From the NCBI RefSeq assembly GCF_004359985.1, contig NZ_SMRO01000002.1:496001-560000 (forward strand): a DNA stretch of 64,000 bases, in the 5' to 3' direction. This stretch comes from Paraburkholderia flava (GTDB lineage: Bacteria > Pseudomonadota > Gammaproteobacteria > Burkholderiales > Burkholderiaceae). This document shows positions 1-64,000 of this stretch, piece after piece. Every line of letters begins with the position of its first letter. Position 1 is the stretch's first letter. A program made the position numbers and the translations under genes. A model generated the notes under the pieces. The model worked only from the letters and a program-made list of their open reading frames with translations, did not search any database and had not been told where the DNA came from.

Positions 1-1
1 G

Positions 2-1486
2 CGTCTGGCCATGCTCGTGCATGAAATCCGCAGGGTTGATCCGGGCGAAACGATCACCATCATGGCTCATAGCCAGGGCACCGTGATCACATTGCTCGCG
101 CAGGCCTTTCTGGCAGAGACCAACAAGGAGCCGTGCGCGGATTGCGTGATCATGGTCGATTCGCCTTACAGCCTGACTGAGCCGTCTGTCGCGCAGGTAG
201 CCCAACCGAGCGCGACACCCTATACCTTGCGTGGCAAGCTGAACACGTTGATCAATATCGTCCAGGCCGTGACGACGACGCCCAATAAAAATCCGAATCT
301 TGACGAACTGGAGCCAGCCAATCCGTTGCACGGTGGCCGCACGGGCAAGGGCTGGTCACAGAAACAGGCGACCCGGCTGGACAAGGACGGTTCCACTCAC
401 GTATTTGCGGAACGTGATAACCGGGGGAAAGTGTATTTATATTTTTGCCCCGAGGATACGACTGTCGGGTTAATGACTATCAAGGGGATCGGTACATACG
501 GTGTCCCCGATACTGTTGAGGAACAATGGGCGGGGAAACATTCGACTGCGGCTACTGTTGCTGGAGCCTTGTTTGGCGGGCCAGTCGGTGGATACTTTGG
601 GAACAAGGCGGCGGCCAACAAGAAAACGTGGCCCGCGATGGATACGTTACAGCATCATCGATTTTTCCAGCGGCTCTGGAGCAAGGGGGGCAATATGAAA
701 GACGGGAAACCCCCTCTCGTCGGCAAGCCGCTGCCCGATTGTATCGAGTACCTCGATGATGGGGGAGCGGGCCAATCGAAGAACCGCCTGATCAACGCGG
801 AGCCCCTCATACCGCCGTACAAGCCAAATCTGTACGGCGACGAAGGCATCACAGGCGATGCCACGCATGCTGGCTACGACAAACCCGATTACGTCTCTCG
901 CGATACCTTGCTGGGTAATCCCAATGCGGTCAAGACGATCCACAGCGTTCCCATCAACGATTTGCCTCCGTCGCTTCTCGGGGCTGGTTACGAAAAAATC
1001 ATCGCCTGGTTTAACAGCAAGTCACCGGACCCGGAAGACCATACCGATAACGTAAGCGTATCGAGCGGTGGAGCACTCACCTACTATCGAGGAGAAACAC
1101 CGAACGAGATACGTCAGCGTCTGGAGAAAAAAGACAAGAAATCCTGGGACCAGAATTCGTATCACTCAGCGATACTGCGTGATCCTGACAATATCCGGCG
1201 CGTCGCGGCTATGGATGCGGCAATCGGTCAGGCAAAAAGCCTGGATGACCCGGACATGCGCAACCTGTTGATCGCGATCTCTGACTGGAAAATGGACGCC
1301 GCTGCGTTTCAGGCGATCAAGAACAACCCATATTACGAACCTCGCCTTGACCAAAGCTCGAAGGGTTTGATTGAGGCATGTTTTCATTACTACACCAAAG
1401 GCAAGTTTCCAGATACCCTGGTGCCCAAGACGCCCCCCAAGATGGTCGACGCAGAAACCTTCCGGGATCGCGAGAAACGACAATGA
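2..1486 (+). CDS. T6SS lipase effector, Tle3-like (5' truncated by window edge)
   Basis: This is probably an antibacterial phospholipase delivered by a type VI secretion system. The frame is open to the left edge, so the N-terminus is missing; the first ATG visible at 11 is internal. About 20 residues in, the motif AHSQGT is a serine-hydrolase nucleophile elbow (GxSxG type, Ser nucleophile), preceded by a hydrophobic strand, as in alpha/beta hydrolases. No signal peptide or membrane segment is visible. The stop codon overlaps the start of the next gene (ATGA), whose product is a Tla3-type lipase adapter, and a PAAR gene follows. That context, more than the catalytic motif alone, supports Tle3 over an ordinary lipase. 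The cognate Tli3-type immunity lipoprotein is not seen in the visible part. Confidence 0.7.
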   Translation, partial: RLAMLVHEIRRVDPGETITIMAHSQGTVITLLAQAFLAETNKEPCADCVIMVDSPYSLTEPSVAQVAQPSATPYTLRGKLNTLINIVQAVTTTPNKNPNLDELEPANPLHGGRTGKGWSQKQATRLDKDGSTHVFAERDNRGKVYLYFCPEDTTVGLMTIKGIGTYGVPDTVEEQWAGKHSTAATVAGALFGGPVGGYFGNKAAANKKTWPAMDTLQHHRFFQRLWSKGGNMKDGKPPLVGKPLPDCIEYLDDGGAGQSKNRLINAEPLIPPYKPNLYGDEGITGDATHAGYDKPDYVSRDTLLGNPNAVKTIHSVPINDLPPSLLGAGYEKIIAWFNSKSPDPEDHTDNVSVSSGGALTYYRGETPNEIRQRLEKKDKKSWDQNSYHSAILRDPDNIRRVAAMDAAIGQAKSLDDPDMRNLLIAISDWKMDAAAFQAIKNNPYYEPRLDQSSKGLIEACFHYYTKGKFPDTLVPKTPPKMVDAETFRDREKRQ

Positions 1487-3165
1487 CGACCATGTTAACG
1501 ACGGCTACGCGGCCCGGATTGCGCGTCTATCTCCTATTGCTGACAGGACTGGTGATAGTCTGGGCGTCCTATGTTCTCTTTGGCTCTTACCAATACTGGA
1601 AGAGCACCGGCCTTGAGGTCTCCAATATGGGTAGTACGGTTCGTAACGGTGTGCTCGTCATTGTTGGTGTGATGGCGGTAGTGTTCGCGGGCCACTGGAT
1701 GTGGCGCGGCTCCCAGGCTCCTGGCCTGGCAGCTGTGCTTCCCGTTGCTGCATCTGCTGAAACATCGAGTCCAGTCACATCGAACCCGGAGAAGGCCCGC
1801 ATTCTCGCCGGAACCGGGCAACAGTACGCGCTGGAAATCCGTGCCGTTGGCCTGGCCGTCACCGGTCGGCATCAGGATACGCTCTGGAAGCAGATTGAGG
1901 CGAAGGCTGACAACTACTCTTCGATCTTGTCACGGGAACCCGATCCGAAAGAGTACGGCAAGAATCCAGACGAGCGTCGGATATTTTCCAAAGTCGATAC
2001 TGGAGCTGCGTTCCGGTACGCAGCAGGCGAAGCGGTCGATCACTGGCCTGTGCCAGTAATCATTCTAGGGCCGCCGAAAGGGAAAGATAGTCCGTATCGG
2101 GCTGCCTTCCAAATCTCCGATGCGCGACAGAATGCCGGACTCGGAGTGACAGAATTTCTGTGGCTCGATGACCAGAATGCGAGTAGCGCAGCACCGGCGC
2201 TTACGCAGCTCTTCGACTTCTTCGACAAGCATCCAGACGTACCCGCCGCGTTGATTGTGAGCCAGGACGGGATGCAATACCGTTGGGGGCTGCATACTCC
2301 GGGTATGCCCAAAGACCCCTTGGGCGCATTCGTTCCACCAGTGCCAGACAGCATGGGCGGACTACTGGTCGCGCGCACGGATCGCGTTGATCATTTCGTG
2401 CGTCCGTATGCAGTTCCTGTTCCCGGCGACATCGATAAGACCAAAACCCAATACGACGTCGTCAAGTTGTGGAATTTTTATTGGGCCGAGGACGATAAAT
2501 TTCAGGAAGAAACCGACAAGGCGGCTGGTGAAACATTTGGTGCAACGACGATGAAAACTGACTGGTGGATATCGAAGCTGCCCGAACTCTGGAAACAGAT
2601 TGGTAACAAGGGGCCGGGCGATTTCAAGCCGAGTCCCTTCCTTCCCGTGCGGTGGGCAAACTGGCAGGTTGAGGAATTCGATGAGGCCCCGCTGCTCGGC
2701 TATCTCCATCGTCCAGTGGAAATCAAGCTGACGGACGCCCACGGCAAACAGCTCAGGCGCGCGGAGCAGGTGGCCGCGTTGCAGGCGGGCTGGAAGGAAG
2801 CCATGGCGACGCTGCCCTCCGGTACGAAGCCGACCCGTGTGTTCTACGACACCACGCTGACCCGCGAGTGGACCATTCCGCTTACTCAGGCGCTGCACGG
2901 CAACGCGGAAGGCATCGATATCGGCGACGTCAAGGAGGGCTACGACATTGGCCGCCGGATCGGCAACACGGGGGTGAGTTCGGCGCTCGTACAGGTGTGT
3001 CTCGCGACGATCGCGAACTATCAGGAAGGCGGCGCAAGTGCGACGGTCAACCTCATGGACAACGGCACGGCCAGCATTGTGATGGTGAGTCCGCCGGACG
3101 AAGCGAGCAAGGCGAACAATGCACAGCATCGCGGTGCCGATCCGTTCAAATACCGATCGTCCTGA
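1483..3165 (+). CDS. DUF2875 protein, Tla3-like T6SS lipase adapter
   Basis: The 560-residue product matches the DUF2875 family, whose studied member Tla3 of Pseudomonas aeruginosa helps load the Tle3 lipase onto its VgrG. Two hydrophobic segments lie near residues 14-33 and 48-66, followed by a large soluble domain ending in a region containing GNAEGIDIGDVKEGYDIGRR. The start at 1483 is chosen because it overlaps the effector stop as ATGA, which indicates translational coupling; the frame stays open further upstream (to 1378), but that would extend deep into the effector gene. Its position between a lipase effector and a PAAR gene fits the adapter role. The match to this family is from memory of its sequence style, and no alignment was run. 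Confidence 0.7.
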   Translation: MTTMLTTATRPGLRVYLLLLTGLVIVWASYVLFGSYQYWKSTGLEVSNMGSTVRNGVLVIVGVMAVVFAGHWMWRGSQAPGLAAVLPVAASAETSSPVTSNPEKARILAGTGQQYALEIRAVGLAVTGRHQDTLWKQIEAKADNYSSILSREPDPKEYGKNPDERRIFSKVDTGAAFRYAAGEAVDHWPVPVIILGPPKGKDSPYRAAFQISDARQNAGLGVTEFLWLDDQNASSAAPALTQLFDFFDKHPDVPAALIVSQDGMQYRWGLHTPGMPKDPLGAFVPPVPDSMGGLLVARTDRVDHFVRPYAVPVPGDIDKTKTQYDVVKLWNFYWAEDDKFQEETDKAAGETFGATTMKTDWWISKLPELWKQIGNKGPGDFKPSPFLPVRWANWQVEEFDEAPLLGYLHRPVEIKLTDAHGKQLRRAEQVAALQAGWKEAMATLPSGTKPTRVFYDTTLTREWTIPLTQALHGNAEGIDIGDVKEGYDIGRRIGNTGVSSALVQVCLATIANYQEGGASATVNLMDNGTASIVMVSPPDEASKANNAQHRGADPFKYRSS

Positions 3166-3219
3166 TAGACAGGATGATGGTCAACCGGTGTTGGCGAAGG
3201 TCACTGAGAGGGGAAGGCG

Positions 3220-3483
3220 GTGCGTGGCGTGATTCGGGTAGGAGATTCGACCAGTCATGGCGGTCGCGTGGAAACGGGCCGTGAGAAGTCAACCGTCATG
3301 GACCGGGCCGTCGCCTGCGTGGGGGACCACTGCTCCTGTCCAATGGCTGGACACGATCGCTGCGTGATTGTCGAGGGCGACCCCAACGTGACGATTGACG
3401 GTGTGGCCGTTGCCTTCGACGGTCACAAAACGTCCTGCGGCGCGACATTGATCTCAAGCGTACCTTCGTCCGGTCGTATTTAA
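3220..3483 (+). CDS. PAAR-domain spike-tip protein
   Basis: The 87-residue protein is a stand-alone PAAR domain, the sharp cone that caps VgrG in type VI secretion. It begins IRVGDSTSHGGRVETG, a typical first PAAR repeat, then has DRAVACVGDHCSCPMAGH and a C-terminal repeat around VTIDGVAVAFDGHKTSCGA. The histidines and cysteines typical of the zinc site at the tip are present. It starts with GTG, preceded by a purine-rich GAGGGGAAG about eight bases upstream. It lies 54 bp after the adapter gene and is probably in the same transcript. It carries no C-terminal toxin extension, so it likely serves as a carrier for the upstream lipase. Confidence 0.85.
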   Translation: MRGVIRVGDSTSHGGRVETGREKSTVMDRAVACVGDHCSCPMAGHDRCVIVEGDPNVTIDGVAVAFDGHKTSCGATLISSVPSSGRI

Positions 3484-3612
3484 CTGCGCGGACAGCGTCA
3501 TGGAAGAATACGAATTCGGCAGTAGCGATATGCCGGTCCCGGACAAGCCCCCGCGCGGGTCTCCGTATCGGCGGATGGGGGACTGAGTCTGCGTTTCCGG
3601 GAAGGCGGCCGG

Positions 3613-5124
3613 ATGAAAATTCCCGGTGGCCCTGATCGAAGTTCCGTGTCGATCTTCCGGACCGTGCTATTCGGTTCTCTCGCGCTGGAGGGACAGCCCG
3701 TACGCTGCGTAGGCATTGCGCCGGGGATCGGCGTGAGAATCAGCGCGGGAAGCTTCCGGGCCGTCACCGACGATGAGGTTCTGCACGCTGCGAACGGCAT
3801 ATGGCAGGCGGTTCGCCCGAAACTCGTTGAATGGCTGACCTCGCCGGTCGACCCGGCTGGCCTAAGAATCGTGCTGCGACCGGACATCGAGATCGAGTTT
3901 GGTCGCGACGGTCAATATCTTCTGCGGCCCGGCGTCGCACAGATCGACATCGAATATGATCCGGCGTTCGTGGCGTGGTTTGACGCGACGCGCGCCCAGC
4001 GCCCGCTGATAGAAACACAGCCCAAGCGCAGCCCCGAACGGACCGCGCAACTCGACCGGATATGCCGCCTCATCGAGACCGCGATCCGCAAGACGGTGCA
4101 GGGTGACGATCCATTATATGAGCGCCTGCCTGCCCCTGTGAGATACAGGGCGTCGGGCGCCATCGAAGCCTGGGACCACGTCCGGCAGGCTGCTGGCGAG
4201 TGGGGCACCGACTTTCTGCGACGGCTGCGGACTCACCCTGTCCTGCGGTTGATGGATATCTTCCCGGAGTTTATCGACCTCTGGACAGAGCAAATGCCAT
4301 TCGGGATCGCGGACGACGAGGCGGAGCGGCACGCTGGTCGCAGCATTGTTTGGCAAACCTTCAGTGCACGCGAGGGGGCGCTGTACGAGCCGACCCCGGC
4401 GTTGCACCGGTTGCTCGATGCAGCATGGATCGCCGACGATGTGCCAGTCGGCGCGATCCGCCTGCCGACAGATACGATGTGCATCGTGCCCGATCCCTCA
4501 TGGTGGGGAAGGCGGGACGGAATCGAGTCAGTTGCTCTCTTCTATCATCCCGAGTCGGATAACGGGCATTCGCAGGCGGTGATCAGTTGCGCAACGTGGA
4601 CTCATCGGCGGGAACCGGAGCGACGCGTCAAGCTGGACGTACTCCAGATTCCGATGGGCAACCCCGATAGAACAATCAAGGAAATTTTTGACGAGGCGGG
4701 GCAGTCGCCGGACTCGGCCTTCCCCTCCGATCCGGAAGCCGCGGCACAGGTTCAGAAACATTGGAGCGGCGTGCTCGACTACGTCGTCAAGATGCTGCTG
4801 TATTTGACGGTGCGGGAGGCACATGTCGTTCACGACCGGGCCTACAGCGATGCACCGCGGAACTTCAGCGGTCTCGGCAAGCGCAAACGGGCCGAGCGTC
4901 TTGCTCAGATCGAGCAGCTTTACGACCGGCATATTGTCGGTCCCGCCATTCTCGACGCGCAGATGGCTGCGCCGTCGCATCCTGACGACGAGGCACACCG
5001 TGAGGTTCGCGGACACTGGAGGCGACCGCACTTCAGAATGCAGCCATACGGTCCGAACGGATCGTTGCGCAAGCTTGCCTTTATCGGACCGACGCTGGTA
5101 CGCCCCGATCGCCTGGGTCTGTAA
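3613..5124 (+). CDS. 503-aa protein with AcrVA2-like C-terminal region
   Basis: The function is not established. The protein is soluble, with no signal peptide or membrane segments. The C-terminal third holds a helix-rich segment (KMLLYLTVREAHVV), then a basic stretch NFSGLGKRKRAERL, then VRGHWRRPHFRMQPYGPNGS and LRKLAFIGPTLVRP. The RGHW motif followed by a basic, aromatic tail resembles the end of the AcrVA2 family, known from a Cas12a inhibitor of Moraxella but widespread as larger proteins on mobile elements. ATG at 3613 has a purine-rich GGGAAGG upstream. The same frame is open back to 3526 without a good start codon, so the N-terminus could be longer or damaged. It follows the PAAR gene by 130 bp, and a link to type VI secretion cannot be excluded. 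Confidence 0.55.
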   Translation: MKIPGGPDRSSVSIFRTVLFGSLALEGQPVRCVGIAPGIGVRISAGSFRAVTDDEVLHAANGIWQAVRPKLVEWLTSPVDPAGLRIVLRPDIEIEFGRDGQYLLRPGVAQIDIEYDPAFVAWFDATRAQRPLIETQPKRSPERTAQLDRICRLIETAIRKTVQGDDPLYERLPAPVRYRASGAIEAWDHVRQAAGEWGTDFLRRLRTHPVLRLMDIFPEFIDLWTEQMPFGIADDEAERHAGRSIVWQTFSAREGALYEPTPALHRLLDAAWIADDVPVGAIRLPTDTMCIVPDPSWWGRRDGIESVALFYHPESDNGHSQAVISCATWTHRREPERRVKLDVLQIPMGNPDRTIKEIFDEAGQSPDSAFPSDPEAAAQVQKHWSGVLDYVVKMLLYLTVREAHVVHDRAYSDAPRNFSGLGKRKRAERLAQIEQLYDRHIVGPAILDAQMAAPSHPDDEAHREVRGHWRRPHFRMQPYGPNGSLRKLAFIGPTLVRPDRLGL

Positions 5125-5803
5125 CCGCGACGCACCGCAGGTAGCGGTTCGCGAGCAGACAACAAGCGTTTGGAGCAGGTTTTGGACTGCCAAACACCTG
5201 AAAAGCCTGAAAACGTCGATTTTGCTTAAAAAATGAGCAGCGCGACCCGGTTTGGGAGTCGCAAGCGAGCCGGATCGGCGATTATTGCGTCGCAACAATA
5301 ATTACAATTCTTTCGCTTCAGAAGTGGGAGGGCCATAGCGCCCCCTGCAAGCGATACCCTCTCTTATCCCCTGACCCACGAGTCCGAAGCCGCTGGCGGG
5401 CCGGAAAACTCGCCAGAAAACGGTTTCTGGCACTGGGGAAAGCGTCAAAAATGCGTCTGGTCTGTGGAAATGGTAGAAATTGCCGATTACAGATAAATTG
5501 ATGTGACCCTTAATTTGTTTTGCCGGGTTCGTGCTACATTTTCATCATCAGGGCGGCATTCGCGGCGCAATCTGGTCAAATTTTCGACAAAAATGCGTTT
5601 TTATTGCAATCGCCTCGCTGTTGCCTGTGTCCACTTGCGTTACACCTTGAACGGTTCCAGTAACGTCCCCTGTAGTACCTCGCTTTCCTGAAACGCCCCC
5701 GCATCAATCTCGCGTTTTCAGAGTTCTCCACTTGCTGAGCCTGTAACCGGAACATTTATCCGGGGATGACGCTCGCCTTCGATATTAATAAGGATACCTG
5801 ATT
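5125..5803. other. Intergenic stretch without a convincing gene
   Basis: These 680 bases are more AT-rich than the flanks. The only short open frames lack ribosome binding sites and protein-like composition. A small imperfect hairpin (ATTATTG pairing with CAATAAT) lies near 5280-5301. The promoter of the next operon is presumably in the last 150 bases, and an AAGGAT ribosome binding site precedes the ATG at 5804. Confidence 0.5.
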
Positions 5804-6109
5804 ATGAAATCCGATATCTCACCCGGTGATTTGTTGCCTCCGCTGTTTCGTCTTGGGCAACTCGTCGCCACGCCCGGCGCAATCGATGTGCTGGACCGAA
5901 CCGGCACGAACGTCACGACGTTGCTGTGGCGTCACCAGCATGGCGATTTCGGTAGCCTCTGCGAAGCCGATGTCCGACTGAACCGCGAAGCCATCGCTGC
6001 GGGCACGCGCATCCTGTCCTGCTACGAGATCGGTGCCTCTCGGGAGCGAGTCTGGATCATCACCGAAGCCGACAGAAGTACCTGCGTGCTCCTGCCGGAC
6101 GAATACTGA
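5804..6109 (+). CDS. Conserved small protein typical of integrative elements
   Basis: The 101-residue acidic, soluble protein belongs to a family I have seen often on integrative and conjugative elements of Proteobacteria, with no assigned function. Members share a layout visible here: ATPGAI near the start, a middle segment LLWRHQHGDFGSLCEADVRL, and a C-terminal ERVWIITEADRSTCVLLPDEY. Databases sometimes label such proteins as type I restriction subunits, which the sequence does not support. An AAGGAT ribosome binding site precedes the start. Its stop overlaps the start of the following peptidase gene by one base (TGATG), so the two are translationally coupled. Confidence 0.75.
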   Translation: MKSDISPGDLLPPLFRLGQLVATPGAIDVLDRTGTNVTTLLWRHQHGDFGSLCEADVRLNREAIAAGTRILSCYEIGASRERVWIITEADRSTCVLLPDEY

Positions 6110-6774
6110 TGACACAGTTCATCGTCCAGCGACTTCATCCCCGTCTCAGACTGGGGCGGACGTTACGCGCGGGATCGAAATTCCCGGTTCACTGCTTTCA
6201 GGGCGATCTCGATTCGGCGTGTGCGCTGTGGGCGGCATTCAGCGCGTTCGCCATCCTCGGGCGTATTGCCGATCCGGCAACAGTGTCGTCGCGAAAGCGC
6301 GGGCAGGAAGCCGCATTGTGGGATCGCGCCGTGCCGTTCTTTTTCACGGGCGTCGATCTGCAGACGCTTGCCGACGAGGTCATTCGGGAAGCTTCCGGTG
6401 GAGGTTTGCGACCAACGGTATTCGAAGGCGCTCACAGGGATGTGATCGATTTCTGCGAACGGGAACTGTCGCGTGGACATCTCGTGATTGTTAGCTGGCG
6501 CCCGGTCGGACAGGCGCACTGGCATGCCGTGCTGGCCGTGGGTAGCGAGGGCCGTATGCAGGGGCGCAGATTTCAGCCTCACGCGCTGCTGATCCTCGAT
6601 CCGGCGGAACGCGATGCACCGATGGCGACGTGCAATGCGCGCCTAGATTACGCGAATGCGGTTTCCGGCAAACGTGCCCGGTACGGAACCTACATCACCG
6701 CGCGTGACACGCTTTCTGTCGTGATCGACGGCGCGGTGTCGATCCGCGCACGTCCCGCGTCGAAGCCCCCATAG
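6109..6774 (+). CDS. Papain-like (C39-like) cysteine peptidase domain protein
   Basis: The 221-residue protein has the layout of a C39-like papain-fold peptidase. Q31 and C38 sit in FQGDLDSACALWAAF, matching the oxyanion-hole glutamine and the catalytic cysteine at the start of a helix. H139 sits in HWHAVLAVG on a strand, and D164 in LLILDP completes the triad in the expected order. No signal peptide, leader-peptide transporter domain or membrane segment is visible, so it is not a bacteriocin exporter. It is translationally coupled to the upstream 101-residue protein. Its stop codon directly abuts the stop of the convergent XRE regulator gene. The substrate is unknown, and peptidase activity is inferred from residue order only. 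Confidence 0.6.
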   Translation: MTQFIVQRLHPRLRLGRTLRAGSKFPVHCFQGDLDSACALWAAFSAFAILGRIADPATVSSRKRGQEAALWDRAVPFFFTGVDLQTLADEVIREASGGGLRPTVFEGAHRDVIDFCERELSRGHLVIVSWRPVGQAHWHAVLAVGSEGRMQGRRFQPHALLILDPAERDAPMATCNARLDYANAVSGKRARYGTYITARDTLSVVIDGAVSIRARPASKPP

Positions 6775-7101
6775 CTACCGCAGACGTCGGCGGTTCGGCT
6801 TCTCGGGCTCTGCTGCATTCGCGCGGCGCGTGCCGGTCGGCCGGAGATTGATTTCCAGCGGCTCGAACAGTTTTGCCAACGTCAGGTTCATGCAGTAAGC
6901 GAGATTGGCTAGTGTCTCGATCGACGGATTGCCGACGCCGCGCTCGATCGTCGAAACGTAGCTGCGATCAACCAGCGCCTCATGCGCCAATTGCTCCTGC
7001 GATTTGTTGGCTTCAATCCGGCATGCCTTCATCCGTTTGCCGAGCGCGGTCGAGATCGAGGTGCCCTTGCGTTTTTGTCTGGGTTTCGCGGTGGCTGTCA
7101 T
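6775..7101 (-). CDS. XRE-family transcriptional regulator
   Basis: The 108-residue protein carries a Cro/C1-type helix-turn-helix at about residues 20-75: ALGKRMKACRIEANKSQEQL, then ALVDRSYVSTIERGVGNPSI and ETLANLAYCMNLTLAKLF. It has basic tails at both ends. The start at 7101 (MTATAKPRQKRK) is preferred over the longer frame to 7149 because the extra residues look unlike a natural N-terminus. It is transcribed away from the FtsZ-like gene, with 138 bp between them, so it probably regulates itself and that gene. A perfect GTGTATACAC palindrome in the shared promoter region is a possible operator. Confidence 0.85.
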   Translation of the reverse strand: MTATAKPRQKRKGTSISTALGKRMKACRIEANKSQEQLAHEALVDRSYVSTIERGVGNPSIETLANLAYCMNLTLAKLFEPLEINLRPTGTRRANAAEPEKPNRRRLR

Positions 7102-7162
7102 GCAGCAAAGAATGCATGTATGACGACTCATAAGCCACGGAGTAAACACGCATTTTTGCTGC

Positions 7163-7172
7163 GTGTATACAC
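7163..7172. promoter_or_regulatory. Palindrome GTGTATACAC, candidate operator
   Basis: A perfect 10-bp palindrome lies in the AT-rich region between the divergent XRE regulator and FtsZ-like genes, 62 bp upstream of the XRE start and 68 bp upstream of the FtsZ-like start. Its position suits an XRE operator, but binding is inferred. Confidence 0.35.
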
Positions 7173-7239
7173 ATCAACAAATTTACGCCACAATCCCTCG
7201 CGCTTCGGCCTGCGGCGGGTTCACAGGAAGGAAATACAA

Positions 7240-8163
7240 ATGAGTGACGAAAAACCGCGCGACACGGGCGTCGCGCAGGGAGCCACCCTCGATACACCAG
7301 CCCGTCCGGATCATCCCGTCCCGCCATCTGGTTACCCCTCCGTTCATGTGTTCGGCATGGGAGAGGCGGGCACCAGGTTGCTCGATGCGCTGGCGCTTGA
7401 GCGCAGCGGTGGAAGTATTGAATTCGTCCGTGCGATGCCCTCGGACGATGTACCCGCCAGCTATTGCGCCGACAGCGCGTTTCTCGGCGCGGGCGACGGC
7501 GCGGACTCACTGTCCGGCCAGTTCCGCGATACCGATCTGATGCTGGTTCTCGCCGGAGCCGATGACGTAGCCGGGCTTCAGGCCGCGGGAACCATCGCGA
7601 GTGCTGCGCAGCGGGCCGGTGCGCGGGTCATCGGCATGGTGGCGCAGGAACGGGCGCAACCCGTCGACCGGCCGACGCTAATGCTCTGCCTGCAGTACGG
7701 CGTGGATGCGCTGGTCATCGTGCCGCCCAACCCCGGCGGGTCCGTGCTGGGCTGTCTGCTGGACGCCTACGTTCACGCGACCGCAGTCGGCGTTACTGGA
7801 GATGCGGGAGACACGGAGCCGGGCATCCCGGAGGGGGCGGATTACCTCGACGCGAGGGCGATATTCGCCAACCGGACCGTGGCCCGTATCGGGTTCGGTC
7901 ATGCGGAGGGACGCGAGCGCGGACGCCGGGCAGCCAGTCACGCGATGACGAACGTCGGCAAGCCGCGCATGAAAGAGGTCGCTGGCGTGCTGATCCTTGT
8001 TGCCGGTTCGCGAACGATGCGCCTGCGGGAGATTCTGGAGGTGGTCGATGCAGTCGACACAGCCATGGCCCCCGGTGTCGAGCCCCGTCTCGGAGTGCAC
8101 TACGACAACCGGCTCGGCGACATCTTGCGGGTCACCGTGATCGCCGCTTCCCGCGACGACTGA
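7240..8163 (+). CDS. Divergent FtsZ-like protein lacking the GTP-binding signature
   Basis: The 307-residue protein is a remote FtsZ homologue. The C-terminal domain (about residues 205-302) follows FtsZ closely, including GVLILVAGSRTMRLREI and HYDNRLGDILRVTVIA, which matches the end of the FtsZ C-terminal domain. The N-terminal domain keeps the fold order, with strand-loop VFGMGEAGTRLL (T1 loop) at 37-48, LMLVLAGADDVAG (T4 position) at 100-112, RAGARVIGMVAQ at 125-136 and GVDALVIVPPN at 154-164. The tubulin signature GGGTGTG is replaced by GADDVAG, and the glycine-rich T1 loop is eroded. The T7-loop aspartates appear retained (D201 and D204 in ADYLDAR). GTP binding therefore looks lost. The N-terminus is a disordered, proline-rich 30 residues. 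ATG at 7240 has a good AGGAAGGA site. Confidence 0.75.
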   Translation: MSDEKPRDTGVAQGATLDTPARPDHPVPPSGYPSVHVFGMGEAGTRLLDALALERSGGSIEFVRAMPSDDVPASYCADSAFLGAGDGADSLSGQFRDTDLMLVLAGADDVAGLQAAGTIASAAQRAGARVIGMVAQERAQPVDRPTLMLCLQYGVDALVIVPPNPGGSVLGCLLDAYVHATAVGVTGDAGDTEPGIPEGADYLDARAIFANRTVARIGFGHAEGRERGRRAASHAMTNVGKPRMKEVAGVLILVAGSRTMRLREILEVVDAVDTAMAPGVEPRLGVHYDNRLGDILRVTVIAASRDD

Positions 8164-8229
8164 TCCCGTCCAGTTCCAGACCAATAGGGGTGTTCGCTCC
8201 TGCCCATGAAACAACACAAAGGAAACAGC

Positions 8230-8901
8230 ATGTACACCATCACGAATTGCCGTGCAATGAAACCGCTCGCCTTCGCGCTCCTCCTGATGCTTGCCGCCTG
8301 TTCGCAGCATGCATCGCAAACTGAATCCTCTGTGGCGTCCGCAGTCCCTGCGTCGGGTGCACCACCAGATGCACCGGCAGCAGCTTCAGTAGCAAACAGC
8401 GAAGAGCGCGACAAAGCAGATGAAAACGGCACACCTGGTGTCGCATCGTCGAGTGCGCAATCATCGGACGGGATACATCGCGGTCCGCGCATAAAGGGGA
8501 TGCAGCTTGGCGACTCGCTCGAAGAAGTGAGGCGGCAAGTCGAGGGACTCATACCGAACACACGATGCGAGCTACGCACTGTCAGCGCAACTATTCATCC
8601 GCTCTATTGCGACGGCGTCGTACTGGCCGGGCTGGAGTTCGAATCCGGACGTCTGTCGAGTCTGTCGATGACATCGCTTCTCGTACAGAGTGTGTTCGGT
8701 GTTATGCCGCTCAAGGAGTTTGTGCAGAACTTTGCGTCGGCTTATGACATCCCGCGCATGGAACCGCAGACCGGTGCGAACGGGGTCGAATATCTCTCTT
8801 ATCGCAACGAGAGCGGCTGGGAAGTTGATATCTTTGCAGACGCAACGTTCCTGCTCAAAGCGATCCCAACCGCTGCGCAGCAGACGGGCAAGTTCAACTA
8901 G
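8230..8901 (+). CDS. Lipoprotein of unknown function
   Basis: The 223-residue protein is probably an exported lipoprotein. A hydrophobic stretch, PLAFALLLMLAACSQ, ends in a lipobox (LAAC). It is followed by a low-complexity Ala/Ser/Pro linker of about 60 residues and a folded domain that begins around KGMQLGDSLEEVRRQVEGL. Start 8230 has the best ribosome binding site (AAAGGAAAC); a later ATG at 8257 would give a more compact signal peptide. It is 66 bp downstream of the FtsZ-like gene on the same strand and may be cotranscribed. No family was recognised for the C-terminal domain. Confidence 0.7.
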   Translation: MYTITNCRAMKPLAFALLLMLAACSQHASQTESSVASAVPASGAPPDAPAAASVANSEERDKADENGTPGVASSSAQSSDGIHRGPRIKGMQLGDSLEEVRRQVEGLIPNTRCELRTVSATIHPLYCDGVVLAGLEFESGRLSSLSMTSLLVQSVFGVMPLKEFVQNFASAYDIPRMEPQTGANGVEYLSYRNESGWEVDIFADATFLLKAIPTAAQQTGKFN

Positions 8902-9049
8902 CTGATGCTGTCCGCCCGGGTGCGTCCATGACGTATCTGGGTATTTCACAAAGCCGCGAATGACCTCGTTACCCCGCAGGTTTCGCTTCGTTGGATGGGG
9001 CGTTCCTCGCTTCCCGCAAACGTCAGTGCGCTTCCTGACCTGACGATAG

Positions 9050-9237
9050 CTATTCGCCGGAAGTGGGGTCTTCCGTCTGTTCCTTGCCGGGCCACGGGAA
9101 CACTCGTTCCTCTTGCGTCAAGCGCAACATCCGTTTTCGCGCGCCATCCATTACATAAACCGGTGCCGTCGCGAACTGTTGATCATAGGTAAGCGCCAAA
9201 TCCTCCCCACCTAGCGTCCACGCTTGAGAAGAGCCAC
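9050..9237 (-). pseudogene. C-terminal remnant of an unidentified gene (copy 1)
   Basis: An open stretch on the minus strand ends at a TAG (9050-9052) and encodes QQFATAPVYVMDGARKRM followed by LRLTQEERVFPWPG. No start codon or N-terminus is present, and the frame dissolves where an IS66 remnant begins near 9240. A homologous C-terminal end occurs again at 18,418-18,545 on the same strand. I do not recognise the family. Confidence 0.5.
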
Positions 9238-9240
9238 GAT

Positions 9241-9655
9241 TGCGTCCGCAACCGGATCAAGCTGCTGTTCTATGGGCGCGCCGGATTCTGGTTGATGTTG
9301 CGGAGTCTTGAGCAGGACCACTTCGTATGGCCGCACCGGCAGCAGGCCGTGATTGAACTGACGACCGAGCAGCTGCACTGGGCGCGCCGCAGTGGACAAC
9401 AACGTAATTGAGCGCGACATCAGGCCATTCTGCACGGCGCGCTCCTCGTGGTTGTTCGCTGACACGGTCGCCGGCACAAAGGCAAGCGCAATGGTCTATA
9501 GTCTGATGCTCACCTGTCGGGCATGTGACGTTGAGCCCTATACTTACCTCTTGCATGTGCTCACCGAACTGCCACAGCGTCCGCCAGACGCCGACATCAC
9601 CGATCTCTTGCCATTCAACGTAGAGAAGCGATCTGCTCGCGCGGCCATCGCGTGA
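9241..9655 (+). mobile_element. IS66-family remnant (TnpB fragment joined to TnpC C-terminus)
   Basis: From 9241 one frame encodes RIKLLFYGRAGFWLML and WPHRQQAVIELTTEQLHW, which is characteristic of the small IS66 protein TnpB. It runs to a stop at 9409-9411. From 9392 another frame encodes VDNNVIERDIRPF, DTVAGTKASAMVYSLMLTCR and VLTELPQRPPDADITDLLPF, the C-terminal end of the IS66 transposase, stopping at 9655. Several hundred codons that normally separate these parts are missing, so the element is a dead deletion derivative. Terminal inverted repeats were not identified. Confidence 0.8.
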
Positions 9656-9664
9656 CGGACTTGT

Positions 9665-10606
9665 TCAGCCGGCTCTGTTGCGAGAGCTCATCGTCAGCGC
9701 GAGACCGCCAAGAACCAGCACGACACCGGCCACGAACCACGGGCCGAGCCTGTCTCCGAACATGGCGGACGCGGCGGCGATGCCGACTACCGGCTGCAAG
9801 TATTGAACGCTCGCAGCAACCCTCGCCGGGACGATACGCAGAAGGTTCAGCCAAAGAAACAGACCCGCGACAGTTACGACGACGCCGAGGTATGCCGCCG
9901 CTCCCAAGGCATGAGCGGTCAAATGAATGGGAACGTGCAGCATCTCCCAGGCAGCCCATGGCATTAGCGCGAGGAAGCCGAAGAGCGTACTCCATGCCGC
10001 CACAGTTGCAGTTCCGTATGCAGTGGTGAGCTCGACGCTCCAGACGTAATAAAACGCGATAGCTAGCGCGGAAAGCAGGATGCAGCTGGCGCCGCCCGCA
10101 GTGGTTTGCGACATTCGTGTCGCACCATGCCCATGTCCGAGCGCAACCAGCGCAATGCCCGCAAATGCGGCTACCAGTCCGAGCTTCTGTGTAGTCGATA
10201 CATGCTGCCCCAGACGAACCGCAGCGAAGAACACGATGAACACCGGAATGGTGGCGGAGATGATCGTGCCCACGGAAGCAGATGTGCCGGACACGCCGTA
10301 AGTCTGCGCAACCTGACCTACGCCGATACCCAGAACCCCCAGTGCAGCGACGCGTGGCAACGCACGCCATGGAAGCGGATGTCGGCCCACAGCAAAAGCC
10401 AGCAGCAACGGCACAGCGATGGCAAATCGCAAAGCGGTGAGCGTCAACGGTGGAAGTGTCTCAAGTCCCAGCTTGGTCACCGGTATCGACAACCCCCACA
10501 TAACCGCGAGCAGCAGCAGTGCGGCAACGCTGCGCATGGAAACGCCGATGACGTTGGTAACGCCGGCGGAAACGGGACGAGCATCGGTGAAGTTCTGGCT
10601 GGACAT
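9665..10606 (-). CDS. EamA/DMT-family transporter
   Basis: The 313-residue inner-membrane protein has about ten hydrophobic segments in two homologous halves, as expected for the drug/metabolite transporter superfamily. Recognisable EamA features are LLAVMWGLSIPVTKLGLETL near residue 35 and ALRFAIAVPLLLAFAVGRHP following it. In the second half, LRIVPARVAASVQYLQPVVG is the typical sequence before the ninth segment. The substrate cannot be deduced. The gene is divergent from a LysR gene starting at 10,737, a common arrangement in which the regulator controls the exporter. The ATG at 10,604-10,606 is the only good start. Confidence 0.9.
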   Translation of the reverse strand: MSSQNFTDARPVSAGVTNVIGVSMRSVAALLLLAVMWGLSIPVTKLGLETLPPLTLTALRFAIAVPLLLAFAVGRHPLPWRALPRVAALGVLGIGVGQVAQTYGVSGTSASVGTIISATIPVFIVFFAAVRLGQHVSTTQKLGLVAAFAGIALVALGHGHGATRMSQTTAGGASCILLSALAIAFYYVWSVELTTAYGTATVAAWSTLFGFLALMPWAAWEMLHVPIHLTAHALGAAAYLGVVVTVAGLFLWLNLLRIVPARVAASVQYLQPVVGIAAASAMFGDRLGPWFVAGVVLVLGGLALTMSSRNRAG

Positions 10607-10736
10607 GAGCTATAGGCGACCACGAGGACAGTCGCCATCGTGGCGCTGATGCCGAATCATGGCGGCTCGCCCGGCTTGCCGACAAACCATTTATCGTCAC
10701 ATAATGCGTGAGTCATACTCACGCATGGTTCCCCGT

Positions 10737-11642
10737 ATGTTCGACCGGCTGCCTCCCCTGCAAACGTTGCGCGCCTTCGAAGCCGCAGGACGTCTATCGA
10801 GCATGACGCTGGCCGCTGACGAATTGCACCTTACTCATGGTGCGGTGAGCCGACACATCAAGACCCTGGAGGACGATCTCGGGGTGCTGCTGTTTCGACG
10901 CATGACGCGCCAGATCGTCCTGACCAGTGAAGGCGCGGAACTGCTGGTAACGGTCACCACCGTGCTAGGCGAACTCACACGTGAAGCCGATCGCCTTCGA
11001 GCGCAAAAAAGCGTGGCGCACCTCACCATCAGCACGAGTGTCTCCTTTGCCAGCAAATGGCTAGCGCCCCGACTGCATCGATTCAAGACGGCCCACCCGG
11101 AACTCGACATTCACCTCGACGTGACTGACATCAATGTCGATCTCACCGATGGGCAGGTCGATGCTGGCGTCCGATATGGCAGCGGCCACTATCCTCGCGC
11201 CGTCGCAGAACGGATTCTGGAAGAGACCGTTACCCCTGTGTGCAGTCCAGCGTATCGTGACGAGAGAGGCGGACTGCCCACGGTGGCCAGCGTTGCCGCC
11301 TGTACGTTGCTCCACGAAGACCGGATGCTGGCCAACTGGGAGCAGTGGTTTGCACTGGCCTCCGGCAATGCCGTCCGGGGCGGCCGAGGACCGGCCTACA
11401 GTCATGGCAGCATGGCGATCGAGGCAGCCATCCGTGGGGAAGGGATAGCGCTCGGCCGCAGCGCATTGGTATCGGACGACGTTGCTGCTAGACGTCTCGT
11501 CGCGCCATTCCCCGACATCCGGCTCAAAGCGGAGCGAGGCTACGATCTCGTATATCGAGCCGGAAATCGCGATCATCCGAAGGTGTGCGCCCTGCGTGAA
11601 TGGTTAGCCGATGAAGTACGAGCATTTCTCGGGAACCCGTGA
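10737..11642 (+). CDS. LysR-family regulator, GcvA-like
   Basis: The 301-residue protein starts MFDRLPPLQTLRAFEAAGRL, a classic LysR N-terminus. The winged helix covers residues 5-65 (LAADELHLTHGAVSRHIKTL, then LGVLLFRR), and the substrate-binding domain follows. The phrasing DVTDINVDLTDGQVDAGVRY is typical of the GcvA subgroup. Start 10,737 is chosen over upstream in-frame ATGs because it places the helix-turn-helix at the usual distance. It is divergent from the EamA transporter gene and likely controls it. The 3' end overlaps the convergent gene at 11,604 by 39 bp. Confidence 0.9.
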   Translation: MFDRLPPLQTLRAFEAAGRLSSMTLAADELHLTHGAVSRHIKTLEDDLGVLLFRRMTRQIVLTSEGAELLVTVTTVLGELTREADRLRAQKSVAHLTISTSVSFASKWLAPRLHRFKTAHPELDIHLDVTDINVDLTDGQVDAGVRYGSGHYPRAVAERILEETVTPVCSPAYRDERGGLPTVASVAACTLLHEDRMLANWEQWFALASGNAVRGGRGPAYSHGSMAIEAAIRGEGIALGRSALVSDDVAARRLVAPFPDIRLKAERGYDLVYRAGNRDHPKVCALREWLADEVRAFLGNP

Positions 11643-12071
11643 AGGGCAGTGTCGGTGACGCGTTCCGACGATAGCCCGCAATGCACCGGTGTGCTCAATC
11701 GAGCGCTTACGATCATAGGAACACAGTAGCCTGCCGAGAATAGCCTCGTCGTCACCATCAATGGCCCATGCCTCGCCGCTTGATGTGAGATACACGCAGT
11801 GTTCCAGCGCGTCCTGTACGTCGTGATGGAAGGAATCCGTTTCATTGCCGAAACCTGCGTCACGCAGGAACCAGCTAAGGCTCGCTACGATAAACAGCTC
11901 ACCGACAAGCGCCGTATTTCCGGCACTGCTACGGCATGCAGCAAGCGCAAGGTGATTGCGCAGGGAAACCTCGCGTACTGAATCGGCGGTTGGTGGCAGG
12001 AGCTTGTCTTTCGTCAACACGGCACGAGAGCTATTTCGTGGAGACTTTTTCTTCGTTCGAGTCGGCTTCAT
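11604..12071 (-). CDS. Conserved Burkholderia protein of unknown function
   Basis: The 155-residue protein has a basic N-terminus (MKPTRTKKKSPRNSSRAVLT) and then a helical domain with SLRNHLALAACRSSAGNTAL, ELFIVASLSWFLRDAGFG and CVYLTSSGEAWAIDGDDEAI. Similar Burkholderia proteins are often labelled Fis-family regulators, but I see no clear helix-turn-helix and treat the role as unknown. The start at 12,071 is preferred to the longer frame to 12,176. It converges on the LysR gene, with their ends overlapping by 39 bp. Confidence 0.65.
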   Translation of the reverse strand: MKPTRTKKKSPRNSSRAVLTKDKLLPPTADSVREVSLRNHLALAACRSSAGNTALVGELFIVASLSWFLRDAGFGNETDSFHHDVQDALEHCVYLTSSGEAWAIDGDDEAILGRLLCSYDRKRSIEHTGALRAIVGTRHRHCPSRVPEKCSYFIG

Positions 12072-12205
12072 CCAGAAGTATCCGAAGAGGGTCTTCCCAT
12101 GTTGTTTGTCAGCGTAGCAAGGCGGCGATGGCGATTTTACCTGCGCACATGCCGACAGATTAAACTCTCGCCACACTTTCGATCATAAAATGGAAACAGG
12201 CCAAC

Positions 12206-12397
12206 ATGGACTACCGCGTTAGCTACGAACACAGTTTGCAGAATGCGCCGAACGAATTCATCGTTCACGTGCCATCGCAACTGGTTACAGACGTGCCCGC
12301 TAATGTTCCTCGCGCGCTGCTGCCGGAATTCATCGTGGACCTGATCCAGCAGCGTTCGCCACAGATCGCGAAAATCCGCAATCTTCGCTTGTTGTAG
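12206..12397 (+). CDS. Small hypothetical protein
   Basis: A 63-residue open frame begins MDYRVSYEHSLQNAPNEF and ends in PQIAKIRNLRLL. A weak ribosome binding site (GGAAACAGG) lies upstream. It has no cysteines, signal or membrane segment. The composition is protein-like and the frame is not a shadow of another gene, but no family is recognised. Confidence 0.45.
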   Translation: MDYRVSYEHSLQNAPNEFIVHVPSQLVTDVPANVPRALLPEFIVDLIQQRSPQIAKIRNLRLL

Positions 12398-12570
12398 CTG
12401 CGTCTACTGCCTAGTAGCTACGGCAAGGCATAAGATTATCTTCCATTTTAGAGGGGCTACGTGTCTGGGCTTTCAAGGAAATGGCACGATGAGGAAGAAC
12501 GATATGTGCCTGATCCGCATGAACCTTGGGGGCGATCGCACGAGCCGTGACAGATTTTCACCTTTGGCAT

Positions 12571-14055
12571 ATGCACTATAGCTACCGTTTTCTTCTCGTT
12601 CTCGGCATCCTGTGCGTCCATGACGACGCTGGCGCGATCATCGTCCCCGACGTCGGGGCAGTGGCATCGGTCCATGGGACGACAGAGACGCAGATACCCA
12701 GAATTTCGGGCGCATCGTTGAATGCAACCAGAAATATTCAACTCGGCTATCAGGCGCTTCAGCAAAATCGCTACAGCGACGCGCTTGGTTACCTGGATGA
12801 AGCGGTCAAAATCGATCCGGCTCCCGTAGCCTTGACGCTCCGGGGAGAGGTTCGCGTTGCACTCGGGCGGAGTGACGCAGCGATCGACGACTTTACTCGA
12901 GCGCTTTCAAAGGATTCCCGTTTTCTCGGTGCTCTTCTCGCGCGCGCAGCTCTTTATAGCAAACTGGACAAATCTGATCTCGCGCTTGACGACTACAGTG
13001 AAGCATTGGCAATTGATCCACGTTCATCGGATGCTTATATAAGTCGAGGGCTCATATTTCACGACATGCATAAGCAGGGGCAGGCCGCGAACGACTTTGA
13101 GAGGGCCGGGCAACTACTGGCCGTCAAGAACAACGTGACCGGCGCTGAATGGTTCAAGGTGGCTGCACTCGGATACGACCTGGTTCATCGAAAAAGCGAT
13201 GCTTTGCGGTGCATCAATACCGCAATCGGCCTGACGCCAGATAGAGGTGATGTATACGCCATGCGTGGAGATATGGAAAAGAACCAGATCGGCATGGGCA
13301 AGGCGCTTCTCGATTATGAGACCGCTTTACGGCTGAACCCCAATGATACGAGTGCCCGTGATTCCCTTGCTGTGATGCTGGAGGACATGGGCCAGTACCA
13401 GGCATCCATGAACGAGTTCGATGTGATCTTTCGTACACCACAGAACGATGAGAGTTTGTACCTTGACCACGCGAACCTCATGATGGATATGGGGCGCGAC
13501 GAAGATGCGCAGAAAGACTACGAGATCGCGGGGAAGCTCCAGCCAACGTCTGCGCGCGTTGTTCACCAGCGAATGCAACTCAGGTTTTATCAGGGTGACT
13601 ACGCGGCGGCAGTCGAAGATGCCGATATATGGTTGTCGACCAAGGGAAAGACGGATTCCGAGACAAATGTCGCGTACACGCTTTTGTGGCGTCATATTTC
13701 GATGCAGCGCCAGGGAATTGACGATCGGGATTACATGGTCAAAGCAATGGTTAACCTGAAAAATCGTTCCGAGTGGCCGTACCCGTTGATGGAGTACTCG
13801 ATCGGTAATCTGGGCGAGAAGCAGTTGGAAGACGCTGCGCTGCATGGGGCGCCGGAAAAGTTGCCGCAGAGAGAGTGCGAGGCTGCTGCGTATATTGGAG
13901 AGCGATATCTTTCGCAGAATCGGCTGGGTAACGCAGAAGACAAGTTTCGGCGAGCCCTTGCGATTTGCCCATTTGGATTCATTGAACGCACTCTTGCAGC
14001 ACACGAACTGAGAAACATTGCTGCCGGGACAGCCACCCGGCGCACGCCACAGTGA
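12571..14055 (+). CDS. Exported TPR-repeat protein
   Basis: The 494-residue protein begins with a signal-like segment (YSYRFLLVLGILCVHDDAGA) and then consists almost entirely of tetratricopeptide repeats. Clear repeat units include AIDDFTRALSKDSRFLGALL, LALDDYSEALAIDPRSSDAY and AAVEDADIWL. Such proteins act as scaffolds for protein partners, and the signal suggests a periplasmic location. The start is uncertain: ATG at 12,571 gives the signal peptide but has a poor ribosome binding site, and a TTG at 12,526 extends the frame. The stop codon overlaps a GTG start of the following broken membrane gene by four bases (GTGA). Confidence 0.7.
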   Translation: MHYSYRFLLVLGILCVHDDAGAIIVPDVGAVASVHGTTETQIPRISGASLNATRNIQLGYQALQQNRYSDALGYLDEAVKIDPAPVALTLRGEVRVALGRSDAAIDDFTRALSKDSRFLGALLARAALYSKLDKSDLALDDYSEALAIDPRSSDAYISRGLIFHDMHKQGQAANDFERAGQLLAVKNNVTGAEWFKVAALGYDLVHRKSDALRCINTAIGLTPDRGDVYAMRGDMEKNQIGMGKALLDYETALRLNPNDTSARDSLAVMLEDMGQYQASMNEFDVIFRTPQNDESLYLDHANLMMDMGRDEDAQKDYEIAGKLQPTSARVVHQRMQLRFYQGDYAAAVEDADIWLSTKGKTDSETNVAYTLLWRHISMQRQGIDDRDYMVKAMVNLKNRSEWPYPLMEYSIGNLGEKQLEDAALHGAPEKLPQRECEAAAYIGERYLSQNRLGNAEDKFRRALAICPFGFIERTLAAHELRNIAAGTATRRTPQ

Positions 14056-14466
14056 ACGTACTCGTGGTGCGAGATACCTCAATAGCTATCCGGACGCTCT
14101 TCGCGTTATGCCTGCCTGGTGCGACGTTCAATCATCTTGCTGCTATCGTGCAGCACGGCTTGCTTTGGGATTATGGTTATGGAACCGCGATCTCGCTGTT
14201 CAGCAAGGTCTGCTGGGACGCATTGACAGTTCTCAATCCACTGGCTGCTGCACTTCTATTTCTCAAGCCGCGAGCGGGCGTGTGACTAACGGTGCTCATC
14301 ATCGCGAGCAGATGTTCTGCACAACACCTGGTACGTTGCCGCACACAATCAATGGTCTGCTCCGTTCTATCTGGCGCAGGTCGGATTTCTGGTTGTTGTG
14401 CTTTGTCTCGCGCCCTTCGCAATATCGGGATTATCATCAGCGGTGAGGCTGCCGCGTTCGGGTTGA
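14052..14466 (+). pseudogene. Broken small membrane-protein gene
   Basis: A GTG start overlapping the TPR gene stop opens a 77-codon frame with hydrophobic segments (LFALCLPGATFNHLAAIV and ALTVLNPLAAALLFLKPRAG), ending at TGA 14,283-14,285. Beyond this, a different frame encodes TWYVAAHNQWSAPFYLAQVG and FLVVVLCLAPFAISGLSS up to TGA 14,464-14,466. Together the two parts read like one four-segment membrane protein of about 135 residues, interrupted by a stop and a frameshift. A sequencing error is possible but would have to account for both changes. Confidence 0.5.
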
Positions 14467-14707
14467 GGATCATTATTTCGGAATCGCAGCCGACGGCGCG
14501 CAAGGACCACGCCTACGCTGTCTCGGGACGACGCACGACTCGGGCTCGCACTTCCGGTGACGCCAGATACGTGGCGACACCTTCGCAATCCAAAGCGGAG
14601 TACTTGAGTAAAAGGTATCTCAAGTGCGAGGATCGCGATTTGAAAGGCGAGAAATACTCGCCTCGTGGGGGCGGCGGCTGACAAGTAAAGGTTCGAAATT
14701 GCCCTGT

Positions 14708-17700
14708 TCAAATCTGGGCCAAACTGAAGCGCACCTCCGGTAACGGATCACAGTTAGCAGCGTCAATCCATTCACGTAGCGTGCCGTCATCGTCAACGTG
14801 CAGTCGCAATTCCATGGCCAGCTTCACGCATGCCACGCGGACCAGCGAAATCGACACAGCCCTTCGACTGGTTATATCTACGCCGGCATACTGTGTCTCA
14901 ATCAAAAGGTCAGCAATCGCCGCCATCAGGCGAACAGCATACGCATTCTCGATAACTCCATCTTTCAGTAGAAGCCGCGCCGTATTCAAAAGAGCATGCA
15001 GTCCATGTTGATGGCGCATCTCGATGGCTGAGGTCAATTGCTCGATGAGAATTCTAGGTAGTACCGGTAATGCCTGATCTCTGGCAAGAGTTGCCCAACA
15101 CATGAGAGTCGCAGTTGCATTCCCGACGCGTTGATGCAAGGTGCCAATCAATCCCCTTCGAACCATCGTGGTAACTTCGTCGCCGATACCGTGAGCCGTT
15201 ACGAGGAAGTGGGGAAGACCTGCGAGACCGTGCCACGCCTTGGTGCCGGATACGAAACCTAAGAGTGCGCGTGCGCGCTGCTCAGTTCGATCGATGTCGA
15301 TCATCGCTGGCATAACAACTTTTTCTAAAACATCGCCAGCATGACTTTGCATCCTTTCAGTGAAGTCGTTTGTCATAGCCGAGCCAAACAGATCGTTCGC
15401 GTCCGCTTTCATCGGTATCCAACCTACCAGTTGATCAAATAGGCGAGCCGCTTGATCTCCATCCAGTGTCAAATCGATTTGCCTGGCATGCAGCAATGAA
15501 ATTAAATGGGACTGCTTGTCCGCAAGAGCACGTGAGTCAAATGGTTTCGGCAAAGCAAGAATGGTTTGCAGGTCCGCACCGAATAATCTTGTGCGGACAC
15601 GGGATATCGTGTCAATCCCGTTGGGAGACGGCAGTTGGGCGATGGTGCTAATGAGCAAGCCGGTTGCAATGGGAAGTGCATCCTCCTGCTCATCCATGTC
15701 GGACCACAACGCATCTCCGAAGGCAGATTTCTCCTCGGTCGTTAGAGCTTGATGAGTCGCAAGGTAGGTAAGCCGCAAAATTGCTTCTTCTCGTGCCGCC
15801 TTTCCTTTCCAGGCTTCCTGTATAAGCTGGCCGACGCGATGCTGCCATCGTCCATCATCTTTTGCCCTGTGCGGCACTGTGCCCCAAGTTGTCTGGACGA
15901 GCGAAGGCCAAAAGCGTTTCTCGACGCCCTTCTCTACAGAGAGTGGAAACAACATTGATGCTAGTGCCAGCTTACTTTGTCGTTCCTTGGACATTGCCTC
16001 CAGCGCGTAATTTGCAAGCTGGCCCAGCGCTTCGAGCAACCAATGGTGCCAGATTAGAGAGTCCTTTGCGAGTTCAAGCGCGTACTCAAATGTACGCTGC
16101 GCCTCATCTTCGGACATTCGGACTGTCAGGCGCGACAGAACGGTCAAATGGAGCCTTAGTTGGTCGCCAGCATGCATGAGGTCGTCCCGATGTTCAGGAC
16201 TTTGCGACGTTTTAATGAGGTCAACCCAGTAGGCAATTGCTTTCTTTACGATTGAAATAAGCGAATCGCACACTTCTGGTGAAAGTTGCGCAATCGCGAC
16301 GCGCCCGAAATACCGATCAAAGGATTCATCGAAATGACTGTGTAGCGCACGAAGTAACCAAATATACCAATCGACGGTCTGCTGGTGGGATATTCTGACG
16401 CTGCTTAATACCGCTTCATTGCAAATCCCGACATGGTTGATACGAACAGGAAGACCTACTATCTCTATCAACTGGTCAAGCTCGTAAAGTACTGTGAGTG
16501 CGTTACCCAGGTCCTCCCCCGAAGAGTCACGATAGTGTCCCGGATCGAATAGAGGAACAACTTCCATATCACTTTTTCGTTGTTTTGATTCGATTTCCTG
16601 AGCCTGATTTTCAATGTACTCGATCTCTTTCGATGGATCGATCATGAGGTCTTTGAATTCACGTGGACGCGTCGCGTCTGATCGTCGCTTGAAATTTGCA
16701 GCATCTAGCGCCCGGCTCAGCCAGTCAGCCCATCCGAGTCGCGCCTTAATCCAGAGAGAAGAACGATCCAGCCTGTGTCGTTTATCCAGAGAGAGTGCTG
16801 CTTCCCTGATCAACTTCGTGGCTTCAACATAGTGTCCAATTTCGGTATGCAACGCAGCGCGGCGTATTTGCCAGATTGGGTCGGCTGAGTCAAGTGCAGC
16901 CAGGTCTCTTGATAGCGCATGAAGGTCTAGCCGATCTCTGGCACGCAACAGTCTCTGATATTGAGCTTCCATTTTGATGGAGTCATCGGTCGAGATTTCT
17001 GTCTCAAGGAATTTCCCCCACCTATTCAGAGCGTCGTCGTCGTTAGACAGTCTTGCGTCACGCATCAGCGCAACTGCAAAATACGCCGAGTGATCTGGTT
17101 CGATCTCGGTCGCGGCCGATTCGAGGAGCTCTGTGACGGCATCCGTCAGTTGTTTCGGCAGTGGGTGGAAGCCGGTTGCACGACGCCATAGAAGTTCGTA
17201 AAGAATCTCTGCACGTCGTGAGTAGTTGAGACGTGAAAGCACTGCTGGACGCAATAGCCAAGCCTCATTGCCATCAAATTGAAGGCTACGGCGTAAACTC
17301 CTTGGACAGACGAGCCATCCGGGATATCGTTCCCGGTCGATTTTCAGTATCGACGTTGTTCTATCAAGCAATTCTGCAGCGAAAGCGTCGTCCTTAAAAG
17401 CACGCTGATGCGCGTCAGGTCCTGAGCTTTGAAGTGGATAGAGGTTGGACGGTGTCAGTGGCCATTCGTGTAGCGGGTCGGGCTTTGCCGCCTTCAGCGC
17501 ATCAAAGAAAAGACGCGTCGCGGTCGCGTGCCTTTCGCCTGTGGGAATCATGCTGACGATCGGCGCAAAGTCGATCGGTGCGATATTGTGGGACTCTAAG
17601 AATTTTCGTCTCGGTGGAGACAGGTCAAGCACCCCGACAAGATAGATACGACGAGCATTCCCGCCCAACTGGTCACGAACCCAGCCAGCCCATTGCAGAA

Positions 17701-18349
17701 AATTCGGATCATCACCTGAAAACCCAAGGAGGCAGAGCTCATTCTCGATAAATATCTGCCGTGCGAGATTGACGAAAGCCGCATGTTTGACCGGGTACGT
17801 CCGATAGTCTTCTTCCGCGAATATCAGTGGCCCGACATCTCCGATCGAGCCATGCAATTTCACGATGCGTGGAGGTCGCGCGCGCGGAAGGTCCGCTTCT
17901 GTACGGACAACATCGTATGTTGCATCTACCGAATCCTCCAATGCGCGCTCAAGAAGAGTATCCCAGTTGGTAGTTAGAATGTCAGACCACGGGAATTCCA
18001 GAAGGTCAGTGTGTAAATGACCAGGTAACCATGCTCGATCTGGGAAGCGTGTACGGATAAAGTCATCCATTGTCGCTTGTCCGAGATATGTCCGATATTC
18101 CTCAGCGATTCTCAATGGATTTTGAGGTGCCTGGTGTGTCGCACCAGGGTAGAGCTGTTTGACGAGATCGCTGGCGAGATCGGACCAAAGCGGCGGTGCG
18201 GGCGTATCTACGCCGGGACGGATCGCATTCTTGGTAAAACCGGCGCCTACCAGAACCGCGGCACCTCGAATGGAGCCATTGCGCCATAGTGCGCGGGCAA
18301 ATTGTTGTAGAGCCGGATAGTCCGGCAGTTGTGCAGGATCGTCAGTCAT
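14708..18349 (-). CDS. Large SIR2-domain protein, probable anti-phage NADase
   Basis: The 1213-residue protein has an N-terminal SIR2-like domain. The motifs are GAGF at 35-38, TTNWD at 126-130, KLHGS at 164-168 and GFSGDDPNF at 209-217, in the order seen in bacterial SIR2_2 proteins; N128 and H166 are the expected NAD-handling residues. The remaining roughly 900 residues are a mostly helical, non-membrane region that could serve as a sensor, as in the defence-associated sirtuins (DSR) that deplete NAD on phage infection. The start at 18,349 (MTDDPAQL) is preferred over the open frame to 18,436, which runs into an unrelated remnant. The gene stands alone, divergent from a membrane-protein gene and near an integrase module, which fits a defence island. 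Confidence 0.7.
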   Translation of the reverse strand: MTDDPAQLPDYPALQQFARALWRNGSIRGAAVLVGAGFTKNAIRPGVDTPAPPLWSDLASDLVKQLYPGATHQAPQNPLRIAEEYRTYLGQATMDDFIRTRFPDRAWLPGHLHTDLLEFPWSDILTTNWDTLLERALEDSVDATYDVVRTEADLPRARPPRIVKLHGSIGDVGPLIFAEEDYRTYPVKHAAFVNLARQIFIENELCLLGFSGDDPNFLQWAGWVRDQLGGNARRIYLVGVLDLSPPRRKFLESHNIAPIDFAPIVSMIPTGERHATATRLFFDALKAAKPDPLHEWPLTPSNLYPLQSSGPDAHQRAFKDDAFAAELLDRTTSILKIDRERYPGWLVCPRSLRRSLQFDGNEAWLLRPAVLSRLNYSRRAEILYELLWRRATGFHPLPKQLTDAVTELLESAATEIEPDHSAYFAVALMRDARLSNDDDALNRWGKFLETEISTDDSIKMEAQYQRLLRARDRLDLHALSRDLAALDSADPIWQIRRAALHTEIGHYVEATKLIREAALSLDKRHRLDRSSLWIKARLGWADWLSRALDAANFKRRSDATRPREFKDLMIDPSKEIEYIENQAQEIESKQRKSDMEVVPLFDPGHYRDSSGEDLGNALTVLYELDQLIEIVGLPVRINHVGICNEAVLSSVRISHQQTVDWYIWLLRALHSHFDESFDRYFGRVAIAQLSPEVCDSLISIVKKAIAYWVDLIKTSQSPEHRDDLMHAGDQLRLHLTVLSRLTVRMSEDEAQRTFEYALELAKDSLIWHHWLLEALGQLANYALEAMSKERQSKLALASMLFPLSVEKGVEKRFWPSLVQTTWGTVPHRAKDDGRWQHRVGQLIQEAWKGKAAREEAILRLTYLATHQALTTEEKSAFGDALWSDMDEQEDALPIATGLLISTIAQLPSPNGIDTISRVRTRLFGADLQTILALPKPFDSRALADKQSHLISLLHARQIDLTLDGDQAARLFDQLVGWIPMKADANDLFGSAMTNDFTERMQSHAGDVLEKVVMPAMIDIDRTEQRARALLGFVSGTKAWHGLAGLPHFLVTAHGIGDEVTTMVRRGLIGTLHQRVGNATATLMCWATLARDQALPVLPRILIEQLTSAIEMRHQHGLHALLNTARLLLKDGVIENAYAVRLMAAIADLLIETQYAGVDITSRRAVSISLVRVACVKLAMELRLHVDDDGTLREWIDAANCDPLPEVRFSLAQI

Positions 18350-18417
18350 GGTCGCCCCGATTTTTTTGATTGATCGCACCTTGGTATGACCAAGTATACG
18401 TGATGGCAACGCCTGCG

Positions 18418-18545
18418 CTATTGCCCTCCCGGACACGGGAACACGTGCTCTTCCTGCGTCAAGCGCAATGTCCGTTTTCGCACGATTTCGATTACATAAA
18501 CCGGTGTCGAGGCGAATTGCTTGCCGTATGGCACAGCTGTCTGCC
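18418..18545 (-). pseudogene. C-terminal remnant of an unidentified gene (copy 2)
   Basis: A short minus-strand frame, bounded upstream by a TGA and ended by TAG at 18,418-18,420, encodes KQFASTPVYVIEIVRKRT then LRLTQEEHVFPCPGG. It is clearly related to the remnant at 9,050-9,237 at both DNA and protein level. It overlaps the upstream extension of the SIR2 gene in another frame, supporting the shorter SIR2 start. Confidence 0.5.
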
Positions 18546-18823
18546 GAGGGTCACCGTATCGGCGGGTTCATGCGCTACGTCCCGTTGTTCGACGTGAGAT
18601 AACGGGCACTTATCTCACACGTCATACGGGGCAAACACGATCTTTCAATAATCGGGAGGCGCAAGGCTACACGAATATCCTTCGCAGAGTATTTGATGCA
18701 TTTTGCGTAAAGTTGGCGGTAAACGGCGTTCATGCCTCAATTTTTTGAGGGAATTGTCGATATCCAAGGTTTGAGTTGGCGGATTGATTTGATAATTTGC
18801 CTAAACGACAAAGGGGTATGCGA

Positions 18824-19687
18824 ATGTGGGAGCAGTTGCTAGACACCTTGGGTAACTCGCACTTTGAGGCGTATGTGGCCGGTCCTGCACTTGGGGTCAT
18901 ATTTGGAGTAATTTTCAATGCCCTGGGGAAACCGCCCGGACCGGATGAAGCGAATAGATCGCCTGACGATGTTAGGCAGGATATCAAAGAGAAGCGTCAG
19001 AGTCGCTCCGGAACCAGAGACGTTCATCACCACCACCATCACCACTACGACCGGTCGTCAGGAGATGACGGGGCGGCGCCAATTGTCATCGTCGGTCTGA
19101 TAATGGTGGTCGCGCTGTTCCTTTTTGCCTTGTACCTCCCACAGATCGCGGGTAGTTTGTATTTCTTCAACACTACCGTTGCGATGTGTTGCATTACGGC
19201 AGCCGTTCTGGCGTTGTTGACCGGACGGTTTAATACATCGGAATGGTGGCTACACGCTATTTTTCCGGCAGCCATTTCCCTCGGATGCTTCTGGCTCACC
19301 GTAAGGGCACGGAATGAGATCAGTTCTGATGTGATTGCTTATGCTCAAAGTCTTATCGCAAATGAGCCGATGAATATCGGCGTCGTTCTCAGTGCTGCCT
19401 TCAAGTTCTTCAAATCGTTAGGAAACGATTACACGCAATGGCTCATGTTCGACATGGTCGCGTTCATATGCATTATCGTCTGTGGGGTGATGGCTCTTCT
19501 CCGGTTTGTGTACTACATATCACTATCGAATGCTCGTGAAAGCAGTCGCGGTCTGTGGGCCGCCTTGGCACTTCAAACCGAGCGATTTAGTGGAACGGGT
19601 AGCGTAGTGTTTGTGCTCATCCTGTTCGCATTGGGGACATCTCTTGCCACGGGGCAGGTCTATCAGTGGACTCACCCGACTGTCTGA
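18824..19687 (+). CDS. Membrane protein with natural poly-histidine run
   Basis: The 287-residue protein has an N-terminal hydrophobic segment (YVAGPALGVIFGVIFNAL), then a charged linker containing seven consecutive histidines after GTRDV. About five transmembrane segments follow, including VIVGLIMVVALFLFALYLP, AMCCITAAVLALLTG and VFVLILFALGTSLATG. The ribosome binding site AAAGGGG at 18,809 favours ATG 18,824; ATG at 18,818 is the alternative. It is divergent from the SIR2 gene and converges on the helicase gene. No family was recognised. The histidine-rich linker could bind metal or simply be low-complexity. Confidence 0.65.
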   Translation: MWEQLLDTLGNSHFEAYVAGPALGVIFGVIFNALGKPPGPDEANRSPDDVRQDIKEKRQSRSGTRDVHHHHHHHYDRSSGDDGAAPIVIVGLIMVVALFLFALYLPQIAGSLYFFNTTVAMCCITAAVLALLTGRFNTSEWWLHAIFPAAISLGCFWLTVRARNEISSDVIAYAQSLIANEPMNIGVVLSAAFKFFKSLGNDYTQWLMFDMVAFICIIVCGVMALLRFVYYISLSNARESSRGLWAALALQTERFSGTGSVVFVLILFALGTSLATGQVYQWTHPTV

Positions 19688-19756
19688 TATTCACTCACCT
19701 TTATGCAAACGTGCGCCGATAGCGGTACCAAAGAAGTGACCGCACTCGACATCTAC

Positions 19757-21550
19757 TCAGACCTGTCGAAGCGGTTTGCCATGCGAGTCGGCTCTTTCAA
19801 TAGGATCGCTGTGTGGTGCCGCGATCAGCGCTTCGAGCACGCTTTTGGTCAGAAACCGTGATGGCTCATCGAACCGCTGTCTGGATGGTGCGTGGTGGAA
19901 TGGCGCGTTAAACAGATGGACCTGATCACGTGCACGGGTGACAGCGACGTAGAACAGTCGTTGCTCTTCCGCAATGTCGCCGCGCCGTATCTCTCGATAG
20001 AAGGGGATGGACCCGTCTGTCACACCGAGTAGCACAACGTGATCCCACTCGTCACCTTTCGCGCCGTGGATGGTCGACGTGACAATCTTTGCCTGCTGTG
20101 AGAGCGTCGTGACGTGTTCGCGAAAATCCTGCACGGTCCGAAACTGTCTGCTGATTGCCTGCCAGCGGTTGAGTTCCGCAGCAAGATTTGCCGGAGGATT
20201 GCCGACGGACCCCACTAGACGCAGATAGATGCGCACGGCCGTCATGTAGCGGCCCTCGCGTGACGGGATGCGTGCCGCTTTCACGAGCCGACGCAAACAG
20301 TCGAGAATCACAGAGCGCTTCGGCAGGGCACCAACAATCCGGCAGAGATGGTGAGTCCGCCAGCCGCGCTGCGGCTTCTTCCCGGCTTTTGCAGTGGCAA
20401 CGCATTTCTGCAGCAGCGACAGCATGTCGAGAACCTTGAACACGTGCATGTACTGTCGCAGGCTGAACCCTGAATCCGTCTCATAACCGGCTGCGAGCAG
20501 AGCCTGTTCGACAAGACGGAGCTGCGCTTTAGTGCGACCGAGAATCGCGATGCGATCGGGCTGGGTTCCTTGAGCGACGAGATCACCAACGAGATCGACA
20601 ATTGCATCTTCCTGCGCGATCGCAGAGGAGCAATGTACTAGTGACGGTGTGACACCGCGACGGCTACCGAATACGCGACCCCCACCTTTACTTAGAACTG
20701 CGTTGGCGAGCGCTGCGGTTTCGTGTGTGAGCCGGAACGAGCGGGTCAGTCCCATTGTCACGGCGTCACTGATCACTCTGCGGAAATCTTCCAGTTTCCC
20801 ACCGATGAATCCGTACACGGCCTGCTTTGGGTCGCCGAACACCATGACATTGGGAATCCGTTCAGCAAGTGCAGCAAGAAGGTACGCCTGCTCGACGCTC
20901 ATATCCTGTCCTTCATCGACGAGCACATGCAGATACGGCAGCGAGGCAGTTTCGAGAGCGGTATGCGCCCGTCGCAGCATTGCGGGATAGTCGATGCCGC
21001 CGTTACGCTCGACGGTTCTTTCGTACGCAAGGCGAATCGTGCGCAGTTCCGCCAGCACAGTCGCATAGCCCGAGAACCCCGAGTCCTCATCGCGAACTAG
21101 GCGAGCAGCCAGCTCATCGCTGCCGTTGCACCACTGGATGAATTCAGCAAGACGCACTGCTTCGTACGGCGACGAGAGGTCAATACCGGTCTTCTGCTTC
21201 ACAAAACGACGAGCCTTCGGGCACCGCTTTATCGATTCTCTCAGCAGGTCGGCGCTCCGCTTCGGCGTAAGTAGCACCGGCAATCGCGATGCCGCGCTGC
21301 GTACGAGCGCCAAACCGAAGGCGTGAAAGGTCTTCGCCGTGACGTCAGCGGGAAGGCGTTTCTTCAGCACGGTGACAGCCCGTTCCGAAAAGCTGAGAAC
21401 GAGAATGTGTTCGGGGAGCACACCGAGATCGAGCTGACGACGAACCCGCGCGTCGAGTGTCCGCGTCTTGCCGCTACCGGCACAGGCGACGACGACAACG
21501 CGCTCTTCCGTCGTATTGATGATCTTTAATTGCTCAGCGCTGTGCGACAT
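19757..21550 (-). CDS. UvrD/Rep-like superfamily 1 helicase
   Basis: The 597-residue protein carries the full set of superfamily 1A helicase motifs in order. Walker A is ACAGSGKT (22-29), motif Ia LSFSERAV, motif II LVDEGQDMS, motif III GDPKQAVYGF, motif IV around LTRSFRLTHE, motif V STIHGAKGDEWDHVV and motif VI RLFYVAVTRARDQVHL. It is shorter than UvrD or Rep (about 670-720 residues), with reduced 1B and 2B insertions. It therefore probably acts as a specialised accessory or defence helicase rather than the housekeeping copy. No GajA-type nuclease or other partner lies beside it. It converges on the histidine-rich membrane gene. Confidence 0.88.
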   Translation of the reverse strand: MSHSAEQLKIINTTEERVVVVACAGSGKTRTLDARVRRQLDLGVLPEHILVLSFSERAVTVLKKRLPADVTAKTFHAFGLALVRSAASRLPVLLTPKRSADLLRESIKRCPKARRFVKQKTGIDLSSPYEAVRLAEFIQWCNGSDELAARLVRDEDSGFSGYATVLAELRTIRLAYERTVERNGGIDYPAMLRRAHTALETASLPYLHVLVDEGQDMSVEQAYLLAALAERIPNVMVFGDPKQAVYGFIGGKLEDFRRVISDAVTMGLTRSFRLTHETAALANAVLSKGGGRVFGSRRGVTPSLVHCSSAIAQEDAIVDLVGDLVAQGTQPDRIAILGRTKAQLRLVEQALLAAGYETDSGFSLRQYMHVFKVLDMLSLLQKCVATAKAGKKPQRGWRTHHLCRIVGALPKRSVILDCLRRLVKAARIPSREGRYMTAVRIYLRLVGSVGNPPANLAAELNRWQAISRQFRTVQDFREHVTTLSQQAKIVTSTIHGAKGDEWDHVVLLGVTDGSIPFYREIRRGDIAEEQRLFYVAVTRARDQVHLFNAPFHHAPSRQRFDEPSRFLTKSVLEALIAAPHSDPIERADSHGKPLRQV

Positions 21551-21798
21551 ATCTTTTGCAGTTGATTATCCGTTGGTGTTTGTGACACGTGACAGCGTGA
21601 CATGCATTTCGAGGCTGCTTGTCGGAATGGGTTGTTTATTTTCCGATCAGGAATCGGGCTTGAAAGCAGCAAATAAATGCGGAAATACGCTATACGTGTC
21701 GATGAAAATTAGTTGGTGAGTAGCCTGGAAATTTTGATAAAGGAGGGAAACATTCGGGGGATATATCATTGGTTGCGCTGTCTTGTCCTGTCTCGTTG
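21551..21798. other. AT-rich intergenic region
   Basis: This 248-bp AT-rich stretch separates the helicase start from the end of the Rep-like gene. It must contain the helicase promoter. No gene or clear repeat is visible. Confidence 0.5.
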
Positions 21799-22668
21799 TC
21801 ACAACGTCACGTCGTTGATGAACGGCGAATTATCGATACGAGTGATGAGGTCGTCGATGACAGGATTTTCGCGCCAGAGGTTCTGCAGCACGATCGCGTC
21901 GCCGTGACGGTAATGGTCCAGAATGCGATTGGCACGCTTTCTTAACGCCTCCTTCGAGACGTCCGTGTTCTCCGGCGCAAGCCGGTATCCGAGGTCGAGT
22001 TTCTTCGGCAAACGGAACAGTCGAAGATGCTCGCGCCAGAATGCCTGATGGTCGAAGCCGATGCAGTCAGGCAGACTGAGCAGACCGTATTGCGCCAGCG
22101 TCTCGGCACCCTGCAACCGGTACTCGAGGTGGCAGCACGGCAGGGGAAGTTGATGCGCAGGCCACAGGTCGCTGACCCGATCCGCGTACATGGCGACAAT
22201 GGTTCCGTTCTTCGAGCCGTCGACTGAAGAGCGGCGGGCGAAGTATGCGGTGCCTTCCTCAAACACCACGGGTTGCCGCATATACGGCACGTGCAAGCGT
22301 TCGAGTACGAAGTCGTAGATGACTTGCGCTGCCGAGCGGTGATTTGCCAGCCAGTCCAGTGCGACTTCAGCGTAACGGACGGTAGTGCGACGACGCGGGC
22401 CGAGTGCGCGCTGCAGTTCGATCAGTGCCTGGCGACTGGGTTGAAAAATCTTGATTTCCGTTTGCCAGACGGGGTGAAATGCGAGCGAATAGTCGTCCTT
22501 TACCTCAAGCTTGCGGCAGTGCTGCTGAATCGCATCCACCGGAATGTCCGGAGCAGGATGATCGGTCCAGATAGTGAGGCGGTCGAATCCCATGACGGTG
22601 CGCTCGATAGCATCGAGCGTGCGACGAATGTCGACCGGTCTCTTGGTGTGCGGTTTCGATTTGTTCAT
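21799..22668 (-). CDS. Rep-like protein of an integrative element
   Basis: The 289-residue soluble protein resembles phage or plasmid replication initiators of the Rep_trans/RstA kind. It has an early region MGFDRLTIWTDHP, a strand-rich middle with VRYAEVALDW, then YFARRSSVDGSKNGTIVAMY and LPCCHLEYRLQGAETL, the latter recalling the RVE-type strand of rolling-circle initiators. A catalytic tyrosine cannot be assigned with confidence. It belongs to a same-strand set with the DUF927, AlpA and integrase genes, the usual mobility and replication end of a satellite-like genomic island. The start is ATG 22,666-22,668. Confidence 0.5.
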   Translation of the reverse strand: MNKSKPHTKRPVDIRRTLDAIERTVMGFDRLTIWTDHPAPDIPVDAIQQHCRKLEVKDDYSLAFHPVWQTEIKIFQPSRQALIELQRALGPRRRTTVRYAEVALDWLANHRSAAQVIYDFVLERLHVPYMRQPVVFEEGTAYFARRSSVDGSKNGTIVAMYADRVSDLWPAHQLPLPCCHLEYRLQGAETLAQYGLLSLPDCIGFDHQAFWREHLRLFRLPKKLDLGYRLAPENTDVSKEALRKRANRILDHYRHGDAIVLQNLWRENPVIDDLITRIDNSPFINDVTL

Positions 22669-22781
22669 TTTTCGTTACATGACTGGGCCGCATCGGCGAT
22701 GTGTTCGTAGCACGTCGCCGATGCGGTACCGATAGGTGCGAGTCGGAAGCACGAACAATCTGTGATCGCTCGCGCAGGTGC

Positions 22782-24404
22782 CTACAGACCGCGCAGAATC
22801 GCAGTGTCAACGGCGTAGAAACGCGTCCGGCTACCGTCATCAATGCGCACCAGGTATTGCCAGCCGTGGTGATTCGTCACAAGCAGTTTGCGTTTATGAA
22901 GCGCCTCGAGTACGAGTGCCTTGTCGTGATTGCAGACAACGGTCGAGTCGAAGATCGCAGGGGCGATCAACAGCAGTTCGCGACCACAGATGGTTTCGAA
23001 GCGCACCCCACGGCCATCGGATTTCGTCAACTGATTCGGAGCGTCCGGGCTAGCTAACATCTTTACCGCTTCGACGACGTGGCCTTCGAACGCGATCTCG
23101 CGCTGTTTACGATGATCGGTCCAGTGCGACACGCACGCGTCCATGATCGCGTGGGCTGCATCGCTGGTCCAGGGAGTGATCTTCAACTCGCGTCCGCACG
23201 TGAGTGCAAAGCGCAAAAGAGAGAACGACTGAGCGACGGCGGACGCCGCGTCAGCGTTTGGCGGGACCTCCGTGATGCCCTGGTAGCGCTCAAAAAATTT
23301 CGGGAGCCTCGTTTCGGCGTTGCGGATGATTGCGTCTTGATTGCGAAGCACGGCTTCGATGTACGCCTCCGCTGCGCTCGCATGGAAACGCGCGGTCGTG
23401 TTCGAGGACGTCTGAGTGGTTTCATTCTGACCATTCGGACCGTGTGCGCCGAGGTGAATCTCGATGCACCCGGGCGGCGGCACGGGCGATGCGAGATTGC
23501 CGGGCAAGTCGGCCTCCGTTGCGAGGATCAGTTTGACGGGCGCGCTCGTGCGACCGGTCCTGCTGCCGCGACGGTTACCGATCGTCCGGGCTTCGAGCAC
23601 CACCCGCGCGTGCGCGAATGCTTCACTGCGCGAGTTCACTTTCGTGAACTCGACGAGCACGCCTTCGGTGTCCTTGCCAGGCGCGTACGGAGCGGTGGGC
23701 ATGGTACCGAACGCGGATTCGGCAAGCGTGATGAGGCGTTCGACTTCCTGGGGCGACGCTCCGGAGGCAACGATCACCATGCGATTGCAGCCGAGCAGAT
23801 GCACCAAGGGGCTCGCGAGATGGGCCGCCATCAGAATGGCAGTGCCCGGCGAGCGGTCCACCGCCAGTGCTTCGATCAGCTTGCCGATGTCACCGCCCTC
23901 CAGCGGTGCGGGGATCGGGCCGTCAGCGTAAACGGCGATCGGTCCCGAACACGAAAGGACAGTGTCGCGATGGCGGTAAGCCGTGCCGGTGTCGCAGCCG
24001 TGGAACCAGCCATGTGGTGCGCCGTACAGGCCGCTAGCGGACGGTGTTTCCTTGACAAAAGCGGCCACCGTCGAGTCGTCGGAAACAGCAGAGGCCGGGA
24101 CGCCCGCCTTGATCAGTGCGACGCGTGTGTGTTTGATCGATGTGCACGCATACACCGGCACTAGGCGGCGAACACGACGGCCCGCCCCGTCTTCGAATTC
24201 GACGACGAAATGCGGGTCGCGGCCGTTCGGCTTGTACGCGGTCGCGACGATTTGAACCTTTGAGAGTGACGAGTGCTGATCTGTACTGTCGCCCTCAGGT
24301 TTTGCAACACCACGGTCATCCCCTGGAGTCAATTCGCTGACCGACTCCGGGAGGGGAGTTATCGGTTCAGCGTCGATCGATTCGATATTGAACTGATCAG
24401 CCAT
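22782..24404 (-). CDS. DUF927-like island protein with degenerate P-loop
   Basis: The 540-residue protein matches the general layout of DUF927 proteins, helicase-like replication proteins of genomic islands. The layout includes VPVYACTSIKHTRVALIKAG, GLYGAPHGWFHG and a winged-helix-like C-terminus (VLEALHKRKLLVTNHHGWQY). At the position where family members have a Walker A loop (GxSxxGKT), this one has MVIVASGASPQEVERLIT, so the ATP-binding lysine is gone. The segment VKLILATEADLP may be a Walker B remnant. It is the second gene of a same-strand unit: its start overlaps the AlpA gene end by eight bases. Confidence 0.6.
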   Translation of the reverse strand: MADQFNIESIDAEPITPLPESVSELTPGDDRGVAKPEGDSTDQHSSLSKVQIVATAYKPNGRDPHFVVEFEDGAGRRVRRLVPVYACTSIKHTRVALIKAGVPASAVSDDSTVAAFVKETPSASGLYGAPHGWFHGCDTGTAYRHRDTVLSCSGPIAVYADGPIPAPLEGGDIGKLIEALAVDRSPGTAILMAAHLASPLVHLLGCNRMVIVASGASPQEVERLITLAESAFGTMPTAPYAPGKDTEGVLVEFTKVNSRSEAFAHARVVLEARTIGNRRGSRTGRTSAPVKLILATEADLPGNLASPVPPPGCIEIHLGAHGPNGQNETTQTSSNTTARFHASAAEAYIEAVLRNQDAIIRNAETRLPKFFERYQGITEVPPNADAASAVAQSFSLLRFALTCGRELKITPWTSDAAHAIMDACVSHWTDHRKQREIAFEGHVVEAVKMLASPDAPNQLTKSDGRGVRFETICGRELLLIAPAIFDSTVVCNHDKALVLEALHKRKLLVTNHHGWQYLVRIDDGSRTRFYAVDTAILRGL

Positions 24405-24774
24405 CGTGTGCCTCCAGCGAATCCAGGAACTGCTGAATGGCGGAAAGGCGCCACCCGCGGATTCGTGCGGTGATGCGAAGCGGCGCTGGGAATTCTCCCT
24501 CGCGGACCATCGTCAAAAGCAGAGTTCGTCCGATGCCAACCATCGCAAGGACCTCCGGCAGCCGGAGAATGCGGTCGGGGACGCTTGCGCCAGTCATGAC
24601 GCGCGTCTGGAACTGCGGCTGTTGGAGAGGCGTCGCGATGTTGTCGGACGTTTGACGCCCGAACGACTTGCTGCGTCGCGCAGCGCGGTTCGGGAGCGTG
24701 TGTGGTTGCGTCTCTTGCTGCGGCGGCGCTGCGGCCAACTGCATTGCAAGTTCGGCGGATTTCTTCAAGTTCAT
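24397..24774 (-). CDS. AlpA-family regulator/excisionase-like protein
   Basis: The 125-residue protein ends in an AlpA-type MerR-like DNA-binding domain: DRILRLPEVLAMVGIGRTLL then MVREGEFPAPLRI and GWRLSAIQQFLDSLE. In P4-like islands such proteins activate integrase or act as excisionases. The N-terminal 60 residues are Gln/Pro/Arg-rich and probably disordered. Start 24,774 (MNLKKSAELA) is preferred over the longer frame to 24,861. The last eight bases overlap the DUF927 gene, so the two are coupled. Confidence 0.85.
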   Translation of the reverse strand: MNLKKSAELAMQLAAAPPQQETQPHTLPNRAARRSKSFGRQTSDNIATPLQQPQFQTRVMTGASVPDRILRLPEVLAMVGIGRTLLLTMVREGEFPAPLRITARIRGWRLSAIQQFLDSLEAHDG

Positions 24775-25019
24775 ACGTCTCGCCAGTTCAAAGTTAAAAC
24801 TGGCTCGACAAAGGGCGCGGGCGAACTTCACGGACCTACGCCACGAATGGCGAGACCGCAACCCCGGCGCTCTGAGCGAGCCACCAGAATGCTGTCATTT
24901 CGGTCGTAAAGTTTCTGAATGCCGCTGTGGGCTCCGAATCGCTGCCTATTCGATCCGGCCGTCCGGGCTAGTTACGGACGAGGGGTATGGAGCGAACTCG
25001 ACACTAAGCCGCCGAACTC

Positions 25020-25049
25020 GTTTTAGGCATCAATCACAATGCCTAAAAC
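25020..25049. terminator. Hairpin with T-rich 3' side (plus-strand orientation)
   Basis: GTTTTAGGCAT pairs perfectly with ATGCCTAAAAC around an eight-base loop and is followed by CTTTTGATTTT on the plus strand. It lies between the integrase end and the AlpA start, both on the minus strand. It could therefore terminate stray plus-strand transcription, or regulate rather than terminate. Confidence 0.5.
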
Positions 25050-25137
25050 TTTTGATTTTGTCAATGCGCCGGAACGGTCCAGTTGTATTGCACCGACGGC
25101 TGAACGCGTCATCCTCCGAAATGGTGCGGTTGGGCTG

Positions 25138-26343
25138 TCATATCTTGAGTCCTTCGCTCGTCGCGAATGCCGCCCACTCCTTCATCAGGTCAACGCGCTT
25201 CGCGAAGAGGTCGCCACGCGCATACGCAGCTTCTGCCTTGTCCTTGATGCCGTGAGCGAGTGCGGCTTCGCAAACTTCTCGGGGGTAGTGCGTCGTTTCG
25301 CCTGCCCAGTCTCGAAACGTCGAACGAAAGCCGTGCACGGTAATGTCGTCGCGCTTCATGCGCTCAAGCAGTTGGAGCATAGCCATGTTGGACAGTGGCT
25401 TTTTGTACCGGGCACCAGGGAAGATGTAGTCGCTTTGCTTTACATCCTCCTGCGCCTTGATGAGCGAAACCGCACGAGGGGACAGTGGCACGCGATGCTC
25501 CTTGTGCATCTTCATGCGCTCGGCCGGGATGACCCAGATACCCTCTTCGAGATTGAACTCTGACCACGTTGCTCCGATGACTTCGTTCGTTCGGGTGGCA
25601 GTGAGGATAAGCAGTTCGAGCGCACGTGCTGCAGCACCTTCTTCGGTGCGCAGCGATTTGATAAAGCTGGGCAGGTCAGCATAAGGCAGCGCTGGATGGT
25701 GCTGCACTTTCTGGACGCGCGAACGTTTCGGCAGCAACGTATCGAGATGGCCTTTCAGCCGGGCAGGATTCTCGCCACTACGGAAGGCACGCACCGTGGC
25801 CCAGTCCAGTACGGATTCAATGCGGCCGCGCACTCGGGATGCCGTTTCGGTCTTCGTCGTCCAAATCGGCTCCAGTACTTTCATCACGAGCGTCGTATCA
25901 ATGGCTGAAACCGGCAGCGAGCCGAAGACCGGGTCGGCATAGGTCTTCAATGTGTTGGTCCACTGGCCAGCATGCTTTTCGTTTTTCCATGCGGCGCGAT
26001 GTGCTGCGATGTACTTGTCGGCACATTGCATGAACGTCATCTCGTTCGCTCCCGCGACCCCGTCGGCTAAACGCTTGGCGTCGCGCGAGTCGATCGGATC
26101 AGCGCCGTCGAGCAGAAGGCGGCGACAGTCAAGTGCGCGTACCCGGGCTTCGGCCAGACCGATCGTGTGTAGAGGGCCGAGACCCATGCCGCGAGCTTTG
26201 CCCGCCCTCATGTAGCGAAAAAGCCATGACTTGACTCCGGCGGCGGTGATCTGAAGATAGAGCCCGCCGCCATCGGCATAGAGCCCCGGTTTCGTTGTCT
26301 TCGTGATTTTCAGTTGGTTGAGTTTGTTTAGCGTTCGCGGCAT
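25138..26343 (-). CDS. P4-type tyrosine integrase
   Basis: The 401-residue site-specific recombinase has an N-terminal DUF4102 arm-binding domain (TKPGLYADGGGLYLQITAAG, WLFRYMRAGKARGMGLG) and a C-terminal catalytic domain. The active-site set is visible: Arg in LILTATRTNEVIGATW, H-x-x-R in HGFRSTFRDWAG, a second His in EAALAHGIKDK and the nucleophile Tyr in AEAAYARGDL. It would integrate and excise the island. P4-type integrase genes lie next to an attachment site, here expected just right of the start at 26,343. The downstream hairpin at 25,020 separates it from the AlpA gene. Confidence 0.93.
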   Translation of the reverse strand: MPRTLNKLNQLKITKTTKPGLYADGGGLYLQITAAGVKSWLFRYMRAGKARGMGLGPLHTIGLAEARVRALDCRRLLLDGADPIDSRDAKRLADGVAGANEMTFMQCADKYIAAHRAAWKNEKHAGQWTNTLKTYADPVFGSLPVSAIDTTLVMKVLEPIWTTKTETASRVRGRIESVLDWATVRAFRSGENPARLKGHLDTLLPKRSRVQKVQHHPALPYADLPSFIKSLRTEEGAAARALELLILTATRTNEVIGATWSEFNLEEGIWVIPAERMKMHKEHRVPLSPRAVSLIKAQEDVKQSDYIFPGARYKKPLSNMAMLQLLERMKRDDITVHGFRSTFRDWAGETTHYPREVCEAALAHGIKDKAEAAYARGDLFAKRVDLMKEWAAFATSEGLKI

Positions 26344-26348
26344 CGAAT

Positions 26349-26371
26349 GACTATCAAATCGACTATCAAAT
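26349..26371. repeat. Two tandem copies of GACTATCAAAT
   Basis: Two identical 11-mers, 12 bases apart, lie immediately upstream of the integrase start codon. They could be a regulator or arm-type binding site. No third copy was noticed. Confidence 0.5.
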
Positions 26372-26522
26372 AGATGCCCGATTATAGCTGAATTGAGCCG
26401 AACTCAGTCGACGCTTCTTGACCATCTATCCTCACGGAACCCAATGCCAGCATGGTTGCTATAGCATTTTATTGGATTTAGGCAAACGCTATGATGACGG
26501 ACACCCTTTCCGCCAGAATTTC
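26372..26522. other. Probable right island edge, no gene
   Basis: This 150-bp stretch between the integrase upstream region and the palindrome is AT-richer than the DNA to its right. It carries no gene and no recognisable tRNA 3' end. An attachment site is expected here from the position of the integrase, but no second copy was found in the window. Confidence 0.35.
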
Positions 26523-26562
26523 AAAAACCCCGTGATTCTTTGCAAAGAATCACGGGGTTTTT
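26523..26562. terminator. Perfect 40-nt palindrome, bidirectional terminator
   Basis: Five A, then CCCCGTGATTCTTTG, then its exact reverse complement and five T form a perfect palindrome without a loop. It can act as an intrinsic terminator in both directions. It lies just after the DUF3331 gene, read on the minus strand, and would end that transcript. Confidence 0.75.
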
Positions 26563-26585
26563 CATTATGGGTCGAGTTGTGCGCC

Positions 26586-26999
26586 CTACGCATCCACCGC
26601 AACCTCACATTCCCTCCCCACCCCCACCGCCAAAATCACATCAAACACATTCACCGGCTTATCCCTCAACCGCCCAACCGGCCGAAAAACCGGATCACCC
26701 CTTCGCACGACAGCCCCCGTCAACCCACACACACCTGACGAATGCGCAAAGCCCGCACGCCAGAGCTGATCGTGATATCTCCCAAGCGTCGAATCGCTCC
26801 ATGAAATAAGGATCGTGCCCGGCGTCACCCATTCGATGTGCGTGATCGAGGAGGCATTCGCCATCGCGTGCCATGAGGCCCGTGAACGAGGCGCACGTGA
26901 ATCGTAGATAGCCTGATTCCGATGATGCACGCCCATCGAACCGGACTCACGCTCACGCAAGCAATCCATGATCTGCAGCCAGGGGTCGACTCGTTTCAT
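26586..26999 (-). CDS. DUF3331-domain protein
   Basis: The 137-residue protein has the DUF3331 core typical of Burkholderia-group genomes: ITHIEWVTPGTILISWSDST, RYHDQLWRAGFAHSSGVCGL and TGAVVRRGDPVFRP. The function is unknown; the paired cysteine and arginine-rich strand could suit nucleic-acid or metal binding, but this is a guess. It is the first gene outside the island. The 40-nt palindrome lies 24 bp beyond its stop. Confidence 0.85.
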   Translation of the reverse strand: MKRVDPWLQIMDCLRERESGSMGVHHRNQAIYDSRAPRSRASWHAMANASSITHIEWVTPGTILISWSDSTLGRYHDQLWRAGFAHSSGVCGLTGAVVRRGDPVFRPVGRLRDKPVNVFDVILAVGVGRECEVAVDA

Positions 27000-27035
27000 G
27001 TTCGTTCTTCAACGAAAGACAGAAGCAAAAAAGCG

Positions 27036-27572
27036 CTACACGTCGCGGTCACACTTGCTATCACCATCACCCTCATCCGACGGCACAAGCACAACGACAT
27101 TCTCAATCCCCCGCTGCGCCATCTTGGTATACGGACAAAACCGCTCGGTATGACGCACCAGTTCCGCAGCGACAGCGCCGTCCACACCAGGCAACCGGAT
27201 ACGCGTCAGCACAGTCAGCATGAACAACCCATCCACCGGATCGCGTCCAAAATCGACAGTCACCGCGACCGACGCATCGGCAACCGGAATACCCGCCCGC
27301 GCCGCAAGCAGACACAGCGCCCCGTGAAAACACGCGGCGTAGCCCGCTGCAAACAATTGCTCCGGGTTGGTGCCGCCGCCGGGTCCATCCATCGACGGCG
27401 GCAGGCGCAACGCGACGGCGAGTTCGCCGTCGTCGGAGCGCGCGATACCCGATGCGCGTCCATGTCCCGTCTCTCCGCCCGTCACCGTGACCGTGGTCGA
27501 GTACAGCGTTTTCGAATCTCGTCCGCGATATCGTTCGAGCAGCGTGAAGGGCGGGGGATGCAGCAGGGTCAT
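27036..27572 (-). CDS. ohr: Organic hydroperoxide resistance protein, Ohr/OsmC family
   Basis: This 178-residue protein is an Ohr-type peroxidase, which reduces organic hydroperoxides with two cysteines. The peroxidatic Cys lies in NPEQLFAAGYAACFHGAL, and the resolving Cys in FCPYTKMAQRGIENVV. The N-terminal LYSTTVTVTGG and GRASGIARSDDGELAVALRL are also typical. It is about 35 residues longer than usual, partly from an acidic C-terminal tail (VPSDEGDGDSK). It follows the NmrA-like gene by four bases and is surely cotranscribed with it. No MarR-type OhrR gene is adjacent. Confidence 0.9.
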   Translation of the reverse strand: MTLLHPPPFTLLERYRGRDSKTLYSTTVTVTGGETGHGRASGIARSDDGELAVALRLPPSMDGPGGGTNPEQLFAAGYAACFHGALCLLAARAGIPVADASVAVTVDFGRDPVDGLFMLTVLTRIRLPGVDGAVAAELVRHTERFCPYTKMAQRGIENVVVLVPSDEGDGDSKCDRDV

Positions 27573-27576
27573 ACGC

Positions 27577-28332
27577 TTACTTCGCAGGCTGGGTGCTGGC
27601 GAACCAGGCGTCGTAATTGATCGCGCCGAGTCGCGCATCGCCTTCGGGAACGAGCGAACTGTCCTGCAACTCCGCGCCGAAATAACGCGCGTGTTTGTCT
27701 ACGAAAACCTCGCGCGTATCGTTCGTCGCTTCCATGAAGCGTTGCACGATGTCGACAAGTCGCACGCGCTCCGGGCCTGCAATCTCGACGATGCCGTTAC
27801 GCGGCTTGCCCGCCGCAAAATCCGCGACCGCGAGCGCGACGTCGTCGGATGCGATCGGCTGGAACAGTGCCGGCGACAGTCGCACGGTTCGACCGGCGCT
27901 GCCCGCCTGAGCAATGCCGCCGAGAAATTCCAGAAACTGCGTCGAGCGGACGATCGTGTACGGCACGCCCGATTCGCGGATGAGTTTTTCCTGTGCGACC
28001 TTGCCCTGGAAGTAGCCGCATTCCGGCAACCGGTCGCATCCGACGATCGACAGCGCGACGTGATGCTGCACGCCCGCGGCGACTTCCGCGGCGAACAGGT
28101 TCTTGCCGGCGGTCCGGAAAAATTCGAGCACGGCAGCGTCTTCGAACGACGGCGAGTTGGCCAGATCGATCACGACGTTCGCACCGGTCAGCGCTTCGTT
28201 CAGCCCTTCGCCGGTGATCGTGTTGACGCCCGATGCCGGCGACGCCGCGAGGACATCGTGACCGCGCGCGCGAAGATGCTTGACGACCTTGCTGCCGACC
28301 AGTCCGGTCCCACCAATCACGACGATCTTCAT
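27577..28332 (-). CDS. NmrA-like NAD(P)-binding epimerase/oxidoreductase
   Basis: The 251-residue Rossmann-fold protein starts MKIVVIGGTGLVGSKVVKHL with the glycine motif GGTGLVG of atypical SDRs. It continues with VVIDLANSPS, HHVALSIVGCDRLP, YFQGKVAQEKLI and YTIVRSTQFLEF, as in NmrA/NAD-dependent epimerase-like proteins. The YxxxK catalytic pair is replaced by YFQGK, which keeps Tyr and Lys spacing. It is the first gene of a two-gene operon with ohr. Epimerases or oxidoreductases of this kind are among the typical neighbours of ECF41 sigma factors, one of which lies 2.5 kb away. Confidence 0.85.
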   Translation of the reverse strand: MKIVVIGGTGLVGSKVVKHLRARGHDVLAASPASGVNTITGEGLNEALTGANVVIDLANSPSFEDAAVLEFFRTAGKNLFAAEVAAGVQHHVALSIVGCDRLPECGYFQGKVAQEKLIRESGVPYTIVRSTQFLEFLGGIAQAGSAGRTVRLSPALFQPIASDDVALAVADFAAGKPRNGIVEIAGPERVRLVDIVQRFMEATNDTREVFVDKHARYFGAELQDSSLVPEGDARLGAINYDAWFASTQPAK

Positions 28333-28381
28333 GACGCTCTCCAAAGGATGTAGCCGCAATGCGGCTATCGATTGTTTCGGT

Positions 28382-28402
28382 ATGCCGGAAATTCACCGGC
28401 AT
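28382..28402. promoter_or_regulatory. Inverted repeat ATGCCGG-N7-CCGGCAT, candidate operator
   Basis: A perfect 7-bp inverted repeat with a seven-base spacer lies 50 bp upstream of the NmrA-like/ohr operon and beyond the LysR gene stop. It has no T-run, so an operator, possibly for the adjacent LysR protein, is more likely than a terminator. Confidence 0.4.
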
Positions 28403-28459
28403 CCGTGCAGCAAATATCGTAGACACGCATCACATGACGCGGTAGTCGTCCACGAGGGA

Positions 28460-29506
28460 CTACGGTGTTGCATCGAACGCATCAATCGACGCGTCGTCGA
28501 GCGATGCGCGTCCGCACTCCGCAAGCGACAACGTCGTCGGACATTGCAGATCGAGCGCTCTCGTCTGTTCGGTCATGTAATCGATGAACACGCGGATGCG
28601 CGCAGGAAGCTGTTTGCGGCTGAGGTAGCAGAGGTAGTGGCCGCCGTCTTCGGGCGCATGCTGCGCAAGGCAACTGATCAACTTTCCGTCATCGAGCAAC
28701 TCGCGCACCTGATAAGCGGGCAATTGCGCGATGCCGAGTCCGTCGAGCACGGCCTGCAACATCAGATCGGAATCGTTGAACGTGTGCTGCGCGAACGGCT
28801 GGCATCGTCGGGTGTGACCGTCGACCTTGAACTCCCACTCCTGGAGGCGGTTCGACGCCGATCGAAAATTGATGCAGCGATGATCCGCGAGTTCGTCGAT
28901 GCTGCGCGGCAATCCATGAGCCCGTACATAGGCCGGCGACGCGCACACGAGCATCTGCATCGCAATCAGCTGCCGCGCGACGATCCCGCTGTCTTCCATC
29001 CGGCCGTCGCGAAACGACACGTCGATGCGGTCGATCGTGAAGTCGGCGGGGCGATCGCTGAGCAGCATTTCGACGGTGATCTCGGGATAGCGCGCATAAA
29101 ACCCGCGCAGCAGCGGCGCGATGATTTTGCGTCCGAAGCCGGGCGTCGACGAGATCCGCAGATGACCGCGCGGCGGTCCGTGACGCAGTTCGCGCATGTC
29201 TTCGAGCGCCTGCGCAATCCGTTCGATGCCCGGCTGGCAGTTCTCGTAGAACAGTTCGCCCTCGCGCGTCAGCGTCGTGTTGCGTGTAGTGCGCTGGAAC
29301 AGGCGGGCGTCGAGCTGTGCCTCGAGTTTCTGCACGTGCCGGCTCACCGACGAGCGGCCGATGCCGAGGCGATCGGCCGCTCGCGCAAAGCTGCCTTCAT
29401 TGGCAACGGTCAGGAACGAGACGACGCCGGCGTAACTGGTCGCGAAGCTGCTGGCGAGTGGGTCGTCGGCGTCGGCGGTAGGGCGCGGGAACGATTGATC
29501 TGACAT
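28460..29506 (-). CDS. LysR-family regulator
   Basis: The 348-residue protein has an extended N-terminus of about 25 residues before the LysR winged helix (GVVSFLTVANEGSFARAADR, LGIGRSSVSRHVQKLEAQL, LFQRTTRNTTLTREGELFY). The effector domain contains GHLRISSTPGFGRKIIAPLL and YPEITVEMLLSDRPADFTID, typical of the large CrgA-like subgroup. Start 29,506 (MSDQSFP) is preferred to 29,530. It lies upstream of, and in the same direction as, the NmrA-like/ohr pair and may control it. A perfect ECF41-type promoter sequence ends 34 bp before this start. Confidence 0.9.
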   Translation of the reverse strand: MSDQSFPRPTADADDPLASSFATSYAGVVSFLTVANEGSFARAADRLGIGRSSVSRHVQKLEAQLDARLFQRTTRNTTLTREGELFYENCQPGIERIAQALEDMRELRHGPPRGHLRISSTPGFGRKIIAPLLRGFYARYPEITVEMLLSDRPADFTIDRIDVSFRDGRMEDSGIVARQLIAMQMLVCASPAYVRAHGLPRSIDELADHRCINFRSASNRLQEWEFKVDGHTRRCQPFAQHTFNDSDLMLQAVLDGLGIAQLPAYQVRELLDDGKLISCLAQHAPEDGGHYLCYLSRKQLPARIRVFIDYMTEQTRALDLQCPTTLSLAECGRASLDDASIDAFDATP

Positions 29507-29539
29507 GAGAGCGCGAGTCGTGGGGGCCATACACGACTA

Positions 29540-29566
29540 GACGTACCGGCACGCCAGCTTGTGACA
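29540..29566 (-). promoter_or_regulatory. ECF41-type promoter (TGTCACA-N16-CGTC)
   Basis: Read on the minus strand, TGTCACA (29,566-29,560) is followed by exactly 16 bases and CGTC (29,543-29,540). This matches the promoter motif reported for ECF41 sigma factors as I recall it. It points at the LysR gene starting at 29,506, and an ECF41 sigma factor gene is only 1.2 kb away. Recognition is inferred. Confidence 0.6.
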
Positions 29567-29620
29567 TCGCCCCCGTTCTTCGCGATCACAGCGCGATCAA
29601 AGCGCCGCGCAAAGCCCGAA

Positions 29621-30037
29621 TTACTTCACCGGCACGAGCACCGGCGCGCCCTTGTCCTTCAGCAGCAGCGCGAGGAACTTCGCGGGCTGTGTCTGGCTCG
29701 CGTTACGTCCTACCGTATGAATATCGTGCGGGCCTTCGTAGAACGTCTGCCCCGGCGTCAGCGTGACTTCCTTGCCGCCTTTGACCTGCATCACGACCGA
29801 TCCTTCCAGCACATAGATGAACCCGTACGCATTGTGCCGATGCACGGGATCGACGGCGCCGGGCGGGTAGGTGACCTCGATCATCAGGGCTTCCTTGCCC
29901 GGATACTCGTCGAGCGCTTTCTCCATCAGCGTCTTGACGGCGGCACTGGGCGCTTCGGCATACGCAGCGCCGGTCGATGCACTGAGTGCGACGACAGCAA
30001 CAGACAAAGCGAGCACAGCATTCTTCAAGCGAAACAT
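29621..30037 (-). CDS. Exported cupin-domain protein
   Basis: The 138-residue protein has a cleavable signal peptide (LSVAVVALSASTGAAYA, then EAPS) and a single cupin barrel. The metal-binding motif 1 is seen in DPVHRHNAYGFIYVLEGSVV and motif 2 in EGPHDIHTVGRNAS, which carries HxxH rather than the longer form. It is probably periplasmic. Carboxymuconolactone-decarboxylase and cupin proteins often appear together near ECF41 factors, as here. Confidence 0.85.
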   Translation of the reverse strand: MFRLKNAVLALSVAVVALSASTGAAYAEAPSAAVKTLMEKALDEYPGKEALMIEVTYPPGAVDPVHRHNAYGFIYVLEGSVVMQVKGGKEVTLTPGQTFYEGPHDIHTVGRNASQTQPAKFLALLLKDKGAPVLVPVK

Positions 30038-30119
30038 GGCGATGATTTCCTAAATGAGGTGGCCCGGACATCTGCACTGAGGAACGCACGGACCGAAACC
30101 AGAAAGCAAGCAGCCGCAA

Positions 30120-30599
30120 TCAGGCGAGATTGGCCTTGTCGAGACCGAAGACCTTGTCGGCCGAACCCGGCACGGTCTGGAACGCGACGTTCGCGCGGTT
30201 CCATCCGTTGATGCACATCACGTCGTAGGTCAGATCCGACAATTCCTTCTCGGAGAACTGGGTGCGTACGCGTTCGTAGAGTTCGTCGGGCACGCCGTGC
30301 TCGGGTAGCTTCGTCAGCACTTCGGTCCACGCGAGCGCGGCGCGTTCGCGCGGCGAGAATAGCGTCGACTCGCGCCACACCGGCAAGTGATAGATGCGCA
30401 GTTCGCGCTCGCCGTGAATGCGCGCTTCCTTCACGTGCATGTCGAGGCAGAAGCCGCAGCCGTTGATCTGCGATGCGCGCATCGACACGAGGTCGCGGGT
30501 CGTCTGTTCGATCGCGCTGTCCTTCACGAGATCGCTGAATTCGAGGTACTTCTTGAAGAGTGCCGGCGACTGCTGAATGTAGTTGAGACGTTGCGTCAT
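30120..30599 (-). CDS. AhpD-like carboxymuconolactone decarboxylase family protein
   Basis: The 159-residue protein has the AhpD core with the redox motif in ASQINGCGFCLDMHVKEAR (CxxC followed by His three residues later), so an alkylhydroperoxidase-type thiol activity is more likely than a true decarboxylase. It is full length and soluble. It is a typical target and neighbour of ECF41 sigma factors. The leader region carries a 12-bp hairpin just before the ribosome binding site (AGGAGCAGTC), and no ECF41 promoter motif was found directly in front of it. Confidence 0.9.
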   Translation of the reverse strand: MTQRLNYIQQSPALFKKYLEFSDLVKDSAIEQTTRDLVSMRASQINGCGFCLDMHVKEARIHGERELRIYHLPVWRESTLFSPRERAALAWTEVLTKLPEHGVPDELYERVRTQFSEKELSDLTYDVMCINGWNRANVAFQTVPGSADKVFGLDKANLA

Positions 30600-30627
30600 G
30601 ACTGCTCCTGGCGACGATGGGTGAATG

Positions 30628-30661
30628 CCCTTGCCCGTCAGGTGTTGCCGACGGGCAAGGG
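30628..30661 (-). promoter_or_regulatory. Strong hairpin in the AhpD-like gene leader
   Basis: CCCTTGCCCGTC and GACGGGCAAGGG form a perfect 12-bp stem around a ten-base loop. On the minus strand it ends about 29 bases before the AhpD-like start codon and is not followed by a T-run, so it could influence translation or RNA stability, or end the upstream transcript inefficiently. Confidence 0.5.
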
Positions 30662-30782
30662 TTTATACGGACCCATCATAGGAGCGTGCAATGCGGCGCG
30701 GTAGACGGTCGAGCCGGCTCACGGTGTTGCCCTTATTGCACCAATCGCTGCACTAATCGCAACATCACACGAGCGGTGCCGC

Positions 30783-31667
30783 TCAGCGCGCCGCGTAGTC
30801 CGCCGCGAGACGCTCGAGCTTGTCGGGATTGCGCTGCACGTAAATGTGCGACACGCGCTCGCCGTTCATTTCGAAGGACAGCGCCGATTCCAGCTTGCCG
30901 TCGATGAACCGCAGCAGTGCCCATTCGCCGTTGAGCGCGACGAGTCTGACGCCGACCGCGCTGCCGAAACGCAGCGACGCCGCGTAGAACAGTTGTGCAA
31001 TGCGCCTGCCGCCGAGCATCGGTTCCGGGAAGGCCGTGGCCTTGCCGCCGCCGTCGCCGATCAGCATCGCGTCTTCGGCGAGGAACGCGTTGATGGCCGG
31101 GAAGTCACCGCGCTCCAGCGCATGCGCGAAGCTCTGCAACAGCCGTTGATGGGTCTCGGGCGGGACCACGGTCTGGCGCGGCCGCTCGTCGCGTAACTGC
31201 GTCTTCGCGCGGCTGACCAGTTGACGGCACGCCGCTTCCGTCTTGCCGAGAATGTCGGCGACTTCGGCGTAGTCCGCATCGAAGACTTCGCGCAGCAGGA
31301 ACGCGGCCCGCGCTTCCGGCGTCAGCCGTTCGAGCAGCATCAGAAACGCGACGGAGAGATCATCGGTGCGCTCCGCGGCTTCTTCGGGCGTGACGGGCGC
31401 ATCGGTCAGCTGCGGTTCGGGCAGCCAGATGCCCGCGTAGTGCTCGCGCTGGATTTTTGCGGCGCGCAGGCGGTCGATGGAGATCCGCGTAGTGACCGCG
31501 ACGAGCCAGGCTTCCGTGTTGTCGATCTCTTCGCGGGTCGCCGCGTGCCAGCGCAACCACGCGTCCTGCACGATGTCTTCGGCTTCGGCGACAGATCCGA
31601 GCATGCGATACGCGATCTTCTGCAAGCGCGGCCGGAGCCGGTCGAACGCGCGTACGGCCTCGTCCAT
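30783..31667 (-). CDS. ECF41 RNA polymerase sigma factor with SnoaL-like domain
   Basis: The 294-residue protein has sigma region 2 (AYRMLGSVAEAEDIVQDAWL), region 4 (ADYAEVADILGKTEAACRQL) and a C-terminal SnoaL-like domain. Three hallmarks of the ECF41 group are present: WLPEP (81-85) in the linker, DGGGK (205-209) and NPDKL (280-284). In this group the fused domain regulates the sigma factor in place of an anti-sigma protein. The surrounding AhpD-like, cupin and NmrA-like genes fit the usual ECF41 neighbourhood. The ATG at 31,665-31,667 gives the expected N-terminus (MDEAVRAFDRLRPRLQ). Confidence 0.95.
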   Translation of the reverse strand: MDEAVRAFDRLRPRLQKIAYRMLGSVAEAEDIVQDAWLRWHAATREEIDNTEAWLVAVTTRISIDRLRAAKIQREHYAGIWLPEPQLTDAPVTPEEAAERTDDLSVAFLMLLERLTPEARAAFLLREVFDADYAEVADILGKTEAACRQLVSRAKTQLRDERPRQTVVPPETHQRLLQSFAHALERGDFPAINAFLAEDAMLIGDGGGKATAFPEPMLGGRRIAQLFYAASLRFGSAVGVRLVALNGEWALLRFIDGKLESALSFEMNGERVSHIYVQRNPDKLERLAADYAAR

Positions 31668-32053
31668 GAACTGATTTCCTCCTGTGTTTTCAATGCGGGT
31701 TCGACAGGTGACGACGTTAGCGCACGCGCGTGACGAAGCGCTGAACGCCGGCCTGGGTGAGTCTGGGCGAGCCTCGGTGACGGCAGGCGGCTACGCGCGG
31801 CAGCCGCTGCAGCGGGCCCGCGCAAAGCCGGCCCGAGAAAGCCTATCGTAACCGAGACCCGGCGTCTTCGTTCAGCAGCACTCGCAACCGCCACGGACAA
31901 CCAGCCGCGATTTCCGCCGCCAACGGGCGACAGACGAACCGCGCGCTTAAGCGTCCCTTAAGGATAGACGTCGGATAGTTGTCTGTTGGCGTGCCGGCAT
32001 CGTGTCCGGCCGCCTGGGGGCGCGTCGCGCCAAAGCCTTTCAAGATCGATTTC
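31668..32053. other. Divergent promoter region of the ECF41 and Fur-family genes
   Basis: No gene is visible in this 386-bp GC-rich stretch. It must contain the promoters of both flanking genes. The sequence GCTTAAGCGTCCCTTAAGG near 31,945-31,964 is the most AT-rich and palindromic part and could be a Fur-family operator. Confidence 0.4.
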
Positions 32054-32581
32054 ATGCAAGACCTCTACAAGCTGCTGGACCGGGCCGGTTTGCGGCCGAC
32101 GTCGCCACGCATCAAGGTGCTGGGGTTCATGCACGCGCACGTTCACGAGCACTTCGGCGCGGAACAGGTCTACCGCAGCCTCGCCGACGGCGAGCGCAAC
32201 ATGAGCCTGTCGACGGTCTACCGTGTGCTCGGACAGTTCGTCGAGGCGAAGCTGGTGTCGGCCGTTGCGATCGCCGACGGCAGCTTCGTGTACGAACTGA
32301 ACGACGGGCGCCGGCACTATCACATGATGTGCAACGCGTGCGGCTGTATCGAGGAGTTTGCCGACGCGCAGATCGATGCGCGCCTGCAGGAAATTGCCGC
32401 CGGACTGGAGTTCGCGGTGTCGGAGCAGCGGCTGATGCTCTTCGGTCTGTGCGCCGCATGCCGCGCGCCTGCGAAAACCGACGCGACCACGAAAACCGCG
32501 TCGCCTGAGAAGCCGGCGTTGCGTCGCAAATCCGCTGCGGTGTCGGAGCGGGAAAGCGAACAACGTGACTCATTGACCTGA
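32054..32581 (+). CDS. Fur-family metalloregulator
   Basis: The 175-residue protein has a Fur-type winged helix (LDRAGLRPTSPRIKVLGFM, MSLSTVYRVLGQFVEAKLVS) and the dimer/metal domain with HYHMMCNACGCIEEFADAQI and LFGLCAACRAP, which supply the histidine and two CxxC motifs of the structural zinc site. About 35 Lys/Ala/Ser-rich residues follow the last CxxC, unusual for Fur and probably disordered. ATG at 32,054 gives the standard N-terminus (MQDLYKLLDRAGLRPT); earlier non-ATG starts would add an unlikely extension. It differs from canonical Fur in motif detail, so Zur or PerR roles are possible. Confidence 0.88.
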   Translation: MQDLYKLLDRAGLRPTSPRIKVLGFMHAHVHEHFGAEQVYRSLADGERNMSLSTVYRVLGQFVEAKLVSAVAIADGSFVYELNDGRRHYHMMCNACGCIEEFADAQIDARLQEIAAGLEFAVSEQRLMLFGLCAACRAPAKTDATTKTASPEKPALRRKSAAVSERESEQRDSLT

Positions 32582-32717
32582 TCGGCGAAGAGGGCGCGAA
32601 GTCCTCGATCGTCGAACGGTTCGCCGCAATACGCGCCCAAACCCCGCTTCACCGTCACCCAACCCAGCCGATCGCAGCACACACGTCCTGTACCATTCGC
32701 AGTGGCCCAGCCAACAC

Positions 32718-34064
32718 ATGCGGCCCACAAAAACAGGACCATTCGTGCAGCAGACTCCACCCAACTCCGCCGACGAGCGGATCGACACCGCTACGCCACC
32801 CGCCCAGCGACTCTCCAGAGTCATCGTCGCGACCGCACTGGTCGGCGGCCTCGAAATTTTCGACTTCACGATATTCGGCTTTTTCGCGGCGACGATCGGC
32901 GAGCAGTTTTTCCCGTCGACCGATCCGATGACGTCGTTGCTGCTCGCGGCCGGCACGTTCGGTGTCGGTTTTTTCATGCGGCCGCTCGGCGCGATCCTGA
33001 TCGGCGCGTACGCGGACCGCGTCGGCCGCCGCACCGCGATGACGACGACCTGCTGGCTGATGGCGCTCGGCACCGCGATGATCGGCTTCTGTCCGCCGTT
33101 CAGCGCGATCGGCCTGGCCGCGCCCGTGATCGTCGCGCTCGGGCGAGCCGTGCAGGGCTTCGCGGCGGGCGGCGAACTGGGCGCGGGCGCGAGCTATCTG
33201 CTCGAAGCGGGGTCCGTCGCGCGTCGCGGTTTTCGCGTGAGCTGGCAACTCGCCGGCCAGGCGAGCGCGGCGTTGCTCGGCGCGCTGCTCGGCGTGCTGG
33301 TGACCAGTACGCTGTCGCCGGCGCACCTCGCGTCGTGGGGCTGGCGGATTCCGTTTTTCGTGGGGCTGCTGGTCGCGCCGCTTGCGATCTACGTGCGGCG
33401 CCAGCTTCGAGAAATCCCGTTGCCGGTCGTGACTCAGGCGATGAACGTCCGTCATCGCGCACCGCTCGTCGAACTGTGGCACGACCATCGCCGGACGCTG
33501 ATCCTCGCCACATTCACGATGATCTGGCACACGGTCACGGTCTACGTCGTCGTCTACTACATGCCGAGTTATCTGATGCGGGTGATGCATCTGCCGGCGG
33601 CCGTCGGGTTCCGTTCGGCCGCGCTGTCGGCGCTGTTGCTGGCGATCGTGTCGCCGATGTCGGGCCTGCTCGCCGACCGGCTGCCGCGCCGCAAGCCGCT
33701 GGTGCTCGCGACGTCGGGCGCGATCGCGCTGCTGGTCGTCCCGGTCTTCATGACGATCACCCGCATGCCGGGCACGCTGCCGCTGCTGCTGGGTGTCGGG
33801 GTGATCTGCGTGCTGCTCGCGCTCGGCACCAGCGTGAATCTGCTGCTCGTGCTGGAGGCGTTGCCGGCGCGTTTGCGCGCAAGCGGTCTCGCGACATCGA
33901 TGGCCGTGGCGGTCGCGCTGTTCGGCGGCACCTCGCAATTCGTCGTCACCGCGCTGATCAAATGGACGGGCAACCCGCTATCGGCTGCGTGGTATGTCGC
34001 GCTCGCGTGCACGACGAGTTTTTGCGCGCTCGTGCTGTTCGGGGAGCGGAGTCGCGGCGGGTAG
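32718..34064 (+). CDS. MHS-family MFS transporter
   Basis: The 448-residue inner-membrane protein has twelve predicted membrane segments and metabolite/H+ symporter motifs: ALVGGLEIFDFTIFGFFAAT at the start of segment 1, FFMRPLGAILIGAYADRVGR at the loop 2-3 signature and LGRAVQGFAAGGELGAGASY in segment 4. Family members import citrate, shikimate, proline/betaine and similar compounds. The substrate cannot be inferred here. The 3' end is followed by a decayed duplicate of its last 25 codons. Confidence 0.9.
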   Translation: MRPTKTGPFVQQTPPNSADERIDTATPPAQRLSRVIVATALVGGLEIFDFTIFGFFAATIGEQFFPSTDPMTSLLLAAGTFGVGFFMRPLGAILIGAYADRVGRRTAMTTTCWLMALGTAMIGFCPPFSAIGLAAPVIVALGRAVQGFAAGGELGAGASYLLEAGSVARRGFRVSWQLAGQASAALLGALLGVLVTSTLSPAHLASWGWRIPFFVGLLVAPLAIYVRRQLREIPLPVVTQAMNVRHRAPLVELWHDHRRTLILATFTMIWHTVTVYVVVYYMPSYLMRVMHLPAAVGFRSAALSALLLAIVSPMSGLLADRLPRRKPLVLATSGAIALLVVPVFMTITRMPGTLPLLLGVGVICVLLALGTSVNLLLVLEALPARLRASGLATSMAVAVALFGGTSQFVVTALIKWTGNPLSAAWYVALACTTSFCALVLFGERSRGG

Positions 34065-34162
34065 TGGTGGGTAGTGGCGGTCTGGTACGCGGCGCTCGCG
34101 TGCGCCACGAGTTTCCGTGCGTTCCTGTTGTTCAGGGAGCGAAGCCACGACGGGTAGTGTGC
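33990..34162 (+). repeat. Imperfect tandem duplication of the MFS gene 3' end
   Basis: Copy 1 (33,990-34,069) encodes WYVALACTTSFCALVLFGER; copy 2 (34,083-34,162) encodes WYAALACATSFRAFLLFRER. The offset is 93 bases, both copies end at a TAG, and the DNA copies differ at roughly a fifth of positions. Copy 2 lies after the stop codon and is not translated with the gene. Confidence 0.75.
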
Positions 34163-34218
34163 TTCTGTCGCCGGTGTGCAAGTGCTGCTGCGAGTGCCAG
34201 GCTCAGTAGCTGACCGCT

Positions 34219-35226
34219 TCACGCCCGCGCCGCCGCCTCGCGAAAATCGCGCGGCGCCATCCCATACGACCGCCGGAACGCACGCGTGAAATCGGACGAA
34301 CTCGTAAAGCCGAGCCCATACGCGATTTCAGTGACCGTGAGATGCCGGCAGCGGGCCAGCTCGTCGACGGCTTGCCGCAATCTGAGGTGCCGGATATAGG
34401 CGCCGAGTCCGCCTTCGTGCTGGAACAGCCGGTACACGCTGGGCCGCGAGAGCCGCAGCGAATCGACGATGCTCTCGGGCGAAAGATCCGGATTGCGAAG
34501 ATTGGCCTGGATATGCCGGCGCACGTGGCCGAACATCGCGGCCCGCGCCGCCGCGCGCACGCTGCCGTCGAGACCGGCTTGCTTGCCGAACGCGGCGACG
34601 AGCAGTTCGGCGCCCGTGTGAATCGCGCAGCGCAGCGCGCCCGCGTCCATGTTCGCGACGTTCCGGCTCAGCGCCGCTACGTGTTCGAGGATCAGCCGCG
34701 TGAGCGGGGTTTCGTTGCGCATCGTCCGGCCGTGCAGCGCCTCGGGATCGGGAAACACCTGCGCCGCGAGCGCGCCCGGCACGAAGAACGTCAGCACGCG
34801 ACACGCGTTGCGCCGCATCCGGACGGGTTGCCCCATGTCGAGCGCGAGAAAGGTGGCGGCACCTGTGCCACCCGGGCGGGCAGACGAGCGGACCGATACG
34901 TCGTCGACGTCGCCTTCGAGAAACACGTGGAAGACGAAGTCGCGAATGCTGTCGGTCGAGATCCGCGCGAGCGACCGGTCGAGCAGCATCGTGTCGGAGC
35001 GGCAATCGGTAAAAACGAGTTCGCCGACACCGTAACGATCGATCGATGCGTTGAACGGCATCTCGATTCCGGCGCGGGTGGGGAGGACGTCGATGACATG
35101 GCCGACCCGGTCCCGCCATGCCAGCAGTTGCTGGTACGGCGCGAGGGCTTGCACGTCGAAATGGCTGCGAATCACGCCTTCTTTCTGCAGAGGGCCGGAT
35201 TCAACGGGGGTAGCGTGATGGGTCAT
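34219..35226 (-). CDS. AraC-family regulator
   Basis: The 335-residue protein has an N-terminal AraC-binding-like domain (about residues 35-215, with SIRDFVFHVFLEGDV) and a C-terminal double helix-turn-helix: FGHVRRHIQANLRNPDLSPE, SIVDSLRLSRPSVYRLFQHE and VTEIAYGLGFTSSSDFTRAF. The layout is that of FeaR-type activators. The start at 35,226 (MTHHATPV) is preferred to 35,313. It converges on the MHS transporter gene, and no divergent target lies nearby because the upstream region is empty. Confidence 0.9.
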   Translation of the reverse strand: MTHHATPVESGPLQKEGVIRSHFDVQALAPYQQLLAWRDRVGHVIDVLPTRAGIEMPFNASIDRYGVGELVFTDCRSDTMLLDRSLARISTDSIRDFVFHVFLEGDVDDVSVRSSARPGGTGAATFLALDMGQPVRMRRNACRVLTFFVPGALAAQVFPDPEALHGRTMRNETPLTRLILEHVAALSRNVANMDAGALRCAIHTGAELLVAAFGKQAGLDGSVRAAARAAMFGHVRRHIQANLRNPDLSPESIVDSLRLSRPSVYRLFQHEGGLGAYIRHLRLRQAVDELARCRHLTVTEIAYGLGFTSSSDFTRAFRRSYGMAPRDFREAAARA

Positions 35227-36052
35227 GCTGTTGGTTTCCGCGGCACATCGTGAAGCGACCGCGAAGCCGAGTTTATCGGATAAACGAATCCGGACGGAAT
35301 CGCCCAAAAACAATATCGATATACGCGGGCTTATTATTCAGACAAAAGCGGAGGTCGCGTCAAAACCCAAAAACTGAGACGCACGGTCAAGACAACCTGC
35401 TCCGGTGTAGACATAATTTCCACAAACGAGGTGCCACCCGGACTGAAAGTCGCGGTCCCGTCGGATGCAGTTCACCGACATGGTCCATCAAAGACGACAC
35501 GCCCCGGCATTCGAATCCAGCCAGCGCCGCGCCGACCGGACCGGCTGGAACATAAATCGATCGGTGCAGAACCTGAGAGAAGCCACGCGTTGTACGCCTG
35601 GCGCAACACCCGGCGAGGCCCCGGCTCGAACATTCGATACGTTGTCTTTAGTGACATCGTCGCGATGTTCGAACCGGTGGTCCTACGGGAGCGGTATTGC
35701 GTGGCGATCCGCTTCATCAATCAATCGCGCCGAACCCCGACACGCGATCGCCCATCGCGACGCTCGCGCTCATCTCCTTTCCTTTTCTTCCGCGATGTAA
35801 TGCATGTCGATGCGTCGCGCGCCGCTGTCTTTTGCGTCGTCCGCGAACGACAGGTCATCGTTCAGCCCGATTCACCGCACACACGATGCAGCACGCGATC
35901 TGCACGTGGCTTACCGCTTTAACACGACGTAAACATCGAGCAACAAAGCCGCGCGGAAATTCCCCTAAGATGGGTTGACTCCATCGTTCAGCCGGGCAAT
36001 CGAGCCCGCGCCGCATCGTGTCCTTCCCACCTCTGGTTGCTAAGGTTTGCTC
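35227..36052. other. Long intergenic region without a convincing gene
   Basis: About 825 bp carry several overlapping open frames in different phases, none with a ribosome binding site or protein-like composition. An AT-rich patch near 35,290-35,345, with the palindrome ATATCGATAT at 35,313-35,322, probably belongs to the AraC promoter. A degraded gene is possible. Confidence 0.5.
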
Positions 36053-36427
36053 ATGTATCACACCATGGCCATGGAACTCATCGATGAATCGGGTGCGACA
36101 GGTGTTCGCTTTTCAATCGAGGACCAGGCGTCGCTGTTGCGGGTCGAAGACGTCGACGTGTTGATCGCGAAGCTGGTTCAGTTGCGCGGCACGATGCAGC
36201 CGCCGCATTCTCTCGAGCCGGTCCGTTCGCAGCACTATCCACTCGAAGTGGACCCGTGCTGGCATATCGACCGCTCTCCGCTGTTTGCGGGCCCTGTGCT
36301 GATGCTGCGTCATGGTGGGATCGGCTGGACGGCGTTCGCGCTTTCTCAGCCCAGTGCGTTGCATCTCGTCAAGGCGCTATCGACGCGAGCCGATGTCGTG
36401 CCATACGCAGGCTCGCTGATGAACTAG
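36053..36427 (+). CDS. Conserved Burkholderia hypothetical protein
   Basis: The 124-residue protein resembles a small family I recall only from Burkholderia-group genomes. Its characteristic parts are MAMELIDESGATGVRFSIED, a helix VDVLIAKLVQLRGTMQP, and a C-terminal VDPCWHIDRSPLFAGPVLML followed by GGIGWTAFALSQP. It has no signal or membrane segment. The start may be 36,053 or the internal ATG at 36,065, which matches the family N-terminus better. Confidence 0.75.
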   Translation: MYHTMAMELIDESGATGVRFSIEDQASLLRVEDVDVLIAKLVQLRGTMQPPHSLEPVRSQHYPLEVDPCWHIDRSPLFAGPVLMLRHGGIGWTAFALSQPSALHLVKALSTRADVVPYAGSLMN

Positions 36428-36544
36428 CGCGCTGTGACGTGGCCTGCGCGGTAAGCGCGGGTAACACAGCGGTAATTCATCCGTCGATCATCGCCGTTAT
36501 CGTGAGTACCGGTATGTCGAGTTTCACTGCAGGAGGTTGACACG

Positions 36545-36919
36545 ATGCGCACATTGCTCGCGGCATGGCTACTCACGAACCGTCTCGCACAACCGCCCGA
36601 TATGCTGGCTGCCAGCATGCGTTCATCGAGCGAATGCGTCGAACGAGTGGAGGGTTCCTTTTACGATCTGCTATGCGAAGCATCGCTGGCGCAGGACGGT
36701 ACGACACGGCAGGGCTTTGCGTCGGGTCGCTATGCACAGCGGACGTCGGGTGCGTTCCTTCTCGCACCACGCTATTCGACTGTGACGCTGACGGCGGGTT
36801 ATCGCGTCGAGACGGCACCGTCGGCATCGGTCATGCGCATGCGGGACGCGAAGCGCGCAGACGAAGCGCGCGATGAATTCACCGCGATGAAACGCACCGG
36901 AACGCTCGACCGGTCGTGA
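36545..36919 (+). CDS. Small hypothetical protein
   Basis: A 124-codon frame is preceded by an unusually good ribosome binding site (GCAGGAGG, nine bases before the ATG). It begins MRTLLAAWLLTNRLAQPPD and contains two cysteines around SSECVERVEGSFYDLLCEAS. The C-terminal part is basic and charged. The family is unknown; two overlapping frames in other phases make this call uncertain. Confidence 0.4.
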   Translation: MRTLLAAWLLTNRLAQPPDMLAASMRSSSECVERVEGSFYDLLCEASLAQDGTTRQGFASGRYAQRTSGAFLLAPRYSTVTLTAGYRVETAPSASVMRMRDAKRADEARDEFTAMKRTGTLDRS

Positions 36920-37202
36920 TTGCGCGTGCGTCGCGCGCGCATTGCACGATCAATTGCGTGAGTCCTTGCACCGACAGTTGCGCGGAAATCCGTGCGGATG
37001 TTCATGCAGAAACTCACGCAGAAATTCACCGAACGCACGTACGTATCGACATTCCGGTGCTCTCCGTGATGCTGTAACGACACCGTGCGCACGAACCCCG
37101 CTTCGATCGCGACGCGTCCAACCCAGCGCGTGTGTGGCCCGCTGACCCTCGCGCGCGCCATCGCATTCGATTCCAAGCTTCTCCCGTAACAGACGAACGA
37201 CA

Positions 37203-39542
37203 TTGTCATCGACCGCGCACCGACACACCGGCCTTCGAGCCTGGGCACTCAAAACCTCGCTCAACGTACTGCTCCTCCTGCCGGTCTGGACCTCGCACGA
37301 TGCGTTCGCGCAATTGAGCGGCGCGGCCGCGCAACCCGATGCGCTCGACGGCACCGACGGCATGCGGCTCGCACCGCAACTCGAAGAGCATCAGGGGAAA
37401 CAAGGCACGTCCGGCGCTACTATCGGCGAAGCCCTGTCGGAAACCGGCACCACCGACACCGACCTCTCGCTGAAAGGCCAGGCCGAACTGCGCCGCTACC
37501 GGTCGGTCGTGAAAGCCGATGCGATTCACTACGCGGTCGACAGCGATACCGCCGACGCGTACGGCCACGTGCAACTGACGAACGACGGTAACATATTCAC
37601 CGGACCGACCGCGCATCTGATCGTCGGCGCAACCGAAGGGACGATGCCCACGCCCAAATATCGCTTCAATCTGACTGGCGGCGTGGGCAGCGCTTCACGC
37701 GTCGACCTGCTCGACGATAGCCGCCAGACGCTGTACGACGGCACGTACACGACGTGCCAGTGCGCACATCCCGCGTGGTACGTGAAGGCCGCGAAGCTCG
37801 ATCTCGACAGCGACGCGCAGGAGGGCATCGCGCACGACGGCGTGCTGTTCTTCCAGGGCGTGCCGCTGTTCGCATCGCCGTGGATGTCGTTTCCGCTGAA
37901 CGGCGACCGCAAGAGCGGCGTGCTGCCGCCGATGTTTTCGATCAGCTCGACGAACGGTTACGACCTGTCGGTGCCGGTCTATTTCAATCTCGCGCCGAAC
38001 TACGATTTGACGTTGACGCCGCGTCTGATCTCGAAGCGCGGTGCGATGCTGACGACCGACTTTCGTTATCTGTCGCCGACCTATTCGGGCACGCTGTCGG
38101 TCGCATTTCTACCCGACGATGCGACGACGAAGACGAACCGCTACGCGATCTCGTTCACGCATCATCAGACGCTCGGCGACGGGTTCGCCGCGTATGCGAT
38201 CTACAACCGCGTGTCGGACGAAGCGGTCACGACCGACCTGTCGGACACCAGTTCGTTCATGCTCGGCACGCAGACGCTGTTTCAGCAGGAGGCGGGCGTC
38301 ACGTGGAATCACGGACCGTGGTCGGTGCTGACGCGCGTGCAGAACTGGCAATCGTTCACTACGGCGCCGCCGTATAACCGCGAGCCCGAAGTCGACGTGA
38401 AGTACGCGCGTTATAACGTCGGCGGTTTCGATTTTGGCGCCGATGCGGACGCGACGCGCTTCTCGATTCCGGTCGGCGATTCGACGCAGGGCACGCGTCT
38501 GACGTTCGATCCGTACGTCAGCTATTCGGTCGTGCACCCGGGCTGGTACGTGACGCCGAAGTTGCAATGGCATTTCGCGTCGTACGATCTGTCGTCGATC
38601 GGCAGCAGCGCGCCGACGGGGCAGCCCAGGACCTTCAACGTCAACGTGCCGACGCTGAGTCTCGATTCGGGCGCGACGTTCGAGCGCAGCGTGCGTCTGT
38701 TCGGCGTCGATCTGATCCAGACGCTGGAGCCGCGTCTGTACTACGTGTACACGCCGTATCGCAACCAGACGTTCGCGCCGATCTTCGACACCGCGCCGCT
38801 CGACTTCGGGCTCGCGGAGATTTTCACGAGCAACCGCTTCATCGGCGGCGATCGCGTGTCGGACATGAATCGCGTGACCGCCGGTCTCACGACGCGTTTC
38901 CTCGATGCCGCGAGCGGCGCGGAGCGCGCGCGTTTCGTGCTCGCGCAGGAATACTACTTTCGCGGCACCCAGGTGACGATGTCCGGCGACGATCCACCAA
39001 CGGTCGGCCCGTCGAACCTGATCGCCGGCGCGTCGTTCAACGTGCGCGACGACCTCGCGGTCCAGCAGGCCGTCGAATACAACCAGTCGAGCAATGTGTT
39101 CACGCAGGCGAGTTCGGGCGTCGCGTGGAAACCGGCCGACGGCAAGGTGATCAACGCGGCGTTCCTGTACGCGCGCGCCAATGCAACGCTCGACGATCAG
39201 GCAATGGACCAGGTGCTGCTGTCCGCGCAATGGCCGGTTACGCGCCGGCTCTCCGCGGTCGGATCGATCGACTACGACGTCGTGAGCCACCATCTGCTGA
39301 CAGGGCTGCTCGGTGTCCAGTACGAAGCGGACTGCTGGGCGCTCAGCTTCGCCGTCGAGAAGTACACGAACACCAGCTCGACGACCACGCCGAGCACCGG
39401 CACGCGCGTGCTGATGCAATTGCAGTTGAACGGCTTCAGCCGGATCGACAACGGGTTGCTGCAGCAATTCCGCGCGACCGTACCGGGCTACACGATGCCC
39501 GCGACGACGACGCCCGAATCGCGGTTCTCGGACTATCCGTGA
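37203..39542 (+). CDS. lptD: LptD-like LPS-assembly outer-membrane protein (paralogue)
   Basis: The 779-residue outer-membrane protein has a signal peptide (SLNVLLLLPVWTSHDAFA), an OstA/LptA-like N-terminal domain (RSVVKADAIHYAVDSDTADA, YGHVQLTNDGNIFTGPTAHL) and a long LptD barrel. Typical LptD phrases are TYTTCQCAHPAWYVKAAK, FFQGVPLFASPWMSFPLNGD and KSGVLPPMFS. It would place LPS in the outer leaflet with LptE. Only three cysteines are seen in the mature protein (TTCQC and ADCW), fewer than the four of E. coli. It starts with TTG, and the usual surA/pdxA/ksgA neighbours are absent, so this is probably a second copy rather than the essential gene. Confidence 0.85.
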   Translation: MSSTAHRHTGLRAWALKTSLNVLLLLPVWTSHDAFAQLSGAAAQPDALDGTDGMRLAPQLEEHQGKQGTSGATIGEALSETGTTDTDLSLKGQAELRRYRSVVKADAIHYAVDSDTADAYGHVQLTNDGNIFTGPTAHLIVGATEGTMPTPKYRFNLTGGVGSASRVDLLDDSRQTLYDGTYTTCQCAHPAWYVKAAKLDLDSDAQEGIAHDGVLFFQGVPLFASPWMSFPLNGDRKSGVLPPMFSISSTNGYDLSVPVYFNLAPNYDLTLTPRLISKRGAMLTTDFRYLSPTYSGTLSVAFLPDDATTKTNRYAISFTHHQTLGDGFAAYAIYNRVSDEAVTTDLSDTSSFMLGTQTLFQQEAGVTWNHGPWSVLTRVQNWQSFTTAPPYNREPEVDVKYARYNVGGFDFGADADATRFSIPVGDSTQGTRLTFDPYVSYSVVHPGWYVTPKLQWHFASYDLSSIGSSAPTGQPRTFNVNVPTLSLDSGATFERSVRLFGVDLIQTLEPRLYYVYTPYRNQTFAPIFDTAPLDFGLAEIFTSNRFIGGDRVSDMNRVTAGLTTRFLDAASGAERARFVLAQEYYFRGTQVTMSGDDPPTVGPSNLIAGASFNVRDDLAVQQAVEYNQSSNVFTQASSGVAWKPADGKVINAAFLYARANATLDDQAMDQVLLSAQWPVTRRLSAVGSIDYDVVSHHLLTGLLGVQYEADCWALSFAVEKYTNTSSTTTPSTGTRVLMQLQLNGFSRIDNGLLQQFRATVPGYTMPATTTPESRFSDYP

Positions 39543-39961
39543 AGTACGGACGAACGCATGAACGCAGCGGCATGAGCACGTTGCAATTCCTTTCCTCGCG
39601 TCACGCCGCATGACCGCACGCATTCCTCAACGTTCTCCCGATACCGGTCGATCGCATCGCCACGCACGACGCAATCCCACGCAACCGATACGCAGCGCGG
39701 CTGTCCGCTAAGCAGCAACGCACACGCGCGACACACAGGCCACACGCCGATCTTTACGAACAACGAGCTTCGAAAGAGCCCGTAAGAACCGCTGTTGCCG
39801 GTAGCCAACGGTGCGCCAGATATGGCGTGCGCTAATGGCGCGTCCGGTCGCCGTCCGATGAAGCGCGCGGCCGGATTTCGAGTTGCACGTCTCGCGCGGC
39901 ATCGGCGAGACCACGCATGGCAGGCGCACTGCGCCTCGTTACACCCTTGGAGAAATCAGGA
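39543..39961. other. Intergenic region upstream of the porin gene
   Basis: No gene was seen in these 419 bases. The region presumably holds a long porin leader and promoter, and a GGAGAAATCAGGA ribosome binding segment ends it. Confidence 0.5.
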
Positions 39962-41116
39962 ATGAAAAAAACACTCGCGTCTCTCGCATTGTTCGGAGCG
40001 GTGGCCGGCACGGCACACGCGCAGAACAGCGTCACGCTGTATGGATTGATCGACGAATCCATCCAGTACACGCACAACGCGACATCGACGGGCGGCAATC
40101 AGCTCGGACTGTACTCAGGCAATCTGTCGGGCAGCCGATGGGGCGTGAAGGGCTCCGAAGATCTCGGCGGCGGACTGAAGGCGATCTTCCAGCTGGAGAA
40201 CGGCTTCAACGTGAACAACGGCAAGATGGGCACGTATAACGGCACGACATCGGAGTTCGGACGTCAGGCGTACGTCGGACTGCAAAGCGCGCAGTACGGC
40301 ACGCTGACGCTTGGTCGCCAGTACGATCCGCTCGTCGATCTCGTGCAGGGGATGACCGAGGACAACTATTTCGGCAGCACGTTCGCGACGGCCGGCGACG
40401 TCGACAACTACGACAACAGCTCGCGGACCAGCAACGCGATCAAGTACCTGTCGCCGACGTACTACGGCCTGCAGGTCGAGACGATGTACGCGCTCGGCGG
40501 CGTCGCGGGGCAGACCGGTTCGGGACAGACGTGGTCGGCGGCGGCGGCGTACAACAACGGGCCGCTGTCGCTGTCGGCGGGCTACTTCGTCGCGGATAAC
40601 GCGAACTCGGGCACGCTGCGCACCACGTGGTCGTCGACGTCGGACGGTACGTTCGACGGTCCGGTGAACTCGGGCTACGTGAGCGCGAAGTCGATCAACA
40701 TCGCGCGCGTCGCGGGTCAGTATGTGACGGGACCGTACACGTTCGGTCTGTCGTACAGCAACGCGGCGTACAAGGCCGATGCGCAGTCGGCGTTCTCGTC
40801 GACGGAGAAGTTCAACACCGGACAGGCGTTCGTCAACTATCAGGCGACGCCGGCGATGCTGGTCGGTGTGGGCTACAGCTATACGAAGGCAACCGGCGAC
40901 ACCAGCGCGACGTATCACCAGGTTTCGCTGGGCGCGGACTACGCGCTGTCGAAGCGCACCGACGTCTATCTGGTCGGTGCGTGGCAGCATGCGAGTGGTC
41001 AGCAGCTGAACGCGGACGGCACGGTGAGCAGCGCGGAAGCGTCGATCGGGTCGTATGGTGTGGCGGGGACGAGCACGCAGGAAATGTTGAGCCTCGGCAT
41101 CCGGCACAAGTTCTAA
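39962..41116 (+). CDS. Gram-negative trimeric porin
   Basis: The 384-residue protein has a signal peptide (MKKTLASLALFGAVAGTAHA, cleaved before QNSVTLYG) and a 16-strand general-porin barrel typical of Burkholderia OpcP-like porins. Diagnostic parts are SSVTLYG-like first strand NSVTLYGLIDES, SGSRWGVKGSEDLGGGLKAI, the eyelet region and the C-terminal MLSLGIRHKF ending in Phe, required for barrel assembly. An intrinsic-terminator-like hairpin follows 12 bp after the stop. Confidence 0.95.
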   Translation: MKKTLASLALFGAVAGTAHAQNSVTLYGLIDESIQYTHNATSTGGNQLGLYSGNLSGSRWGVKGSEDLGGGLKAIFQLENGFNVNNGKMGTYNGTTSEFGRQAYVGLQSAQYGTLTLGRQYDPLVDLVQGMTEDNYFGSTFATAGDVDNYDNSSRTSNAIKYLSPTYYGLQVETMYALGGVAGQTGSGQTWSAAAAYNNGPLSLSAGYFVADNANSGTLRTTWSSTSDGTFDGPVNSGYVSAKSINIARVAGQYVTGPYTFGLSYSNAAYKADAQSAFSSTEKFNTGQAFVNYQATPAMLVGVGYSYTKATGDTSATYHQVSLGADYALSKRTDVYLVGAWQHASGQQLNADGTVSSAEASIGSYGVAGTSTQEMLSLGIRHKF

Positions 41117-41127
41117 CCGCATGACGT

Positions 41128-41160
41128 TGCGCCTGGATTCGGGCTTCGAGCCCAGGCGCA
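41128..41160. terminator. Hairpin between convergent porin and LuxR genes
   Basis: TGCGCCTGG and CCAGGCGCA form a perfect 9-bp stem around a 15-base loop whose own ends can pair further (GGGCTTCGAGCCC). It sits exactly between two convergent genes and probably serves both. Confidence 0.65.
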
Positions 41161-41164
41161 TGCT

Positions 41165-42634
41165 TTACAGCAACCCCAGCGACGAAGCCTTCAACGTCGC
41201 CGCCGCGCGCGTCGAGCAGCCCAGTTTGCGGAATGTGTTCTCGACGTGCGTTCTCACCGTGCTCGGACTGAGCGTCAATGCTTTCGCGACTTCCTTGTTA
41301 CTGCCGCCGCGACTGATCGCGCGCAGCACGTCGAGTTCGCGCGGCGTCAGTACGCCGCCCGCTGCATCCTTGTGCGGCTCGATGCTCTCCGCGCGACCGT
41401 CCGACACCAGCACGTCGATCACCTTCCGGTCGAAGCGACCACGCGCCGCTTCATCACGCAGCAACTTCACGGCTTCGTCGTCCGGCAACGCCTCGCGCCA
41501 CGGCCGACGCGATCGCAGCGCAACCCACGCAACAGCCGCCGCGATAATCTGCGCTTCGATGCCGATCGCCGGTGTGCCGAGCGAGCGGAAGTAGCCGCTG
41601 CCGTCGTTTCGCTCGTACGCGTACGAGCCGAGTTCGGCGGCCTCGGCGAGTTCGCCCGACTGCCTGCCCGCGCGGGATGTCCAGTACGGGACGAGCCGCA
41701 CTTTTTCCCACGCGGCATCGGGCAGCGGACCGCGTGTTTCCCAGATCGAATTCGGCACGGCCGCGCGTCCGATCCCGTGGATGAGTCCCGCGCGATAGAT
41801 CGTTTCGACGGTGCTATCGGCACAGCCCATATGCGCCGCGCACTGTGCGGCCGCAGCGGCGACCGCGCGCGAGTAACCGGTCATCCATGGGAGTTTCAGA
41901 TCGACGATGTCCGCGAGCGGTTCGATCGCGGCGGTTCGTTCGGCATGCGATGCCGCGAGCGACGAGGCGCGCGCGGCTGCAGCTTGCGCGTCGAGTTCGG
42001 CGACCCAGCGCTCGCCTTCGGTGATCGCAATCGCGGCGAGATCGGGCGGATAGACCGAGCCGCCGTTGCGCGAGAGCATATCCCGGGCGCGGGCGGCGCC
42101 ATACGTGCGGCTGAAGATTTCCAGATCACCCGCGAGCGCGACGGCGAAGACGCCCGGCGGCACCGACGCGCTGTCGCGTTGCCACACGAGGCCGCTGCCG
42201 TCCCATTTTTCGAAGAGGTTGCGCAGGATCGCCTGCGTGCCGCCCGACAGACCGAGCAACGCACCGACCTCTCCGGACACTTCGCAGTGAATCTCCGCGA
42301 CCGGTTTCAACGCCGCCGCGACGCCGCCATGCTGTTCGAGCGGCGCCGACCAGCCGGCGCGCGCGGCAAGCATCGCTTCGCGTCCGGCGACGTCGTCGCC
42401 GAGCAGCTCCGCGATGTTCGGCGCATTCGCGGTGCATCCCGACCAGCGGATCAACGCGGCATCCTGCGCCGCGTGCGCCGCCGCATCGTCGAAGCCCGCC
42501 GCGCGCGCGATGCGGCCCGCGAGGCAGGCGGTGCGGATCGAGTGGTCGGTGGGCTGGCCCATGCTCAGATCGCCGACGAACGCGAGCGCTTTCATCGCAT
42601 CGAAAACCGGCACCGGGCTACGCTGTTGCGGCAT
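41165..42634 (-). CDS. LuxR-type regulator with degenerate HD-GYP domain
   Basis: The 489-residue protein combines two HD-like parts with a C-terminal LuxR helix-turn-helix (GVLTPRELDVLRAISRGGSN, KEVAKALTLSPSTVRTHVEN). The N-terminal part has DHSIRTACLAGRIARAAGFD, resembling the first HD-GYP helices. The second has LIHGIGRAAVPNSIWETRGP and YERNDGSGYFRSLG, matching the HD and GYP segments but with HG in place of HD and GYF in place of GYP. Cyclic di-GMP hydrolysis is therefore doubtful, and ligand sensing is more plausible. The start at 42,634 (MPQQRSPVPVFDAM) is preferred to 42,703. Confidence 0.85.
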   Translation of the reverse strand: MPQQRSPVPVFDAMKALAFVGDLSMGQPTDHSIRTACLAGRIARAAGFDDAAAHAAQDAALIRWSGCTANAPNIAELLGDDVAGREAMLAARAGWSAPLEQHGGVAAALKPVAEIHCEVSGEVGALLGLSGGTQAILRNLFEKWDGSGLVWQRDSASVPPGVFAVALAGDLEIFSRTYGAARARDMLSRNGGSVYPPDLAAIAITEGERWVAELDAQAAAARASSLAASHAERTAAIEPLADIVDLKLPWMTGYSRAVAAAAAQCAAHMGCADSTVETIYRAGLIHGIGRAAVPNSIWETRGPLPDAAWEKVRLVPYWTSRAGRQSGELAEAAELGSYAYERNDGSGYFRSLGTPAIGIEAQIIAAAVAWVALRSRRPWREALPDDEAVKLLRDEAARGRFDRKVIDVLVSDGRAESIEPHKDAAGGVLTPRELDVLRAISRGGSNKEVAKALTLSPSTVRTHVENTFRKLGCSTRAAATLKASSLGLL

Positions 42635-42768
42635 GCTCACGAATCTCCATCGGAAGGGGAAGAGGAAGAGGACGAGGGGGCGGTCAGACGGGGCATCGGT
42701 CATTCGACCGATGCCCGCAGTGGCCGAAATCGATCATTCTGGCGTCTCTCCTCTCAGACGAAACAAGG

Positions 42769-43554
42769 GTGCCAATCGTGACACATCTCCTCAAGAAAAG
42801 TATGTCCGCACTGCTGATCGGCGGCGCGCTCTTCGCCGCTACCGCGCAGGCCGCTACGCCGCAGGATCTGAAAGGCAAGAACATCGTGCTGGTTCACGGT
42901 GCGTTTGCCGACGGTTCCAGCTGGGCCAAGGTCGTGCCGATCCTCGAAGCGCACGGCGCGCACGTCGTCGCGGTGCAGAACCCGCTGTCGTCGCTGCAGG
43001 ACGACGTCGCGGCGACGAAGCGCGCGATCGATGCACAGGATGGTCCGGTCGTGCTGGTCGGCCATTCGTGGGCTGGCGTCGTGATCACCGAAGCGGGTAA
43101 CGATCCGAAGGTCGAGTCGCTCGTGTATGTCGCGGCGTTCGCGCCGGACAGCGGCCAGTCGATCAACGACATCCTGAAGGACAAGCCGGCGCCTGCATGG
43201 GCGTCGCAGCTGAAGAAGGATTCGGGCGGCTTTCTGACGCTGTCCACCGATGCGGTGATCCATCAGTTCGCGCAGGACGTGCCCGAGTCGGAAGCACGCG
43301 TGATCGCCGCGACGCAGGGACCGTGGTCGTCGGATGCGCTGGGTCAGAAGGTCACGACCGCGTCGTGGCACAGCAAGCCGTCGGCGTTCGTCATTGCCGA
43401 TCGCGATCATATGATCGATCCGCATCTGCAGGCCGCGATGGCGAAGGACATCGGCGCGACCGTGACGCACGTCGATTCGAGCCACGTCGCGATGGTGAGT
43501 CATCCGGCGGTGGTCGCTGCCGCGATCATTGCGGAAGCGAAGAAGGCGCATTGA
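42769..43554 (+). CDS. Exported alpha/beta hydrolase
   Basis: The 261-residue protein has a signal peptide (MSALLIGGALFAATAQA) and a compact alpha/beta hydrolase of the esterase/salicylate-esterase-like kind. The motif IVLVHGAFADGSSW supplies the oxyanion region, VVLVGHSWAGVVITEA the nucleophile Ser, and DSSHVAMVSHP the His. It is probably periplasmic. GTG at 42,769 or 42,778, or ATG at 42,802, may be the start; all keep the signal peptide. It is divergent from the LuxR/HD-GYP gene, which may regulate it. Confidence 0.9.
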   Translation: MPIVTHLLKKSMSALLIGGALFAATAQAATPQDLKGKNIVLVHGAFADGSSWAKVVPILEAHGAHVVAVQNPLSSLQDDVAATKRAIDAQDGPVVLVGHSWAGVVITEAGNDPKVESLVYVAAFAPDSGQSINDILKDKPAPAWASQLKKDSGGFLTLSTDAVIHQFAQDVPESEARVIAATQGPWSSDALGQKVTTASWHSKPSAFVIADRDHMIDPHLQAAMAKDIGATVTHVDSSHVAMVSHPAVVAAAIIAEAKKAH

Positions 43555-43611
43555 GCGGGTGGTGTTTCGAATGGGGTGTGGACGCGCGATGGTGTGTCCA
43601 CGCCGCATTCG

Positions 43612-44499
43612 TCATGCCGCCGCCCTGCGCACGGTGATGTCGCGTCGCGGCGGCACGCCGAACATCCGCGAATACTCGCGGCTGAACTGCGACGGACTTT
43701 CATAGCCGACGCGAAACGCCGCGGTCTCGACGTTCGCGACGTCGGCGAGCATCATCCGGCGCGCTTCGATCAGCCGGATCTGCTTCTGATATTGCAGCGG
43801 CGTCATCGATGTCAGCGTCTTGAACTGTCGATGAAACGCGGACGGACTCATCTGCGCGATCGACGCGAGTTCTTCGATCCGGATCGATTCCGTGAAGCGC
43901 TCGCGCAACACGTGGATAGCGCTCATCACGCGCTGCGCGTGGCTGTTCGCGAGTGCGAGCCGCGCGATCTCTCCGCCGTGCGGACCCGTGAGCAGCCAGT
44001 ACGCGATTTCGCGCATGATCAGCGGCTGGATCGCGGCAATCGCGTCGGGTGTGTCGAGCAGACGGACCAGACGCAGCGCGCAATCGGCGAACGGGCCGTC
44101 GAAGTGCGTGACGAAAATTCCCGAGCCGCTTTCACCTCCCGCTTTCGGTGGATGGTCCAGTCCTTCCATCACCTCGCGCATGATCGCGAGATCGAATTCG
44201 ATGATGACGCCAAGATACGGTTTGTCGGGACTCGCCTCGACGACCCGGCCGAACGCCGGCGTTTCGACGCTCACGACGAGCGCCTGGCCGGGGCCGTATT
44301 CGAAGCGTCTGTCGCCGAACGTCGTCCACTTTTTGCCCTGCGCGACGATGCACAGCGCGGGCCGGTAGATCCGGTGAACGGGGCGCTGCTCGCGCGGCGA
44401 GCGCAGCAGCACGAGGCCGTCGATTGCCGTGATGAACGGGTTGGGTCCGGGCTGCGCGTTGGTGTAGCGGGCGATGGCCTCGACTAGCGCGTCTGACAT
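43612..44499 (-). CDS. AraC-family regulator (AraC_N type)
   Basis: The 295-residue protein has the AraC_N-type sensor domain (RPVHRIYRPALCIVAQGKKW, YGPGQALVVSVETPAFGRVV) and a C-terminal double helix-turn-helix (IRIEELASIAQMSPSAFHRQ, FRVGYESPSQFSREYSRMFG). It starts MSDALVEAIARYTNAQPGPN at 44,499. It is divergent from the SDR gene at 44,653, a frequent arrangement for this family, and likely controls it in response to aldehydes or similar compounds. Confidence 0.92.
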   Translation of the reverse strand: MSDALVEAIARYTNAQPGPNPFITAIDGLVLLRSPREQRPVHRIYRPALCIVAQGKKWTTFGDRRFEYGPGQALVVSVETPAFGRVVEASPDKPYLGVIIEFDLAIMREVMEGLDHPPKAGGESGSGIFVTHFDGPFADCALRLVRLLDTPDAIAAIQPLIMREIAYWLLTGPHGGEIARLALANSHAQRVMSAIHVLRERFTESIRIEELASIAQMSPSAFHRQFKTLTSMTPLQYQKQIRLIEARRMMLADVANVETAAFRVGYESPSQFSREYSRMFGVPPRRDITVRRAAA

Positions 44500-44652
44500 G
44501 GTGGGTTCCAGGGTGTGGGTTTGCGGTGTTGCCGATCTCCCCATGTTATAGCGAGTCGAGCAGGATCAGGCAAGAACCGGGCGAGTTTCGGTATTCAACC
44601 GGCGGGGTGCGACGGCTATCTTGATCTCCAGGCAAACCTACAGGAGCAAGAC

Positions 44653-45432
44653 ATGCCGACTCAAAACACACAGGATTCACGGGCCCAAATCGCGATCGTT
44701 ACCGGCGGTAGCCGGGGGATCGGCCGCAATACGGTGCTGAGCCTCGCCCGTCGCGGCGTCGATTCGATTTTTACGTATCGCTCGAATCGGGCAGAAGCGG
44801 ACCAGGTCGTCGCAGCGGTTGCCGAGGCTGGTGCACGCGCGGTGGCGCTGCCGCTCGATACCGGCGATTCCGCGTCGTTCGATAAATTTATTGGCGAGGT
44901 CCGCGAGGCGCTGACGACGCTCGGCGCGCAGCGCTTCGACTACCTGGTGAACAACGCGGGCACGTCGTTGCACCACGCATTCGCCGAGACGACCGAAGAC
45001 GAACTCGATACGCTCTACCGGATTCATTTCAAGGGCGTGTTCTTTCTGACGCAGAAGCTGCTGCCGCTGATCGCGGATGGAGGGCGGATCGTCAATATCT
45101 CGTCGGGGCTGACGCGGTTTTCGATGGCCGGCGTGACGGGCTATGCGTCGATGAAGGGCGCGGTCGAAGTATTGACCCGCGTGCTTGCGACCGAACTCGG
45201 CCCCCGCGGTATCGGTGTCAACACGGTGGCGCCCGGCGCAATCGCGACCGATTTCAGCGGCGGCGTGGTGCGCGATAACCCCGAGGTCAATCAACGCGTC
45301 GCGAGCATGACGGCGCTGGGTCGCGTGGGTGTGCCGGACGACGTCGGTCCGATGATCGCTTCGCTGCTGTCGGACGATAACCGCTGGATCAACGCGCAGC
45401 GGATCGAGGTGTCGGGAGGGATGGTGGCGTAG
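44653..45432 (+). CDS. Short-chain dehydrogenase/reductase
   Basis: The 259-residue classical SDR has the cofactor motif TGGSRGIG near residue 17, NNAG in LVNNAGTSLHHAF, the catalytic Ser in IVNISSGL and YxxxK in TGYASMKGAVEVLTR. The arginine after the first strand pair (TYRSNRAEAD) suggests NADPH preference. The ATG at 44,653 has a CAGGAGC site upstream. It is divergent from the AraC gene, its probable regulator. The substrate is unknown. Confidence 0.93.
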   Translation: MPTQNTQDSRAQIAIVTGGSRGIGRNTVLSLARRGVDSIFTYRSNRAEADQVVAAVAEAGARAVALPLDTGDSASFDKFIGEVREALTTLGAQRFDYLVNNAGTSLHHAFAETTEDELDTLYRIHFKGVFFLTQKLLPLIADGGRIVNISSGLTRFSMAGVTGYASMKGAVEVLTRVLATELGPRGIGVNTVAPGAIATDFSGGVVRDNPEVNQRVASMTALGRVGVPDDVGPMIASLLSDDNRWINAQRIEVSGGMVA

Positions 45433-45467
45433 CAGCGCGCTGATGAGCGTGGCAGCATGCGGTCGGA

Positions 45468-46412
45468 TCAGCGGCCGCGTTTCGTGCTCCGACCGCTGAC
45501 CTTCTGCTTCGCCTCGCCGAGCGCGAGCTCGACGCAGAACTGTCGCACCGTTTCGAGCACGGGGGACTCGGTGCGGCCGTCGAGCGTGACGAACGCGTAT
45601 TGCGCCGTGGCTTCGGGCGGCAGATCGAGCCGCACGACCGAGATCTCCCCGCTGCTGAGCCACACGCGCGCGGTGGCGAGCGTGCCGAGCATGATCGCAT
45701 CCGTCGCGAGGACTGCCTCGATCAATGCCGCGACGGAATCCGACGATGCGCGCAGAAAGCGGGCAGGATGAGCGGCGGCCCCGAAACGTTCGATCAGCGC
45801 GCGCGTCACGTCGTCGCTCAACTTGGTCGCAAGGACCGGGTACCCGGCAATCTCGGCGAACTCCACACGACTGCGCTTTGCCAGCGGATGACCGCTTCGG
45901 CACATGAAGCCGGACTGCACCCGGCCGAGCAACTGGATGCGCAGATCTTCCTGCGGCGCGATGGAGCGCGAATGCATCAGCAGCGCGTCGAACTCACGTT
46001 CCCGTAAAGCCGCCACATGCGCTTCGGGACTGCCGGTCAGCAGATGAACGCCAACGCGCGGGTACCTGCTCAACATATACGACAGCAACGGCCCGGCAAA
46101 CATCGCATTCGGCGCGGACCCCAACCCAAGCCGGACCGTCCCTCCTTCTCCCTGCATCAGTAACTGCGCGGTGTGCTTCAGATCCACCGCATCGGACACG
46201 ATCTTTCGTGCGCGCTCCGCGACCACGACGCCGAACGGCGTGAGTTCGTTTCGTTTGCCGATGCGATCGATCAACCGCGTGCCGAGCTCCTGTTCGAGCA
46301 TCTGGATGCTGCGACTTAGCGCAGGTTGCGTGAGATGGAGTGCTTCCGACGCCCTGCTGAAAGAGCCTGTTTCAACGAGTGCGAGGAAATGCTCGAGGTG
46401 ATGCAGGTTCAT
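45468..46412 (-). CDS. LysR-family regulator
   Basis: The 314-residue protein starts MNLHHLEHFLALVETGSFSR with the winged helix (ALHLTQPALSRSIQMLEQEL, LIDRIGKRNELTPFG) and a standard effector domain (GTVRLGLGSAPNAMFAGPLL). It is divergent from the esterase-peptidase-transporter-porin run starting at 46,594 and probably controls it from the 181-bp AT-rich promoter region between them. Confidence 0.92.
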   Translation of the reverse strand: MNLHHLEHFLALVETGSFSRASEALHLTQPALSRSIQMLEQELGTRLIDRIGKRNELTPFGVVVAERARKIVSDAVDLKHTAQLLMQGEGGTVRLGLGSAPNAMFAGPLLSYMLSRYPRVGVHLLTGSPEAHVAALREREFDALLMHSRSIAPQEDLRIQLLGRVQSGFMCRSGHPLAKRSRVEFAEIAGYPVLATKLSDDVTRALIERFGAAAHPARFLRASSDSVAALIEAVLATDAIMLGTLATARVWLSSGEISVVRLDLPPEATAQYAFVTLDGRTESPVLETVRQFCVELALGEAKQKVSGRSTKRGR

Positions 46413-46593
46413 CGTGAATCCTTGTGCAGAGATCGTATTCGTCGATGTATTGCTGAAATCTGTCTATCAGAGAATGTAATGATAATCAAAAAAACAATGC
46501 ATTGGACATATGAATTTCGGATTTCTAGCATGCGTCATCGACTGGCTATCGGGCTCGGTCGATACAGACATGCAGACACGAATGAGAGGAGAC

Positions 46594-48219
46594 ATGAAAG
46601 CAGACAAATGGAGGATGCCTGGCCTCGCGCGGTTCGCCACGGTGCTTGCCGCTGCGTGTGCCGTTGCGCTCGCGGGATGTGGTGGAGGGGTTCAGCAAGA
46701 CGCGAATGGGACGGCGAGTCTCAAGGTTCAGACGACGGAAGGCCCCGTTACCGGTTCGCAGAGCGGCGATGTCGTCGCCTGGCTCGGGATGCCATACGCG
46801 CAGCCGCCTGTCGGCGCATTGCGCTGGCGGCCGCCGCAGGCGCCGGCGTCCCGCACCGGCACGCTGACGGCCACGGCCTACGGCAACGCGTGCCCGCAGC
46901 CGACTGCGCAAAACGACATCCCGGCGAGCAGCATGTCGGAGGACTGTCTCTTCATCAACGTGCAGGAACCGGCGTCCGCGCGGGCCACCGGTAAGTTGCC
47001 GGTGCTCGTCTATATCCATGGCGGAGCGTTCACGATCGGCTCGGGCGCGCAGGTCGATGGCAGCGCGATTGCGACGACGGACAACCTGGTGTTCGTCAGT
47101 TTCAACTATCGGCTCGGTGCGCTCGGCTATCTGGCGAATACAGCGTTACAGGCATCCGCGGGCGACAGCAGCCTGGGAAATTTCGCCGTGATGGACCAGC
47201 AGGCCGCGCTGCAGTGGGTGCAGAAGAACATCGCTGCATTCGGTGGCGACCCGGCTAACGTCACGGTATGGGGCCTGTCGGCCGGCGCCACGTCGACGTT
47301 CACGCTGCTGCAGTCGCCGCTATCGAAGGGATTGTTCAGCAAGGCGGTCATGCAAAGCGGCGGCGGCGGTGCGTATTCGAATCTCTTGCCTTCCACCGCG
47401 ACCGCACAAGGCGATACGTTGATCGCGGCCGTCGGATGCAGTAGCGCGACGGATGTCGTCGCGTGTCTGCGCGGCAAGTCACCCGACGATCTCGTGGCGG
47501 CGCAGACAGCCGGCAAGTGGCGTCCGACCGTCGACGGGAAGGTCGTCACGCAGGTGCCGGCCGATTCGTTCGCCGCCGGTACGTTCAACCATGTGCCGGT
47601 GATGATCGGCGGCGTGTACGACGAGGGCACGTTGTTCGTCGATCCCACGATGCCGGCATCGGTCTATACCCAGGCAATCGCGTCACTTGCGCCGCCCGGC
47701 TATGACACCTCCGGTATCGAGGCAGCCTATCCGCTGGCGAACTATGCGGTACCCGCGCAAGGTCTGGCCCGCGCAATGGGCGATGCGTTGTATGGCTGTG
47801 GCAACAGCGCCCGTCGCGACCAGCTCGCCGCATGGGTACCGGTGTATGGATGGGAATTCACCGATCCGACGCTGTCGTTCCCGACCGACCCGAAGACGTT
47901 CTATCTGGGTACATCGCATGGCACCGATACCGCTTACTGGCTCGGCCCGTCCGATGTCGCGGGCAGCGACCCGGCGCCCGCGATGCAGGCGCTCGGTGTC
48001 CAGATGAAGAAATATCTCGGCAACTTTGTTCGCCTTGGCGATCCGAACGGCACCGGCACGGATTCGACACTGCCGCGCTGGCCGCGCTATGCCGGTCCCA
48101 GCGATCGCGAGACGATCGAGTTGACGACTCCGTCGATCACCGTCTCGAACACCGCATTCGAAACGGTGCACAAGTGCAGCACGCTGTGGGGCCCCGGCGT
48201 TTTCCCTCCGATCTACTGA
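46594..48219 (+). CDS. Lipoprotein type-B carboxylesterase
   Basis: The 541-residue protein has a lipoprotein signal (FATVLAAACAVALAGCGGG) and a type-B carboxylesterase fold. Visible catalytic elements are the oxyanion HGGAFTIGSG, the nucleophile elbow VTVWGLSAGATSTF, the acid in GGVYDEGTLFVD and the His in GTSHGTDTAYWLG. EDCLFINVQEP is the second family signature. A signal peptide with lipobox places it in the periplasm or outer membrane. Start 46,594 has GAGAGGAG upstream. It is the first gene of a four-gene same-strand run. Confidence 0.92.
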   Translation: MKADKWRMPGLARFATVLAAACAVALAGCGGGVQQDANGTASLKVQTTEGPVTGSQSGDVVAWLGMPYAQPPVGALRWRPPQAPASRTGTLTATAYGNACPQPTAQNDIPASSMSEDCLFINVQEPASARATGKLPVLVYIHGGAFTIGSGAQVDGSAIATTDNLVFVSFNYRLGALGYLANTALQASAGDSSLGNFAVMDQQAALQWVQKNIAAFGGDPANVTVWGLSAGATSTFTLLQSPLSKGLFSKAVMQSGGGGAYSNLLPSTATAQGDTLIAAVGCSSATDVVACLRGKSPDDLVAAQTAGKWRPTVDGKVVTQVPADSFAAGTFNHVPVMIGGVYDEGTLFVDPTMPASVYTQAIASLAPPGYDTSGIEAAYPLANYAVPAQGLARAMGDALYGCGNSARRDQLAAWVPVYGWEFTDPTLSFPTDPKTFYLGTSHGTDTAYWLGPSDVAGSDPAPAMQALGVQMKKYLGNFVRLGDPNGTGTDSTLPRWPRYAGPSDRETIELTTPSITVSNTAFETVHKCSTLWGPGVFPPIY

Positions 48220-48237
48220 TGCGGCACAACACAACGT

Positions 48238-48259
48238 GCGGGCTGCGCGAGCAGCCCGC
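48238..48259 (+). terminator. Hairpin between esterase and peptidase genes
   Basis: GCGGGCTGC and GCAGCCCGC form a perfect 9-bp stem with a GCGA tetraloop, 18 bp after the esterase stop. It has no T-run, so it may be an attenuator or mRNA-stability element inside the operon rather than a full terminator. Confidence 0.5.
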
Positions 48260-48286
48260 CAGGCAGACGACGAAACCGGAATACCT

Positions 48287-49699
48287 ATGATCGAACGTGT
48301 AGTGAATTATCTTCAGGCGGAGCACGACTCCATCCTGGAGCGGCTCAAGACCTTGCTCCGTATTCCCAGTGTCAGCGCGGACCCGGCGTTCGGGCCGCAT
48401 ATGGACGAAGCGAGACGATACCTGGCGACGCGGTTGAAAGAGATCGGTCTGCACAATGTCTGCGAGCTGGACGGAGGCGGTGAGCCGGCGATCTACGGCG
48501 AATGGCTGGGTGCGCCGGGCAAGCCGACGATCCTGATTTACGGGCACTACGACGTGCAGCCTGCCGATCCGCTCGAACTGTGGAACAGTCCGCCGTTTGA
48601 GCCGACGGAGCGGGACGGGCGCCTCTTTGCGCGGGGCGCGTCGGACGTCAAAGGCTCGACGACGATCGCGCTGGAGGTGGTTGCGGGTTTTCTCGCGGTG
48701 ACGGGGCAGTGCCCGGTGAACATCAAGGTGTTTCTGGAGGGCGAAGAGGAGACGGGCAGTCCATCGCTCAGGAGCATCATCGAGCGGTATCGCGATCTGC
48801 TCGGTGTCGACGCGGTGTTGTCGGCCGACGGCGGTCGCGCGAGCGCGGCGGTGCCGACGATCAACACCGGTGCGCGCGGTAGCGGTCAACTGGAATTCAG
48901 CGTGCGCACCGCGAGCAAGGATCTGCATTCGGGGCGCTACGGTGGTCTTGTCCGTAACGCGCTGCATGAGATGGCGCGGCTGGTCGCATCGTTGCATGAC
49001 GAAAGCGGCGCGCTGGCTGTGGAGGGTTTCTATGCCGGCGTCGCTCCGCTTACGTCCGCGCAGAGAGCCGACACCGCCGCTTTTCCATTCGATGCCGACG
49101 CCTATGTTGCCGACGTCGCGGCTACGCATCACGGCGAGCCGGGCTTCACGGTCAGGGAGCAGATGACGATACGTCCGTCGCTCGACGTCAACGGGATGTG
49201 GGGCGGCTATACCGGCACCGGTGGCAAGACGATCATCCCGAATATCGCGAGTGCGAAACTCACCGTGCGGGTGGTGGAAGGGCAGAACCCGGTCGACGTG
49301 CTCGACGCGGTCGTGCAGCACCTGCGGCGCCATTGCCCGCACGGCGTATCGCTCGAGATTCTGGCGACGCACGGCGGAGCGCCCGCGTCCACGTTGTCGC
49401 CGGATCATCCGCTCGTCCGCGCGGCGGAAACCGTGCTGCTCAACGAAACGGGCCGCCGAGCCGCGCACGTCCGGCTCGGCGCGAGCGTGCCGATTACCTC
49501 GATCTTCAAGGAGATGCTGGGCGTCGACACGCTGATGTTCGGCTACAACCTGCCCGACGAGGATGTGCACGCGCCGAATGAATTTTTCCACCTTCGATCG
49601 ATCGGCGAAGGGCTGCGCGGGTGGACGTTCCTGCTCGACGAACTCGCGCGCTATCCCGTTCAGGACTTTGCCGCGACGCAGGGAGCGTCGCAGGCGTGA
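48287..49699 (+). CDS. M20-family dipeptidase
   Basis: The 470-residue cytosolic protein is a two-zinc M20 peptidase of the dipeptidase/carnosinase-like branch. Metal ligands and catalytic residues are seen in LIYGHYDVQPADPL, RGASDVKGSTT, FLEGEEETGSPSL and VLSADGGRAS. The last ligand His lies near the C-terminal PDEDVHAPNEFFHLRSIGEG. Length and motif order are normal. It begins MIERVVNYLQAEHDS at 48,287. It lies between the esterase and the transporter and likely acts on the compound they deliver. Confidence 0.92.
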   Translation: MIERVVNYLQAEHDSILERLKTLLRIPSVSADPAFGPHMDEARRYLATRLKEIGLHNVCELDGGGEPAIYGEWLGAPGKPTILIYGHYDVQPADPLELWNSPPFEPTERDGRLFARGASDVKGSTTIALEVVAGFLAVTGQCPVNIKVFLEGEEETGSPSLRSIIERYRDLLGVDAVLSADGGRASAAVPTINTGARGSGQLEFSVRTASKDLHSGRYGGLVRNALHEMARLVASLHDESGALAVEGFYAGVAPLTSAQRADTAAFPFDADAYVADVAATHHGEPGFTVREQMTIRPSLDVNGMWGGYTGTGGKTIIPNIASAKLTVRVVEGQNPVDVLDAVVQHLRRHCPHGVSLEILATHGGAPASTLSPDHPLVRAAETVLLNETGRRAAHVRLGASVPITSIFKEMLGVDTLMFGYNLPDEDVHAPNEFFHLRSIGEGLRGWTFLLDELARYPVQDFAATQGASQA

Positions 49700-49746
49700 A
49701 GCATCGCATCGCTGCCCCTCCACCCAGCTTCGATCAGAGAGACATC

Positions 49747-51072
49747 ATGGGAGACTACTTGAGCATCGCTACACCCGAAACTGCCCGTCCGTCGCGGTCG
49801 AAGCTTTTGATCGCGACGACCATTGGCAATGCATTGGAGTTTTTCGACTTCACCGTATTCGGCTTCTTCGCGATCATCATCGGCCATCAGTTTTTCTCGC
49901 CGCTCAGTGCTGACGGGCAACTGATGTCGTCGGTCGCTACGTTCGGCGTTGGCTTCGTGATGCGCCCGGTGGGCGGCGTGCTGATCGGGATATACGCCGA
50001 TCGTGCCGGCCGGCGCGCGGCGATGACATTGACGCTGTCGTTGATGACACTCGGCGTCTGTCTCGCGGGCCTCGCGCCGACCTACGCCGACATCGGGATC
50101 GCTGCACCGATCATCATGGTCGTCGCGCGGCTCATTCAAGGATTTTCCGCAGGCGGCGAAGTCGGCCCGGCGACGACCGTGCTGCTCGAACATGCACCTC
50201 CCGGTGCGCGGGCCTGGTACACGAGCTGGCAACTGGCCAGTCAGGGGCTCGGTATCGCAGCGGGCGCGGCATCGGCGGCACTGCTCGCGTGGCTTCTTCC
50301 ACACGACGCGCTCTATGCATGGGGCTGGCGGCTGCCGTTCCTCGCCGGCGCGGTGATTCTTCCGATCGGCATCGCGATTCGCCGTCAGTTGACCGGGCTG
50401 GAAGTCACGCCACCGCGAGGAACAGTCGACGAATCGGGCCGCCGCTCGCCCATGGTCGCCATGTTGGGCGGTCACGCACGCAACGTCGTCGTCGGTATCC
50501 TCCTCATCATGGGCGGTACTGTCACCGCGTACATGATCCTGTTCTTTATTCCGACCTATGCGATTCGCGAACTGAAGCTCGATGAATCCGCTTCGTACGC
50601 GTGCGCGGTGGCGTCCGGTCTGGTGATGGCTTTCCTGTCGCCCATCGCCGGAAAGATGGCCGATGCATTCGGCCGGATGGTTCCGATCGTTGCTGCACGG
50701 GTCGTCCTCGTCCTTCTGCTTTATCCCGCCGACGCATGGTTGACGAGCAATCCCAGTGTGGCCCGTCTGTTCATCGTTGTCGTCGGTCTGTCGATCTTCT
50801 TCACGATACAGGGCGCACCGTCGATCACGCTGATTCCCGAAATGTTCCCGAAGGCGCTGCGTGCCACTGCGACGGGCACCGTGTATAGCGTCGGCGTCGC
50901 ACTGTTCGGCGGGATGACGCAACTGGTTGCCGTGTGGCTGATTCATGCGACAGGGAACAGACTGTCGCCCGCTATTGCGGTGACCGGTTGCATCGTGCTT
51001 TCGACGCTCGCGCTGGTCTTTGTCAAACGCGTGGCGATGGAGCCGTCGAGCGAAGTGGCTGCCACGCGCTAG
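49747..51072 (+). CDS. MHS-family MFS transporter
   Basis: The 441-residue inner-membrane symporter has TIGNALEFFDFTVFGFFAII at segment 1, FVMRPVGGVLIGIYADRAGR at the 2-3 loop and ARLIQGFSAGGEVGPATTVL at segment 4, as in citrate/proline-type MHS transporters. It starts 47 bp after the peptidase stop at ATG 49,747 (MGDYLSIATPE). Its likely role is import of the operon substrate. Confidence 0.92.
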   Translation: MGDYLSIATPETARPSRSKLLIATTIGNALEFFDFTVFGFFAIIIGHQFFSPLSADGQLMSSVATFGVGFVMRPVGGVLIGIYADRAGRRAAMTLTLSLMTLGVCLAGLAPTYADIGIAAPIIMVVARLIQGFSAGGEVGPATTVLLEHAPPGARAWYTSWQLASQGLGIAAGAASAALLAWLLPHDALYAWGWRLPFLAGAVILPIGIAIRRQLTGLEVTPPRGTVDESGRRSPMVAMLGGHARNVVVGILLIMGGTVTAYMILFFIPTYAIRELKLDESASYACAVASGLVMAFLSPIAGKMADAFGRMVPIVAARVVLVLLLYPADAWLTSNPSVARLFIVVVGLSIFFTIQGAPSITLIPEMFPKALRATATGTVYSVGVALFGGMTQLVAVWLIHATGNRLSPAIAVTGCIVLSTLALVFVKRVAMEPSSEVAATR

Positions 51073-51164
51073 ATAGCATGTCGTTGTCCAGAATGAGAGG
51101 GTTACGACACATAATTTCGGATGACTAATTTAAATACACATATCAACACAATGAGGTGAGGAGA

Positions 51165-52355
51165 ATGGACAAAAGGATTGCGGGGATAGTGGGTATGGCG
51201 GCATCGATGTTGATCTCGTCGGTGAGTCACGCACAAAGCTCGGTGACGCTCTACGGCGTCGTCGACGAGGGCATCAATTATCAATCCAATGCCAATGGAC
51301 ACGCGCTCTATAACCTGTCGAGCGGCGTCCTTCAGGGCAGCCGATGGGGTTTCAAGGGAACGGAAGATCTCGGTGGAGGCTTGCGTGCGCTGTTCGTGCT
51401 GGAGAACGGTTTCGACATCAATGCCGGAACACTCTCGCAAGGAGGGCGGATGTTCGGGCGGCAAGCGTACGTCGGTCTTTCATCCAGCCAGTACGGGACG
51501 TTGATGCTCGGACGACAGTACGATTCCGTTGTGACCTCGATCGGGCTGTTCGCAGTCGGGGACCAGTGGGGCGGTTATATCACCGCTCATCCGGGCGATC
51601 TCGACAACTTCAACAACACGGTCCGCACCAACAACGCGGTCAAGTACGTGAGCAATACGTACGGCGGTTTCTCTTTCAGCGGGATGTATGCGCTTGGCGG
51701 TCAGGCGGGAGACTTCACCGGTAACCAGGTGTGGTCGCTCGGCGCGAACTATGTCAACGGCCCACTCAATCTTGCGGCCGCGTACCTGAACGCACGGACG
51801 CCGAACGTCGGATTTTTCGGCAATAGCGCGGCCGCCGCGGTCACGCCGGCATCCACATCGCTTGCGTCACCGGTTACCACCGGCTTTATTTCTGCCCGCG
51901 ACTATAGCGTTGCCGCCGCAGCGGGCTCCTATGTGTTCGGCTCGGCGACGCTGGGCTTTACCTACTCGAATACGCGCTTCAGCAACCTGGGCGATCTGTC
52001 GGCGGGCGCGAACCCGCATGGCTATTCGGGCACGGCGGTCTTCAACAACGCCGAAGTGAACGCGCAGTATCAGCTTACGTCCGCGTTCCTGATCGGTGCG
52101 GCCTACGACTATACGCATGGCGGCAGCGTTGCCGCCAAGGGAGGCGAAAAGCCTGCTGCCAGTTATCACCAGGTGTCGGTAGGTGCAGATTACTTTCTGT
52201 CGAAACGCACCGATGTGTATTGTGTCGGCGTCTATCAGAAGGCGTCCGGTGTCGATTCGCGCGACGTTACCGCTGTGGCTTCGTTGAACAACCTGACGCC
52301 TTCGAGCAACAACCACGCCGCCACGGTCAGGTTGGGCATCAGGCACAAGTTCTGA
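51165..52355 (+). CDS. Gram-negative trimeric porin
   Basis: The 396-residue protein has a signal peptide (MDKRIAGIVGMAASMLISSV, cleaved after SHA) and a general-porin barrel: SSVTLYGVVDEGINYQSNAN, LQGSRWGFKGTEDLGGGLRA, and C-terminal TVRLGIRHKF. It has a GAGGAGA ribosome binding site and an AT-rich promoter-like region (51,110-51,160), so it may have its own promoter although it follows the transporter by 92 bp. It would bring the operon substrate through the outer membrane. Confidence 0.94.
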   Translation: MDKRIAGIVGMAASMLISSVSHAQSSVTLYGVVDEGINYQSNANGHALYNLSSGVLQGSRWGFKGTEDLGGGLRALFVLENGFDINAGTLSQGGRMFGRQAYVGLSSSQYGTLMLGRQYDSVVTSIGLFAVGDQWGGYITAHPGDLDNFNNTVRTNNAVKYVSNTYGGFSFSGMYALGGQAGDFTGNQVWSLGANYVNGPLNLAAAYLNARTPNVGFFGNSAAAAVTPASTSLASPVTTGFISARDYSVAAAAGSYVFGSATLGFTYSNTRFSNLGDLSAGANPHGYSGTAVFNNAEVNAQYQLTSAFLIGAAYDYTHGGSVAAKGGEKPAASYHQVSVGADYFLSKRTDVYCVGVYQKASGVDSRDVTAVASLNNLTPSSNNHAATVRLGIRHKF

Positions 52356-52533
52356 TTCTTGCCGCGAGCGTCAGGGACAGCGATTCATTCGACGTTTCCC
52401 CCGCATGACGGTTACTTCATCTGACCGTCAGCTTCCAGTTAACTGCAGCGAGTATCGTTGAAAGACGGCGCTTCGGGCGACGCGCCGTCACTGGAATGGG
52501 ACTACGTGTGTGGGATCGACACGGGAGACGATC

Positions 52534-52758
52534 ATGAGTCGCATGACTGTTTCTTTCTTCCTCGGCGCACTGCTGTTCGCGCCGCTTGCATCGTTTGCGA
52601 AAGTCCAGGGCGAAGGCGGCCCGATCGCCGACGTGACGCTCGAACAGGCGCGTGTCGAGCATGCGAATCGTGCGGAGGATTTCGCGCGGTTTTGTCGCGC
52701 GCATGGGCAGCCGGCTGCCGCGTGTCGGGACGATGATGCGGCGCGTGCAACGCAGTAG
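52534..52758 (+). CDS. Small secreted protein
   Basis: The 74-residue precursor begins MSRMTVSFFLGALLFAPLAS with cleavage predicted after SFA. The mature part is short, charged and has two cysteines (FARFCRAHGQPAAACRDDDA), enough for a disulfide. It is probably periplasmic. The family was not recognised. The ATG at 52,534 has GGGAGACG upstream. Confidence 0.65.
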   Translation: MSRMTVSFFLGALLFAPLASFAKVQGEGGPIADVTLEQARVEHANRAEDFARFCRAHGQPAAACRDDDAARATQ

Positions 52759-52866
52759 AGCGGTAGAGCAGGTATAGCGTGAACGCGACGCTTGCGTCGC
52801 GTGCTGTATCGGCATGCGCGGTCGGCTATCGGGAATGCAATCCAGCGCACGCTTCGCACGACTTCT

Positions 52867-53424
52867 TCAGCCACCATCCGCCGGCAACCCCTCAGCACCC
52901 GCACCCAGCTGCAACTGCATCAGCTCAGTGTCCACCCACCGCCCAAACTTCAACCCCACCGACTTCAACGTCCCCACGCGACGAAACCCCAGCCGCTCAT
53001 GCAGCGTCAGCGACGCGGCACTCCCGCTGTCAGCGACGACCGCGATCATCTGCCGCCACGGACCTTGCCCGCAACGCTCGATCAACGCGACGAGCAGGGC
53101 CCGGCCGATCCCCTGTCCATGCCATTGCGGATCGAGATACACCGAATCCTCGATCGAATAACGGTATGCGCTGCGCGGCCGGTACGGGCTTGCGTAGCAG
53201 TATCCGGCGACCTGTCCGTCGATCGATGCGACCAGATACGGCAGACCCTGTTCGACGATCGCCTGCCTGCGGCGGCGCATTTCATCGATTGAAGGCGGCA
53301 CTTCCTCGAACGTCGCGAGGCTGTGCAGCACGTGGTGCGCGTAGATCGCGCGGATCGCGTCGACGTCGGTATCGAGCGCATCGCGGATCGCGACGGCAGG
53401 TTTCGTGAGCGGGGCTGAAGACAT
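52867..53424 (-). CDS. GNAT N-acetyltransferase, phosphinothricin acetyltransferase-like
   Basis: The 185-residue protein has the PAT-type N-acetyltransferase layout: VAIRDALDTDVDAIRAIYAH, TFEEVPPSIDEMRRRRQAI, SAYRYSIEDSVYLDPQWHGQ (with the acetyl-CoA Q/RxxGxG motif in HGQGIGRALL) and a C-terminal GFRRVGTLKSVGLKFGRWVD. Such enzymes acetylate phosphinothricin, methionine sulfoximine or related amino acids. Start 53,424 (MSSAPLTKPAV) is preferred over 53,499. It converges on the small secreted protein gene. Confidence 0.92.
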   Translation of the reverse strand: MSSAPLTKPAVAIRDALDTDVDAIRAIYAHHVLHSLATFEEVPPSIDEMRRRRQAIVEQGLPYLVASIDGQVAGYCYASPYRPRSAYRYSIEDSVYLDPQWHGQGIGRALLVALIERCGQGPWRQMIAVVADSGSAASLTLHERLGFRRVGTLKSVGLKFGRWVDTELMQLQLGAGAEGLPADGG

Positions 53425-53546
53425 GGGATTTGCGTCGTGCGGGCGGAAGAGCCGAAGAGTCGAACGGATAAAGCAGTATTTTGCGCCGGAATTTTTCATG
53501 AATTAATCTTTGTCCGTTTATGCAACGCATAAGGAAAACTTTGATC

Positions 53547-54488
53547 ATGGAAACGCTCAATCTCGACCAGCTGCGCGCATTCGTCGACGTCGTCGAGCTC
53601 GGCAGTTTTTCAGCCGCCGCCGACCGTCGACGCTTGAGTCAACCCGCAGTGAGCCTGCAGGTGCGCCAGTTGGAGAAGCGGCTCGGCGTGAAATTGATCG
53701 AACGGGTCGGGCGTCGCGCGATGCCGACGCCGGCAGGCACCGACCTGCTGCAGCACGCGGGCCATATCGACGCTGCCGTGAGCGCCGCGCTTCAGGATCT
53801 CGGCCGGCATACGAGCGGCGGTGCTGGCCGCGTGCGTCTCGGCACGGGAGCGACCGCGTGCATGCATCTGCTGCCACCGGTGCTCGTGCGTCTACGTCGT
53901 GCGTTTCCCGATCTCGACATCGCGGTGCGGACCGGCGATACGCCGGACATCGCGAAGGCCGTCGAGGAGAACCGCCTCGACGTCGGGTTTGTCACGTTGC
54001 CGGTGTCCGGTCGGATGCTCGACGTGACGCCGGTACTCGACGATGAACTCGTCGCGATCGAACGCACGGCACCCACGCGCGGCGCGCACATCGATCCGCT
54101 GCCCGCGCGCGTCACCGCCGACGCACTCGCACGCCGCACGCTGCTGCTGTACGAATCGGGCGGTCGCACGCGTTCGCTCGTCGATGCGTGGTTCGAGCGT
54201 GCAGGGCATCGTCTGGTGCCGTCGATGTCGCTCGGCAGCGTCGAGGCGATCAAGGAACTGGTCGCCGCCGGCCTCGGCTGCGCGGTGCTGCCGCGCATGG
54301 CGATGAAGCCTGCAGAGTCCACTCGTACGCTCGTCGTGCGTTCGCTGTCGCCGGTACTGAGCCGCACACTCGCGATCATCGTGCGACGCGACAAGCCGCT
54401 CAGCTGGGCGCTGCGTGAGACGATCGCTGCACTGTCGCAGTGCGCCGCGACCGGTGGCGCAGCGAAACGGACATCGACGCGCCGCTGA
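53547..54488 (+). CDS. LysR-family regulator
   Basis: The 313-residue protein begins METLNLDQLRAFVDVVELGS with the winged helix (RRRLSQPAVSLQVRQLEKRL) and an effector domain containing RVRLGTGATACMHLLPPVLV. It is divergent from the acetyltransferase gene (123 bp between starts), which may be its target. The AAGGAAAAC site precedes the ATG at 53,547. Confidence 0.92.
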   Translation: METLNLDQLRAFVDVVELGSFSAAADRRRLSQPAVSLQVRQLEKRLGVKLIERVGRRAMPTPAGTDLLQHAGHIDAAVSAALQDLGRHTSGGAGRVRLGTGATACMHLLPPVLVRLRRAFPDLDIAVRTGDTPDIAKAVEENRLDVGFVTLPVSGRMLDVTPVLDDELVAIERTAPTRGAHIDPLPARVTADALARRTLLLYESGGRTRSLVDAWFERAGHRLVPSMSLGSVEAIKELVAAGLGCAVLPRMAMKPAESTRTLVVRSLSPVLSRTLAIIVRRDKPLSWALRETIAALSQCAATGGAAKRTSTRR

Positions 54489-54552
54489 CACCGCGCGATC
54501 TGCGAACCGCGTGCGCAGGCCCGCCTCCAGGCGGCCTCCCAGCCATCCTCTG

Positions 54553-54558
54553 TACAAT
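54553..54558 (+). promoter_or_regulatory. TACAAT -10 element upstream of map
   Basis: A near-consensus -10 hexamer lies 119 bp before the map start. A convincing -35 was not assigned, so the promoter call is tentative. Confidence 0.35.
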
Positions 54559-54676
54559 AGTTCCGTCAAACAACCCGGGGCGGCATCCCGAGACCGTTCG
54601 GCGTACGCGCGTCACAGACAAGCGGACCGTCGCGGGATATCGCTGCGCTCTCACCGATTTCCGTATCCGTTTCATC

Positions 54677-55462
54677 ATGGCCATCACCTACAAAACGCCC
54701 GCCGATATCGCGGGTCTGCGCATTGCCGGCCGCCTCGCCGCCGACGTGCTCGCGATGATCGGCGAGCACGTCCAGCCCGGCATCTCGACCGGCGAGCTGG
54801 ACGCGATCTGCAACGACTTCATCGTCAACACGCAGAAGGCGATTCCCGCGAACGTGGGCTACATGGGCTTCCCGAAGACCGTCTGCATCTCGGTGAACCA
54901 GGTGGTGTGCCACGGCATTCCGAGCCGCAACGAAATCCTCAAGGACGGCGACATCGTCAACATCGACGTCGCGGTGATCCGCGACGGCTACTTCGGCGAC
55001 ACGAGCCGCATGTACTGCGTCGGCACGCCGAGCACGGTGGGACGCGAGCTGATCGACACGACCTACGAAGCGATGCTCGCCGGGATTCGCCAGGTGAAGC
55101 CGGACGCGACGCTCGGCGACGTCGGTCACGCGATCCAGCAGGTCGCGCAGCGCGCGGGTTTCTCGATCGTCCGCGACTACTGCGGACACGGCATCGGCAA
55201 GGTCTATCACGAAGAGCCGCAGGTGCTGCACTACGGTCAGCCGGGGCAGGGCGTGAAGCTGCGGCCGGGCATGGTCTTCACGATCGAGCCGATGGTCAAC
55301 GCGGGCCGGGCCGGCACGATGGTGCTGCGCGACGGCTGGACCGTCGTGACGAAGGACCGCTCGTTGTCCGCGCAGTGGGAGCACATGCTCGCGGTCACCG
55401 ACGACGGCTACGAACTGCTGACTCCCTGGCCCGACGGCACCGGATCCTACGCGTCACCCTGA
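54677..55462 (+). CDS. map: Methionine aminopeptidase, type I
   Basis: The 261-residue enzyme removes initiator methionine. All five metal ligands lie at the E. coli positions: D97 and D108 in NIDVAVIRDGYFGDTSRMY, H171 in CGHGIGKVYHEEP, E204 in TIEPMV and E235 in SAQWEHMLAV; the His in VCHGIPS is also present. The start MAITYKTPADIAG at 54,677 is the family start. The usual neighbours rpsB or glnD are absent, so this may be a second copy. Confidence 0.96.
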   Translation: MAITYKTPADIAGLRIAGRLAADVLAMIGEHVQPGISTGELDAICNDFIVNTQKAIPANVGYMGFPKTVCISVNQVVCHGIPSRNEILKDGDIVNIDVAVIRDGYFGDTSRMYCVGTPSTVGRELIDTTYEAMLAGIRQVKPDATLGDVGHAIQQVAQRAGFSIVRDYCGHGIGKVYHEEPQVLHYGQPGQGVKLRPGMVFTIEPMVNAGRAGTMVLRDGWTVVTKDRSLSAQWEHMLAVTDDGYELLTPWPDGTGSYASP

Positions 55463-55600
55463 CGAAACACGCCACGCGCAGCGCGGGCACACGCCGTGCT
55501 GCGCCGCTCAGTGACCGGCCGTATATCGCGAAAATAAGGATTTGACTCGCGAAGCGGTTCGGTTAAAGCTATGCCATGCATCAAAAGAGGTTTCGTCTGC

Positions 55601-56137
55601 ATGAGTCCGTCTCTGACCGTTCGCCGTATCGCTGCCGATCAAGGCGCAGTCCTGCGAGAACTCCGTACCGCGTCGTTGCGCGAGGCTCCCTATGCGTTCG
55701 GCGACACGCTGGAAGACGCTCTTTCCGCCGATGCCTCGTCGTTCGATGAAACCGCCGCCCGTCATGCGGCATCTCCCACCGAAGCCTCGTTCATCCTCTA
55801 TACCGAAGGTCATCCGGCCGGCCTGATCGGCGCCTATTGCGACGGCTCGGCCGCGCGCCGCGCATTCGTCTGCGAATTGTGGGTCGCGCCTGCGGTGCGT
55901 CATCTGCGCGGCGGCGTGCTGCTCGTCGATACCGCGAGCGCCTGGCTCGCGAGCGGCGGCGCCGAAGAGATCTACGCGTGGATCGCCGACGCGAACCGCA
56001 ACGCGATGCGCTTCTACGAAGCACTCAGCTTCGGTCCGACCGGCGAGCATCGCCGTATCGAACGTGCGCCGGAGCAGGGCGAGACGCTGCTTGTGCATCA
56101 CGTCAGGCCGATGGCGTCTGCGTCGTCAGGCGCTTGA
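55601..56137 (+). CDS. GNAT N-acetyltransferase
   Basis: The 178-residue protein is a GNAT acetyltransferase. The layout runs LTVRRIAADQGAVLRELRTA, then SFILYTEGHPAGLIGAYCDG, RAFVCELWVAPAVRHLRGGV at the acetyl-CoA-binding strand and helix, and AWIADANRNAMRFYEALSFG at the C-terminal signature. The pyrophosphate loop (RHLRGGV) departs from Q/RxxGxG/A but keeps the glycines. The start at 55,601 (MSPSLTV) is preferred over 55,571. The substrate is unknown. Confidence 0.85.
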   Translation: MSPSLTVRRIAADQGAVLRELRTASLREAPYAFGDTLEDALSADASSFDETAARHAASPTEASFILYTEGHPAGLIGAYCDGSAARRAFVCELWVAPAVRHLRGGVLLVDTASAWLASGGAEEIYAWIADANRNAMRFYEALSFGPTGEHRRIERAPEQGETLLVHHVRPMASASSGA

Positions 56138-56281
56138 ACGCTTCCTGTCGCGAGGCACTTCGCGCGCCGCATGGCCGTCAGTCGTTCGCCGATCGTATTT
56201 GCAGTGTGACCGTGCGGTTTCAAAAAAAATGGCCGCGCGCGTAGACGCCTGTAAAATACGCAAAATTTTTCGTCGAACGCT

Positions 56282-57097
56282 ATGTCGCCCAAGAAATCGC
56301 CCTTTTTCGAACTACGCAGCGGCGCTGTCGACACGCTTCTGTTCGTCGTGAAGACCACCGACCTCGACGCGATGCGTGCCGAGCTGAATCGGCGCTTCGA
56401 GGCGACCCCCGAGTTTTTCGCGAATGACGTCGTGGCCATCGACGTCCGCCGTCTCGCCGCCGACGAGCGCGTGCCGCTCGCCGACGTCGCGCAGATGCTC
56501 GACAGCGTGCGGATGCGTCCGGTCGGTGTCGTCGCGTTGCCCGAGCAGCATCCGTGGGCGACGGAAGGCGGCCTGCCGCTGCTCGAAGCGCGCGACCGGC
56601 GCGGTGCCGGCAAGTCGGGCGCCGAAGAGGCTGCCGAATCTCACGCGCAATCGCACGTCGAACCGCACGCCGAAGCGCAGGGCGTTCTGGCGTTAGCCCC
56701 GACCGCGACCGCAAGCGCCCCCGACACTATCCCCGCCGAACCCGTTCCTCTGGGACCGTCGTCGCAGACGCTGGTCGTCGACAAGCCGTTGCGCTCCGGT
56801 CAGCGCATCTACGCAAAAGGCGATCTGGTCGTGCTCGGCATCGTGAGCTACGGCGCCGAGGTGATCGCGGAAGGCAACATCCATATCTACGCGCCGTTGC
56901 GCGGCCGGGCTCTGGCCGGCGTGCACGGCAATCACGACGCGCGGATCTTCTGCACGTGTCTCGAGCCGGAACTCATTTCGATCGCGGGCATCTACCGTAC
57001 GACCGAAACGCCGTTGCCCCCGGACGTGCACGGCAAGGCGGTACAGATCTGGCTCGACGAAGAAAAACTGCTGATCGAGCCGTTGCGGCTCACCTGA
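56282..57097 (+). CDS. minC: Septum site-determining protein MinC
   Basis: The 271-residue division inhibitor blocks FtsZ rings away from mid-cell. The N-terminal domain begins [20 protein letters not shown], then an Ala/Glu/His-rich linker (about residues 100-150). The C-terminal beta-helix contains [40 protein letters not shown] and [20 protein letters not shown], which binds MinD. It is the first gene of minCDE. The start is at 56,282. Confidence 0.97.
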
Positions 57098-57173
57098 AGA
57101 ACACGCTGCGTGCCGGCGAACTGTCTAAAGCCAGCGCACATTTGAAGAATTGACGAACGCAAGGTAAGGCTAA

Positions 57174-57989
57174 ATGGCAAAAATCATTGTGGTGACTTCG
57201 GGCAAGGGTGGCGTTGGCAAGACGACCACAAGCGCGAGTTTTGCATCGGGCCTCGCGTTGCGCGGTCACAAGACCGCCGTGATCGACTTCGACGTCGGCC
57301 TGCGCAACCTCGACCTCATCATGGGCTGCGAGCGCCGCGTCGTGTACGACCTGATCAACGTGATCCATGGCGAAGCGAACCTGAACCAGGCGCTGATCAA
57401 GGACAAGAAGTGCGAGAACCTGTTCGTGCTGCCCGCGTCGCAAACGCGCGATAAGGATGCACTGACGCAGGAAGGCGTCGAGAAGATCATTAATGATCTT
57501 CTTGCGATGGACTTCGAATACATCGTCTGCGATTCGCCGGCCGGCATCGAATCGGGCGCGCTGCTCGCGATGCATTACGCGGACGAAGCGCTGATCGTGA
57601 CGAACCCGGAAGTGTCGTCGGTGCGCGACTCGGATCGCATTCTCGGCATTCTGTCGTCGAAGACGAAGCGCGCGATCGAAGGGAAGGAGCCGATCAAGGA
57701 GCATCTGCTGATCACCCGCTACAACCCGAAGCGCGTCAGCGAAGGCGAGATGCTGTCGCTCACCGACATCCAGGAAATCCTGCGCATCGAACTGATCGGC
57801 GTGGTGCCGGAATCGGAAGCGGTGCTGCATGCGTCGAACCAGGGCCTGCCCGCGGTGCACCTCGAAGGCACCGACGTCGCGGAAGCCTACAAGGACATCG
57901 TGTCGCGTTTCCTCGGCGAGGAAAAGTCGCTTCGTTTCACCGATTACCAGAAGCCGGGCCTGTTGCAGCGCCTCTTCGGCACCAAGTAA
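57174..57989 (+). CDS. minD: Septum site-determining ATPase MinD
   Basis: The 271-residue membrane-cycling ATPase has the deviant Walker A KGGVGKTT near residue 11 with the signature lysine, [20 protein letters not shown] after it, and Walker B-like [11 protein letters not shown]. The C-terminal membrane-targeting helix is LLQRLFGTK. It recruits MinC and is displaced by MinE. It lies 76 bp after minC and 13 bp before minE. Confidence 0.98.
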
Positions 57990-58002
57990 GGGGGCGCACC
58001 TC

Positions 58003-58257
58003 ATGTCGATTCTTTCGTTTTTGCTGGGCGAGAAGAAGAAATCCGCGTCGGTAGCGAAGGAGCGCCTGCAGTTGATCATCGCGCACGAGCGCGGCGGCAA
58101 CAAGGCGCCCGCCGATTATCTGCCGGCGTTGCAACGCGAACTCGTCGCGGTGATTTCGAAGTACGTGAAAATCTCCGACGACGATATCCGTGTGAGCCTC
58201 GAGCGTCAGGACGATCTCGAAGTGCTCGAGGTCAAGATCGAGATTCCGCAGGCCTGA
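58003..58257 (+). CDS. minE: Cell division topological specificity factor MinE
   Basis: The 84-residue protein has the N-terminal membrane and MinD-interacting part ([30 protein letters not shown]) and the C-terminal dimer domain ending [11 protein letters not shown]. It stimulates MinD ATPase and drives pole-to-pole oscillation. The start at 58,003 follows minD by 13 bp; longer in-frame extensions run back into minD and are not real. Confidence 0.98.
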
Positions 58258-58534
58258 TCGCTTTTTGTTTTTTGCTGTCTGCTGTTGGTTGCCACGGGCG
58301 TCGTGTTTTCAAGCGCCGCGTTGTGCAGCGAATGGCAGGCAGCCTCTGCTTCCTTCGCTGCCTCGCTCCCCCCGCTCCCCCGTTTTAATGCTGCTTCGCG
58401 CGTCGCTCCATTACGCGTGAAATAAGCCGTTGCACTTCAGCCTGCGCCGTTACACGACGCATGTCGGCGCGTTTGTCCCCTCGCGCATTGAACGGATAAC
58501 GCCGTCAACGGTGTCTTTTCCAGAGGGGAATCTG
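58258..58534. other. Intergenic region after minE
   Basis: These 277 bases contain no gene. The T-rich CGCTTTTTGTTTTTTGCTG directly after the minE stop may help termination although no strong stem precedes it. The promoter of the next gene is expected here. Confidence 0.4.
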
Positions 58535-58849
58535 ATGAACCAGTCTTTGCGTGCGCTGTTAGTGAGTGCGGTTTTTGTCGTCGCGGGTGTGGGTACGGTC
58601 GCGTCGTCGGCGATGGCTGCGGAAGTGATCGTCGTCGCGCCGTCCGCGCCGCCGCCGGTGCGTTACGAAGTGGTGCCCGCCGCGCGCGTCGGCTATGTGT
58701 GGGATCGCGGCCACTGGCGCTGGGATCGCGGTCACTACGTGTGGGACGCGGGTCACTGGCAGGCCGAACGGGTCGGCTATCACTGGGTGGCGGGGCACTG
58801 GGCCGCGCGTCCGGGCGGCTGGCGCTGGATCGGCGGGCATTGGGCCTGA
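58535..58849 (+). CDS. YXWGXW-repeat exported protein
   Basis: The 104-residue precursor has a signal peptide (ALLVSAVFVVAGVGTVASSA, cleaved after AMAA). The short mature protein is built of four YXWGXW-like repeats, seen in YVWDRGHWRWDRGHYVWDAG and YHWVAGHWAARPGGWRWIGG. Such repeats occur in small exported proteins of unknown role, often beside small lipoproteins, as here. GAGGGGAA precedes the ATG at 58,535. Confidence 0.88.
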   Translation: MNQSLRALLVSAVFVVAGVGTVASSAMAAEVIVVAPSAPPPVRYEVVPAARVGYVWDRGHWRWDRGHYVWDAGHWQAERVGYHWVAGHWAARPGGWRWIGGHWA

Positions 58850-58934
58850 GCGCGGATTGCTAGTCCACACGCTAACGAATCGATAACGACTCCGGCGGCC
58901 GCCGTCCAGCGCGCCGCCTTCCCAGGAGCATGCA

Positions 58935-59045
58935 ATGAAAACAAGACTGCTCGCAGCCGCGCTGCTGGCGCTGACGCTCGCCGGTTGCATCGTGGTGCCG
59001 GCACGGCCCGCGTACTACCGTCCGGCGCCTGTCGTCATCTATTGA
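58935..59045 (+). CDS. Very small lipoprotein
   Basis: A 36-codon gene encodes a signal peptide ending in a lipobox (LLALTLAGC) and a mature part of only 19 residues rich in Pro, Val and Tyr (IVVPARPAYYRPAPVVIY). AGGAGCATGCA precedes the ATG. It overlaps the convergent ClC gene by seven bases. A similar gene lies at 61,900. Confidence 0.7.
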   Translation: MKTRLLAAALLALTLAGCIVVPARPAYYRPAPVVIY

Positions 59046-60436
59046 CGCGGCGTGTCTTCGGACGCCGGCGCTTGCGGCTCGTCGTCGATCAATGCCTCGG
59101 GCACTTCGGGGACGGGCGCGGGCGCCGGTTGCGGCAACGGCGCGCGATAGCGCTCCGCCAGCGATTCATACAGCGGCGGCACGAACAGACGCGACACGCG
59201 GCTCGACACCAGCGCGGTTGCCATCAACGAGATCACGAGCGCGTGACCGTTGATCATCTCCATCACGATCACGAACGACGTGATCGGCGATTGCGTGACG
59301 GCCGCGAGATAGCCGACCATCGCGAGCGCGATCAGCATCTGCAACTGCATGCCGCTGAAGATCGTGTGCAGCAGATTGCCGAAGCCCGCGCCGATCGACA
59401 GCGACGGCGCGAAGATGCCGCCCGGAATGCCAGGCAAGTACGACCCCACCATCGAGATCATTTTCAGAAACGGATAGACGAGCGATAGCTGCTCTTTTCC
59501 GTCGAGCAGCCCGCGCGCTTCCGCGTAGCCGCTGCCGAACGTCGTACCGCCCGACACCAACCCGACCACCGCGATGATGAAGCCGCACAGCGCCGCGAAC
59601 ACGACCGGACGCTCGCTGTGCAGTTGCCGCAGCGGCGCGGGAATCCAGCGCGCGGTGTTCAGCAGCAGCCAGCCGAAGATGCCGCCCGCGATGCCGGTCA
59701 CGACGGCCGTCAATACGACGGCGAGCGCCAGCAGCTTTGGAAAATGCGCACCGATCTCGATCGTGCCGAAGTACGTGTAGTTGCCGTTGAGCCCGAGTGC
59801 GATCACGCCCGCGATGATGATCGCGGTGATCAGCACGCCGCTGGCGCGTGCTTCGAAGCTGCGCGTCAGTTCTTCGATCGCGAACACGATGCCCGCGAGC
59901 GGCGTGTTGAACGCCGCCGAGAGACCCGCCGCCGCGCCCGCGAGCACGAGCTGCCGTTCGATCACCGCATTCGAGCGCGGATAGAAGCGGCGCAGGTTGA
60001 ACATCAGCGCGGCGCCGACCTGCACGGTCGGTCCTTCGCGGCCGATCGTGAAGCCGCCGAGAATCGCGAGGAACGACACGGCGATCTTGCCCGCGAGAAT
60101 CTTGAACGACAGCAGACGCGCGCCCGATTCGCCGGGCCTGGTCGCATGCAAGGTGGCGATGACTTGAGGAATGCCGCTGCCTTCTGAGCCGCGAAAGAAG
60201 CGTCGTGTGAGCCACACGGCAGAAGCGGCGACGGCCGGCGTCAGCAGCAGCGGCAGCCACGCGTAGCGATGCTGCAGCGACAGGAACGTGTTGTAGCCCC
60301 AGTCGATCAGGTTCGCGTACAGCACCGCGACGAGGCCGACGACGACCGCGCCGAGCCAGAACACACCGTACTGGCGCCACAGGCGCCGCACGCGCCGTAC
60401 GACGCCGGAAGACAGGACAGGCAGGGCCGGGAACAT
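59039..60436 (-). CDS. ClC-family chloride/proton antiporter
   Basis: The 465-residue inner-membrane protein has the three chloride-selectivity signatures GSGIPQV, GREGPTVQ (with the gating Glu retained) and GGIFAPSLSIGAGFG, and about 14 to 18 helices, as in EcClcA. The C-terminal tail after the last helix is acidic and proline-rich. The start at 60,436 (MFPALPVLSSGVVRRV) is preferred over the longer frame to 60,574. It likely acts as a Cl-/H+ exchanger in acid or ion homeostasis. Confidence 0.93.
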   Translation of the reverse strand: MFPALPVLSSGVVRRVRRLWRQYGVFWLGAVVVGLVAVLYANLIDWGYNTFLSLQHRYAWLPLLLTPAVAASAVWLTRRFFRGSEGSGIPQVIATLHATRPGESGARLLSFKILAGKIAVSFLAILGGFTIGREGPTVQVGAALMFNLRRFYPRSNAVIERQLVLAGAAAGLSAAFNTPLAGIVFAIEELTRSFEARASGVLITAIIIAGVIALGLNGNYTYFGTIEIGAHFPKLLALAVVLTAVVTGIAGGIFGWLLLNTARWIPAPLRQLHSERPVVFAALCGFIIAVVGLVSGGTTFGSGYAEARGLLDGKEQLSLVYPFLKMISMVGSYLPGIPGGIFAPSLSIGAGFGNLLHTIFSGMQLQMLIALAMVGYLAAVTQSPITSFVIVMEMINGHALVISLMATALVSSRVSRLFVPPLYESLAERYRAPLPQPAPAPVPEVPEALIDDEPQAPASEDTPRQ

Positions 60437-60647
60437 GGCAGATCGGCGGATGTAAAGGGTCGAGTATAACGGCGCAGTCCGCGCACAAGGCCTGTGAAAG
60501 CGGGTTGAAATCGAGGAGCGGGCCGTCCGGCGTAACCTGTAGTAACGCGAATGCAGGCTTAGCGAGCGGTCCATTGTTGCTTATCCTGCGAACCGGATGC
60601 ATCGTCGGCTAAAATTGCGGCTGCGACCGATTACGGTAATGGACACC

Positions 60648-61664
60648 ATGAAGCGAATACTTATCGTCAAGGTCACCTCGATGGGCGACGTCATCCAGGC
60701 CCAACCGGTCGTGGAGGATCTGAAGCGCGCGTTTCCCGGCGTGAAGGTCGACTGGGCCGCCGACGAAGCGTTTGCGGAAATCGCCCGCTGGAACCCGCGC
60801 GTCGACCGGGTGCTGTGCGCGCCGTTGCGCGGCTTCAAGAAAGCGCGCAGCTGGGCCGCGTTCAAGGCGATCTGGGCATCGATTGCCGAACTGCGCGCCG
60901 AACGCTATGACGTCGTGCTCGACATTCACGGCGTCTACAAGAGCGCGATCATTTCGTTTCTCACGCGTTCGTCGCGGCGGCTCGGCTACCAGTCGCAGGA
61001 TCTCGGCGAGCGCGGTGCGGCCTTCGCGTATACCGGCCGCTTCGCGCCGCGTGGCGAAGTCAATGCGTGGTACGGGATGCGCAAGGCCGCGAGCCAGGCG
61101 CTCGGTTATCCGCTTCAAGAGCCCGCCGTCTACAACCTCGAGATCCCCCGTCTGCCGGATGCGAATGCAGTAGTTGATCCGTCGCCGCTCGCGATCCTGT
61201 TCCATGGCGCGTCGAAAGACGACAAGAAGTGGCCTACGTCGCACTGGGTCGCGGTTGCGCAGAATCTGCTCGGTCGCGGCTATCGCGTCGCGTTGCCGTG
61301 GGGTTCGTCCGCGGAGCACAGCGAGGCTTCCGCGATCGTCGCGCAGGTGCCGTCCGCGACGCTGCTGCCGAAGATGACGTTGACCGGCATCGCGCGATTG
61401 ATCCAGGACAGCACGCTGGTGGTCGGTGTCGATACCGGCTTCGTGCATCTCGCGCATGCGCTCGAGAAACGCACGGTGATGATCTTCATCACGACGTCGG
61501 CGGAACACTTCGGCAATCATGTGCCGTACCGTTCGGTGTCGGTCGGCGACGGTCATCGCGTGCCCGGCATCGACGAAACGCTGCAGGCCATCGATCACGT
61601 TCATACGGTGCCGCCGGTGTCGTCTCCGGCGTCATCGATCTCTACGTCGGCTGCCGCAGCCTGA
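60648..61664 (+). CDS. waaC: Lipopolysaccharide heptosyltransferase I (WaaC)
   Basis: The 338-residue glycosyltransferase 9 protein adds the first heptose to Kdo-lipid A. Family parts are MKRILIVKVTSMGDVIQAQP at the start, AIWASIAELRAERYDVVLDI then HGVYKSAI, and the ADP-heptose-binding region LIQDSTLVVGVDTGFVHLAH. LILFHGASKDDKKWP-like AILFHGASKDDKKWP matches the WaaC sugar-binding motif. An earlier ATG at 60,639 would add three residues. A C-terminal Ser/Ala tail is low complexity. Other LPS core genes are not adjacent. Confidence 0.92.
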   Translation: MKRILIVKVTSMGDVIQAQPVVEDLKRAFPGVKVDWAADEAFAEIARWNPRVDRVLCAPLRGFKKARSWAAFKAIWASIAELRAERYDVVLDIHGVYKSAIISFLTRSSRRLGYQSQDLGERGAAFAYTGRFAPRGEVNAWYGMRKAASQALGYPLQEPAVYNLEIPRLPDANAVVDPSPLAILFHGASKDDKKWPTSHWVAVAQNLLGRGYRVALPWGSSAEHSEASAIVAQVPSATLLPKMTLTGIARLIQDSTLVVGVDTGFVHLAHALEKRTVMIFITTSAEHFGNHVPYRSVSVGDGHRVPGIDETLQAIDHVHTVPPVSSPASSISTSAAAA

Positions 61665-61899
61665 GTTTCTTCGCGCGGCAGGCGCCGCGAACCTCGTCCG
61701 ATTCATTACACGCTTGTTAAAACTGTCGCTGATCATCAGCGCGGACGTGGCGGAAGGCCGGTTCGATGCGTTTCGTGTAACACAGGCCGCTAGTTCGCTT
61801 ACAAATTGCAACGTTCGCACGGCATCGCGTCGTGTTCAATCGGAAGTGTTCGAGATCGCGAGATCGATCGAATAACACTGACACGATTGGGAGAACGAT

Positions 61900-62025
61900 G
61901 TGAAACGCTTGACGCTGACCTTGATTGCGGGCGCACTGCTGGGAGGGTGCGTGGTCGTACCGGCGCCGGGCTACTACGGTGGCGGCGGCTACTACCATCA
62001 CGGTGGTGGGTACTACTATCGCTGA
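61900..62025 (+). CDS. Very small glycine/tyrosine-rich lipoprotein
   Basis: A 41-codon gene starting with GTG encodes a signal peptide with lipobox (LIAGALLGGC) and a mature part of 25 residues, VVVPAPGYYGGGGYYHHGGG followed by YYYR. GGGAGAACG lies upstream. It resembles the small lipoprotein at 58,935 in the CxVVPA start of the mature part. Confidence 0.7.
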   Translation: MKRLTLTLIAGALLGGCVVVPAPGYYGGGGYYHHGGGYYYR

Positions 62026-62104
62026 TGGACGGAGCGTCGCGTGCGGTTGTACGTGACGCTGTCCGCCGGGCTCGCGGCAGGTTCGATGTGTGCGACGAAC
62101 CGCG

Positions 62105-62284
62105 CTACGCGAGCATCATTTCGATTGCGACGACCGCGACGATCGCCGCGATATTCGCCGCAACCGCTTCGACGACGATGCCTTTCCATGTGGCCGGTTT
62201 GAAACGCGCGGCCAGAAGCAGCGAACCGATCAACGCGAGCGCGATGATCATCACGATGTCTGCATTGTCGATATGGATGCTCAT
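62105..62284 (-). CDS. Small two-helix membrane protein
   Basis: A 59-residue open frame has a good ribosome binding site (GGGAGACCCC before the ATG). It encodes two hydrophobic helices, VMIIALALIGSLLLAARF and AANIAAIVAVVAIEMMLA, separated by KPATWKG. The function is unknown; similar short hairpin membrane proteins are common and often unannotated. Confidence 0.6.
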   Translation of the reverse strand: MSIHIDNADIVMIIALALIGSLLLAARFKPATWKGIVVEAVAANIAAIVAVVAIEMMLA

Positions 62285-62459
62285 GGGGTCTCCCGGCTTT
62301 GAGTGTCGACCTTCCTTCAGTATAGGCAGGTCAAAAAGCCGCGCAAGACCGGGAAAATCCGCAGAGTCGTGTGGTTCGCGATTCCTTCGTTGAGCTTTCT
62401 ATCCGTGCGCCTCCACAGCGCCGCCGTTCATTCGCCGGCAGCGCTACAGAGTCGTCGCA

Positions 62460-63776
62460 TCACATCAGGCTGGCATCGCGCGTTTCGCGCATCAGCAGTA
62501 CGCCGATCAGACTGACGAACGCCGCTACCGAGATGTAGCCGCCGACCCACGTCAATCCGCCGTGCGCGGCGAGCAGTTGCGCGATGTACGGCGCGACCGA
62601 AGCGCCGAGAATGCCGCCGAGGTTGTACGAGACGCCTGCGCCCGTATAGCGCACGTTGGTCGGGAACAGTTCGGGCAGTAACGCGCCCATCGGCGCGAAC
62701 GTGACGCCCATCAGGAACAGTTCGATCACGAGGAACAGCAGCACGAGCGGGATCGAGCCGCTGCCGAGCAGCGGCGCCATCGTGAAGCCCGACAGGATCG
62801 CCGCGACGATGCCGACGATCAGCACCGGCTTGCGGCCGAAGCGGTCGCTGGCCCATGCGGAGAGCGGGGTGGCGAGCGCCATGAACAGCACCGCGATGCA
62901 CAGCAGCCCGAGGAAGGTCTGCCGCGGAATGTGCATCGTGCCGACGCCGTACGACAGCGAGAACGTCGTCGCGTTATAGAACAGCGTGTAGCAGACGACC
63001 ATCGCGAGCGCGCCGAGCAGCGTGGGGCCCCAGTGCTGCGACAGCAGCGTCGCGATCGGTACGCGCACGCGTTCCTTGCGTTCGATCGCGGCCTTGAACG
63101 CAGGTGTCTCGGCGATTTTCAGGCGCACGTACAGGCCCAAAGCGACCAGCACCGCGCTGACGAGGAACGGCACGCGCCATCCCCAACTGCGGAACTGCTC
63201 GTCCGACAGCGTGAGCGCGAGTCCGAAGAACAATCCGTTCGACGCCAGAAAACCCACCGACGGTCCCAGTTGCGGAAACATCCCGAACCAGCCGCGTTTG
63301 CCGGGCGGCGCGTTCTCGGTGGCGAGCAGCGCGGCGCCGCCCCATTCGCCGCCCAGGCCGATCCCCTGACCGAAGCGCAACACGCACAGCAGGATCGGCG
63401 CGAGGCTGCCGATCGAATCGTAGCCGGGCACGAAGCCGATCAGCGTGGTCGACAGACCCATCACCAGCAGCGATGCAACGAGTGTCGACTTGCGGCCGAT
63501 GCGGTCGCCGAAGTGGCCGAACAGGAACGAACCGATCGGCCGCGCGACGAACGCGATGCCGAACGTGACGAACGCGGACAGCGCCTGCGCGGTGGCCGAT
63601 CCATGCGGGAAGAACACCGGCCCGATGACGAGCGCGGCGGCCGTTGCGTACACGTAGAAATCGTAGAACTCGATCGCGGTGCCGATGAAGCTCGCGAAGA
63701 TGACCCGCGCCGCGCTGTTCTGCCCGGCCGTTTCGGGCTGGCCTGGCTGCGCGGTGGAAATCGGCGAAGTGGACAT
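62460..63776 (-). CDS. MHS-family MFS transporter
   Basis: The 438-residue inner-membrane protein has FASFIGTAIEFYDFYVYATA at segment 1, FVARPIGSFLFGHFGDRIGR at the 2-3 loop and LRFGQGIGLGGEWGGAALLA at segment 4, the hallmark of MHS transporters of the shikimate/dicarboxylate kind. FFPHGSATAQALSAFVTFGI between segments 1 and 2 is also typical. It is unaccompanied by catabolic genes in the window, so the substrate is open. The start is ATG 63,774-63,776. Confidence 0.93.
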   Translation of the reverse strand: MSTSPISTAQPGQPETAGQNSAARVIFASFIGTAIEFYDFYVYATAAALVIGPVFFPHGSATAQALSAFVTFGIAFVARPIGSFLFGHFGDRIGRKSTLVASLLVMGLSTTLIGFVPGYDSIGSLAPILLCVLRFGQGIGLGGEWGGAALLATENAPPGKRGWFGMFPQLGPSVGFLASNGLFFGLALTLSDEQFRSWGWRVPFLVSAVLVALGLYVRLKIAETPAFKAAIERKERVRVPIATLLSQHWGPTLLGALAMVVCYTLFYNATTFSLSYGVGTMHIPRQTFLGLLCIAVLFMALATPLSAWASDRFGRKPVLIVGIVAAILSGFTMAPLLGSGSIPLVLLFLVIELFLMGVTFAPMGALLPELFPTNVRYTGAGVSYNLGGILGASVAPYIAQLLAAHGGLTWVGGYISVAAFVSLIGVLLMRETRDASLM

Positions 63777-64000
63777 GCAAAGTCTCCAGTTGTCGTGACG
63801 CCGCCTCGTGCTTGCAATGGGCGGGGTCTTATGGTCGGCGGTATGGGTAAGGCACGAAGCGGACGTCGTGAGGTGCTTCGTGCGTTGTGTTGCCGTGCGC
63901 CCGACAGGTTACATCGGGCGGGCACGGTGCGCGACCTGTGGATCATCGGGTGCGATACGGGCCCGACGTCGGATGCTGCGGAAAAGTCCGGCGTGTGTGC
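63777..64000. other. Region upstream of the last transporter gene
   Basis: These 224 GC-rich bases hold the promoter of the transporter gene and run to the window edge. No other gene is visible. Confidence 0.4.

Follow-up and report, generated by a model that had tools for sequence, protein, structure and literature searches.

What does a relative of FtsZ do if it has lost the signature of GTP binding and is carried on accessory DNA? The question is raised by an open reading frame in the window, a stretch of 64,000 nucleotides from a contig of Paraburkholderia flava. The initial annotation had read this frame as an FtsZ homologue that lost the GTP-binding signature but kept the aspartates of the T7 loop, and had suggested either a pseudo-GTPase that could cap, poison or sequester FtsZ filaments or a polymer protein with another ligand. 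Our analysis supports that interpretation in part. We call the protein pseudo-FtsZ, and the features we refer to are collected in Table 1.

Table 1. Features of the window around and beyond pseudo-FtsZ (positions count from the first letter of the window; residues are those of the protein concerned).
Feature	Position	Strand	Basis
T6SS Tle3 lipase (cut by window edge), Tla3 adaptor and PAAR genes	11..3483	+	Pfam
Small cassette protein, 101 aa, no known family	5804..6109	+	alignment of homologues
Predicted papain/C39-like cysteine peptidase, 221 aa; Q31, C38, H139, D164	6109..6774	+	alignments, model, fold matches
XRE-family regulator, probable start 7101 (ORF listed as 6775-7149)	6775..7101	-	PF01381 E=8e-12, cassette HMM
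Putative XRE operator: GAGTAAACAC (7140-7149) and palindrome GTGTATACAC (7163-7172)	7140..7172	.	repeats
Promoter-like TTTACGCCACAAT	7182..7194	+	by eye; similar T(T/A)TACGCTACAnT in four relatives
Ribosome-binding-site-like GGAAGG in GGAAGGAAATACAA, before ATG 7240	7226..7239	+	sequence
Pseudo-FtsZ, 307 aa	7240..8163	+	ATG 7240, stop ends 8163
T1 position GMGEAG, residues 39-44; the T1 Asn is Arg46 here	7354..7371	+	alignments
T4 position GADDVAG, residues 106-112, replacing GGGTGTG	7555..7575	+	alignments
T7 (synergy) loop PEGADYLD, residues 197-204, with D201 and D204	7828..7851	+	alignment
FtsZ_C domain, residues 214-303	7879..8148	+	Pfam PF12327, E=1.6e-10
R-L-x-E, residues 261-264	8020..8031	+	aligned by motif with E. 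coli FtsZ R271-L272 contact
Exported/lipoprotein-like partner (by eye), GPRIKG motif, probable start 8257	8206..8901	+	homologues adjoin FtsZ-like genes
DSR2-like SIR2 anti-phage protein	14708..18436	-	PADLOC E=4e-146; SIR2_2
GajB-like UvrD helicase	19757..21550	-	PADLOC E=1.9e-46; Pfam UvrD
Phage-type tyrosine integrase near island edge	25138..26343	-	Pfam

The assignment to FtsZ was borne out. PF12327 scored above its cut-off in the window protein and in all seven relatives scanned, and precomputed matches in the protein database place FtsZ_C in 8 of 13 members, the five without it belonging to clade B (see below). The GTPase domain of tubulin and FtsZ (PF00091) gave no match at E<=1 in pseudo-FtsZ, and the TIGR00065 ftsZ model, which has a cut-off of 295 bits, scored it at 47.5. 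Using phmmer on the PDB, we matched residues 83-306 to Mycobacterium tuberculosis FtsZ (E=4.6e-15). A profile of the whole family matched the same protein at E=3.6e-34, with profile positions 26-295 covering FtsZ residues 4-314. Judged from these comparisons, the homology spans the full core and is beyond chance by far. The AF2 model (pLDDT 61) has its two domains mis-packed, with an rmsd of about 15 A, and matches FtsZ folds at low confidence; we take pseudo-FtsZ to have the FtsZ/tubulin fold.

The frame ends four residues past the FtsZ_C match, so the window protein has no FtsZ-like linker or tail. It is by its tail that FtsZ is tied to its membrane anchors. The host genome has its own ftsZ at a separate site (C2:24743), which holds GGGTGTG and encodes 397-407 aa depending on the start codon.

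To describe the GTP pocket, we compared 21 distinct family genes (23 rows in the alignment, as two genes occur twice) with 33 FtsZs chosen for holding GGGTGTG. The columns are given in host numbering, and they are the ones that we take to belong to loops T1, T4, T5 and T6. All seven GGGTGTG columns of T4 are kept in only 0-10% of the members. At T1, Gly19, Gly21 and Gly24 are each kept in 43%, Gly22 in 5%, Gly25 in 10% and Asn26 in none. Glu137 and Arg141 of T5 and Asn164 of T6 are kept in none of the 21 members, and the T5 loop of pseudo-FtsZ is shortened. Many members of the window type keep GxGxxG at T1; in clade B this loop is fully lost, with TSAC or similar at that position. We saw no alternative G-box or other conserved pocket motif in the N-domain alignments of the family. 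None of the three outcomes that the initial annotation had named as refuting it came about: the profile searches hit FtsZ, the model matches FtsZ folds at low confidence, and the alignments show no substitute G-box. The replaced T4 loop and the reduced T1 loop that had been noticed in the window protein are part of a pocket that is degraded across the family. The losses at T5 and T6, like those of the T7 asparagine and of the linker and tail, go beyond what the initial annotation had described.

The T7 loop is the family's most conserved run of eight residues (0.76 vs a mean of 0.50). Its two aspartates had been thought to be retained, and they do align with host FtsZ aspartates 208 and 211. 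D204 is kept in 21/21 genes and D201 in 20/21 (22 of 23 rows), with Glu in its place at locus L098. The asparagine of the loop (N-x-D-x-x-D) is lost in all 21 members. In the R-L-x-E stretch, Arg is found in 21 of the 23 rows, Leu and Glu in all 23, and E264 in all 21 genes. R261 and L262 align by motif with Arg271 and Leu272 of E. coli FtsZ, which sit at the subunit contact (PMC7010359).

The same pattern appears when columns at least 95% identical in FtsZs are followed into the family. Out of 68 such columns in the N-domain, 3 are kept in at least 80% of the family and 39 in at most 10%. For the seven in helix H7, the counts are none and six. For the 38 in T7 plus the C domain, they are 10 and 12. 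Fisher's test of 3/68 against 10/38 gives p=0.0017, for columns that are not independent and domain borders that we set ourselves. The T7 aspartates are under clear constraint.

In an FtsZ filament, two neighbouring subunits make up the nucleotide site: one has the pocket at its top, and the other completes it with the T7 loop at its bottom (PMC7010359, PMC8936486). Since T7 acts on a nucleotide that the adjacent subunit holds, its retention in a protein that has lost its own pocket suggests a partner in trans. The aspartates could serve the nucleotide of another protein, could help to bind a protein that recognises the T7 face, or could be structural in pseudo-FtsZ itself. The T7 face may not be fully working: the asparagine lost in every member is the residue whose change in Staphylococcus aureus FtsZ (N208L) impairs filament formation (PMC8936486), and 12 of the 38 columns conserved in this part of FtsZ survive in no more than 10% of the members.

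Protein searches covered the 7,999 candidates sharing most words. Among these, the window sequence by itself found one further relative; an 11-row profile brought the number of non-FtsZ members to 13, the window protein among them. The relatives that bear organism names are all from Paraburkholderia. NCBI names P0005 an FtsZ/tubulin family protein, P0007 and P0009 FtsZ family proteins, and P0010 a plasmid protein. The members are 24-51% identical to the window protein.

Eight of 398 Burkholderiaceae genomes have one or two copies above the FtsZ background, scoring at least 173.6 bits vs at most 113.8 among the remaining matches listed, and three of these eight belong to genera other than that of the window. 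A search of the genus (144 genomes) added two carriers, G075 and G091. G107 and G142 each have a second match that is ambiguous, as is a fragment in G014; matches at contig ends in G128 and G040 were taken for ordinary ftsZ. None of the 248 other genomes in a sample of the phylum (two of them Burkholderiaceae) rose above the background of true FtsZ, the best match having 116.9 bits. Where the taxonomy is known, we have met the family only in Burkholderiaceae.

Our tree has 55 rows, 21 from the family and 34 FtsZs from the phylum sample (one of them a piece of 54 aa). All the family genes group in a single clade (100/100), whose branch is long and falls outside the 34 FtsZ rows; clade B is well supported within it. 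We consider the family to be small, undescribed and monophyletic. We rejected a recent copy of the host ftsZ as the source because the clade lies outside the FtsZ rows, where long-branch artefacts are possible. In the one close pair for which we calculated dN/dS (NG86; L023/L024), the FtsZ-like gene has about 0.31, the GPRIKG protein 0.27, the peptidase 0.13 and the XRE gene 0.02. Pseudo-FtsZ is thus under purifying selection in this pair and is evolving faster than the peptidase and the XRE protein.

A phage or plasmid origin found no support: the window protein and P0010 had no match in the PLSDB plasmids, P0010 had none in the INPHARED phages, and viral contigs scanned by short patterns held no relative, although P0010 carries the plasmid label at NCBI. 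We also observed that L022 (P. dilworthii) has a window-type and a clade-B gene in one cassette (8671-9588 and 11093-11953, both on the minus strand). About 1.5 kb separates them, a stretch that holds a GPRIKG gene and one for a hexapeptide acetyltransferase, and the two are a possible hetero-pair.

The window copy sits on an accessory island, as had been supposed. From the start of the window to 27.6 kb, the 21 mechanically picked ORFs have a GC3 of 0.51-0.71, and past that point 31 of 35 ORFs have 0.72-0.89. This low-GC3 part bears the integrase, the DSR2 and GajB-like genes and the T6SS genes. Relatives of the integrase are near 7 of 39 other loci and PAAR is near 3 of 39; the family genes sit on what look like mobile islands. 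We found no tRNA in the window, and comparison with 30 relatives for an empty site gave no insertion boundary, the flanks of the cassette being poorly kept. After PAAR, at 3613-5124, there is a 503-aa protein without a family match, whose gene has a copy with 68% identical DNA on another contig of the same genome (C3:1015808-1017402). From its position and the second copy, it may be a T6SS effector or an immunity gene. MinC inhibits FtsZ, and minC and minD are at 56282-57989 in the window; they are about 48 kb from pseudo-FtsZ in core-like DNA, and this is probably chance.

We scanned 27 hand-picked cassette neighbours with PADLOC, leaving out loci L066, L068 and L098, and 14 of them had matches (8/9, 2/8 and 4/10 by batch). 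At loci with FtsZ-like genes, these were Hma (L026), a methyltransferase and Vsr (L028), a ThsA-like SIR2 protein (L023), PDC-S15 (L025), PDC-S11 (L022) and, weakly, PbeA and PDC-S15 (L024). As the neighbours were picked by hand, the association of the cassettes with defence genes is suggestive only.

Rather than a regulator standing by itself, pseudo-FtsZ is an optional piece of cargo in a repressor/peptidase cassette. In nine of ten mapped loci the FtsZ-like gene follows a protein of about 100 aa, a papain/C39-like peptidase and a divergent XRE gene. The peptidase itself is found in 37 of the 398 Burkholderiaceae genomes, seven of which have an adjoining FtsZ-like gene, and an FtsZ-like gene is present at 9 of 38 mapped peptidase loci. 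We predict the peptidase from its alignment and its model. Q31, H139 and D164 are invariant and C38 is kept in at least 90% of 33 rows, and these are presumably the active-site residues, as in papain and C39 peptidases. The model (pLDDT 90.6) matches a papain-like fold.

The small protein had no match in Pfam, NCBIfam, PADLOC or PHROG. In PADLOC (2023), pseudo-FtsZ, the peptidase, the small protein and the GPRIKG protein had no match at E<=0.1, and the XRE protein had HTH-type matches only. GPRIKG-type proteins are found solely beside FtsZ-like genes among the mapped loci (5/5, the window included), and INQILG-type proteins are beside FtsZ-like genes in three more. Some cassettes had features of their own. 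At L061 the peptidase frame (6227-6985) is broken by one stop, and the cassette adjoins an OLD/AriA-like gene. L071, L082 and L083 have no FtsZ-like genes and lie near genes that by eye resemble DUF932, YqaJ and phage recombination genes; their similar order suggests the backbone of an integrative element.

GT-TA-AC elements are frequent in the gap between the XRE gene and its cargo. In the window, GAGTAAACAC and GTGTATACAC both lie between the XRE start and the FtsZ-like start. GTAAACAC was found in 19 of 33 regions upstream of XRE genes, which are related sequences and not independent. It occurs 28 times in the 549,559 bases of 38 loci vs about 17 expected at equal base frequencies. Among ten FtsZ-like gaps compared, the exact GTAAACAC is in two (the window and L023), with looser forms elsewhere by eye.

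We tentatively favour the reading that pseudo-FtsZ is a non-polymerising mimic of FtsZ, kept as repressor-controlled cargo of a conflict cassette and acting on host FtsZ through its T7 face. As most of the GTP-binding parts are lost and key interface residues are kept, it may grip FtsZ or its attackers rather than build filaments. The XRE protein would repress the cargo promoter through the GT-TA-AC repeats, and the peptidase, possibly with the small protein, would cut the repressor and so relieve repression. In switches of the ImmA/ImmR and CapP/CapH type, metallopeptidases cut the repressor; by analogy with these, we guess that the XRE protein is a substrate of the cassette peptidase. Once released, pseudo-FtsZ would use its T7 face to dock on host FtsZ, at the face that holds GTP. 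It could not then be extended on its own top face, so it would cap or perturb FtsZ filaments, and division would be slowed for as long as the island or an invader was active. The recurrence of the XRE gene, operator-like repeats and peptidase together counts for the switch, which is weakened by how few FtsZ-like gaps hold the exact GTAAACAC. The Glu at L098 and the low-confidence, mis-packed model count against the reading as a whole. In addition, if FtsZ grows at its T7 end, as PMC8936486 tentatively has it, a cap at the other end might stabilise filaments rather than poison them.

It is somewhat doubtful, in our judgement, that the protein is instead an adaptor independent of FtsZ, whose fold binds the peptidase, the XRE protein or the exported partner and whose T7 aspartates are structural or cation-binding. 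The pairing of GPRIKG-type and INQILG-type proteins with FtsZ-like genes would be expected of such an adaptor, as would the lost T7 asparagine. It leaves unexplained why the T7 and R-L-x-E stretches are the best kept, and the signal- or lipobox-like starts of the partners, seen by eye, make direct contact with a cytosolic protein doubtful. Another use of a kept surface would be as a decoy or guard, a monomeric mimic showing the T7 surface that soaks up phage inhibitors of FtsZ or reports them to the peptidase or a defence neighbour; we think this unlikely. It fits a family that is very diverse, has defence genes nearby and keeps T7 best while the polymerisation parts are lost. PMC13423816 predicts that Gp0.4 of phage T7, in the manner of SulA and MciZ, docks on the synergy-loop (T7) surface of FtsZ. 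It also reports that the defence protein CapRelEbc becomes active only when Gp0.4 and FtsZ are in complex, and that monomeric variants of FtsZ are enough for this. The same source reports that FtsZ D209C, changed at the first T7 aspartate, still supports activation, which would make such sensing independent of the residue conserved here. A decoy would need no repressor, and a cassette that has an FtsZ-like gene at only 9 of 38 mapped loci does not need such a sensor. We also know of no phage inhibitor of FtsZ in Burkholderiaceae, which counts against the decoy as well. Less likely again is the specific form of this idea, in which a dedicated FtsZ decoy in defence islands is tied to the repressor/papain-like-peptidase switch, as effector-triggered immunity made from a crippled relative of the target.

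We believe that a polymer built with a ligand other than GTP, the second suggestion of the initial annotation, is very unlikely. The homology across the whole core and the GxGxxG that many window-type members have at T1 would suit it, but clade B is without T1, the T5 loop is shortened and the N-domain alignments offered no other pocket motif. We give the least credence to a decaying, functionless copy of ftsZ, which is highly improbable despite the strong divergence and the long branch. All nine copies from the Burkholderiaceae genome search lie in open frames of at least 300 aa, there are 21 distinct genes with an invariant T7 aspartate and conserved synteny, and the dN/dS of the one pair is about 0.31.

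The preferred mimic resembles several known systems. It shares with FtsZ (TIGR00065; PF00091 and PF12327) the full-core homology, FtsZ_C, the Asp-x-x-Asp of T7 and the R-L-x-E of the C domain. It differs in having no GGGTGTG, no GTP contacts at T5 and T6, no T7 asparagine and a reduced T1, in the missing linker and tail of the window protein, and in that the family is not nested among the FtsZs of the phylum sample. Like FtsZl1 and FtsZl2, it is an extra protein of the FtsZ superfamily beside a normal FtsZ, and FtsZl1 is likewise found in operons of several genes, some of these operons including proteins predicted to be secreted or in the membrane (PMC2875224). We rejected membership in either group because both keep the GGGTG(S/T)G loop and pseudo-FtsZ does not. 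FtsZl2 is described in that report as keeping all motifs of the nucleotide domain, and in FtsZl1 neither T6-H7 nor an FtsZ C domain can be recognised. Our family, with the pocket missing and the C domain kept, is thus the mirror image of FtsZl1.

Pseudo-FtsZ would act at the interface of FtsZ protofilaments, like SulA, MciZ and Gp0.4. Those proteins are not homologous to FtsZ and bind its T7 face, whereas pseudo-FtsZ carries a T7 face itself. The cassette is like ImmR/ImmA and CapH/CapP in having an XRE repressor and a peptidase partner near mobile or defence genes, but ImmA and CapP are metallopeptidases and the cassette peptidase is papain/C39-like. In CapRelEbc/Gp0.4/FtsZ immunity, FtsZ is part of phage sensing, as could apply here; CapRelEbc uses host FtsZ itself, in contrast to the separate FtsZ-like gene in our island (PMC13423816). 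Our literature search, which had most subscription papers and preprints outside its coverage, found nothing on such a pseudo-FtsZ family and no precedent of the ARC3 kind.

Pseudo-FtsZ would be a natural separation-of-function variant of bacterial tubulin, in which the face for polymer contact is partly kept and the nucleotide pocket is lost. Through its tie to a repressor and a protease, with defence genes around them, it would connect cell division with the conflict between phages and bacteria, a connection that the recent report on CapRelEbc has made concrete (PMC13423816).
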